Source: Candidatus Poribacteria bacterium (GTDB taxonomy: Bacteria > Poribacteria > WGA-4E > GCA-2687025). From it: a DNA stretch of 38,036 nucleotides. The position numbers were made by a program, and so were the translations under genes. The stretch covers positions 1 to 38,036 of the forward strand of contig VGLH01000022.1 of NCBI GenBank assembly GCA_016866785.1. Direction: 5' to 3'. Under the pieces are notes generated by a model, which saw only the letters and a list, made by a program, of their open reading frames with translations, did not search any database and was not told the DNA's origin. This document shows, one piece after another, positions 1 to 38,036 of the stretch. Position 1 is the stretch's first letter. Each line of letters begins with the position of its first letter.

Positions 1-117
1 TCGATTCGGGTGCGCTATGAGGTCAAACCGGAGAACTACTGCGGACTGGTGAAGCTCGCCTGCATCCTCATCTGGACGCGCATCTGGCATCGGCTCAAAG
101 CCGCGTACGCGGATTGA
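1..117 (+). pseudogene. IS5/IS4-type transposase, C-terminal end (cut by window edge)
   Basis: The reading frame is open from the first base and ends at TGA 115-117, giving 38 residues. They contain YEVKPENYCGLVKLACILIW, which closely resembles the last helix of DDE transposases of the IS5/IS4 superfamily, where a final glutamate-containing segment is followed by L-V-x-L-A-C-I. The upstream catalytic part lies outside the window, so I cannot tell whether the element is intact. The adjacent truncated aldo/keto reductase start suggests that the element inserted into that gene. Confidence 0.7.
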
Positions 118-179
118 GATAGACTCTCAAGCGTCCGTCGCAGAACCATCGGAGAGAGCGTCCGCAGGTTCCTATAGTT

Positions 180-305
180 CAGGGGTGAGCCATACTCGCA
201 AAGCTCGAGGATTCCCGCGCTTGGATTTCCACCGACCCGCGAGACGAACAGCCCGCCCACGACACTGATTCGGGTGCTCGTCCTGCCGAGAGTCCGGTAC
301 TCCAT
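180..305 (-). pseudogene. aldo/keto reductase, 5' stump truncated next to an IS
   Basis: Reading the minus strand from ATG at 305, the first 17 residues are MEYRTLGRTSTRISVVG. This is the classic N-terminus of bacterial aldo/keto reductases (MEYRxLGxTGLxVSxxG, first strand of the TIM barrel). A good Shine-Dalgarno (AGAGGAG) sits about 9 bases upstream, so this was a genuine gene start. After about residue 17 the similarity stops and the frame drifts into sequence that runs antisense into the transposase end. The gene is therefore a stump a few tens of residues long instead of the usual 300 or so. The exact junction is unclear and lies somewhere between about 118 and 255. Confidence 0.55.
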
Positions 306-418
306 GCGACGCGCTCCTCTCGCGGAATCTGTACCAGAGTACCACGGATTGCCCGATGACGCACCGCCGTTGTTACCGGGAGAGCACCTGAGCAGAGGCG
401 GCGTCGCGTCGACGGGAC

Positions 419-1186
419 TCAGTAGCCATCCAGTTCCGCGGACAGGCGGAACCCCTTCGCGCTGTACTCCATTCGCGTCACCAGGGGCGGCGCGTCGCTG
501 CGTGACAAGATGCGCAGACGCAACGGCGAGCCCTCGACGACGAGGTTGTCGGTGAGTAGGTCGGACTGGCGCGATTGGGAGCCGCCAGGCAGGCGCTCAA
601 ATCGTGTTTCCACGTCCCAGACGACTCCACCAGAAACCCGACGAGCGTCTGTGCGCGTCGCCTCGGCACGCCAGTAGATGCCTTTGGCGTCGAGGAGGAA
701 CCGGAGCCGGGGCTCCGACCCAAAATCATGCAGACGAATCCGGTATAGAGCGCTGAAGATCGTGTGCGTCTCGCCCGGCAGCGCTTGTCGCGTCGACCGG
801 TCGGCTTCTGTCCGGCGGTAGTCCGCGGTCCGCTCGCGCTGGGCGTAGCGTATGTCCAGACGTTCCTGGAACTTCGCTTCGTCGATATCGGAGCGGTACG
901 CGACCGGCAGACCGGTGCGCGTATCGATGTCCGTTTCGTACCGATTCGTCACTCGGTAGATGCGCGACGGAAGGGCCCTGGTGCGCGCCTCGACGCGCAG
1001 GCGCTGAATCGGAACGCCGTCGATGACAGTCGGGGGCGAGAGCGACATCGTCGCGTCGACGACGCCGATCCGCACCCAGCGCACCGTGTAGTGGAGCGTC
1101 TCTGTTTGCGGCAGACGCCATCCGGCGGCGGATGCCGTCGACAGGAGAAGCGCGAGAACAGCCGCCGCCAGCCGGTTCCTGAGCAT
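419..1186 (-). CDS. DUF3108-type periplasmic protein
   Basis: A 255-residue protein with a clear signal peptide at residues 1-21 (MLRNRLAAAVLALLLSTASA). The mature part is a beta-rich domain with the features of DUF3108: an early 'LHYTVRWVRIGVVDATMSL' strand pair, a long central segment with 'TRYRVTNRYETDIDTRTGLP'-type pattern, and a C-terminal 'MEYSAKGFRLSAELDGY'. DUF3108 proteins are periplasmic and of unknown function, sometimes proposed to bind lipids or polysaccharides. I chose the ATG at 1186 because the signal peptide begins there; the frame is open to 1246, but those 20 extra residues look unlike a leader. The gene is divergent from the Asp-box protein at 1309. Confidence 0.7.
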   Translation of the reverse strand: MLRNRLAAAVLALLLSTASAAGWRLPQTETLHYTVRWVRIGVVDATMSLSPPTVIDGVPIQRLRVEARTRALPSRIYRVTNRYETDIDTRTGLPVAYRSDIDEAKFQERLDIRYAQRERTADYRRTEADRSTRQALPGETHTIFSALYRIRLHDFGSEPRLRFLLDAKGIYWRAEATRTDARRVSGGVVWDVETRFERLPGGSQSRQSDLLTDNLVVEGSPLRLRILSRSDAPPLVTRMEYSAKGFRLSAELDGY

Positions 1187-1308
1187 GGTTCCATGGTACG
1201 CGCCCGGGCACTGTCCGGCAACCTCGGCGCGAGACGTCGCTTCCACGCGGCGGATGGATCGCGCATCATGTGCCCGCCAGGTGTTCTAGCACAGAAGGAG
1301 GCGAACCG

Positions 1309-2268
1309 GTGAGAAGTACAGCGCCTATCGTGCATATCGGGACGATCGGGGAGAGCGTTTGGCGAAGCGACGACGGCGGAGAGTCGTTCCGGCGCGTCGC
1401 GCAAGGAATGTGGTTCGAAAACAACGTGCGGTCGCTGGCTCATGTGCCGACCGGCAGCATGCTGGCTGGCACGGACAATGGGCTCTACCGGTCGTCAGAC
1501 GGCATACGGTGGGAGCACGTGCCGTCGCCCATGGACGGCAAGCAGACGTGGAGCCTGGCGTTCAGCCCGCACGATCCGGCGATTGCCTTCGCTGGAACCT
1601 GCCCGAGCGCGCTTTACGTCTCGCGGGATGGCGGCAGCCAGTGGCAGGAATGCGCTGGCGACCCCATCGCGCAGTCGTGCTTCGGCGGCTCGATGGTGAC
1701 GAGGACAACGTGCTTCGTGCCGCATCCGACTAAACCGCAGCTCGTCTTTGCCGGAATCGAGGTCGATGGACCCCGACGCTCGACGGACGGCGGGAACACG
1801 TGGCATCGCATCGGTCCCGACCCGCTGGCGACGGCGGATATTCACGACATCGCGTTCCTCGGCGATGGTACGCTCATCTGCGCGACGAACCACGAGATCT
1901 ACCGAAGTCGCGACGACGGCGCCACGTGGGTTCCCTTGAACATCCGGGAGCATTTCCGCACGAACTACTGTCGCGGGCTCGCCGTCCCGCCGGAAGACTC
2001 TTCGACGCTGTATGTCGGCGTCGGCGATGCCCCGCCTGGAAGCACGGGGTCAATCTATCGCTCGCGCGACGCGGGCGATTCGTGGGAGCTGGTACCGATC
2101 CACGCGACCGCCAACAGCACGATCTGGGCGTTCGCCTCGCTGGGTCGGTGGATGTACGCTTATTCCGTTCTGGGGCAGGTGTACCGGAGCGCGGACGGCG
2201 GCGGAACCTGGGGCAAGCTCGAGCACGAGTTCGGCGAGATACGAGCGATGTGCTGTTCCGGCGGCTGA
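1309..2268 (+). CDS. Asp-box (BNR) repeat beta-propeller protein
   Basis: A 319-residue protein with about seven Asp-box motifs (S-x-D-x-G-x-x-W/F): SDDGGESF, SSDGIRW, SRDGGSQW, STDGGNTW, SRDDGATW, SRDAGDSW and SADGGGTW, spaced 35-55 residues apart. This predicts a six- or seven-bladed beta-propeller of the sialidase/Ycf48/VPS10 type. No catalytic sialidase residues or signal peptide are evident, so an enzymatic role is not supported; a binding or photolyase-like scaffold is possible. The start is GTG 1309, decided by a perfect AAGGAGG at 1295-1301 with 7-base spacing, although the frame is open to an earlier ATG at 1270. The next gene begins 23 bases after the stop, so the two are probably co-transcribed. 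Confidence 0.8.
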   Translation: MRSTAPIVHIGTIGESVWRSDDGGESFRRVAQGMWFENNVRSLAHVPTGSMLAGTDNGLYRSSDGIRWEHVPSPMDGKQTWSLAFSPHDPAIAFAGTCPSALYVSRDGGSQWQECAGDPIAQSCFGGSMVTRTTCFVPHPTKPQLVFAGIEVDGPRRSTDGGNTWHRIGPDPLATADIHDIAFLGDGTLICATNHEIYRSRDDGATWVPLNIREHFRTNYCRGLAVPPEDSSTLYVGVGDAPPGSTGSIYRSRDAGDSWELVPIHATANSTIWAFASLGRWMYAYSVLGQVYRSADGGGTWGKLEHEFGEIRAMCCSGG

Positions 2269-2291
2269 TCAACGCGAAAGGCAGGGACGAC

Positions 2292-3212
2292 ATGGCGCGC
2301 TATGCGCGGATCACAACGATTTCGGTGGGAGGGTCCTCGGGCTCGACGGTGGCGGAGCGTGTGAACAACGCGGTCGAGCGCGCCGTGCGCATGATCGACC
2401 GCGCGGCAGCCGACCGCCCCGATCTGATCGTCTTGCCGGAGACCTTCACGGGTCTTGGGTGCAGCAGCGAGGACTGGTTCCGCACGGCGGAGCCCGCTCC
2501 GGGCCCGACCTTCGATCGGATCGCAGACCGCGCGCGCGTCCATGCGACCCACATCGTCTGCCCCATCGTCCGCAGAGACGGGAGCCGTACCCACAACTCG
2601 GCGATCCTGATCGACCGGAAGGGCGGCATCGCCGGCATCTACGACAAGATCCACCCGACCGTCAGCGAGTTGAGGGTCGGCATCACGCCGGGAACCGAAG
2701 CCCACGTGTTCGAGACGGACTTCGGACGCGTCGGATGCGCCATCTGCTTCGACCTCAACTTCCGAGACGTGATCGAAGGCTTGAGCGCCAACGGCGTCGA
2801 GCTCGTCTGCTTCCCGTCGATGTACCGCGGCGGGCTCCAGACCCGCATCTGGGCGTTCGACTTCGGCGTGTTCTTCGCGTCCGCGACGCCCGGAGAGGGA
2901 AGCGTCATCGTCGATCCGCTGGGAACCGTCGTCGAGCAATCGGACGCCTACGAGCCGATCATCTCGCTCCAGATCAACCTCGACTACGTCCGTTGCCACA
3001 TCGATGAGAACTGCGCCAAGTGGGAGGCGATCAAGGCGAAGTACGGCGCGCAGGTCGAACTGGACATCCTGTCGCCGGAGGCGCAGTTCGTACTGACGTC
3101 GCACCACGCCAGCGTGACGGCGAGGGACATCGTCCGTGAGTTCGAGCTGGAACCGGTGGACGCGTACTTCGCCCGGTCGAACGAGCGGCGACGCGAGGCG
3201 CTCAGCCGGTAG
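2292..3212 (+). CDS. nitrilase superfamily carbon-nitrogen hydrolase
   Basis: A 306-residue member of the nitrilase superfamily, whose members cleave C-N bonds of amides, carbamoyl amino acids or nitriles through a Glu-Lys-Cys triad. The triad is visible: E50 in LPETFTG, K119 in GIYDKIHP and C152 in CAICFDLNF, at normal spacing. The strand preceding the cysteine (GRVGCAICFDLNFRDV) is typical of the N-carbamoyl/amidase branches. After about residue 240 there is an extra C-terminal stretch rich in charged residues that is not needed for the triad. It follows the Asp-box gene by 23 bases and converges with the methyltransferase gene, overlapping its 3' end by 11 bases. The substrate cannot be assigned. 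Confidence 0.88.
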   Translation: MARYARITTISVGGSSGSTVAERVNNAVERAVRMIDRAAADRPDLIVLPETFTGLGCSSEDWFRTAEPAPGPTFDRIADRARVHATHIVCPIVRRDGSRTHNSAILIDRKGGIAGIYDKIHPTVSELRVGITPGTEAHVFETDFGRVGCAICFDLNFRDVIEGLSANGVELVCFPSMYRGGLQTRIWAFDFGVFFASATPGEGSVIVDPLGTVVEQSDAYEPIISLQINLDYVRCHIDENCAKWEAIKAKYGAQVELDILSPEAQFVLTSHHASVTARDIVREFELEPVDAYFARSNERRREALSR

Positions 3213-3996
3213 CCACCTCGCAGACGACGAGCGTGGTTCCAGCGATGTGCCGCGCTCGCGACAGGCGAGGGTCGGAGCTCAGATCGTCCAGCGCGCGGGT
3301 GACGCCGAGCCAGTGCGCGTTCGCGTAGTCGTGCCAGACGACCATGCCGCCGAGAGCCACGAGTTCGAGCGCCTTCGCCGTATCGTTGCGGACGTAGTCC
3401 TCGTGGTGGGAGCCGTCGACGAACACGAAGTCGATGGAACCGGCATAGGGCGAAAAGTCGAAGATTGCCGAATCGCCGTAGAGCTGGACGATCTTCGTCC
3501 GTGTCGCCGTATCGACCTCGGTGAGCCGCGCGCCGACATGTGACTTGCGGGCGTAAGCCGCGTCGCCGGGCGCGAGGTCGCCGCTCGCATCCGCTCCAGG
3601 GGTGAGGTCGAGCGTGTAGACGACGGCGTCCGGCGGGCTGTTGCGCGCCAGGTTCGCGGTCGTACGTCCGTCGAATGTGCCGATCTCGAAGACCGCCCGT
3701 GGCTTGCGCGCGCGCACCAGGGCGCAGATGGCAGCGAGCTCGAGCGGCGCGATGTTGCCGTCGCGCGGAGTCGCCAGCACCATCGGCGCATCCAGCTCCG
3801 GAAACAGGCTCTCCAGCGTGGCGGTGGGCAGTCGCGGGGAGATGGACTCGCCGAGCAGGCGCTCCCAGCCGAAATGTCGCACGATGGCGTCCAGAAGGGC
3901 GCGAGAACGCCGGAATGCCAGTCCGAGCGTCAGACTCCACGCCGACAGCGCAAGCGCCATCGACCATCGCGCGCCGAAGCGGATGAGCCGGAACAT
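3202..3996 (-). CDS. membrane-anchored class I SAM methyltransferase (Methyltransf_24-like)
   Basis: 264 residues. Residues about 13-30 are hydrophobic (MALALSAWSLTLGLAF) and could form a single membrane anchor. The rest is a Rossmann methyltransferase: motif I is FEIGTFDGRTT (SAM-binding glycine loop), followed by a second acidic motif YTLDLTPG and then IDFVFVDGSHHEDYVRND, the acidic/histidine motif of the Methyltransf_24 and class I O-methyltransferase-like group. Such proteins often act on sugars or small phenolics; the substrate is unknown here. The 3' end overlaps the convergent nitrilase gene by 11 bases. A stem-loop at 4014-4039 separates it from the next minus-strand gene upstream, so it probably has its own promoter. 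Confidence 0.75.
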   Translation of the reverse strand: MFRLIRFGARWSMALALSAWSLTLGLAFRRSRALLDAIVRHFGWERLLGESISPRLPTATLESLFPELDAPMVLATPRDGNIAPLELAAICALVRARKPRAVFEIGTFDGRTTANLARNSPPDAVVYTLDLTPGADASGDLAPGDAAYARKSHVGARLTEVDTATRTKIVQLYGDSAIFDFSPYAGSIDFVFVDGSHHEDYVRNDTAKALELVALGGMVVWHDYANAHWLGVTRALDDLSSDPRLSRARHIAGTTLVVCEVATG

Positions 3997-4013
3997 GGAC
4001 GCCTCGAACGCGA

Positions 4014-4039
4014 ACGCCCTCCCAGGACCGGGAGGGCGT
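4014..4039 (-). terminator. perfect 10-bp hairpin, probable terminator of the isomerase gene
   Basis: ACGCCCTCCC pairs exactly with GGGAGGGCGT around a 6-base loop (AGGACC). It lies in the 67-base gap between the isomerase stop (4064) and the methyltransferase start (3996), so on the minus strand it can terminate the isomerase transcript. It lacks a clean T-run on that side (TCGCGTTCG), so intrinsic termination may be inefficient. Confidence 0.55.
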
Positions 4040-4063
4040 CTGTTGTCGTCGTGTCCGACGACG

Positions 4064-4831
4064 CTAAGCCGTGACGTTGCAGAGATCGTAGGCGGCGCGC
4101 ATCGCGGCGAGCGGCTCGCCTTTGGGACCGAACTCGTGACCTACATACCCCGTGTAGCCGGATGCGGCAATCGCCTGCATGACGGGCGGGTAGTAGATCT
4201 CCTGCGTCTCGTCCATGTCTCGGCGACCCGGGTTCCCAGCCGTGTGGAAGTGCCCGATGTGGGCGATGCTGTCTCGGATCGTTCGGATGAGATCGCCTTC
4301 CATGATCTGCATGTGGTAGATGTCGTAGAGAAGCTTGACGCGCGGCGAGTCGACTGCCTTGCAGAGCTCGACGCCCCACGTTGTGTGGTCGCACTGGTAG
4401 TCCGGGTGATCGACCTTGCTGTTGAGCAGCTCGACGCAGATGTTCACGCCCTTAGCTTCCGCGAGCCCTTTGACCCGGTTGAGCCCTTCGGCGCAGATCG
4501 CCACGCCCTCGTCGTCTGGGGGCCCGTTGCGGTTCCCGCTGAACGCGATGAGCGACGGAATCGCGTTCGACGCCGCCACCTCGATGTTGCGCGAGAGCTC
4601 GTCCTCGATGCGGTCGTGGTTCGCGCGCTTGTTCAGCCCGTCGGTGAGGGTTCCGTGTCCGCCGATGATGGCGACGACCATGCCGGCGTCGCGAACCGCG
4701 CCCCAGTGCTCCTTGCCGAGCATTTCGACCGACTTGAAGCCGATCTTCGCCGCTTCTTTGATCACCTGCTCGGGCGTCGCATCGCCGCGCCGGAAGCATC
4801 CGAAGCAGATCGATTGGTTGACACCTGCCAT
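4064..4831 (-). CDS. hydroxypyruvate isomerase-like sugar isomerase (AP endonuclease 2 fold)
   Basis: 255 residues forming an AP_endonuc_2 TIM barrel. Metal ligands of the family are in place: E134 (ICVELLNSK), D170 (LLYDIYHMQ), H194/H196 (HIGHFHTAGNPGRRD) and E233 (GYVGHEFGPKGEP). The combination of LLYDIYHMQIMEGD and GHFHTAGNPGR matches the Hyi/OtnI branch, which interconverts hydroxypyruvate and tartronate semialdehyde or isomerises keto-sugar phosphates. In this kind of genome such proteins are numerous and often act on unusual sugars, so the exact substrate is open. ATG 4831 follows a purine-rich GAGGAAGG ribosome-binding site. It stands alone, with a hairpin behind it. Confidence 0.8.
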   Translation of the reverse strand: MAGVNQSICFGCFRRGDATPEQVIKEAAKIGFKSVEMLGKEHWGAVRDAGMVVAIIGGHGTLTDGLNKRANHDRIEDELSRNIEVAASNAIPSLIAFSGNRNGPPDDEGVAICAEGLNRVKGLAEAKGVNICVELLNSKVDHPDYQCDHTTWGVELCKAVDSPRVKLLYDIYHMQIMEGDLIRTIRDSIAHIGHFHTAGNPGRRDMDETQEIYYPPVMQAIAASGYTGYVGHEFGPKGEPLAAMRAAYDLCNVTA

Positions 4832-4920
4832 GGTCCTTGCCCTTCCTCTTGAACCGCCTGCGTCGCCCGCCGTGGAACGAGCGGACGATATCAGAGCACT
4901 GCCGGGCGGTCAAGCTCGCG

Positions 4921-4949
4921 TTGCCGGACGGCTAGGCGAACACTATACT
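4921..4949 (+). promoter_or_regulatory. sigma-70-type promoter of the secreted CBM9-like gene
   Basis: TTGCCG at 4921-4926, a 17-base spacer and TATACT at 4944-4949. The predicted start lies near 4956, giving a leader of about 55 bases before ATG 5012, which has a GGAG ribosome-binding site. The -10 matches the consensus at five of six positions. Confidence 0.5.
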
Positions 4950-5011
4950 GCGCTCAAAGAGATTCGGTCGGTTCACGGAAGCTAGCTTACGCTTGGAGCG
5001 GAGGACTCACC

Positions 5012-5809
5012 ATGAGGACGGGCATTCGCATCGCGTCGTTGGGTGTTCTCGCCCTGCTGATCGCGGGAAGCGCCTCGGTGGCGATGGACGCGTTCGCAGC
5101 GAACCCGAAGTACAACCGTGTCGCGCGTCGCGGAACTCCGAAGGTGGATGGCGCGTTGGACGACGCCGCCTGGAAGGGCGCCGACTGGCAGGAGATGGAC
5201 GTCTTCGCGGGCGGCGCGAACCGACCCAAGGGCTTCGGAGCCAAGTCCGCAGTTCTCTGGGATGATAACTACCTCTATACCGCCATCGAAGTGGACGACG
5301 AGACGCACGCGGTGCCCAAAGCCGTCGTGCCCGACGCCGTGAACCTGTGGAAGGGCGACTCGCCCCAGCATCGGATGGACCTGGAGTACGACTCGTTCGA
5401 CAACTCCCCGGACGACGTCGAGTGGGGCTATGCGCTCCAGGACAAGGCGGTGCTGCAGAACGCCTGGGCGAGTCCGGGCAACATCGAGTTCACTTCGATC
5501 AAGATCGTGCGGGAGGACGGAGCGAAGAAGACCTACTACGAGACCGCCGTCGTCATCACGATGCACAAGCCGAAGCAGAAGCTGACCGCGTACGTGAAGG
5601 AGAACCCTAAGGCGAAGATGGGCTACTCCGACATGGTGAACGCCAACGACGGCGCGGATCGTCTGGGATGGGTCGAATGGTCGTCGGGAATCGGCGCGGC
5701 GAAGGCGGCGTCGCAGTTCGGCACGCTGACGTTCGACTCGGCTCCGCAGGCGGTCGATCCGGCTGGCAAAGCGGCGACGACGTGGGCAGAGCTACGCGCT
5801 GCGTACTAG
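5012..5809 (+). CDS. secreted CBM9-like carbohydrate-binding protein with conserved C-terminal tail
   Basis: 265 residues with a signal peptide (residues 1-29, ending near AMDAFAA). The mature protein opens with GTPKVDGALDDAAWKGADW, the hallmark of the family 9 carbohydrate-binding (CBM9-2/DOMON-like) domain, followed by AVLWDDNYLYTAIEVDDET and a later EWGYALQDKAVLQ. Such domains bind polysaccharides or sugars outside the cell. The last 18 residues, VDPAGKAATTWAELRAAY, are nearly the same as the ends of three unrelated secreted proteins at 25988-28429. A promoter at 4921-4949 and a GGAG site support the start. The stop overlaps the end of the convergent zinc-ribbon gene by 4 bases. The sugar ligand is unknown. 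Confidence 0.82.
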   Translation: MRTGIRIASLGVLALLIAGSASVAMDAFAANPKYNRVARRGTPKVDGALDDAAWKGADWQEMDVFAGGANRPKGFGAKSAVLWDDNYLYTAIEVDDETHAVPKAVVPDAVNLWKGDSPQHRMDLEYDSFDNSPDDVEWGYALQDKAVLQNAWASPGNIEFTSIKIVREDGAKKTYYETAVVITMHKPKQKLTAYVKENPKAKMGYSDMVNANDGADRLGWVEWSSGIGAAKAASQFGTLTFDSAPQAVDPAGKAATTWAELRAAY

Positions 5810-6756
5810 CCCGAAGGAAGCTGAGAGCGTCCCGAACCGGGGTTTCGGGGCGCGAGCGGCTTGAGGTTGGTCCAGTCGCAGCCGGAGCAGAACGCGTCCT
5901 TCGCGGACAGGTGGAAGAGCTTGCCGCCGCAGACGGGGCACTGCTCCGGCACATCGAGGCTTTTCTCGCTGCCGTTGGCAGGTGTCGCGGGCGGCGATGG
6001 TTCCGGGCGCGTCAGGAGCGAGCGACGGATGTCGGCGGGGAACGCGGGTCGAGGAATATCCATCGGCGAGCCGGAGTCGTCGCGGGTTGACGCGATGTCC
6101 CATCCCTGCACGGGCGGGAGCTTGGCGGCGATGGTGTTCGTGTGCGACGAGGGACGCAGTCCGAGCGTCAGCGATCTGAGATAGTGGATCGCCTCGTCCG
6201 CGCCGACGCGGATGCCGCCGTGACCCGCGCTGGTGCGCACGAAGTCGCTCATGTAGGCGCGGGCGGCTCGGGAATCCAGTTCGAAGCGCACGAACACCTT
6301 GAAGGAGTGGAGACGGACGCAGTAGGCGTCGTCTTCTGCGATCCGACGATCCGTCAGCAGGAACGCGCTGCTCGTCCCGAGCCGGACGACACCGGCATCC
6401 GAGCCGAGTGAATCCGCGAGGCGCTCCTGCTTCCGGGTCGAGAAGAGGAAGGCGTGATCGGTGTCGGGCATGTTGAGGAGCAGCCAATCGATCCCGGCTC
6501 CGAGCGCGTGCCGCGCCTGCAGCGCGATGAAGGCTTCGGCGGCGACGCCTCGCATGAGTCGTCGCAGGCGCTCCTGGTAGCCGACACGGTCCGCCCCGAC
6601 GGACAAGTCGATACCACCGGGAACCGGCTCCTCGTGGACCAGCCGGCTGACGCGCGCGATATGCTGCCACGACATCGTGCCGCGCACGGAGCGCACATCG
6701 ACCGTCGCGGACGTCTGATCCGTCGTCATGATCTCGTAGACGAGGCTGTCGAGCAT
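5806..6756 (-). CDS. unrecognised protein with a C-terminal zinc ribbon
   Basis: 316 residues; I do not recognise the family. The first 200 residues form a mixed alpha/beta domain with no catalytic motif I can name. From about 200 to 270 the chain is proline- and serine-rich and probably disordered. The C-terminus carries a zinc ribbon: C273-P-V-C276 and C290-S-G-C293, followed by an aromatic residue (CDWTN). This arrangement suggests a nucleic-acid or protein-binding adaptor. The gene is divergent from the transglycosylase at 6914 with a 157-base gap, so shared regulation is possible. ATG 6756 lacks a clear ribosome-binding site; ATG at 6729 is an alternative. Confidence 0.65.
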   Translation of the reverse strand: MLDSLVYEIMTTDQTSATVDVRSVRGTMSWQHIARVSRLVHEEPVPGGIDLSVGADRVGYQERLRRLMRGVAAEAFIALQARHALGAGIDWLLLNMPDTDHAFLFSTRKQERLADSLGSDAGVVRLGTSSAFLLTDRRIAEDDAYCVRLHSFKVFVRFELDSRAARAYMSDFVRTSAGHGGIRVGADEAIHYLRSLTLGLRPSSHTNTIAAKLPPVQGWDIASTRDDSGSPMDIPRPAFPADIRRSLLTRPEPSPPATPANGSEKSLDVPEQCPVCGGKLFHLSAKDAFCSGCDWTNLKPLAPRNPGSGRSQLPSG

Positions 6757-6913
6757 TGCTGAGTCCGAGTTCGTGAGAGGCGTCGGGTCGTGCCCGTCGA
6801 CGATCCCGCGTTGGTAACTACGCGCGACCCGACCTCACCGTTGCCACTCTCTTGGCGGCAAGGAGTGTGGCAAGGAGCGCGGTCGCTGTCCCGTAACGAT
6901 CAGGTGTTCCACG

Positions 6914-7912
6914 TTGCCCACCGTCGCATCGAAGCGCGGGGTCGTATTCGAGACTCCGCTGTTTCTGCCCGTCTACCAGCACGGCAACGAGTTCATCTCT
7001 ACAAACGAACTCGCAGGTGGGTTCGGCGTACGCGGACTCATCACGAATGCCTTCTTCCTCTACCGAGACCGGGCGCTCCGGGCGCGGGCGCTCGAACTGG
7101 GCGTCCACGCCCTGATCGGATTCGACGGGCTCGTCGTGACCGATTCCGGCGCATTCCAGGGGTTCACACGCCCTCTCCTGCTCGACAACCGCGTCATCGT
7201 TCGGTTCCAGGACGGCATCAGCGCCGATGTGGTCGCCCCGCTCGACTTGGTGACCTCCCCTGGGGAACCCCGGTCGGTCGCCAGCAAGAAACTGGACGCG
7301 ACCCTGCGGCGGATCGAGCAAGCCATGGAAATCGCGCCGGACGCGACGGTCGCCGGCGTGCAGCAGGGAGGGCGGTTCCTCGACCTGCGCGAACGCTCGG
7401 TAACGGCGTTGGCTGCCATGGGATGCCGGTACGTCGCCCTCGGCAGCCTCGTCCCGTTCTTCACGAAGGGCCACGACCTGTCGTTCGCGCGCGCCGTGAT
7501 CCAGCAGGCGCGTGGCATCCTGGGCGAGACGGTTCCCGTCCATCTGTTCGGCGCGGGAGACCCGGTCGAGCTGCCGTTCTACTCGCTGTGGGGCTGCGAT
7601 GTGTTCGATTCGTCGTCCTACATCCACTACGCCCGCGACGGGTGGTACATGACGCGCGTGGGAGCTTTCCCCTCGGGCGGACTCCCAGCCGAGATCGCCT
7701 GCAAGTGCCCTCACTGCGATGCGATGGGCTCGGAGGCGGTCCACCAAGACGTCCGCGCCCTGGCGCAGCACAACCTGTGGACGATTCTCTCCGTACTGCG
7801 GCGCACCGCCGAGCTCCACCGGAGCGGCGAGCTTCCCAGCTACGTCGAAGACCTTGCTGAGGAACACGGACGATGGTTCCCAGAAAGCCGCCTGCCGGCG
7901 ACATGGCGGTAG
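6914..7912 (+). CDS. archaeosine-type tRNA-guanine transglycosylase, catalytic domain only
   Basis: 332 residues. Archaeal TGT (TgtA) exchanges a guanine base for a 7-deazaguanine such as preQ0. The catalytic features are all visible: D77 in VVTDSGAFQGF, D232 in CDVFDSSSYIHYARDGWYMT (the nucleophile motif), PVHLFGAGDP before it, and the zinc site C263-x-C265-x2-C268 with H286 in QHNLW. These match the archaeal branch much better than bacterial queuine TGT. The protein is far shorter than archaeal TgtA (about 580 residues) and lacks the C-terminal PUA region, so it may recognise a different substrate. The start codon appears to be TTG; there is no nearby ATG and the upstream frame has no good start. 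Its 3' end overlaps the next gene by 40 bases, so the two are coupled. A DNA-modifying DpdA-like role is a possible alternative. Confidence 0.85.
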   Translation: MPTVASKRGVVFETPLFLPVYQHGNEFISTNELAGGFGVRGLITNAFFLYRDRALRARALELGVHALIGFDGLVVTDSGAFQGFTRPLLLDNRVIVRFQDGISADVVAPLDLVTSPGEPRSVASKKLDATLRRIEQAMEIAPDATVAGVQQGGRFLDLRERSVTALAAMGCRYVALGSLVPFFTKGHDLSFARAVIQQARGILGETVPVHLFGAGDPVELPFYSLWGCDVFDSSSYIHYARDGWYMTRVGAFPSGGLPAEIACKCPHCDAMGSEAVHQDVRALAQHNLWTILSVLRRTAELHRSGELPSYVEDLAEEHGRWFPESRLPATWR

Positions 7913-8778
7913 ACGAACGGTTCGACGCGGTCGTGGAGCGGGAATCCGCCGCAATCTGCGACGCCTACCGCATCAGCGCGGAGCGGGCAGCGTCCATCGT
8001 GCGCGCATGCCTCGACACGAGGCTCGATCTTCGCCAACAGATCGCGTCGGCGGGCGACGAGTCATCCGTCCGGCGGACGGCTGCCTATCGAGCCTTCGTG
8101 AAGGCGGCAAGGCGCGCGGTCTACTATGCCCTCCGGCGTTACCGCGAAGACGACGAGGCGTTCGCGGCGCTCATCGACGCGCTGGCTGACGCAGAAGAGC
8201 GCGAGCCGCCGGCTTCGGTCGAAGCGCTTGCGACCGAGCTCCGCCGCCGGCACGTCTCGACGGCGGAACGGGAACCACACCTCGACGCGTTCCTCGCCCA
8301 GATCGACGAGGAGATGGACGCAGCCTGCACAGTTATCGACGTCGGGTGCGGATGCTTCCCGCTGTCACTGTCTCCGGGGTGGATGGCTCGAATCACGCGC
8401 TACGTCGCCATGGACCGCGACGCCGCGTGTATCCGCGCGTTGGAGGCGTATGCCCGGGCGACGGGCTGGTCGGGCTTGGAACCGCGTCGGGAGCGGATCG
8501 GCGAGCGCCCATGGTCCGACTTTCAGTGCTCCTTCGACATCGGGCTCCTGCTCAAGCTGGTGCCCGTCATGGCGCGGAGCGAGCCCGACCGGTTGGGCGA
8601 CCTCGCCTCCGTGCCGGCAAGGCGTCTCATCGTCACCGCCAACTGCGGAGCCATGGCGCGACACACGTCGATCCGTGGGCGCGAGAAGCGTATTCTCGAC
8701 CGGTTCGTGGAGCAATCGGGCAGAGCCGTGGTGCGATCCATCGAAGTTCCGACGGAGTTCGGGTACGTCCTCGAATAG
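7873..8778 (+). CDS. 16S rRNA m7G1405-type methyltransferase-like protein (FmrO/ArmA family)
   Basis: 301 residues. The C-terminal half matches the aminoglycoside-resistance 16S rRNA N7-G1405 methyltransferases: motif I CTVIDVGCGCFPLSL (as LDFGCGFNPLAL in ArmA), the acidic VAMDRD, and FDIGLLLKLVPVMARSEPD (as YDVVFLLKMLPVLKQQD). The preceding EREPHLDAFLAQI matches the helix that precedes the SAM domain in that family. The N-terminal 130 residues fit the extra helical domain used to hold the 30S subunit. In producers, methylation of G1405 gives high-level resistance to gentamicin-class aminoglycosides; here the gene is in no visible antibiotic cluster. ATG 7873 has a GAGGAA site; ATG 7903 is a weaker alternative. 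It overlaps the transglycosylase gene by 40 bases. Confidence 0.82.
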   Translation: MVPRKPPAGDMAVDERFDAVVERESAAICDAYRISAERAASIVRACLDTRLDLRQQIASAGDESSVRRTAAYRAFVKAARRAVYYALRRYREDDEAFAALIDALADAEEREPPASVEALATELRRRHVSTAEREPHLDAFLAQIDEEMDAACTVIDVGCGCFPLSLSPGWMARITRYVAMDRDAACIRALEAYARATGWSGLEPRRERIGERPWSDFQCSFDIGLLLKLVPVMARSEPDRLGDLASVPARRLIVTANCGAMARHTSIRGREKRILDRFVEQSGRAVVRSIEVPTEFGYVLE

Positions 8779-8790
8779 CGCGTCAACCGG

Positions 8791-11700
8791 CTAACGCAGG
8801 ATCGCCATCTTGCCGGTGCGGTCTTCCCTGCCGCCCTCCGACTCGACTCGCATGCGGAAAAAGTAGGTTCCGTTGGCGAGGCGTTTCCCGCCGGAGTCGC
8901 GCCCGTCCCAGTACGTCTCGTTGTATCCGCGTCTCGCGGATGCGCTCTCGATGATCCGCACGAGGCGTCCCGACACCGAGTAGATGCGGATCGAGACATC
9001 GTTGGCAGGCTGGTTCAGCGAGTAGGTGAAGTAGGTGTCGTCGCGTATCGGGTTCGGGGCGGGCAGAACGGTTCCGATAAGGCGAACCGGCTCATCGATG
9101 GTGAAGCGCACCGGCGTCTTGGGGTCGGGGCCCAACGAGGCGACGTTCGTGCTCGTATCCGCGATATCCACGTACAGGTCGTAAGAGCCGTTCGGCAGAT
9201 CGGCTGGCAGCAGCACGCGCGCGCGATCCGGCTGCGTGCGGTCGAACTCGATGGCGAAGTCGGCGGCGGTGAATGGGATTCGCTCCTGTCCCGACGGAAC
9301 CAGCGCGATGTTGAGCGTCGACAGGTCGAGCGCGTGGCTATCGGTCATCGAGATCGAGAACTGCTTGGGCGAGTAGTCGAGCACGTCGCCGTCATGGACG
9401 GGCCCGGCGGACGCGGCGAGCGCGAGCTTGGGCGGATCGAGGTCGGGATTCTCATCGACCGAGAAGACGAAATCGACGTACGGGTTCCCGTTGTCCGATG
9501 CGTGGAGCCCCGCCAAGTCCTTGACGGTGATGCGCAGGATGTACGTGCCGATGTAGAAGATCGGGCGGTACCGGAACGAAGTGGTCTCGATCGGGATCGG
9601 GTTGACGGTGATCTGGTCGCGAGGCACCGAGGTGAATGACGCCTCGTCCTGGCGACGCACCTCGATGGTGAACGAGTCGACGTCGACGCCGTTCTGGTCG
9701 CTCACGAGGCACGTGATCGTGGGTCGCGGCGGGATCACGGAGCCGACTTTGGGCGTCTCGTTGTTGACGAAGAGACGCACCGACGGGGCTCGACGGTCTC
9801 GGTCTTCGAGGAGCGAGAAGATGCCCGTCGTTCGGGTCGTCGAGCGGAGCGTGGGCACGAGCCCGACCCGCACTCGGAACACGTCCCCGAACCGGAACGG
9901 GCGCGATCCTTCGAGAACCGTGATGTTGAGACCGAGGTTGCTCAGCACGAAGAGCCGTCCGATCTCGCCGTTGTCGATGAGCTGACCGGATGCGTAACGC
10001 GCTACCTCGCCGCGCCCGTCGCGGACCTCGTACTGCCGATCTCCGGTGACGAATACGAGCCAGTCGCCGTATGGCGCGTTCTGCTTATCGACATTGCTCC
10101 GCAGCGCGATGGTCGCCGCACCGTCGCCGGCGTTGACGTCGCGCACGTTGACGCCGACCACGCCTTCGTCTCGACTGAGCTGCGTCTCGAAGGTGATCGT
10201 ATCGCCGTACTCCGGAGCCGCCGGCACGAGCTCCGAGTCGCTGGATGTCGGAGCCGTCGTCACAACGAGTCGCCGCAGGGCGAGGGACGGCTCGGAGTAG
10301 GGCTGGTCGAGCTTGCCGCGCGCCCTCAACTGCTGGTACGACGATCCCCCGAACGGGCGGAAAAACATCATGTACTCTTGCGCGCTGACGAAGACGATTG
10401 TCCAGGCGCCGGTGGGCGTGCTCGTCGCATCGACCACCAGTTCCTTGATGCGCAAGCCGCGTTCCGCCGCGCGGTTGGGTTCCGCCGGAGCGGTATGCAA
10501 GACGGTCTGTCGCTGACCGGCGTCATCAACGACCACCTTCGATTCGAGCCGTTTCCACGCCTGAGGTCCCTCCAGCCACCGGTACGCGCTGATATGGGAT
10601 ATGACCTCATCGACCGTCCTCTTGTGCAGCGCGCGCTGGATCGAAGTCCAGTCGCCCTGGCTCGCGGGCAGAGCCAAGAGCTGAGCGACGCGCTCGACAA
10701 TCGCCTGCTCGTCGAACGCCAGCTCCATCGGGATGTCGCGAAGGAACTCTTCGTCTCCCGACTGCATCCCGACTCGGAACGCAGTTTGACCCCGATTCGC
10801 GAGGCGCGGCAGCGCGACGCGACCGAATGGCGCCGACGGATTGTCCAGCCTCGGCGCGTTGGGAGGCGTCTCGAGCGCGATGGACAGCGCGGTGGCTGGG
10901 GCGGCATCTGCTGGCACGTGCATCACCAGCGTGCGGTCCCGGCTGAAGGCGTCTACATCCGTTGTGCCGACGAAGAAGTCGTTGACTTCAAAGGGCTTGG
11001 TCGTCCGGTTGTCCAGCAGCTCGCGGTCGCCAGGCTCGCGCACCTGTCCCATCTTGCCGTCGTCGTGAGGGTCCGTGGTCATCTCAGGGTCCACCCACAC
11101 GGTGATGTCGTGGACTCCCGAAAGCAACGGCGACTGGAGCGGCAAGACGACCTCTGCGTATTCGAAGACGCCGGTTTCTGACGATGCCACCCACGCGCCC
11201 AGCCCGATGGACCCCTGAGACAGGACGGTCGCCTCGGGGTCGAGGATTCCGTCGCCGTTACGGTCGGCAGCGCTCGACACCAAGACGACTGGGACGGACA
11301 CAGTCGGACGTTCGTCGCCGTGATTGGCGATGCGAACTCGGAACGCCCACTTGTCGAGCGCGCGGTCGAAGCCGTAGTAGAGCTGGGGGAACCCAGTCCG
11401 TCCGATCTGGGCGATTGCCAGATCGGGCCCGATGGGCATCTGGACGGAGACCGCGTCGGTGGTGATCTGTCGGCCGTTCGTGTCCGTCACCGTGATCGAG
11501 TAGCGGATGCGTCCTCCCGGGCCCGGAAGGGCGATGCGCTCCCGGTTCGTGTAGCGAAGACCGCCGACGTGCCCGAGTTCGAGGGTTCGGTTCTTGTAGT
11601 CCGTCGTGTTCCACCAATCGACGACGACGCTTCCGACTCCCGCCGCCCCCTGCGGGTTCGCCAGTTGGACCACGAGGGTCAGGTCGGTGTCCGCCAACGT

Positions 11701-14700
11701 CGGACGCACGGGGGCATGGGTGACGCTCAGAATCTTCGACTGGCGCACCGAGAACCGGATGCCGCCGATTGCAGACCGCGCTCCGGATCGCGCGTAGAGG
11801 CGGAGAACCCCTTCGCCCGGCATCGCGCCCGCCGGGACGGTGAACGCCGCGTCGCCGAACTCGCCGCCGACCACTGGTCGCTGCGCCTGGGCGAGCGGCA
11901 AGTCGTTCTCGGGAGATGCGTCGAAGTTGTTGGGCCAGGTGACTGTGAACGTCGCCTGACCGTCGAACGTCGATGCTTTCGCTCCGGTCGTGTCCTCGGC
12001 AACCGACCCCTGGCGGACGCGCACTTGCTCTCCCGGGTCGAGAGCGACGCTGTCCAGAACCAAGTCGGCGCGGAACCGGGGCCGCGGCAGCCGCGTCGCG
12101 GGATCGCCGAAGAGCGTGTACTGCTCCAGACCCGTCAAGCACTGGATCGACGTGTAGTCCTTGATGTTTCGGATCTTGGCGAGGGTCATGATGCCGCCGA
12201 GCGTCAGGTCCGTGCCGACCAGCAGAGCCGGGAACAGGAACCGGTCGAACTCGCGGTTGCAGATGGCAAACGTCAGTCGCGTCGCGCCGATGGTCGCGAT
12301 GGCTCCGCGATTGGCTCCCATCATGAACTCCTCGCCCAGCGAGCGATCGCCGACGCGCTCCGGTTTGTCGAAGAAGTTCATCTCGCACGTCGTCGCGACG
12401 ATGAGCGGCTGCCGGTTGTCGTTCACCATCGACGGCACGTCGCTGTAGCGCAGGATGTCCTCGTCCGCCCAGTTTCCTCGCCCGCCATGCCCCGAGTACT
12501 CGACGACGAGCGCGCCGTCCTGTACGGACTTACGGATTGTCTCTTTGGTGCGGAGCGAGCTCCCGATGACCTTGAGGAAGATCGGTTGCACGTCGAACGC
12601 TGGCGGGATGACGCCCTTGATGAGTTCTTCGCGGCTGTCCTGGAAGATGCGGTCGCCCGGATTGGTCGCGTCGTCATCGGCGATCTGGACGATCCGGCTC
12701 TGCCACGGACCCGCGACGGTGTTCGTCTCGAAGGCGATGATCTTGCTCACGATCTCCGAGAGCTCCGACGCTCGCTGGACGGGGATGCGCCCGATGAACA
12801 TGTCGGGCAGCGCGTCGTCTCCGTGAACGGTGACGAACCGATGGTCCATCGACGTCTCGCCGTACGGGATGGACCAGGAGTGGAACGTCGGAACGAAGTT
12901 CTGGTACAGGTTCGGCGCCTGACCGATGTCCTGATAGAACGCCAGCTCGGCTCCTTTGTAGTCATAGTGTCCATCGCCGATGAGGACGACGTAGGTGGGC
13001 GGTGTTCCCCAGACCTGCAAGGCGTATCTCAGGAAGCTCTGGATAGCGATGGGCGTCGGAGTACCGTGTCCGAAATCGTTGTAGACGTCTTCGACGTTGA
13101 CAACCTTGGTCCGCATGCCCTTCGATGCGCGGAACTTCGCCAGTTCCTGCGACCCCGCGATGAAGTCCGAATGGGCGATGATGAGGTAATCGGCGGCGTT
13201 CACCGGGCTGAGCAGACCGGCATCCGGAGCGACCCGCAGAGCATCGGGCCTGTAGAAGTCGGACCGAGCTGCAACGAAGAACTCGGCCGGTACGGCGTGG
13301 ATGTCTTCGAACGTAACGCGCGTTCCGCCGTCGGGGTCCGGCTCCGTCGAAGGTTTGAGTACCCGCGTGACGAGGCCCGCGTCTCCGAGCTGGTAGACGG
13401 AGATGTCCGATCCCGAGACGCCGCGCACGTTGTACTGGACGGGACCGGGAGCGAGCTCCGGGAACACGACCGACGAGATGTGAATCCCACCGGGAGATGC
13501 CCGGAACTGCCGCCAGTAGTCGAGCTCGAACCAATCGAGCAGAATGTCGAACACGCCGGCCGAGTCGATAGTCTGGTTGCGATCGACACAGCGCATCGTG
13601 ATGGCGGTCTCAGCAGCGACATAGTCCTGCGGGAACTCGATCTCGACGAAGCGGGGCAGGGGACCGTCCCACCGGGTCTCGCCAATCGCCTTCGCCCCGA
13701 CGACGAACTCCATCACATGCGACTGCCTGCCGCTCAGATTGGTTCCGCCTTGCAGCGCAACGCGCAGGACCGCCAGCCGGGGGATGAAGTTCGCCTCTTG
13801 CGGAGCGCGCACGTCGAAACGCTTGTCGGATCGGCGGACGTCTCCGACACCGCCGGTGAAGCCCGTCCAGAAATAGTGATCGACGTTGTCGCCGCTGACA
13901 TCCGGCAGATTGTCGTGGATGCGGTCCTGCTCGAACATCTCGGCAGCGCGGTAGGCGACGGGAATCTGTGGCGTGCGCGACCGAGGCTGCCCGTCGACAT
14001 CGGTCGGTCGCCGTCCGGGTCGGTCGCCCCAGGTGATGAAGTACGCCGACGACCGCGTGTAGCGGTTCGGTCTGGGCGCTTGCCCGTAGAAGATGATCTC
14101 ATCGCTCGGACCCAGCACGCCGTCGCCGTCGTCGATCACGTCAATCGACTGCTCGACGCCCCCGGCGAACATGCGGATCGTGGGCACGGACATGCCGCCA
14201 ATCGCGACGCCGATGCGCTGAAGGTCGTTGCCTGTGACCCGATAGAGTCCGTTGCGGCTCACTTCGACGCGCACCCTCGCGTTCGGATCACCCGCCACCA
14301 GAGCAGGGGCGCTCGGAACCGACGGGATGCGCCGCCACCGGCCCGACTGGGCGTCGTTGACGAGAAGGTCGTGGTGCATCGCGTCGAACGCGTCGGCGCG
14401 CGGCGGCGTGCGAGTCGCGAACGAGGGAGCGGCGCGGGGGGACGCGAAGTCGATCCGAACCTGACACCGGCGTGTGACGCGTACTGCGGCTCCGTCTGAG
14501 CGCACGGCGCGGACCTCGACACGAGCGAGGTAGCGGTCGCGCGAGTAGCCGAGCACGAACACGTCGAGCAACGGTTCGCGTGTCGTGGGAACCGAGTGGC
14601 TCAGTTCCAATACGGGTTGGTCGGAACTCCGAGCGAGCTCTTCCGGACGAAGTGTCTCCGATTCCTCGCTGAGAAGGGCGATGGACGGAATCCCGTCGGG

Positions 14701-15060
14701 CGGCATGGCGATGATCGATGCGGCGACCGGCAACGAGGTCGCGTCGTGGGATTCCTCGCCGTCCGAGTGGTAGTGGTACACCGCGCCCGGAAAGGAGAGC
14801 GTCGCGTGACCGCTGGAATCGAGCCCGGTTCCCAACGGACCCAACTCGAACGCGAGCGTGAGCGATTGGTCGGAGGATGTGAGAACGCGAAAACTGTCTG
14901 AGGCGGCACGGGCTCCCCAGGAAGCCAGGAAGCCGAGCGAGACGAGCAGCGCGACAATGGCACGCCATGCACGCCGACCGGAGGAATGACGCCGCGCCCA
15001 AGACCGTAGTCGATGTCGCGAGCCACATTCCGAAAGCGGCGCGGGGTCGTGACTCAACAT
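8791..15060 (-). CDS. giant secreted C25 (gingipain-type) peptidase with T9SS-like C-terminal domain
   Basis: 2089 residues. A long basic N-terminus (about 33 residues) leads into a signal-type segment (AWRAIVALLVSLGFLASWGARA). The peptidase domain spans about 600-950, with catalytic H858 in VVEYSGHGGRGNW and C892 in IVATTCEMNFFD, the order and spacing of peptidase family C25 (gingipain/PorU). Before it lies a beta-rich prodomain-like region and after it many Ig-like modules. The last 90 residues (LPAPNPIRDDTYFTYSL to LANGTYFFRM) are a FlgD/Por-secretion type sorting domain. It may be a PorU-like sortase or a secreted protease; its size and lack of adjacent por genes leave both open. ATG 15060 shares its first base with the stop of lon (TGATG), so translation is coupled. 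Only 12 bases separate its end from the convergent methyltransferase gene. Confidence 0.85.
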   Translation of the reverse strand: MLSHDPAPLSECGSRHRLRSWARRHSSGRRAWRAIVALLVSLGFLASWGARAASDSFRVLTSSDQSLTLAFELGPLGTGLDSSGHATLSFPGAVYHYHSDGEESHDATSLPVAASIIAMPPDGIPSIALLSEESETLRPEELARSSDQPVLELSHSVPTTREPLLDVFVLGYSRDRYLARVEVRAVRSDGAAVRVTRRCQVRIDFASPRAAPSFATRTPPRADAFDAMHHDLLVNDAQSGRWRRIPSVPSAPALVAGDPNARVRVEVSRNGLYRVTGNDLQRIGVAIGGMSVPTIRMFAGGVEQSIDVIDDGDGVLGPSDEIIFYGQAPRPNRYTRSSAYFITWGDRPGRRPTDVDGQPRSRTPQIPVAYRAAEMFEQDRIHDNLPDVSGDNVDHYFWTGFTGGVGDVRRSDKRFDVRAPQEANFIPRLAVLRVALQGGTNLSGRQSHVMEFVVGAKAIGETRWDGPLPRFVEIEFPQDYVAAETAITMRCVDRNQTIDSAGVFDILLDWFELDYWRQFRASPGGIHISSVVFPELAPGPVQYNVRGVSGSDISVYQLGDAGLVTRVLKPSTEPDPDGGTRVTFEDIHAVPAEFFVAARSDFYRPDALRVAPDAGLLSPVNAADYLIIAHSDFIAGSQELAKFRASKGMRTKVVNVEDVYNDFGHGTPTPIAIQSFLRYALQVWGTPPTYVVLIGDGHYDYKGAELAFYQDIGQAPNLYQNFVPTFHSWSIPYGETSMDHRFVTVHGDDALPDMFIGRIPVQRASELSEIVSKIIAFETNTVAGPWQSRIVQIADDDATNPGDRIFQDSREELIKGVIPPAFDVQPIFLKVIGSSLRTKETIRKSVQDGALVVEYSGHGGRGNWADEDILRYSDVPSMVNDNRQPLIVATTCEMNFFDKPERVGDRSLGEEFMMGANRGAIATIGATRLTFAICNREFDRFLFPALLVGTDLTLGGIMTLAKIRNIKDYTSIQCLTGLEQYTLFGDPATRLPRPRFRADLVLDSVALDPGEQVRVRQGSVAEDTTGAKASTFDGQATFTVTWPNNFDASPENDLPLAQAQRPVVGGEFGDAAFTVPAGAMPGEGVLRLYARSGARSAIGGIRFSVRQSKILSVTHAPVRPTLADTDLTLVVQLANPQGAAGVGSVVVDWWNTTDYKNRTLELGHVGGLRYTNRERIALPGPGGRIRYSITVTDTNGRQITTDAVSVQMPIGPDLAIAQIGRTGFPQLYYGFDRALDKWAFRVRIANHGDERPTVSVPVVLVSSAADRNGDGILDPEATVLSQGSIGLGAWVASSETGVFEYAEVVLPLQSPLLSGVHDITVWVDPEMTTDPHDDGKMGQVREPGDRELLDNRTTKPFEVNDFFVGTTDVDAFSRDRTLVMHVPADAAPATALSIALETPPNAPRLDNPSAPFGRVALPRLANRGQTAFRVGMQSGDEEFLRDIPMELAFDEQAIVERVAQLLALPASQGDWTSIQRALHKRTVDEVISHISAYRWLEGPQAWKRLESKVVVDDAGQRQTVLHTAPAEPNRAAERGLRIKELVVDATSTPTGAWTIVFVSAQEYMMFFRPFGGSSYQQLRARGKLDQPYSEPSLALRRLVVTTAPTSSDSELVPAAPEYGDTITFETQLSRDEGVVGVNVRDVNAGDGAATIALRSNVDKQNAPYGDWLVFVTGDRQYEVRDGRGEVARYASGQLIDNGEIGRLFVLSNLGLNITVLEGSRPFRFGDVFRVRVGLVPTLRSTTRTTGIFSLLEDRDRRAPSVRLFVNNETPKVGSVIPPRPTITCLVSDQNGVDVDSFTIEVRRQDEASFTSVPRDQITVNPIPIETTSFRYRPIFYIGTYILRITVKDLAGLHASDNGNPYVDFVFSVDENPDLDPPKLALAASAGPVHDGDVLDYSPKQFSISMTDSHALDLSTLNIALVPSGQERIPFTAADFAIEFDRTQPDRARVLLPADLPNGSYDLYVDIADTSTNVASLGPDPKTPVRFTIDEPVRLIGTVLPAPNPIRDDTYFTYSLNQPANDVSIRIYSVSGRLVRIIESASARRGYNETYWDGRDSGGKRLANGTYFFRMRVESEGGREDRTGKMAILR

Positions 15061-17573
15061 CAACGCGCGCTGGATGGGACCGAATCGTGAACCACGGGCG
15101 GGGAAACCGGAATCTCCGTGTCGTGTTCTGCCGGAGTCGTGTCCGGACTGATCGGATGGAAGCCGTCGCGGAACGCGATCTCCAGGACCGCATCCATGTG
15201 CTCGACGGGATGGATGGACATCGCGCGACGGACCGACGGTGGGAGCTCGTCCAGGTCCTTGGCGTTCTCGCCGGGGATGACAATCGTCCGGATCCCGGTG
15301 CGATGCGCCGCGAGGAGCTTCTCCTTGAGTCCGCCGATGGGCAGAACCCGACCCCGCAGCGTGATCTCGCCGGTCATGGCGACATCCTTGCGGACCGGCT
15401 TGCCCGTCAGCGCGGAGATCATCGCCGTGCAGAGGGTGATCCCGGCGGACGGGCCCTCCTTGGGCGTCGCCCCCTCCGGGACGTGGATGTGCATTTCCCA
15501 GTTGGTGAACTCGAAGTCGCTCAGTCCGAGGGCTGCGGCGCGCGTGCGGATGTAGCTGAACGCCGTCTGGGCGGACTCCTGCATCACGTCGCCGAGTTGA
15601 CCGGTGAGCGTCAGTTTGAGCTTGCCGTCGCTCGGCATGAGCGATGTCTCGATCGAGATGACGTCTCCGCCGACCTGCGTGTAGACCAAGCCGGTCGCCA
15701 CGCCGACGCTGTCCTGCTCCTCAGCCTTCGACGGCAGAAACTTGGGAGCACCGAGGAGCTGACGCAGCCCACGACTGGAGATGCGGACGGCTCGCCCGTT
15801 CCCTTTGGACGGTCGCTTGGCGTTGTTCTCCGTCGTCGCGACGATGCGACGCGCTACCTTGCGACAGACGTTGGTGATCTCGCGCTCCAGGTTGCGGACG
15901 CCAGCCTCGCGCGTGTAGAGCGTGATCATGTCGGTCACCGCGCCGTCGGTGAACCCGATCTGCTCGGAGGTCAACCCGTGGCTCTCGATCTGCTTGGGGA
16001 TCAGGAACTGCCTGGCGATATTCCGCTTCTCGTACTCCGTGTAGCCGGGGATCTCGATGACCTCCATGCGGTCGCGGAGCGGCGGCGGGATCGCAGGCAG
16101 GACGTTCGCGGTCGTTAGGAACATCACGTTGGAGAGGTCGAACGCGACATCGAGGTAATGGTCGCGGAACGACGCGTTCTGTTCCGGGTCGAGGACTTCG
16201 AGCAGGGCGGCAGAGGGGTCGCCCCGGAAATCCATGCTCATCTTGTCGACTTCATCGAGCAGGAAGAGCGGGTTGCGCGAGCGGGCGTCCCGGATCCCCT
16301 GCATGATGCGTCCCGGCATGGAACCGATGTACGTGCGCCGATGACCGCGGATTTCCGCCTCATCGCGGACGCCGCCGAGCGACATGCGGACGAAGTTCCG
16401 TCCTGTGACTCGAGCGATGGAGCGCCCCAGGGACGTCTTGCCGACACCGGGGGGTCCGACGAAGCACAGGATCGGTCCTCGGATCTTGTCCACCAGCTTC
16501 AGAACCGCAAGATACTCGAGAATGCGTTCCTTGACCTTGTCGAGCCCGTAGTGGTCTTCATCCAGCATCTTCGCTGCGGCGTCGACGTCGATCTGCGTCT
16601 CGGTCGATTCCGCCCACGGCAACGCGAGGAGCCAGTCCACGTAGCTGCGAATGACGCCGGCTTCGGCGGACATCGGAGGCATCTGGTCGAGTCGATCCAC
16701 CTCCTTCAACGCCTTCTCTTGGGCTTCCTCCGACATGCCGGCTGACTTGACGCGCTCGCGGAGCTCTTCGGTATCGCTCCCGTCACCGCCTCGTCCGAGT
16801 TCCTTCTGGATCGCCTTGAGCTTCTCGCTCAGGTAGTACTCGCGCTGGGTGCGCTGGACCTGCGTCTTGACTTGGTCTTCCAGCTTCTCCTCGATATCGA
16901 TCACATCGAGAAGGTCCTTGATCATGCCCTGAACCAGCTCGAGGCGCGCGCGCGGCTCGATGACGTCGAGGACCTGCTGCAACTGCTCGTGCGTGAAGTT
17001 GAGGTTCTTGGGGTCCTTCTGTCCGCCGTAGTGCGCGACGAGGTCCGCTAACTGACCCGGGCGCGTTTCGTTGACCAGAAGGGCTTGGTCCTCGGTCGGG
17101 ATATGTCGTTTGGTGCGGGCGTAGTACTTCTCGAGCGTGGACAGCAGCGATCGCATGAGAGCTTCGACATCCTCGCCCTCGACCACAGGTTCCTTTATCA
17201 CACGGACGCGGGCGACCAGCAGGTCTTCCTCGAACTCCAGCCCGAGGACGATGGCGCGCGCATAGCTTTCGACAATGATCTTGATTTCGCCGTTCTTGGT
17301 CTCAAGGGACTCAAGCACGGTGGCAACGGATCCGACTTCGAAAAAGTCGTTAACGGACGGGTCCTCGTCGGCACTTCGCTGAGTGAGCAGCAGAACCTCG
17401 CCGTCGCCCTCGATCGCCCTGCGGACAGCGTTGATGCTCTGCTTTCGCGCCGCCCAAAGGGGCGGTTTGGACGGTATTCCGAGAGGCAGGATCACGCGCT
17501 CGCGCAAACCCAACACGGGAAGGCTCCGGATGGCTCCCGTAGAGCCCGTGCTCTGTCGGCGTCTGCGTCTCAT
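15060..17573 (-). CDS. lon: ATP-dependent Lon protease
   Basis: 837 residues with all Lon parts: an N-terminal LonN domain ([14 protein letters not shown] onward), coiled-coil middle ([31 protein letters not shown]), AAA+ domain with Walker [12 protein letters not shown] and Walker [12 protein letters not shown], and the serine-lysine protease with S709 (KEGPSAG) and K752 (GGLKEKL). Lon degrades misfolded and regulatory proteins in the cytoplasm. The C-terminus is extended by about 35 proline-rich residues. I chose ATG 17573 because GAGGG lies 8 bases upstream; a GTG at 17588 in frame is possible. The gene ends by sharing a base with the start codon of the C25 peptidase gene, an unusual partner. 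Confidence 0.96.
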
Positions 17574-17930
17574 GGGTAGCGCCCTCACAGTCGAAGTATC
17601 TCAGCCTGTCCAGCTTGACTTGGTAGAACCGTTCGCGCGCTGTGCCTCACCGGCGGGGAGTCGCTCCGTATCCGGTCGCGCCCAAACGCATTGCCTCCAT
17701 GTTACCGCGCGACCGGAGTCGAGACAACCTGCGCGCGGTCACGCGTTTGGCGCGATTTGGCAGTCGTGGACAACATCGCCCATTGAGTGGGCCGTCGCGT
17801 GCCCCGGTGTGCAACGCGCGATCCCGCCGATCCGCTTGACCCGCCATTTCTCGGGTGTTAGCATTGGCTCTTGCGTGAGTATCCGTATGTCTGCAATCCG
17901 ATATCGAACGACCGGAAGAAGCTGAGGGCG
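17574..17930. other. lon/rplM divergent intergenic region
   Basis: 357 bases without a gene, between the starts of lon (minus) and rplM (plus). It holds the rplM promoter at 17836-17864. For lon I see only a weak GATACT-like -10 near 17600 with no matching -35. I see no clear operator, riboswitch or L13-type leader structure. Confidence 0.5.
17836..17864 (+). promoter_or_regulatory. promoter for rplM-rpsI-purA
   Basis: TTGACC at 17836-17841, a 17-base spacer and TAGCAT at 17859-17864. The predicted start is near 17871, leaving a leader of about 60 bases before ATG 17931. Confidence 0.5.
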
Positions 17931-18401
17931 ATGCTGAACGACCAGTTTGCGGAGAAAGATGGCGGCTACCGCCGGCGACGGTCGCACGTGGCGACGGCGT
18001 CGTCCGAGTGGGTCGTCGTCGATGCGGCGGGCAAGACGTTGGGCCGTCTGGCGTCGCAGGTCGCGGCGATCCTACGCGGCAAGCACAAGCCGACCTTCAC
18101 GCCCAATGTCAACATGGGCGACAACGTGATCGTGATCAACGCGGAGCGTATCCGAATCACCGGGCGGAAACGCGAGCAGAAGCTGTACCGCCGTCATACG
18201 TCCTACATGGGCGGGCTGCGCAGCGTGATGCTCGATGAGATGCTGGAACGAGACCCGGCAGATGTCGTGCGCCGGGCGATCGTCGGCATGCTGCCCCACA
18301 CGAGCCTCGGAGACGACATGCGCACCCGCATCCGCGTCTACGCGGGCTCGCAGCATCCGCACGAGGCGCAGACGCCGCGCACGGTCGAGGTCGGCGAGTA
18401 G
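17931..18401 (+). CDS. rplM: 50S ribosomal protein L13
   Basis: 156 residues. The conserved core is plain: SEWVVVDAAGKTLGRLASQVA, GDNVIVINAERIRITGRK, YRRHTSYMGGLRS and VVRRAIVGMLPHT. L13 is an early-assembling 50S protein. Compared with typical L13 (about 142 residues) it has about 25 extra, arginine-rich N-terminal residues before the core. I take ATG 17931 (preceded by GAGGG, short spacing); the frame is open upstream to a TTG at 17871, close to the predicted transcription start. rpsI follows 41 bases later, the usual rplM-rpsI pair. Confidence 0.93.
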   Translation: MLNDQFAEKDGGYRRRRSHVATASSEWVVVDAAGKTLGRLASQVAAILRGKHKPTFTPNVNMGDNVIVINAERIRITGRKREQKLYRRHTSYMGGLRSVMLDEMLERDPADVVRRAIVGMLPHTSLGDDMRTRIRVYAGSQHPHEAQTPRTVEVGE

Positions 18402-18442
18402 GTCTGCTACGCTGCGCATGAGATTTCAGGAGTGAGCACCGA

Positions 18443-18832
18443 ATGGCGGATTACACTTGGGGAACCGGGCGACGGAAGACGGCAACCGCGCGCGTGCGCA
18501 TCCGGCCTGGCGCTGGTGCCTTCGTCGTCAACGGGCGCGAGATCGACAACTACTTCGCGCGGCCAGTACACCGAATGCTGGCGCAGGAGCCGCTCCGCAC
18601 GATCGCGGGCGCGGCGCAGTTCGACGTCTTCGTGAATGTGAAGGGCGGCGGAGACTCGGGTCAGGCTGGAGCGATCCAGCACGGTCTGGCTCGCGCGCTG
18701 GAGTCCTACAACCACGACTGGCGTCCGGCGCTTAAGTCGAACGGCTTCCTGACGCGAGACGCGCGCATGGTCGAGCGTAAGAAGCCCGGACGTCCCGGCG
18801 CCCGCAAGCGGTTCCAGTTCTCCAAGCGCTAG
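18443..18832 (+). CDS. rpsI: 30S ribosomal protein S9
   Basis: 129 residues with the family landmarks: [17 protein letters not shown] at the start, [33 protein letters not shown] and the basic C-terminus [17 protein letters not shown] whose final SKR reaches the P-site tRNA. The start is set by CAGGAG 12 bases upstream. It sits between rplM and purA and is probably in the same transcript. Confidence 0.96.
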
Positions 18833-18873
18833 GCGGTTCCTGCCGTTCGACGCGCCCTGCCCTGGATGGCATC

Positions 18874-20145
18874 ATGCGGAACACCTTTGTCGTCGGCAGT
18901 CAGTGGGGCGACGAGAGCAAGGGCAAGTTCGTCGATATCCTCGACGAACACGCCGATGTCGTCGCTCGGGGTCAGGGCGGTCCCAACGCGGGACACACGG
19001 TCGTCGTGGATGGTGAGACGTTCAAGTTCCACCTTCTGCCGTCCGGCGTTGTGCGCCCCAACCTGCTGAACGTCGTCGGCAACGGCGTCGTGATCGCGTG
19101 CGAGAAGCTCCTGGAGGAGATCGACACGCACGTCGCGCGGGGCTATGCGATCGGCGACAACCTCATCATCAGCGACCGCGCCCATCTCATTCTGCCGTAC
19201 CACCTCTGGGCGGACGCGCTGAACGAAGAGAACCAGAAGTCGCGCCTCGGAACGACCCGTCGCGGCGTCGGGCCTGCCTACGCAGACAAGGCGCGACGCG
19301 TGACTGGCGTCCGCATGTGCGACCTGATGGACTTCGACGCCTTCCAGAAGAAAGTCTTGCAGAGCCTGTCGTATCATGCCGCGAGCATGGCTGCCGCTGG
19401 CGAGACGTTCGACGCGGACGCGTTCTTCGAGCGGTACCGCGGCTACGCCGACCGCCTGCGGCCTCACGTGACGGACACGTCGCGCGTTCTGCACGAGGCG
19501 CGTCAGACCGGCAAGGTGATCGTGTTCGAAGGAGCCCAGGGCACGCTGCTGGACGTCGACTTCGGCAGCTATCCGTTCGTCACGTCCTCGAACACGACGG
19601 TCGGCGGCGTCTGCGCAGGGCTGGGCGTGCCGGCGCAAGCCATCGACGACGTGCTCGCCGTCGTCAAGGCGTACACGACGCGCGTTGGCGAGGGCCCGTT
19701 CCCGACGGAGATGGACGCTGAGGCCGGCGAAGCGGTTCGCCGGGCAGGCAACGAGTACGGCACGACGACCGGTCGTCCGCGCCGATGCGGATGGCTCGAT
19801 ATCGTCGGGTTGCGGTTCGCGTCGCGTCTCAACGGATTCACGCAGCTCGCCATCGCCAAGCTAGATGTGTTGGACGGCGTCGAGACGCTTCGGATCGGCG
19901 TCGGTTACGAGTGCCGTGGCAGGCGCGTCGATGACTTCCCGGCGTCTCTTGCCGAGCTGCAGGAGTGCCGCCCGATCTACGAGGAACACGCAGGCTGGCT
20001 GTCGGACACGACGAAGTGCCGCAAGCCCGAAGACCTGCCGGCGAACGCTCGGAGCTACATCGCGCGGATCGAGGAGTTGCTCGAAGCTCCCGTGACGATG
20101 GCGTCAGTCGGGCCCGCCCGCCACGAGACTATCTTCATGAAATGA
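18874..20145 (+). CDS. purA: adenylosuccinate synthetase
   Basis: 423 residues. The enzyme joins IMP and aspartate using GTP in AMP synthesis. It has the N-terminal phosphate-binding loop GSQWGDESKGK, GGPNAGHTV, the GTTRRGVGPAYADK segment, VFEGAQGTLLDVDFGSYPFVTSSNT, TRVGEGPFPTE and the C-terminal TKCRKPEDLPANARSYI guanine-binding region. One oddity: the loop reads GDESKGK where E. coli has GDEGKGK, so a loop glycine is serine. All other catalytic segments look normal, so I expect an active enzyme. The gene begins 41 bases after rpsI and lies in the same direction; a weak hairpin follows it. Confidence 0.95.
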   Translation: MRNTFVVGSQWGDESKGKFVDILDEHADVVARGQGGPNAGHTVVVDGETFKFHLLPSGVVRPNLLNVVGNGVVIACEKLLEEIDTHVARGYAIGDNLIISDRAHLILPYHLWADALNEENQKSRLGTTRRGVGPAYADKARRVTGVRMCDLMDFDAFQKKVLQSLSYHAASMAAAGETFDADAFFERYRGYADRLRPHVTDTSRVLHEARQTGKVIVFEGAQGTLLDVDFGSYPFVTSSNTTVGGVCAGLGVPAQAIDDVLAVVKAYTTRVGEGPFPTEMDAEAGEAVRRAGNEYGTTTGRPRRCGWLDIVGLRFASRLNGFTQLAIAKLDVLDGVETLRIGVGYECRGRRVDDFPASLAELQECRPIYEEHAGWLSDTTKCRKPEDLPANARSYIARIEELLEAPVTMASVGPARHETIFMK

Positions 20146-20146
20146 C

Positions 20147-20164
20147 GCCGCGCCTCCGCGCGGT
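20147..20164 (+). terminator. weak hairpin after purA
   Basis: GCCGCGC pairs with GCGCGGT (one G-T pair) around a CTCC loop, directly after the purA stop. No T-run follows, so this is a possible but weak terminator ahead of tRNA-Lys. Confidence 0.3.
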
Positions 20165-20181
20165 TGTCGCCCTGCCGGTAT

Positions 20182-20257
20182 GACCCGTTAGCTCAGTCGG
20201 AAGAGCATCTGACTTTTAATCAGGTGGTCCTGGGTTCGAGTCCCAGACGGGTCACCA
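20182..20257 (+). tRNA. tRNA-Lys (UUU)
   Basis: A complete cloverleaf of 76 bases with encoded CCA. The acceptor stem GACCCGT (20182-20188) pairs with ACGGGTC (20247-20253), then discriminator A and CCA. The D arm is AGCTCAGTCGGAAGAGC. The anticodon stem TCTGA/TCAGG (last pair weak) encloses loop CTTTTAA with anticodon TTT at 20215-20217. The T arm is CTGGGTTCGAGTCCCAG. Confidence 0.95.
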
Positions 20258-20266
20258 TCCCCGCTT

Positions 20267-20282
20267 CGGCCGTTGTCGGCCG
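20267..20282 (+). terminator. hairpin after tRNA-Lys
   Basis: CGGCCG, loop TTGT, CGGCCG: a 6-bp perfect stem beginning 10 bases after the tRNA, followed by a TGTCTACCTT tract. It fits a tRNA transcript terminator and lies just before the promoter of the next gene. Confidence 0.5.
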
Positions 20283-20290
20283 TGTCTACC

Positions 20291-20319
20291 TTGACAGTCT
20301 CCAGCCTCGCCGGTATGCT
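20291..20319 (+). promoter_or_regulatory. promoter of yggT, probably giving a leaderless mRNA
   Basis: A perfect TTGACA at 20291-20296, 17-base spacer and TATGCT at 20314-20319. The expected transcription start (about 7 bases on) falls at 20326-20327, the first base of the yggT ATG, so the message would have little or no leader. No Shine-Dalgarno is visible upstream of that ATG. Confidence 0.6.
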
Positions 20320-20326
20320 GGGATCG

Positions 20327-20611
20327 ATGGATATAGAAGCGGTTCTCCCGATCTTCCGACTGGTCCGGCTCGCGGTTCAGGCATATCAGGGCCTCATCAT
20401 CGCCAGCGTGCTCCTCTCGTGGTTTACGCTAGGCGGCAGCGGTCATCCGAGCATCTACCGCGCACAGGAGTTCCTCCACCGGGTCACCGACCCCTTCATG
20501 GCTCCCATCCGGCAAGTGCTGATGCCGCTGACGATGCGCATCGGGCTGGACGTCTCACCGATCATCGCGCTCTTCTTCCTGAGCTTCATCATCAACTGGC
20601 TGCCGGGCTGA
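20327..20611 (+). CDS. YggT family membrane protein
   Basis: 94 residues with two membrane segments: about 15-32 (LAVQAYQGLIIASVLLSW) and about 72-90 (VSPIIALFFLSFIINWL). The signature between them, FLHRVTDPFMAPIRQVLMP, is the YggT/Ycf19 motif (P-x-x-P-I-R/I). These small inner-membrane proteins are linked to cell division and osmotic tolerance, but the biochemical function is unknown. I chose ATG 20327 because the promoter points to it; ATG 20315 is in frame but lies inside the -10. Its last 57 bases overlap the 3' end of the minus-strand GH5-like gene. Confidence 0.8.
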   Translation: MDIEAVLPIFRLVRLAVQAYQGLIIASVLLSWFTLGGSGHPSIYRAQEFLHRVTDPFMAPIRQVLMPLTMRIGLDVSPIIALFFLSFIINWLPG

Positions 20612-21619
20612 ACCCGCGCGCCGTCCGCACGGGGACGCGACCGCGCGGAACGTCTCGATCTCCGCCGGATCGTAGGGCTCGCCGTTCGCCCGCAACAGGT
20701 CGTGGAACCAGACGTCCGGTTCCGGCGCTCCTTGGGGGGAACCCCACGGGAAGTGCGTTTGGATGCGCCCGTTCACCAGTCCCCAGCAGAAGCAGCCCAC
20801 CTTCTCCCGACGGAACACCGGCAGATGCGTCGCGACGTGGCTCCCTCCCGTGCGGCGAAGCCACTCGGTGTTGATGATCGGCCGGCCGTGCTCTCTGAGC
20901 ACTCCGATGTGCGCTTCGACCGCGTTCAGGTCGCCGTAGTTGTGGAACGTGACGACGTCTGAGAGCTCCAGCGACGCCCGGTTCAGGTTGGGCAGGGCGT
21001 CCGTCCAGACGCCGACGGACAGTGGTTGCGACGGCGATGCGCTTCTCGCCCACTGGAACGACGCTTGGACCAAGGGCAGGCTCGTGTCGCCCATGCGTTC
21101 GTTGCCAGGCTCGTTGTAGAGGTCCCACAGCAGGATGCGCTCGTCGTCGGCGAAGGCTCCGACGAGCTCCGCCACATAGGCTTCGAGCCGGTCCCACGCC
21201 GACCGATCCGCGATGCGGTCGTGACCCGGGCTGGGCGTCCAGCCGCTGTTGTGGACGCCGGGCACCGGCTCGTCCTGCCGACCGAGATAGGGCTGCTTTC
21301 CGGCGAACGCGCAGTCATCGAAGAGCACGGGCATCGTCGCGATGCCGTGACGGCCGGCGATCGACAAGAACTCTCCAAGGCGTTTGGACATGCCCGCTGG
21401 GTCGTCGTCCCAGACGACGTACTGGATGAACACGCGGCAGGCGTTCATCCCGAAAGATGCTGTCCAACCGAGCTCGCGGTCGATCGTCTCCGGGTCGAAA
21501 GCCTCCTGCTGCCACATCTCCGTCGAGTTCACGGCGACGCTCGGGACGTAGTTGAACCCACAGATCCAGTCCCGGTCGCGGTACCACGCCGCCGCCCGAT
21601 CCGCCGACCATCTCTCCAT
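20555..21619 (-). CDS. GH5-like glycoside hydrolase (TIM-barrel cellulase family)
   Basis: 354 residues forming a GH-A clan (beta/alpha)8 barrel. The acid/base glutamate is E170 in LLWDLYNEPGNE and the likely nucleophile is E252 in PIINTEWLRR, the two barrel-end glutamates expected for GH5/cellulase-like enzymes. GFNYVPSVAVNSTEMW near the start and VTFHNYG at about 223-228 also fit. No signal peptide is visible, so it would act in the cytoplasm on imported oligosaccharides or glycosides. ATG 21619 has a GGGAGG site. It begins 20 bases after the DapA-like gene and so is the third gene of an operon with the enolase-superfamily enzyme. Its 3' end overlaps yggT. Confidence 0.75.
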   Translation of the reverse strand: MERWSADRAAAWYRDRDWICGFNYVPSVAVNSTEMWQQEAFDPETIDRELGWTASFGMNACRVFIQYVVWDDDPAGMSKRLGEFLSIAGRHGIATMPVLFDDCAFAGKQPYLGRQDEPVPGVHNSGWTPSPGHDRIADRSAWDRLEAYVAELVGAFADDERILLWDLYNEPGNERMGDTSLPLVQASFQWARSASPSQPLSVGVWTDALPNLNRASLELSDVVTFHNYGDLNAVEAHIGVLREHGRPIINTEWLRRTGGSHVATHLPVFRREKVGCFCWGLVNGRIQTHFPWGSPQGAPEPDVWFHDLLRANGEPYDPAEIETFRAVASPCGRRAGSARQPVDDEAQEEERDDR

Positions 21620-21639
21620 CAAGTTGCCTCCCTGCCGTG

Positions 21640-22539
21640 CTAGACGGTAAAGAGCGGCGACACGTCGGCGAGGATCGCGTCGAGCTCCCGGTGGTCCTCC
21701 TCGTCGAGCGGGATCGAACCGGGCATGCGCATCCCGGCAGAGGAAATGACGCCCCTCCGCACGAGGACCTCCTTGCACACGGGCAGCCCCAGGATGAGGA
21801 CGAGGTTCAGCAAGGGGAGCAGGCTGTTGAACAGCCTCCGCGCCTCCGCCTCGTCGCCGGACATGTAGGCGTTCCATATGCGAACGTGGACGTCCACCGC
21901 CTCGACGGCGGGCATGAACCCGACCGCGCCTCGGCGAAGCTCCGAGAGCATCCAGCGGTTGTGCGCGCCGCCAAACACGCCGGAGCACGCCGCGCCGACC
22001 GACTGCACGAGCGCCCCGATGTTGTGGGCGCTGGGGTGCATCTCCTCCTTGACGTAGCGGATGTTCTCAACCGACGCAAGCAGCTCGGAGATGAGCCCGA
22101 CATCCATCGTCGCGTGCGAGTGCTGGATGAACACCGGAAGCCGCGATGCCTCGGCGATGCCTTCGTAGTAAGCGCGGAACTCATCGCGGGGCTTGTCGGT
22201 GCGCGTCTCGGGCGGGAGCGCGATGACGGCGTCCGCGCTGGCGTCGGCGGCGTGACGCGCGTGCTCGACCGCCTCTTCGCGGTTCGTCGCTGCCACGCCC
22301 GCGACGACGGTGATCCTTCTCGCCGCCGCTCCGACGACCACTTCGACGAGCCGACATCTTTCATCGCGCGTCAGGTACTGGTACTCGCTGCCGAGCACGG
22401 GGAACACGACGCCATGCGCTCCGGCGCGGACGCAGAAGTCCACTTCGCGGGCGAGGCTCGCTTCGTCCAACGCGCCGTCGGCGTCCAGCGGCGTCTGGAG
22501 AACCGGGAAGATGCCTCGGAAAGGCTCTTGGGGGTTCAT
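21640..22539 (-). CDS. DapA-like aldolase (dihydrodipicolinate synthase family)
   Basis: 299 residues of the class I aldolase family that includes dihydrodipicolinate synthase, N-acetylneuraminate lyase and KDG/KDPG-type aldolases. The Schiff-base lysine is K164 in IRYVKEEMHP and the early FPVLQTPLDADG and GVVFPVLGSEYQYLT match the family's pyruvate-binding region. Where DapA and NanA have YN-x-P before the lysine, this protein reads VFIQHSHATM, so the usual tyrosine is missing and the substrate or mechanism probably differs. It starts 3 bases after the enolase-superfamily gene and is followed 20 bases later by the GH5-like gene, which suggests breakdown of a sugar acid into pyruvate plus an aldehyde. 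Confidence 0.85.
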   Translation of the reverse strand: MNPQEPFRGIFPVLQTPLDADGALDEASLAREVDFCVRAGAHGVVFPVLGSEYQYLTRDERCRLVEVVVGAAARRITVVAGVAATNREEAVEHARHAADASADAVIALPPETRTDKPRDEFRAYYEGIAEASRLPVFIQHSHATMDVGLISELLASVENIRYVKEEMHPSAHNIGALVQSVGAACSGVFGGAHNRWMLSELRRGAVGFMPAVEAVDVHVRIWNAYMSGDEAEARRLFNSLLPLLNLVLILGLPVCKEVLVRRGVISSAGMRMPGSIPLDEEDHRELDAILADVSPLFTV

Positions 22540-22542
22540 GGG

Positions 22543-23700
22543 CTACTCCACGACGCGGTTGTCGTTGATGTAGTCCCAGACGATGCGGTACCCCATGCCC
22601 GGCTCCTGCGGCACGGCCACGTAGCCGTCGGCGTCCATCGGGTCGCAGATCGCCTCGAGATAGGGCGGCGGCGTCTCCGTGTCAACGCCGGGAGCGAGCA
22701 GGCCGCGCTCGTAGTACTCGCAGGTGTCCTCGCTCGTCGCGCCGAGAATCTGGAGGTTCCCGAAGCCGCTCATGTGGATCTCGCACTTGACGCCGTAAGC
22801 CTCGCAGATGGAGACCATCTTCTTGACGCCCGTGATGCCGCCGCGCAGGACGTCGATGCGGCTCATGTCGGACGCGCGCCGACGGATCCAGTCCGCCCGC
22901 GTGTAGACGCTCCCGGCGGCGATCTCCGGCGATAGGATGGGGATGTCGAGCTCCGCCGTGAGCTTCTCGTAGGCGGCGACGCGGTACTCCGACATGGGGT
23001 GCTCGTACCAGTAGAAGTCGAGCCGTTCGAGCTCGCGCCCGACGCGGTAGGCTTCCTCGTAAGTGCGGTAGGTTCCCCACGGGTCGAAGCTCAGCACCAT
23101 GTCGGAACCGACGCGCGCCCGGACCGCTCGGCAGACCTCGATATCCTGCTCGATATGCGATGGCCGCCCTGGGTCGGGAACCCGCTTCACGGGGTCCCAG
23201 AAGTAGTAGGGGTGAATCTTGTAGTGGGTGTACCCTTGCGCCCGGCACGCGGCGGCGTGTTCCGCGTAGTCTTCGGGGGAACCCATGTTGGGGTACGTGC
23301 TGGCGTAGGCTTTGACGCGGTCGCGGCATCCGCCGAGGAGCTTGTGGATCGGCACGCCGAACGCGCGCCCCTGCAAGTCCCAGAGAACCATGTCGAGCAG
23401 GCTGATGAGGTTCTCATCGACGTTGGCGACCCAGAGCCAGTGCCAGAACCGCTCGCGGTCGAAAGGGTCCTGACCCAGGATCATGTGCTTGAGGCGGCCG
23501 CGAACGGCTCCGCGCTGCTCCGGCGAGAGCCCGTCGAGGTCGCCGTGACCGCTCCCGCCGAAGTAGTAGCCTTCGGCTCCTTCGTCGGTGATGACCTTCG
23601 TCAGCGTCTGAACGGTCGTCGCGTCGGGATAGGCTCGCCCGTTGCCGAACACAGGTCGCGGCGTGCGGAACGGAATCACTTGGAGATCGACGACTTTCAT
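22543..23700 (-). CDS. enolase-superfamily dehydratase/racemase (mandelate racemase group)
   Basis: 385 residues. The mandelate-racemase type active site is visible: K161-x-H163 (HYKIHPYY), metal ligands D206 (LSFDPWGTY), E233 (WYEHPMSEY) and E259 (LSPEIAAGS), then the D283 (RIDVLRGGIT) and H309 (CEIHMSGFGN) dyad. This set suits acid-sugar dehydratases such as galactonate or gluconate dehydratase, which make 2-keto-3-deoxy acids. The DapA-like gene next to it would then cleave the product. ATG 23700 is preceded by GAGG. It is the first gene of a three-gene minus-strand operon. The exact sugar acid is not deducible. Confidence 0.85.
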   Translation of the reverse strand: MKVVDLQVIPFRTPRPVFGNGRAYPDATTVQTLTKVITDEGAEGYYFGGSGHGDLDGLSPEQRGAVRGRLKHMILGQDPFDRERFWHWLWVANVDENLISLLDMVLWDLQGRAFGVPIHKLLGGCRDRVKAYASTYPNMGSPEDYAEHAAACRAQGYTHYKIHPYYFWDPVKRVPDPGRPSHIEQDIEVCRAVRARVGSDMVLSFDPWGTYRTYEEAYRVGRELERLDFYWYEHPMSEYRVAAYEKLTAELDIPILSPEIAAGSVYTRADWIRRRASDMSRIDVLRGGITGVKKMVSICEAYGVKCEIHMSGFGNLQILGATSEDTCEYYERGLLAPGVDTETPPPYLEAICDPMDADGYVAVPQEPGMGYRIVWDYINDNRVVE

Positions 23701-23815
23701 CGGATACCTCGATTCGGTGGGGTTGGCTTGGCGATCAGCACGGGAATCGCCACGTCGGCGATACTAGCACGGAACGCGCCTCGCCCGTGACGGCGAGTCA
23801 GGCGGCTGCTGACGC

Positions 23816-24373
23816 TCAGAAGATCAGGTGCGCCTCCCGATCCCAATCGCGGGCGAGCTCAGGATCATCGGCGCGGCGAAGCAGGCTGTAGTCGATGTAC
23901 GGGTACTTGAGCGCGTGACCGACATCGACGCTGTGGTCGCCGCGCTTCTCCCAGTAGACTGCCTGCACGGGCTGCAGATCGCTCGGCCGGTGGTCGGGAA
24001 TGGGCCGCGAGTCCGGGTCGGGCCCGCGCTGCGTCACCGTGACGTACTTCAGGAACGCGGTGCGGCACGATTCCGCCCACTCACTCAGTCGCGCTTCCAA
24101 CGCTTGGACATCCAACCGACGCAGCAGTCGGCTCAACCAGCCCTTGCAGGGAACGCGATCCTGGGTGAATCCCAACAATTCCAACAACTCAGTGCCGTAG
24201 TGAACTGTCCATTCCGACATCGCCGAATAAGAATAAGACGTGTAGCCGCACAGCGCCGCGACGCACATCATCAGAAGAAGAATGGCCCCCAGCGGATGGC
24301 GCTTGCCCTGTGGATGGTGCGGGTCGTCCACTTGTGCGTAGATGGCTCGTAGGGGAGCCCAATCGGGCCGCAT
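23816..24373 (-). pseudogene. ISAs1-type transposase, N-terminal domain only
   Basis: 185 residues. The first half matches the DDE_Tnp_1-associated N-terminal domain of ISAs1/H-repeat transposases: VDDPHHPQGKRHPLGAILLLMMCVAALCGYTSYSYSAMSEW, then RVPCKGWLSRLLRRLDVQALEARLSEW. The catalytic DDE domain that should follow (about 200 more residues, starting with VDGK) is absent. Instead the chain continues with about 90 residues (GPDPDSRPIPDHRP onward) that I do not recognise and that may be an out-of-frame or fused piece. The start has a strong GAGGAG-type ribosome-binding site. It is most likely a decayed IS copy, though a reused N-terminal domain is possible. Confidence 0.65.
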
Positions 24374-24467
24374 GACTCCTGTCTCCTCTCCGATGAACCA
24401 ACAGGATCATAGACCCAACTCCCCTCCCACCGAAAACGGAACAGCCCTTACCAGAGCGGCACGCCTC

Positions 24468-24495
24468 TTGATCGCCCAGGTTGGGGTGGTAGAAT
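24468..24495 (+). promoter_or_regulatory. promoter of the Gfo/Idh/MocA gene
   Basis: TTGATC at 24468-24473, 16-base spacer and TAGAAT at 24490-24495 (five of six consensus bases). The predicted start near 24502 leaves a leader of about 48 bases to ATG 24550. Confidence 0.5.
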
Positions 24496-24549
24496 CGTCC
24501 GCGTCCGAGCCCCAGCGTCCCGACTCACTCCACGCGAAAGGCAACGCGG

Positions 24550-25788
24550 ATGGAAGTTCTCCGGATGGCGGTCATCGGGACCGGCGGTCGCGCGCAGTCA
24601 CACCTCGCCACGATCCCGAAGCTCGCGGACCGGTACGTGTTGTGCGGCGTCTGCGACCTCGACGCGGAGCGAGCGAAGTCCGCTGGCGAGTCGCGCGGCG
24701 TGCCGTGGTTCGTGGACTCCGAAGAGCTGCTCGACAAGGCGAAGCCGCACGTCGTCCTCATCGGGCTGCCGCCGGAGGGTCACCACATCGTCGTGGCGCA
24801 GGCGGCGTCGAGGGGCATCCACAGCATCAGCGAGACGCCGATGTCGTTCAGCCTGGCGTGCGCCAAGCGGATGATCGACGACTCCGCACGGTACGGAACG
24901 GCGCTCGAAGTGAGCGAGAACGTCCGCCGTTGGCCCCTGGAACGGTTCAAGCGAGCCGTGATCGGCAGCGGCGCTCTGGGCGAAGTGACGCAGATCCACT
25001 GCTGGTACGGGAGCGGCATCTACCACGGCATCAGCGCGGTGCGGAACGCCGCGCGAGCGGAAGCCGTGCGCATCGTCGGGTCGGCTCAGAACGTCCAGGT
25101 GGACGGGCGCTGGTTCGACCCGTTCATCCGCCGGTCCGTCGGGAACGATCCCCGGACGCCCCAGGCGCCGAAGAACCCGCCGTCTGGTTCCCGTGTCGCC
25201 ACATGGGAGCTCGGCGTCGTAACGTTCGCGAACGGCGTCTGCGCGGTCATTCAGTATCCACCGGCGCGCGTGCGCGGCAACTACTGGGAGGTCTACCTGA
25301 CCGGCGGAGAGATGGTCGCGGGAGACTTCTACCGCTATACCGAGGGCGGGCGCGAGGCAGTGCCCTACGAGACCGTCCACACGGAAGTGGACGGCGTTCG
25401 CACGATCGACCACATGAAGCTGACGGCTCCTGGGCTCCCGGAAGCGATCTGGGAGAACCCGCACAAGGGCTATCCGCTTTCTGACACGGACGACATCGCG
25501 CGCGCCGACGCGATGATCAGCGTCCATCGGAACGTCACAGAAGGGGCAGAGCTCGACTACGGCGGGATCGGGGGCTACCGCGACCTGGAAGTGATGATCG
25601 GGACCCGCGAGTCGGCTCTGCGGGGGAACCAGCCGGTCCCCGTGCCGATCTCGCTCCCCATCGACTACGACCGCATCCAGCACGCGGCGTTTGCCGAGCG
25701 GTATGGGCACGATCCGCTGGACTTGGTGGGGTCGTCGGACTTCCGTCAGGAGGCGAAGATCAGCGCCGAGGTCGGCAGCATCCGATGA
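24550..25788 (+). CDS. Gfo/Idh/MocA family NAD(P)-dependent oxidoreductase
   Basis: 412 residues. The Rossmann dinucleotide-binding site is MAVIGTGGRAQSHL (G10-x-G12-G13) followed by the acidic end of beta-2 at VCDLDAERAKSAG. The family's C-terminal alpha/beta domain follows from about 130. The motif that normally reads EKP, whose lysine is catalytic, here reads SETPMSF (E95-T96-P97), so the lysine is replaced by threonine. The protein may therefore be a non-standard dehydrogenase, a glycosidase-like NAD-dependent variant or a binding protein. It has a promoter at 24468-24495 and stands alone, next to sugar-acid genes. Confidence 0.85.
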   Translation: MEVLRMAVIGTGGRAQSHLATIPKLADRYVLCGVCDLDAERAKSAGESRGVPWFVDSEELLDKAKPHVVLIGLPPEGHHIVVAQAASRGIHSISETPMSFSLACAKRMIDDSARYGTALEVSENVRRWPLERFKRAVIGSGALGEVTQIHCWYGSGIYHGISAVRNAARAEAVRIVGSAQNVQVDGRWFDPFIRRSVGNDPRTPQAPKNPPSGSRVATWELGVVTFANGVCAVIQYPPARVRGNYWEVYLTGGEMVAGDFYRYTEGGREAVPYETVHTEVDGVRTIDHMKLTAPGLPEAIWENPHKGYPLSDTDDIARADAMISVHRNVTEGAELDYGGIGGYRDLEVMIGTRESALRGNQPVPVPISLPIDYDRIQHAAFAERYGHDPLDLVGSSDFRQEAKISAEVGSIR

Positions 25789-25836
25789 CAGGCGGGACCG
25801 GCCGTCGGTCCGTAGGTGCGGATCGCCCAATAGGCG

Positions 25837-25865
25837 TTGACAGGACTCCCGACTTCTGTTAGTGT
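25837..25865 (+). promoter_or_regulatory. promoter of the first tandem secreted-protein gene
   Basis: A perfect TTGACA at 25837-25842, 17-base spacer and TAGTGT at 25860-25865. The predicted start is near 25872, giving a leader of about 115 bases before ATG 25988. The -10 is only a half match, but the -35 and spacing are ideal. Confidence 0.45.
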
Positions 25866-25987
25866 GATAGATGCGTGGGTCGTTGCCAGGGGTGGGTGCG
25901 CCCGCCGTGGCGTCCGTTCGACGAGCGATGGGACGCCGGAAAGCGCGCCTCGGAAATGAGCGTAACGCTCGTGCCAGGAGGGATGCA

Positions 25988-26617
25988 ATGCATCGTCGCT
26001 CACTCGCGTTGCTGCTGGGAGCCGCGTTCATCGTCGGGACGGCTGTCGCGACCGCTCAGGAAGCGCAGATCATCCTCGATGAGAACGTGGATGCGGTCAT
26101 CAAGAACCTGACCGGCGGGGAAGGCACGCCGAGCAAGTCGAACGACGCCTACAAGGGCAAGGAGTCGCTGTACGTCGGTTCGACGGGTGGTGACGGGCAG
26201 AAGTACAACGACAAGTACCCAGCCCTGTCCATCAAGATCGTCGAGGCGCCGAAGGCTGCGAACGAGTTCCGGTACGTCACGTGGGCTTGGAAGAAGGATG
26301 GCGGCAACGGCATCCAGCTCCAGATCCACGGGGTGCCCGACACGTGGGGCCACCGGTACCACGCGGGCCAGAACGTGAAGAACTGGAACCCGTCGCTGGA
26401 AGCGAACAAGGCGATCCCGGCGAGCTGGACGCTCGTGACGAAGGACCTCTTCAAGGACTGGAAGGCGTTCGAGGTCACCGGTCTCGCGTTCACGGCTTGG
26501 GACGGCAAGGGCGGCCTGTGGGATGTGCTCGCGTTCCACAAGAGCCCGACGCCCCCGACCGCAGTCGAGCCGGCTGGCAAGGCTGCGATCTCCTGGGCAT
26601 CGCTCAAGGCTGAGTAG
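25988..26617 (+). CDS. small secreted protein, tandem paralogue 1
   Basis: 209 residues with a signal peptide (MHRRSLALLLGAAFIVGTAVATAQ). I do not recognise a named family, but the protein shares most of its mature length with the next two genes: GGDGQKYNDKYPAL, EFRYVTWAWKK, IQLQIHG, the strict WGHRYHAG, NWNPS, SWTLVTKDLFKDWKAF and GLAFTAWDGKGGLWD. This beta-rich pattern resembles carbohydrate-binding jelly-roll domains in large secreted proteins of planctomycete-like bacteria, but that is recollection only. The last 17 residues, VEPAGKAAISWASLKAE, are the shared tail. ATG 25988 has CAGGAGGG upstream; the earlier in-frame ATG 25871 would bury the signal peptide. A hairpin follows at 26648. 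Confidence 0.8.
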   Translation: MHRRSLALLLGAAFIVGTAVATAQEAQIILDENVDAVIKNLTGGEGTPSKSNDAYKGKESLYVGSTGGDGQKYNDKYPALSIKIVEAPKAANEFRYVTWAWKKDGGNGIQLQIHGVPDTWGHRYHAGQNVKNWNPSLEANKAIPASWTLVTKDLFKDWKAFEVTGLAFTAWDGKGGLWDVLAFHKSPTPPTAVEPAGKAAISWASLKAE

Positions 26618-26647
26618 TTCGGTCATGTGATCTCGATGTGCGACAAC

Positions 26648-26688
26648 CGACGGAGCCCCCACGCGGCACGAAGTGGTGGGCTCCGTCG
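26648..26688 (+). terminator. long hairpin between tandem paralogues 1 and 2
   Basis: CGACGGAGCCC pairs with GGGCTCCGTCG; inside it CCAC pairs with GTGG with one bulged T, and the loop is GCGGCACGAA. The result is a 15-bp stem 30 bases after the stop of paralogue 1. Only TTGCAC follows, so it may act as an RNA-stability or attenuator structure as much as an intrinsic terminator. Confidence 0.55.
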
Positions 26689-26731
26689 TTGCACATACAG
26701 CCTGGGATGAGACATGGAGAGGATCGAGCGA

Positions 26732-27418
26732 ATGGGTCTACGCGTACGGATTGCCGTGATCGCAGCGGTCGCCGCCGCATGCCTGATGGCGGTGTCTACG
26801 GGCGATGCGTTTGGACAGGCATCGTTCGTCATCGTCCACGACGAGCAGAGCGTCAAGGACCTGCTGCCCATCCTAACCGAGGGCGCAGGTGCGGCGTCGT
26901 TCGAGAAAGCGGATGTCTACAAGGACGATGGTGACGGCAAGGCAGCCTTGCTGGTCACCGGTGAGGGCGGCGACGGCCAGAAGTTTCGCACGTCCGTTCC
27001 AGGATGGGCGTGGAAGATCAAGAAGGACCCGAACCCCAAAGCGAAGGATGAGTTCCGGTACATCACGTTCGCTTGGAGGAAGGTCGGAGGCACGGGAATC
27101 CAGCTCCAGCTCCACGCTCCAGATGCGAACACATGGGGACACCGGTACCACGCCGGAGCTAACGAGAAGGGCTGGAACCCCTCCATCGAGATCGCGCCGA
27201 AGATTCCCGAACAGTGGGCGATCGTGACACGCGACCTCTTCACAGACTGGAAGGAGTTCACGCTGGATGGCATCGCCTTCACAGCGTGGAGCCTCAAGCA
27301 TGGTATCTGGGACCATGTTGTTCTGCATCAGACGGAGGAGGATCCACTCGGAGCGAAAGCCGTCGAGCCCAGCGGCAAGGCGGCGTCCGCGTGGGCACGT
27401 CTGAAGGTCGAACGCTAA
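26732..27418 (+). CDS. small secreted protein, tandem paralogue 2
   Basis: 228 residues with a signal peptide (MGLRVRIAVIAAVAAACLMAVSTGDAFGQA). Mature part: an N-terminal SFVIVHDEQSVKDLLPIL segment, then the shared core GGDGQKFRTSVPGWAW, EFRYITFAWRKVGGTGIQLQLH, NTWGHRYHAGANEKGWNPS, QWAIVTRDLFTDWKEF and GIAFTAWSLKHGIWDH. It ends in the common tail (VEPSGKAASAWARLKVER). Function unknown; the core looks like a ligand-binding domain. I chose ATG 26732 because GAGAGG precedes it; an in-frame ATG at 26714 would add six charged residues. It is separated from paralogue 1 by a hairpin and from paralogue 3 by a MITE-like element. Confidence 0.8.
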   Translation: MGLRVRIAVIAAVAAACLMAVSTGDAFGQASFVIVHDEQSVKDLLPILTEGAGAASFEKADVYKDDGDGKAALLVTGEGGDGQKFRTSVPGWAWKIKKDPNPKAKDEFRYITFAWRKVGGTGIQLQLHAPDANTWGHRYHAGANEKGWNPSIEIAPKIPEQWAIVTRDLFTDWKEFTLDGIAFTAWSLKHGIWDHVVLHQTEEDPLGAKAVEPSGKAASAWARLKVER

Positions 27419-27748
27419 CCACTCACTCCGTCGCGCCGTCGGTCCTAGTGGTCAGTTACTTTGGAGCTTTCGTCTTCCCCTCCACCTCAGTCCTCCCCCA
27501 CGCTCCGCGGGGAGGAGGCTATGTCCCTCCCCCTTGCATGGGGGAGGGTTAGGGTGGGGGTTGGACAAACCGACAAGTCACTGTCACTGACCACTAGGTG
27601 CCGGCGGCGCGCCACGCAACCACGGCTGAGGAACTGTCGCCCAAGCGCCTGACATTGGACTGCATCGGCTCCTCCCAGGTTCGCCGTCACGCGCGCACAT
27701 CTTCGCGGACGTGGGGAGTCCACGCCGCCCCAGCAGGAGGCAGGGCCC
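27419..27748. other. gene-free stretch between paralogues 2 and 3
   Basis: 330 bases with no plausible coding region. It contains the 155-bp inverted-repeat element (27444-27598) and then about 150 bases of ordinary sequence leading to the AGGAGG site of the next gene. I see no clear promoter in the second part. Confidence 0.6.
27444..27598. mobile_element. 155-bp MITE-like element with 13-bp terminal inverted repeats
   Basis: CCTAGTGGTCAGT at 27444-27456 is the exact reverse complement of ACTGACCACTAGG at 27586-27598. TA dinucleotides lie at both ends, as for IS630/Tc1-type elements that insert at and duplicate TA. The interior has two G/C hairpins: CCTCCCC/GGGGAGG (27492-27515) and CCCTCCCCC/GGGGGAGGG with loop TTGCAT (27525-27548), followed by AGGGTGGGGG. 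There is no ORF. This composition differs from its neighbours and matches a type of short palindromic repeat dispersed in many environmental bacteria. Confidence 0.65.
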
Positions 27749-28429
27749 ATGAGATACGCCCGACAACGCTTCCCGCACATCCTGACGGCTCTCGCGCTGT
27801 TCGCCAGCGCCGCGCTCTCCTCCCATGCGCAGCAGATCTTCGTCATCGCCCACGACGAGTCCACGAACGCGGCGCTCATCTCGACGTTCACCGGCGGCGA
27901 GGGGCAGGTGAGCCTCGAATCGAGCGACGTCTACACGGATGACAACGACCGCAAGTCCGCCATCCTCGTCACGGGAGCCGGCGGCGACGGCCAGCGGTAC
28001 CGCGACCGTATCCCCGGATGGGCGTTCAGCATCGTCGAGAAGCCGAACAAGGACTCGACGACCGAGTTCCGGTACATCACCTTCGCCTGGAAGAAGGTCG
28101 GCGGCACTGGGATTCAGCTCCAGCTCCACGGCGACCCCAACACCTGGGGCCACCGGTACCATGCCGGCGCCAATGAGAAGAACTGGAACCCGTCGATTCA
28201 GGTCAGCGCCAAGATCCCCGACAAGTGGACTCTCGTCACGCGGGATCTGTGGGCGGACTGGAAGTCCTTCGCTCTGACCGGCGTCGCATTCACGGCATGG
28301 AGCCTTCAGCACGGCATCTGGGATCACATGGTGCTCCACCAGACGCCCGGCGACCCGAAGCTGCCTCTCGCCGTGGAGCCGGCGGGGAAGGCTGCGACCG
28401 TCTGGGGATTGCTGCGGGCGGAGCGCTAG
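27749..28429 (+). CDS. small secreted protein, tandem paralogue 3
   Basis: 226 residues with a signal peptide (to about residue 28, ending SSHAQQ). It is closest to paralogue 2: FVIAHDESTNAALIST, GGDGQRYRDRIPGWAF, EFRYITFAWKKVGGTGIQLQLHG, PNTWGHRYHAGANEKNWNPS, KWTLVTRDLWADWKSF and GVAFTAWSLQHGIWDHMVLHQT. The tail is VEPAGKAATVWGLLRAER. The strongest invariant residues in the three proteins are WGHRYHAG, W-N-P-S, DL-x2-DWK and FTAW, good candidates for a binding surface. ATG 27749 is decided by AGGAGG upstream. A hairpin follows the stop. Confidence 0.8.
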   Translation: MRYARQRFPHILTALALFASAALSSHAQQIFVIAHDESTNAALISTFTGGEGQVSLESSDVYTDDNDRKSAILVTGAGGDGQRYRDRIPGWAFSIVEKPNKDSTTEFRYITFAWKKVGGTGIQLQLHGDPNTWGHRYHAGANEKNWNPSIQVSAKIPDKWTLVTRDLWADWKSFALTGVAFTAWSLQHGIWDHMVLHQTPGDPKLPLAVEPAGKAATVWGLLRAER

Positions 28430-28449
28430 ACGAACAACGTGCCCAGAAT

Positions 28450-28483
28450 AGCGCCGCCGGTCCGCATCGGGATCGGTGGCGCT
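28450..28483 (+). terminator. hairpin after tandem paralogue 3
   Basis: AGCGCCGCCGGT pairs with ATCGGTGGCGCT (two G-T pairs) around loop CCGCATCGGG, followed by TCGCCTTGCC. It lies 21 bases after the stop and just ahead of the next promoter. Confidence 0.5.
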
Positions 28484-28493
28484 TCGCCTTGCC

Positions 28494-28522
28494 TTGACAC
28501 GGTTCCACCGGCTTGCCATGCT
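28494..28522 (+). promoter_or_regulatory. promoter of the isomerase/O-methyltransferase pair
   Basis: A perfect TTGACA at 28494-28499, 17-base spacer and CATGCT at 28517-28522. It resembles the yggT promoter (TTGACA-17-TATGCT). The predicted start near 28529 gives a 36-base leader with AAGGAG before ATG 28565. Confidence 0.5.
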
Positions 28523-28564
28523 CTCGATGCACACAGGGCGTCAGCCATCGACAAGGAGCTCACG

Positions 28565-29377
28565 ATGTCCGGGATGCAGTACTGCCTGAACGCGAGCACG
28601 ATCCGACCCGCGCCGCTGATGGACAAGATCCGGATCGCCGGCGAGGTCGGGTTCCGCGCCATCGAGCTCTGGACGGACGAGCTGGACGCCTACATCGAGG
28701 GCGGCGGGACGCTCCGCGAAGTGACGCGCGCCCTATCGGATGCCGGACTCGCCGTTCCGACCGTCATCGCGGTCCACGGGTGGCTGGGTTCGTTCGGCGC
28801 CGACCACACGAAGGCGGTCGATGAGGCGAAACGCCGGATGGCACAAGCTGCCGAAGTCGGCGCGCCTCGCATGATCGCCAGCCCGCCGTTGGGAACCGCC
28901 GACTTGTCCAGCGGCGGCGCCCAATACCGCGAGCTCCTCGAAATCGGTAACAGCCTGGGGATCTCCCCGGCGATGGAGTTCCTCGGCTTCGTCAAGAGCG
29001 TCCACACGATCGAGCAGGCGTGGAAGATCGTCACAGACGCGAATCACCCGGACGGGTCCGTCATCATGGACCCGTTCCACATCCTGCGCGGCGGCGGCGA
29101 CTACCGGAGCATCGCGATGGTTCCAGGCGACAAGGTCGCCATCTGGCACTGGAACGACGCGCCCGGCGGTCGTCCCTTCTCCGAGCAGTCGGACTCCGAC
29201 CGCGTCATGCCCGGAGATGGCGTCGGGCCCCTGCGCGAGATGGAGCGGCTCATCGAGGCGTCGGGGTACTCCGGCTACGTGTCGCTGGAGCTCTTCAACC
29301 CGGCGCTGTGGGAGCGCGATCCGCTCGAAGTGGCTCGCATCGGGATCGACAAGATGCGCGCTTACTTCGCGTCGTAG
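28565..29377 (+). CDS. sugar phosphate isomerase/epimerase (AP endonuclease 2 fold)
   Basis: 270 residues of the AP_endonuc_2 TIM-barrel superfamily. The divalent-metal ligands are E138 (AMEFLGF), D169 (VIMDPFHI), H195 (AIWHWNDAP) and E242 (VSLELFN), all at normal spacing. This resembles inosose dehydratase/epimerase-type enzymes acting on keto-sugars or inositol derivatives, but the substrate is not deducible. The start is set by AAGGAG at 28552-28557 with 7-base spacing, and a promoter lies at 28494-28522. The O-methyltransferase gene begins 28 bases after the stop, so the two are probably one transcript. Confidence 0.85.
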   Translation: MSGMQYCLNASTIRPAPLMDKIRIAGEVGFRAIELWTDELDAYIEGGGTLREVTRALSDAGLAVPTVIAVHGWLGSFGADHTKAVDEAKRRMAQAAEVGAPRMIASPPLGTADLSSGGAQYRELLEIGNSLGISPAMEFLGFVKSVHTIEQAWKIVTDANHPDGSVIMDPFHILRGGGDYRSIAMVPGDKVAIWHWNDAPGGRPFSEQSDSDRVMPGDGVGPLREMERLIEASGYSGYVSLELFNPALWERDPLEVARIGIDKMRAYFAS

Positions 29378-29405
29378 GCGCACGGGGTGCGAAGGAGCAG
29401 GTACC

Positions 29406-30404
29406 GTGTCTGACAGCCTGTTCGCGCTGGATCAATCGTTGCGGCCGCTGCTTGAAGACACGTTCTGGGGATTCCGCGCATCCCGCGTGCTCCAGGTCGC
29501 CAACGAGATCGGCGTGTTCGATCGGCTCACGTCCGGGGCGCGCACGGCTGACCAGATCGCCCATGCCTGCGGGACCCACGCGACGATGACCGAGAAGCTG
29601 CTCATCTGCTGCTGCGGCATGGGGCTCCTGCGACGCGATGGCGAGCTCTTCGCCAACACGCAAATCGCCACGACCTACCTCGTCAAGGACGCTCCGCTCT
29701 ACCAGGGACACATCATCGGGCACGCGATGTCCGTCTGGGGGTTCTGGAACCGCCTGGAAGCCGTCATCTACGGCGGCTCGCGCGATGCCGACGCAGGCGC
29801 TGTTCCCGCGAAGCCGGACGACAAGAGCCATGTCGACTTCATCCACGGGATGCATGATATCTCGATCACGGGCGCGGCGCAGATGGTCGCTCTGAACGTC
29901 GATCTCGCTGGGAGAGCGCGTTTGCTGGACGTGGGCGGCGGACCGGGGACGTACTCCATCGCGTTCTGCCAGCGGAACCCGGCGCTGTCCTGCGTCGTGT
30001 TCGACCGCGCGGAGACGCTGGCGATCACGCGACAGGTCGTGGCGCGTTACGGTCTGTCAGCGCGAGTCCAGACCGAGGAAGGCGACTGGAATCAGGAGAG
30101 CTACGGCTTCGCCTACGACGCCGTGCTTCTCTCGAACGTCCTCCACGGTCCGACCAGCGGCGCATTGGACAAGCTGCGCAAGGCGCGTGCTGCGATGAAC
30201 CCAGGGGGCATGGTCATCGTCCACGACTTCATGCTGAACGCGGAGAAGTCCGGTCCGTTGCAGGCGGCGCTGTTCAACATGATGGTCGGAACCTACAGCG
30301 TCCCGGAGATGATCGGAGTGGTCGGCGAGGCGGGGTTCGGCGATGTCCGGCTGGTGGCGACCGGGGACCGTGGGAATGCCGTCGTGACCGGCGTTCGGTG
30401 CTAG
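29406..30404 (+). CDS. SAM-dependent O-methyltransferase (acetylserotonin/caffeate OMT type)
   Basis: 332 residues. The N-terminal 80 residues form a winged-helix dimerisation domain (FRASRVLQVANEIGVFDRL, TADQIAHACGTHATMTEKLL). The catalytic part has motif I LLDVGGGPGTYSI, an acidic motif II VVFDRAET, EEGDWNQ and the late motif AMNPGGMVIVHDFML. This is the architecture of plant- and polyketide-type O-methyltransferases (Methyltransf_2), which methylate hydroxyls of small aromatic or other metabolites. The start is GTG 29406, with AAGGAG 8 bases upstream. It is probably co-transcribed with the isomerase. Its stop overlaps the convergent one-TM gene by 4 bases. The substrate is unknown. Confidence 0.85.
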   Translation: MSDSLFALDQSLRPLLEDTFWGFRASRVLQVANEIGVFDRLTSGARTADQIAHACGTHATMTEKLLICCCGMGLLRRDGELFANTQIATTYLVKDAPLYQGHIIGHAMSVWGFWNRLEAVIYGGSRDADAGAVPAKPDDKSHVDFIHGMHDISITGAAQMVALNVDLAGRARLLDVGGGPGTYSIAFCQRNPALSCVVFDRAETLAITRQVVARYGLSARVQTEEGDWNQESYGFAYDAVLLSNVLHGPTSGALDKLRKARAAMNPGGMVIVHDFMLNAEKSGPLQAALFNMMVGTYSVPEMIGVVGEAGFGDVRLVATGDRGNAVVTGVRC

Positions 30405-30823
30405 AGTCCTCCGCGCTGCACCGGAGTGGGATCGACCGACAGGATCGCCTGATCCAGCGACGACAGGAAGCTGCGCAGCTCGCCGTCGGACGGCTTGCGA
30501 TTCGTGTTCTTGAACGCCCGTTGGTAGTCGCGTAGGGCGTGGTAGAGAAGCCCCTTGTCGACGCGGTCTTGGCTCACGGCGTCGCGCAGCCGTGAGAACT
30601 CCGCCTTCACCTCGTCTTCCGAGATGCCGTCGGGTCGCTGAGCGAGCACCTGCTGCTCGACGCCGATCACCGCGCCCTTGACCAGCACTTCGCGCTGGAA
30701 ACCCGAAATGCCGCCCATCCGCCACGAGATCCATCCGAGCGCGCCGCCCACGACCGCGCCGATCACCACGGCGAAGAGCACCAGCGTCTTGACACAGCCG
30801 AGCCTTCGGGGTTGTTCCGCCAC
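30401..30823 (-). CDS. unrecognised protein with one N-terminal membrane segment
   Basis: 140 residues. Residues about 12-34 (KTLVLFAVVIGAVVGGALGWISW) are a clear membrane helix with a glycine-rich face. The remainder is helical and charged (EDEVKAEFSRLRDAVSQDRVDKGLLYHALRDYQRAF), likely lying in the periplasm or cytoplasm beside the membrane. No family is recognised. It converges on the O-methyltransferase gene (4-base overlap) and is divergent from the yacG promoter region. Confidence 0.65.
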   Translation of the reverse strand: MAEQPRRLGCVKTLVLFAVVIGAVVGGALGWISWRMGGISGFQREVLVKGAVIGVEQQVLAQRPDGISEDEVKAEFSRLRDAVSQDRVDKGLLYHALRDYQRAFKNTNRKPSDGELRSFLSSLDQAILSVDPTPVQRGGL

Positions 30824-30856
30824 TGTCGGTTAGCTCCGGGGCGAGCGCGTCGGCTC

Positions 30857-30886
30857 TTGACATGTCGAGCCGGCGTGCGATAAGTT
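30857..30886 (+). promoter_or_regulatory. promoter of the yacG-yqeK-rsfS operon
   Basis: A perfect TTGACA at 30857-30862 and an AT-rich GATAAGTT at 30879-30886 (16-18 bases on). The predicted transcription start is near 30892-30894. Confidence 0.45.
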
Positions 30887-30965
30887 CGAGGGCGTGACGT
30901 CCTGCTTCGGCGATTGTAGGGTCGCCATCGGGTCGAAGCAACCGGACAGCGGGGGACGTGGCATC

Positions 30966-31232
30966 GTGCGATCGAGTCCAGAGCCATCCCGGGCAGGCAA
31001 GGCATCCCGTGTCGCCCTGAGGTGCCCGATCTGCCGTCGCACCGTGCCCTATGACGCTCACGCGCCCTTGCCGCCTGCGTTCCCCTTCTGCAGCGCGCGA
31101 TGCCGTTTGGTCGATCTGAACCGCTGGCTCAATGAGGAGTACGTGCTGGATCGCCCCCTGTCGGTCGAGGAAGTCGAGCGTCTGATGGACGACCACGATG
31201 GGCCCGTCGAGGAGGACCCGGATGCCGTTTGA
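30966..31232 (+). CDS. yacG: YacG-type zinc-finger protein (DNA gyrase inhibitor family)
   Basis: 88 residues. It has the zinc finger C20-x2-C23 ... C42-x3-C46 (RCPICRRTVPY, FPFCSARCRLVDLNRWLNEEY), the exact YacG signature. In E. coli YacG binds GyrB and inhibits gyrase. Compared with the usual 60-70 residues, the C-terminus is longer and acidic. The start is uncertain: GTG 30966 follows GGGGGA, but the frame is also open to a GTG at 30894, where transcription is predicted to begin. It overlaps the yqeK start by 11 bases, so the genes are coupled. Confidence 0.75.
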   Translation: MRSSPEPSRAGKASRVALRCPICRRTVPYDAHAPLPPAFPFCSARCRLVDLNRWLNEEYVLDRPLSVEEVERLMDDHDGPVEEDPDAV

Positions 31233-31842
31233 CGCCGACCAGGCGACGGCATACGTGTCGGAGCGCTTGTCCCCGGAACGCATCAAGCATGTTCTGGGCG
31301 TCAGGGAGACGGTTCTCGACTACGCGCGAGTGCACGGACTCTCCGCCGAGGATGCGGAGGCTGCCGCCTTGCTCCATGACTGCGCGAAATGGATGCCCAT
31401 CGACCGGCAGATCGCCGTGTGCGAGGCTCACGGTATCGAGCTTTCCGAGGACGATCTGGCGCAGCCGTCTGTCTTGCACGCATTCGCCGGGGCAGAGCTG
31501 GCGAGAGAGACCTTCGGCGCATCGCCGGAGGTGTGCCGGGCGATCCGCGCCCACACGACCGGATGGGTTCCGATGGATCCGCTAGATATGGCGCTCTACG
31601 TAGCCGACTACACGGAGCCCAATCGCACCCACGACGGGCTGGAACCGATACGTCAGGAGGCGCGGCGGAACCTGGTTCGGGCGACGCTGCGAACGATGGA
31701 CGGCAAGCTGCGGGTTCTGCTGGATCGAGGAACGCCGATCCATCCGCGCACCGTGTCCGCCCGGAACGCGCTGATTCGGTTGGCGGCGAACCAGCGATCT
31801 CAAATCAACGCGGCTCGCGATGCCGCCGTAGCGGGAGATTGA
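31222..31842 (+). CDS. yqeK: YqeK-type HD-domain hydrolase (symmetrical Ap4A hydrolase family)
   Basis: 206 residues. The HD superfamily metal site is visible: H23 (RIKHVLGVRE), H52-D53 (AALLHDCAKW), the histidine in AIRAHTTGW and the aspartate in ALYVADYTEPNR. YqeK proteins hydrolyse Ap4A symmetrically to ADP. The start is set by GAGGAGGA upstream of ATG 31222. It overlaps yacG by 11 bases and rsfS begins 2 bases after its stop, the usual yqeK-rsfS neighbourhood. Confidence 0.88.
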   Translation: MPFDADQATAYVSERLSPERIKHVLGVRETVLDYARVHGLSAEDAEAAALLHDCAKWMPIDRQIAVCEAHGIELSEDDLAQPSVLHAFAGAELARETFGASPEVCRAIRAHTTGWVPMDPLDMALYVADYTEPNRTHDGLEPIRQEARRNLVRATLRTMDGKLRVLLDRGTPIHPRTVSARNALIRLAANQRSQINAARDAAVAGD

Positions 31843-31843
31843 C

Positions 31844-32347
31844 GTGGCGGAGGATCCGAGGGCGCAAGCTCGATATTCGAGCTCGGAGCCGCAGGGAGCG
31901 GCGATGGTAGCCGCCGAAGCGGCGCTGTCGCGTAAGGCGCTCGACGTGCGCCTGCTCGACCTGCGCGGCATCGCGTCGTTCACGGACTATTTCGTCATCT
32001 GCTCGGGCACGTCCGACACGCACATCGAGGGGATCGCCGACGCCGTGCGCGAAGCGATGGACGAAGCCGGCGAGCGGCTCTGGCATCGCGAGGGTCCGCG
32101 CAAGTCCGAATGGGTGCTGCTCGACTACGTGGACGTGGTCGTCCACGTGTTCACTCGTTCGGCGCGCGAGCAGTACGACCTGGAACGGCTCTGGTCCGAG
32201 GCGCGAATGGTTCCCATCGACGACGTCGATGTCGAAGTGGACAGCGAGTGGGAGGAGTTCGTGCCGGACGATGAGGAGTTCACGGCTGCGGCGTCGCTCG
32301 ACGATCTGGTGGACGAAGACGACGAGTGGGATATGTCGGACGAATGA
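31844..32347 (+). CDS. rsfS: ribosomal silencing factor RsfS
   Basis: 167 residues. The core matches RsfS/Iojap: ALDVRLLDLRGIASFTDYFVICSGTSDTHIEGIADAVREAM, then WVLLDYVDVVVHVFTRSAREQYDLERLW. RsfS binds L14 on the 50S subunit and blocks joining when nutrients are scarce. The last 45 residues are an unusual, strongly acidic extension (DDVDVEVDSEWEEF, DDEEF, DDLVDEDDEW). The start is GTG 31844, 2 bases after the yqeK stop. Confidence 0.92.
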   Translation: MAEDPRAQARYSSSEPQGAAMVAAEAALSRKALDVRLLDLRGIASFTDYFVICSGTSDTHIEGIADAVREAMDEAGERLWHREGPRKSEWVLLDYVDVVVHVFTRSAREQYDLERLWSEARMVPIDDVDVEVDSEWEEFVPDDEEFTAAASLDDLVDEDDEWDMSDE

Positions 32348-32447
32348 GGCGTGTTCACTGGGAGTGGCGGGCTGACGCATCGGTAAACGGGCATACGGCA
32401 GGCTGCGTTGAACGCGAGAATCGCCGGTTCGTATGAGGAGTTCATGA

Positions 32448-33617
32448 ATGGGGACGCGTGTTGAGTGGCGTGTCGGGGCTGTCGCCGTCGCGATGACGCT
32501 GTGCTTCGGTGGCGTTCAGTCCGCTTCCGCCGCTGCCGGCAGAACCGGCGCCGCGATTCTGGATCTGCCGCACCGGAGCGTGCGTGCCACGGCGCTTGGC
32601 GAAGCCTTCTCCGCGTACCACGGCGATGTGAACACCGTGCTGTGGAACCCCAGCGGGCTCTACGGAGTGGATCGTCGTCAGGTCCTCGGCGGCTGGAACG
32701 ACTTCGCCAATGTCTTTGGCGAAGCCGGGGACGGGCTCTACTACGCGCTCTTTGCCGGAGCCGTCCCGGTGAAGGATGCCGGGGTCTTCGGCGCGACGCT
32801 TCAGTTGAACGGTCAGGGAACCATCGAGATTACGACGGATTCGCCGGAGGTGCTCGCCGAGGAAAGCCTGGGCACGAACTGGGTCCTGGGTCTCACCTAC
32901 GCGGACCAGTTGGCGGAAGGCGTTCGCGGCGGCGTGACCGGCAAGATGATCCGCCTGCCGTTGGGCACGGGCTTCGAGCAGGCGAGCACGGCGACCGCGT
33001 ACGCGGTCGATCTCGGTGCGCAGTACGACATCGGCGCAGGCGTCCCAGTCACCATTGGGATAGCCGTCCTGAACCTGGGCACGCGGGTTCAGTACAAGGA
33101 TGCGAACCAGAGCGATCCGCTCCCGCGCAAGTTCCAGACCGGCGTTGCCGTGGTCGCGTACGACTCGGAGGACATTCGCGTCGTCGTCAGCGGCGACTTC
33201 GTGGCGGCTATCGACAAGCTGGCGCAGGACACGACGGATGAGGATTTCGTCCAGACGGTGGATCTGCGGATGACGCAGCCCAAGTATGCCGGGATGAGCC
33301 GCGAGGAAGTCGAAACCGGACTCAAGAAGGATCGTGGAACCGGCATCTACGCGTTCGGGTGGGATCGGATGGAGCGCTCGGTCGGCGTCGAGGCGCGCAT
33401 CCTCAAGATTCTCGCGGTGCGGGCTGGCTACAAGATCGGCGACCCGTTGTCGGAAGTCATGGAGCTCGATGTCGCCGACCGTGTGTCCGCCGGCTTCGGC
33501 ATCGATCTCACCGAGCTCAAGCTGCCGGTTCATCTCGACTATGCCAACGGGCTCTGGGGCGCTGGCGGGCCCTTCGGCAAGCGCATCAACACGTTCTCGC
33601 TCTCACTCGCGTTCTAG
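32448..33617 (+). CDS. PorV/PorQ-like outer-membrane beta-barrel protein
   Basis: 389 residues with a signal peptide (to about 28, SASA). The mature N-terminus reads RATALGEAFSAYHGDVNTVLWNPSGL, the motif of PorV/PorQ and OmpP1/FadL-like barrels ((A/G)-x-G-x-A-x-x-x-x-D-x-N-x-x-x-x-N-P-x-G). The rest is alternating beta-strand sequence ending in INTFSLSLAF, a C-terminal aromatic typical of outer-membrane insertion. PorV shuttles T9SS cargo to the surface in Bacteroidetes; here it may serve the C25 protein or be an unrelated porin. ATG 32448 has GAGGAG upstream. The next gene begins 13 bases after its stop. Confidence 0.75.
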   Translation: MGTRVEWRVGAVAVAMTLCFGGVQSASAAAGRTGAAILDLPHRSVRATALGEAFSAYHGDVNTVLWNPSGLYGVDRRQVLGGWNDFANVFGEAGDGLYYALFAGAVPVKDAGVFGATLQLNGQGTIEITTDSPEVLAEESLGTNWVLGLTYADQLAEGVRGGVTGKMIRLPLGTGFEQASTATAYAVDLGAQYDIGAGVPVTIGIAVLNLGTRVQYKDANQSDPLPRKFQTGVAVVAYDSEDIRVVVSGDFVAAIDKLAQDTTDEDFVQTVDLRMTQPKYAGMSREEVETGLKKDRGTGIYAFGWDRMERSVGVEARILKILAVRAGYKIGDPLSEVMELDVADRVSAGFGIDLTELKLPVHLDYANGLWGAGGPFGKRINTFSLSLAF

Positions 33618-33630
33618 AGAAGCCTCCGTC

Positions 33631-34365
33631 ATGCAAGACCATCGCGTCGTCACCATGATTGTGGCTGCTGTCCTGTGCGTCGGCTTCGCGGCTGCCTCAG
33701 CGGCTCAGGTCACATCGGCGACGGACGCCACGCAAGCGCCTCTGGCGTCGATCGAGGCACGGCGAACCTCTCCGGGCATGGCGTTCCTCATGTCAGGGAT
33801 CGTGCCAGGCAGCGGGCAGTTGTACCACGGGCAGCGGCGCGGGGTTGTGTACCTCGCCGCAGAGGTCGGTCTTGCGGTCGGGTACCTGCTGATCCATCGA
33901 GACGCCCAGGACCTGCAGGACCAATACGTCGCCGAGGTGCGGGCGAACGTCAAGTTCGATGGAGAGGGTTCGTTCGACGAGTGGAACATGGAGGACTTCG
34001 AACACGCGACCATGTTCGACAACTGGCACAACGTCTACACCGACGACGGCGGCGAACCGTTGGAGCGAGTCGGCAAATTCTACTGGAAAGATCGCGAGGA
34101 CTTCCGCTCGGCGGACCCGCAGTCGCGACAACCCATTCCAGCGTCAGACCTGCGACTCGTCGCACTCGACTACCGGAACCGGAGCAACGACCGGTTCCAG
34201 ACCGCGCGGAACGTCGTCGGCGTGATCCTCTTCAACCACATCGTGAGCGGCGTGGACGCGATGGTCGCCAGTCGGCTGAGGAACCGCCCCGCCAACCTGA
34301 CGCTCACGCCACGTAGCGACTCGTCGCGGCGCGCCTACGGCGTGGCGCTCAACGCTTCCTTCTAG
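33631..34365 (+). CDS. DUF5683-like membrane protein
   Basis: 244 residues with a signal peptide (MIVAAVLCVGFAAASAAQ). A conserved motif follows, AFLMSGIVPGSGQLYHGQRRGVVYLAAEVGLAVGYLL: PG-x-GQ-x-Y-x-G next to a membrane helix is the DUF5683-type signature seen in Bacteroidetes-like envelope proteins. The central part (DEWNMEDFEHATMFDNWHNVY, FYWKDREDFR) is polar, and a second hydrophobic segment (RNVVGVILFNHIVSGVDAM) lies near 200. The function is unknown. It is in the same operon as the PorV-like gene. Confidence 0.7.
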   Translation: MQDHRVVTMIVAAVLCVGFAAASAAQVTSATDATQAPLASIEARRTSPGMAFLMSGIVPGSGQLYHGQRRGVVYLAAEVGLAVGYLLIHRDAQDLQDQYVAEVRANVKFDGEGSFDEWNMEDFEHATMFDNWHNVYTDDGGEPLERVGKFYWKDREDFRSADPQSRQPIPASDLRLVALDYRNRSNDRFQTARNVVGVILFNHIVSGVDAMVASRLRNRPANLTLTPRSDSSRRAYGVALNASF

Positions 34366-34396
34366 ATCGCGACGACTCGCCAGTCATTCTTGGCAG

Positions 34397-35041
34397 TCAT
34401 TCCTGGGCGCTCGGACACAGGTCGCGCAGCGCGCACTGCCCACAATCGGGACGCCGTGCGATGCACACCCGTCTGCCGTGCTCGATGAGTTGCAGCGTGA
34501 GGCGAATCCAGCGGTCGCGAGGGATGATCGCCTCCAGATCGTCGGCGACCTTGTCGGGCGTCCTGCCGTCGCTCAAGGCGAGAAGCCGACTGATCCGCGC
34601 AACGTGCGTATCGACCACGATGCCGCTCGCCTGACCGTACCAGACGTTGAGCAGCACGTGCGCCGTCTTTCGCGCGACGCCGGGTAGCGTCAGCAGCTCG
34701 TCGAGCGTTGACGGGATGTTCCCGCCGTAAGTTTCCACGACTCGCTGCGCCATGCCTTTCAGGTGCTTCGCCTTGTTCCGGTAGAACCCGGTACGGAAGA
34801 TGATTCTCTCCAGCTCTGCCAGATCCGCTTGAGCCAGGTCGTGAACCGTCGGGTAGCGGGCAAACAGCGCCGGCGTGACCGTGTTCACGGTCTTGTCGGT
34901 GCATTGAGCGGACAGGATCGTCGCGGACAGGAGCTGGTACGGGCTGTCGTGGACGAGGGCGCAGGCGGGCTCGCCGTACGCCGCATCGAGTCGGTCGAGT
35001 ATCGCCGGCACGGTGCTCTGGCACAGGCGATCAACTGCCAT
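34397..35041 (-). CDS. nth: endonuclease III
   Basis: 214 residues. The helix-hairpin-helix LPGVARKTAHVLL carries catalytic K125, and D144 is in IVVDTHVARISR. The [4Fe-4S] loop is C193-x6-C200-x2-C203-x5-C209, exact for Nth. The enzyme removes oxidised pyrimidines and nicks at abasic sites. It is last in the minus-strand run that starts with gmhA, 102 bases after the methyltransferase, so co-transcription is possible but uncertain. ATG 35041 has no strong ribosome-binding site. Confidence 0.95.
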   Translation of the reverse strand: MAVDRLCQSTVPAILDRLDAAYGEPACALVHDSPYQLLSATILSAQCTDKTVNTVTPALFARYPTVHDLAQADLAELERIIFRTGFYRNKAKHLKGMAQRVVETYGGNIPSTLDELLTLPGVARKTAHVLLNVWYGQASGIVVDTHVARISRLLALSDGRTPDKVADDLEAIIPRDRWIRLTLQLIEHGRRVCIARRPDCGQCALRDLCPSAQE

Positions 35042-35143
35042 CGCGTATCCCGGGGAGCCTTGACGAAGAACTGCAACCGCCTGTGGACGGTTCCCCAGTA
35101 CCGAGCCGCCGGACGAGGATCGAGCCCGGCGCGACGATGCCGT

Positions 35144-35650
35144 TCACGAGCTATCCTCCGCGTCGGATCGCTGCGGCTTCGGCTGCGTCGCGGGCGATCC
35201 CCACACGACGCATCGCCTGGCGAATTGCTTCAGCGACTGGCTCTTGACCACGATGGTGTCCGGCGCCAGCACGTGCGTGTACATGCTGAGCAACGAGATG
35301 AGATCGAGCAGCGAGGCGTACCCGGAGAACCCCGACATATCGACGTAGACCTTCGAGAACTCGCGTCCCAGAGCCAAGATGGAGCGCATGTCGAAGGCGT
35401 CGATGGCCTCGAAGCGGATCGACGGTCGCATTTGTCGGGCGCGTTCGATGCACGCCGGGCTCACGTCGATTCCGAGGACCTCGCGGCAGTGCGGCGCGAT
35501 CAGTTCGGTGGTCGTGCCCCATTCGCAGCCGACTTCTAGGACCACGTCATCGGCTCCGACCGTGTGCGGGATCGTCGCGCGATACTCCTGCACGCCGCGA
35601 GTGGCGACGTACCGCGTCCGTGGGCTGGGCGGCGGCTTGCTGGGTGGCAT
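35144..35650 (-). CDS. small class I SAM methyltransferase
   Basis: 168 residues. Motif I is VVLEVGCEWGTTTELIA, followed by an acidic VLGIDVSPACIERARQ and FEAIDAFDM; these are the SAM-binding elements of the class I fold. The end is DTIVVKSQSLKQFARRCVVWG. The start ATG 35650 shares a base with the gmd stop (TGATG), so it is translationally coupled to the sugar gene. This suggests sugar or polysaccharide methylation, although rRNA or small-molecule substrates cannot be excluded. Confidence 0.75.
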   Translation of the reverse strand: MPPSKPPPSPRTRYVATRGVQEYRATIPHTVGADDVVLEVGCEWGTTTELIAPHCREVLGIDVSPACIERARQMRPSIRFEAIDAFDMRSILALGREFSKVYVDMSGFSGYASLLDLISLLSMYTHVLAPDTIVVKSQSLKQFARRCVVWGSPATQPKPQRSDAEDSS

Positions 35651-36684
35651 CAGGCGAACCTTCGCCCGCGCTCCGAGTCGGGATGCACGATGCCGTTTCG
35701 CTGCTCCTCCAGCAGGCGTATGTCCGACTCGACCATCAGCGCGACGAGCTCGCGGAAGCTCGTCTTGGGAGCCCATCCGAGCTTCGCCCTCGCCTTGGAG
35801 GCGTCGCCCAGCAGCACGTCCACTTCCGCCGGTCGGAAGTAGCGTGGATCGATCTCGACGTAGTCCTCCCAGGTCAGACCGACCTGCCCGAAGGCGAGGG
35901 CGAGGAACTCGCGGATCGAATGCGTCTCGCCGGTCGCGATGACGTAGTCGTCCGAGGCGTCCTGTTGAAGCATCAGCCACATCGCTTCGACGTAATCCTT
36001 CGCGTAGCCCCAGTCGCGCTTGGCGTCGAGGTTCCCCAGATATAGCTTGTCCTGCAGCCCAGCTCGGATATGGGCGACGGCGCGAGTGATCTTGCGCGTG
36101 ACGAAGGTCGCGCCCCTCCGTGGGCTCTCATGGTTGAACAGGATGCCGTTGCTGGCGTGCATCCCGTAGGACTCGCGGTAGTTGAGCGTGATCCAGTAGG
36201 CGTAGAGCTTGGCGCATCCGTAGGGGCTGCGTGGGTAGAAGGGCGTCGTCTCGCGCTGGGGTACCTCCTGAACCTTGCCGAACATCTCGGAGCTGCTCGC
36301 CTGGTAGAACCTGGCGGCGCTGCCGGTCGTCCGGAGCGCCTCCAAGATGCGGACGGTGCTCATGCCGGTCGTGTCGCAGGTGTACTCCGGGATGTCGAAG
36401 CTCACGCGGACGTGGCTTTGCGCTGCGAGGTGGTAGACCTCGTCGGGCTCCGTCTGGTGGAGCAGCTTGATCAGGTTCGTCGTGTCGGTGATGTCCCCGT
36501 AGTGGCAGTAGAGCCGCACGCCGGCCTCGTGCGGGTCGTGCAGCATGTGATCGATCCGGTCCGTGTTGAACGTGCTGGTTCGTCGAATGATCCCGTGGAC
36601 TTCGTAGCCCTTGTCGAGGAGCAACTCGGTCAGGTAGGAACCATCCTGCCCGGTGATGCCTGTGATGAGCGCCTTCTTGGGCAT
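35650..36684 (-). CDS. gmd: GDP-mannose 4,6-dehydratase
   Basis: 344 residues of the short-chain dehydrogenase type. NADP site: [17 protein letters not shown] (G-x-x-G-x-x-G); DHMLHDP; the catalytic S131/S132-E133 in ASSSEMFG and Y155-x3-K159 ([14 protein letters not shown]). It converts GDP-mannose to GDP-4-keto-6-deoxymannose, the branch point for GDP-fucose, rhamnose and perosamine. A GDP-heptose dehydratase paralogue (DmhA type) would look similar. It begins 3 bases after manC and its stop overlaps the methyltransferase start codon. Confidence 0.93.
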
Positions 36685-36687
36685 GAG

Positions 36688-37749
36688 CTACTCCCCTTTC
36701 CCGCGAGCCAGGATACGCGTCGCCAGCGCCCTTACTTCCTGCGCTCGCTCACGAGGGCAGATCAGCAGGGCGTCGTCTGTATCGACGATGATCATGCTGT
36801 CGAGTCCCACTGTGGCGATCAGGCGCTTGCCACCGAAGATGAGGCAGTCTCGCGTGTCGAGACCTTCGTGCGTCGCGCTGACGGCGTTCCCGTCATCGTC
36901 GCGTTGCCAGACGTTCCAGACCGATTCCCAGCTTCCGACGTCGTCCCAGCCGATCTCTGCCGGGATGACGAGGATGTTCGTCGCCTTCTCCATCAGACCG
37001 TAGTCGATGGAGACCCCGACGATCCGTGGGTACGTCTCAGAGAGACGAGCCGGGTCGTCAGCAATCGAGTCGACGGCGTCGAGGAGCTCGGGTTGGTGGA
37101 GCCCCAGAGCGTCGAAGAACGATGTGAGCCGCCAGACGAACATGCCGCTGTTCCACAGGTAGTGTCCCTCGCGGACGAACGCCTCAGCCAGCGACAGGTC
37201 GGGTTTTTCCGTGAACCTCTGGACGCCGTAGGCGGCGAACGAGCCTTCGTCGTCGGTGTGTTCCGAGAACTGGATGTATCCGTACCCGGTCTCAGGGCGG
37301 GTCGGGCGGATACCGAAGGTGATGAGGCAGTCGTGGCGAGCCGCGAGAGCTGCGGCGGAGGCGAGCAGCGAACGGAAGCCCGACTCGTCGCGGATCAGAT
37401 GGTCGGCGCACACGACTGCCACGACAGCGGCAGGATCGACGGCGCGGACCTGAGCGCATGCGAGCGCGATACCGGGCAGCGTGTTACGGGCGACCGGCTC
37501 GATGACGAAGTGCTCGTGCGGCAGATCGGCGAGCTCGGTCCGCGCCAAGTCGGCGAGCTCACCATCGGTGGAGATCCAGATGCGGTCGTTTCCCACCAGA
37601 GGTCGCACGCGCTCGACCGCGCTCAGAAGCAACGACCGGTCGTCGAACAGGCTCAGAAACTGCTTGGGCTTGTTCGGCGTGCTGAGGGGCCAAAAGCGCG
37701 TGCCCTTGCCGCCGGCAAGGACGATGACATGGAGGTTGCCGGCTGACAT
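36688..37749 (-). CDS. manC: mannose-1-phosphate guanylyltransferase
   Basis: 353 residues. The nucleotidyltransferase loop is VIVLAGGKGTRFWPLSTPNKPKQFL, with later CADHLI, the RFTEKPDLSLAEAF motif and WNSGMFVWR, all typical of GDP-mannose pyrophosphorylases without the C-terminal isomerase domain. It supplies GDP-mannose for gmd next to it. The gene is compact with gmd (3-base gap) and begins 51 bases after gmhA. Confidence 0.9.
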   Translation of the reverse strand: MSAGNLHVIVLAGGKGTRFWPLSTPNKPKQFLSLFDDRSLLLSAVERVRPLVGNDRIWISTDGELADLARTELADLPHEHFVIEPVARNTLPGIALACAQVRAVDPAAVVAVVCADHLIRDESGFRSLLASAAALAARHDCLITFGIRPTRPETGYGYIQFSEHTDDEGSFAAYGVQRFTEKPDLSLAEAFVREGHYLWNSGMFVWRLTSFFDALGLHQPELLDAVDSIADDPARLSETYPRIVGVSIDYGLMEKATNILVIPAEIGWDDVGSWESVWNVWQRDDDGNAVSATHEGLDTRDCLIFGGKRLIATVGLDSMIIVDTDDALLICPRERAQEVRALATRILARGKGE

Positions 37750-37800
37750 GGCGTCTCCGATTCGTCTTTCATCACCCGTGCGTGGAAACCGTGCGGATGC

Positions 37801-38036
37801 CTATTGAACGCACTCCGCGACGCTTTGTTCCACCAGACCGCACAGTATGTGCCCGATGGTGATGTGGGCTTCCTGAATGCGGGGGGTTTCGTCCGAAGGC
37901 ACGGTGAGGGCGATGTCGCACAACTCGGCGAGCTTGCCGCCTGTGCGGCCGGTCATGCCAATGGCACGAGCGCCGCGCGCGCGCGCCGCCTCGACGGCTC
38001 GCAGCACGTTGGGCGAGTTGCCGCTGGTCGAGATGG
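37801..38036 (-). CDS. gmhA: phosphoheptose isomerase, C-terminal part (cut by window edge)
   Basis: The last 78 residues of a SIS-domain sugar isomerase: [39 protein letters not shown], and the end [18 protein letters not shown]. This matches GmhA, which converts sedoheptulose 7-phosphate to D-glycero-D-manno-heptose 7-phosphate for LPS heptose. The N-terminus is outside the window. It precedes manC, so the heptose and GDP-mannose pathways are linked. Confidence 0.85.

Follow-up and report, generated by a model that had tools for sequence, protein, structure and literature searches.

The 155-bp stretch at positions 27444-27598 of the window, by which we mean the whole analysed sequence of 38,036 nucleotides from a Candidatus Poribacteria genome, is with a probability of roughly 0.93 a non-autonomous MITE of the IS630/Tc1-mariner type that lies in an older tandem gene array and encloses two triplex motifs inverted relative to each other. 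As the preliminary description stated, its terminal repeats are perfect over 13 bp, with CCTAGTGGTCAGT at 27444-27456 and the exact reverse complement at 27586-27598, a TA is found at both ends, and strong internal palindromes are present. The repeat arms reach 16 nt at 94% identity. Since the bases beyond CTAG vary among copies, the transposed unit is set to 27448-27594, a MITE body of 147 bp that reads GTGGTCAGT...ACTGACCAC, is located between duplicated TAs and was inserted into a CTAG; within the family it belongs to type A. The inner C (27445) and inner G (27597) of the outer CC/GG belong to this CTAG target, and the outermost CC/GG pair of the window copy matches by chance; other copies possess C, G, T or A there. 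Comparison of the ends places the left terminal inverted repeat, GTGGTCAGTTAC, at 27448-27459 (+ strand) and the right one at 27583-27594 (- strand), and the sequence together with the end table gives the TA target duplications at 27446-27447, within C-TA-G, and at 27595-27596. It had also been stated that the element contains no ORF; machine-listed frames do overlap it, but there is no sign of coding.

A search of the element's own genome (G000, a 4.35-Mb MAG of 291 contigs) returned 31 matching places at an E value of at most 0.001, so that the second copies asked for at the outset do exist; 15, with the window copy among them, are near full length, and the other 16 are partial. The 14 other near-full-length copies show 89-94% identity, and two of the 15, on C198 and C223, have flanks in common, as if a single locus had been split over two contig ends. 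By eye, at least one recognisable IS630-type end was seen in 27 of the 31 places, in two of them weakly, and none at C119:9128, C139:332, C167:3284 and C44:25275. The ends differ from copy to copy within the genome. Type A, to which the window copy belongs, has TAGTGGTCAGT ends, and nine of its copies share a mean pairwise DNA identity of 94.7% (range 92.7 to 98.0%). Type B combines TAGTGGTCTGTCA-like ends with the same core as type A, type C has TAGTGGTCTGTCA-like ends around a different palindrome, GCTCCCGCGAAAGCGGGAGCC...ATTCCCGC (C14, C20, and also C57 and C119:7233, the latter two with only one end recognised), and type D has the core CCCTCACCC...CTCTCCC (C58, plus C41 with one degenerate end). 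At the same four type C loci (C14, C20, C57, C119:7233), the palindrome beside MITE-type ends also reads GCTCCCGCGAAAGCGGGAGCC...CCCGCTTTCGCGGG. An exact 31-base search of the named-genome contigs gave no match, and among 145 genomes, with up to five candidates scored in each, no near-identical MITE copy was found outside G000; the best MITE matches in G003, a Poribacteria MAG of the same family, reached 73%, 75% and, over the core only, 86%. G003 is very probably the MAG casp150-mb.226, as transposase places of the latter overlap those of G003 on equally numbered contigs (C240, C29). The IMG/VR entry IMGVR_UViG_3300020198_001872, listed there as viral, seems to be the MITE-bearing contig C141 itself, as it has equal length and an identical stretch of 3,156 bases.

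The element is thus short, multicopy and provided with matching inverted ends, and the target duplication of an IS630/Tc1 MITE is evident both from the end table and from an empty site. Exact 8-base ends delimit 12 distinct elements; ten of these have TA at both ends, all ten as CTA...TAG, and the remaining two have TA at one end. If one mismatch per end is permitted (n = 19), both TAs are found in 13/19, CTA...TAG in 11/19 and at least one TA in 19/19, one TA being absent in 6/19; these counts omit one false second end at L036, and some of the loci came from search patterns that already contained one TA. The copy on C141 interrupts a type C palindrome at GGGAGCCTAGAGTC, in the CTAG of this palindromic repeat. 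A 28-base part of that palindrome occurs at 23 places of G000 within two mismatches (control 0), some of which read CCAG instead of CTAG. The C141 flanks, joined with one TA, were aligned to seven of these 23 repeat loci, and those on C20 and C51, the best across the junction, match as uninterrupted repeats over 79/82 and 78/83 positions. The empty site with a single TA that had been proposed as a check could therefore be found. In the parts of PMC2170065 covered, ISY100 is described as inserting almost only at TA, which it duplicates, and an entry in the reference list of that paper refers to the preference of IS630 for TA within CTAG. By analogy with the biochemistry of ISY100, we infer a cut-and-paste movement, in which an IS630 transposase supplied in trans would bind the GTGGTCAGT ends, excise the element and paste it into the TA of a CTAG, whereby the TA is duplicated. 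The transposase that moved the element was presumably of the IS630 type.

Remains of such a transposase are present in the same genome. A search of G000 with the DDE_3 profile pointed to two places. On C129, a C-terminal DDE_3 fragment (E 5.8e-14) is followed by the right end CAGTGGTCTGTTAC, and on C33 a solitary type A end, TAGTGGTCAGTGAC, is followed by a helix-turn-helix-like frame that by eye resembles the N-terminus of an IS630 transposase, with Pfam helix-turn-helix matches below threshold (best E 0.0009). Among the ends that adjoin transposase sequence, those of type A were seen only beside this short frame, which is under the Pfam cut-offs. G003 contains an IS630 of 1206 bp between TAGTGGTCTGTCAGG ends, the first 24 bases of which match the right end of a G000 type B MITE at 22/24 positions, as well as two-ended MITEs of this sort (L254, L257, L260). 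In that IS630, with its GTGGTCTGT ends, no single open frame spans the whole transposase. Ends common to the MITEs and to an IS630-family transposase element are accordingly found in the GTGGTCTGT ends with the 1.2-kb copy and in the DDE_3 remnant. The search for a full-length insertion sequence with the same ends, suggested in the preliminary description, was positive with one limit: a similar-ended 1.2-kb copy and remnants were recovered, but no intact IS630 with exact type A ends (GTGGTCAGT), the G000 relics being fragments. Copy number, the TA and CTAG at the ends, these IS630 remnants and the similar-ended copy, together with the empty site, bear out the assignment as an IS630/Tc1-derived MITE. 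G000 also carries a full-length IS630 of 1228 bp (L048 on C145, 146-1373) with other ends, TAGTACTCGGTTGCG, again in CTAG, whose frame is broken by one TAG, and near the gene array a DDE_Tnp_1-associated (PF13808) transposase fragment is encoded at 23816-24373 of the window on the - strand.

The internal hairpins, noted but not classified in the preliminary description, are identified by the pattern of their bases as two class II intrastrand triplex motifs (TM/PIT) in inverted orientation, in which each unit consists of a pyrimidine arm, a loop, a purine arm, 3 nt and a third strand of purines and T. The left motif (27480-27516, - strand) reads TCCTCCCC / GGGGAGGA / ctg / AGGTGGAG; it is degenerate in the window, where 7/8 triplets follow the rule, and has 9/9 in several other copies. 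The right motif (27525-27560, + strand) reads CCCTCCCCC - ttgcat - GGGGGAGGG - tta - GGGTGGGGG with 9/9 triplets, and its computed fold gives the stem only. In agreement with a third strand that mirrors the purine arm in G.GC, A.AT or T.AT triplets, A positions in the purine arm are opposite an A or T once the third strand is mirrored in 37/40 cases, against 7/40 when unmirrored; 5000 permutations of the third strand gave a mean of 23.8 and a maximum of 31, and 0/5000 were as good as 37. The register was here chosen from the stem alone, with a G-rich third strand required after exactly 3 nt, and the 23 distinct units come from 36 loci, scanned as a whole, that comprise MITEs of G000 and of the Poribacteria MAG casp150-mb.226, the C119/C139 backbone described below, Desulfobaccales and Methylocapsa; two of the 23 units (L010) belong to a neighbouring element. 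A wider and less clean set, with overlapping hairpin registers that are not independent, gave 105/163 mirrored against 28/163, with at most 84 reached in 2000 permutations, and a comparison made in a faulty register gave mixed numbers (A-triplets 32/71, cross-pairing of the two third strands with each other 129/189).

A G-quadruplex instead of a triplex as the reason for conservation of the G-rich strand seems fairly unlikely to us. The right unit, GGGGGAGGGTTAGGGTGGGGG, does possess four G-tracts, repeated archaeal G4 sequences next to a C-rich tract are described as folding as G4, hairpin or triplex in the parts of PMC8044849 covered, and Holder et al. (PMC4666352) note in the parts covered that competition by a quadruplex is conceivable, the CD spectra being alike. 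The same authors nevertheless concluded from CD and NMR that the E. coli motifs form a triplex in vitro. In the variants GGGGGAGGA-ttg-AGGTGGGGG (left unit) and GGGGGAAGG-tta-GGAAGGGGG (G003 units), both strands change together, GGG tracts are lost and the mirror rule is kept, which favours the triplex over the quadruplex, and the latter was rejected as the conserved structure. As for the triplex in the cell, Holder et al. 2015, who according to the parts of PMC4666352 covered found the motif in more than 260 prokaryote genomes, 23 times in MG1655, and with raised local variability at motif loci, saw no stable triplex by DMS footprinting in vivo, and the double-stranded motif remained duplex. 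The motif pair would be carried along at each move of the MITE; it may fold as a triplex in the cell or aid the spread of the element, for example by a triplex that could form on a single strand during replication.

A further possibility is that the hairpins serve to end transcription or to stabilise RNA past the second gene of the array, and that this function conserves the core. The element indeed starts 27 bp beyond the stop codon, and both strands fold better as DNA than shuffled sequences (z -2.3 and -3.1). There is no T-run after the hairpins, however, and a terminator needs no third strand that mirrors the stem. In the parts of PMC4666352 covered, Holder et al. moreover cite an earlier study without promoter or terminator activity of PIT motifs, and describe the distance of the E. 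coli motifs to genes as not fixed. We therefore regard this explanation as unlikely. An identity with a known RNA was rejected: for positions 27200-27900 of the window, Rfam gave six weak matches (E up to 1), each of them far under the gathering score.

Less probable still is that a RAYT (Y1) transposase moves the core as a REP or REPIN repeat, the IS630 ends being incidental. REPINs are pairs of REP sequences tagged with GTAG or GGAG beside a RAYT gene. The interior of the MITE is an inverted pair of hairpin units, G000 has one RAYT-like gene, and the same triplex pair is present in a second backbone of about 257 bp that is common to the copies on C119 (L018 1446-1705) and C139 (L079). The ends of this backbone are inverted, the right end of one matching the left end of the other at 32/35 positions; three of the four ends start with GTAG, followed by a GGCGGGTCTGAGACC-like stretch, and they resemble the palindrome GTAGGGGCGGGTCTGAGACCCGCCCCTAC, which is located inside the reading frame of the RAYT-like gene (L287 on C66, 1685-1713). 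One and the same triplex pair is thus found in IS630-type and REP-like backbones of a single genome, and it may have been captured by or exchanged between them. Against the involvement of a RAYT in the window copy stand the IS630-type ends of 27 of 31 copies (by eye), TA duplications and an empty site that coincide exactly with these ends, and the lack of the triplex motif in the 3,165 bases around the RAYT-like gene. Because the duplicated boundary is that of the IS630 ends, a RAYT is an improbable mover of the window copy, and membership in the REPINs was rejected, as it lacks such ends and its core does not occur in those 3,165 bases around the RAYT-like gene. For the first origin of the core, a REP/RAYT route is possible.

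The IS630-type MITE had been described as sitting exactly between two duplicated genes, with the suggestion that it mediated or followed their duplication. It does lie between paralogs, but the array has three members, at 25871-26617 (start codon uncertain), 26714-27418 (no Pfam match at E 0.01) and 27749-28429, all on the + strand, and the element separates the second from the third. The array gene is present in all six family genomes searched, G000 included, with two tandem copies in G002, four in G004 and six, one of them partial, in G005. MITE ends or cores were absent from the ten array loci scanned in these three relatives, and no MITE is found between the first and second window paralogs. 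In a tree, the second and third window genes are joined (97/93), apart from other genera, and their proteins share 60% identity, against a mean of 94.7% at the DNA level for nine MITE copies. The MITE copies are thus much more alike and probably much younger than the paralogs, and the MITE-free arrays together with this divergence argue for an insertion after the duplication; of the two options, it is the second that stands, and the element would have landed downstream of the second gene of an already older tandem array. That the MITE mediated the duplication of its neighbours, as its place between two paralogs grouped in the tree could suggest, was rejected and has hardly any probability left, given MITE-free tandem arrays in three other family genomes, the absence of a MITE between genes 1 and 2 and paralogs that are far more diverged than the MITE copies.

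With the IS630/Tc1-mariner MITEs, for which IS630 and ISY100 serve as references, the element shares the TA duplication, the preference for CTAG, the lack of coding capacity and short inverted ends that resemble those of IS630 elements in its own genome and family. It differs from them in its interior, which is an inverted triplex pair and not a recognisable piece of a transposase gene; other MITEs of G000 enclose a different palindrome between ends of this kind. With the TM/TMECO/PIT motifs, as characterized in the parts of PMC4666352 covered, it has in common the order of arm, loop, arm, 3-nt loop and mirrored purine third strand, TTA as second loop, and the occurrence as single motifs or inverted pairs in intergenic DNA, whereas here the motif lies between transposon ends and travels with them, and the third strands point outward, in contrast to the inward orientation in four of five E. 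coli TM pairs. REP and REPIN elements with a RAYT likewise consist of paired GC hairpins in many copies, but boundaries and TA duplication of the window element are those of IS630, and the REP-ended element with the same core is a separate one in G000. The repeated G4 sequences of Methanomicrobiaceae (PMC8044849) similarly have G-tracts beside a C-rich tract and alternative hairpin and triplex folds, but are archaeal, and transposon ends are not described in the part covered. The MITE alone is an ordinary new member of its family, and what is new is the cargo, the triplex pair. Among the papers returned by a survey confined to the open-access literature, no title or abstract opening mentioned triplex motifs inside MITEs, and a term search of a 2024 review of prokaryotic MITEs (PMC10969869) gave none of the whole words "triplex", "quadruplex" and "IS630".

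As a non-B-DNA repeat, the triplex motif is widespread in bacteria and has been tied to genome instability, and its vehicle is the question, the motif itself being general across bacteria. In the parts of PMC4666352 covered, Holder et al. do not explain its spread and report no association of the E. coli motif with transposons. A MITE that bears the motif between clean target duplications, together with separate MITEs in another phylum, offers a testable route of dispersal for some lineages, and in those lineages a part of the "instability" of the motif could be plain transposition. It also advises caution, as interior hairpins of bacterial MITEs may be shared modules and not remnants of the parent transposon.

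The breadth of the motif is apparent from searches with GGGGAGGGTTAGGGTGGGG, which at one mismatch was found in 28/386 genomes, 23 times in G000 (reversed control 2/386), and with an E. coli-type unit from the C58 element, which had matches in 5354/5426 E. coli genomes at E values up to 10, in 2143 of them with a match that covers 80% or more of the unit. A scan of the named genomes, run without a control pattern, for a CTAGTGGTC end 20-50 bases from the motif stem gave 10 stretches: four in casp150-mb.226, two each in Desulfobaccales and Methylocapsa, and one each in Mesorhizobium and Vogelbacteria. The Desulfobaccales MAG contains CTAGTGGTCTGTTTC with up to two mismatches 11 times (control 3), which correspond to ten distinct places as one element supplied both ends; six readable two-ended elements of 176-255 bp with CTAGTGGTC ends could be delimited; the motif is present in four of them (L276, L277, L279/L280, L285) and absent from two (L275, L278), and a DDE_3 profile search of this MAG gave no gene. 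In the two Methylocapsa copies the inverted ends are long (30/34 matching) and the right side is without TA, the Mesorhizobium stretch runs off its contig, and no right end was seen in the Vogelbacteria stretch. Five published motif pairs of MG1655 showed no IS630-type ends by eye, with two isolated end-like 9-mers within two mismatches, and at 60 motif loci from 17 other genomes a CTAGTGGTC-like 9-mer (one mismatch, about 510 bases) was found in 6/60, where we estimate about six by chance. The link of MITE and motif hence recurs in at least one other phylum and is far from universal. It is conceivable, if rather doubtful, that IS630-type CTAGTGGTC-ended small transposons, along with REP-type elements, are the vehicles of the triplex motif, that the pair is an interchangeable module which passed between unrelated backbones and so reached many phyla, and that solitary motifs as in E. 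coli are decayed or re-captured copies; the chance-level ends at the 60 loci led us to lower the weight of this general reading slightly. In G233 and G371 (L162-L179), several triplex pairs instead have common outer flanks of a CGTTCA type (by eye), which suggests a separate repeat unit of their own.
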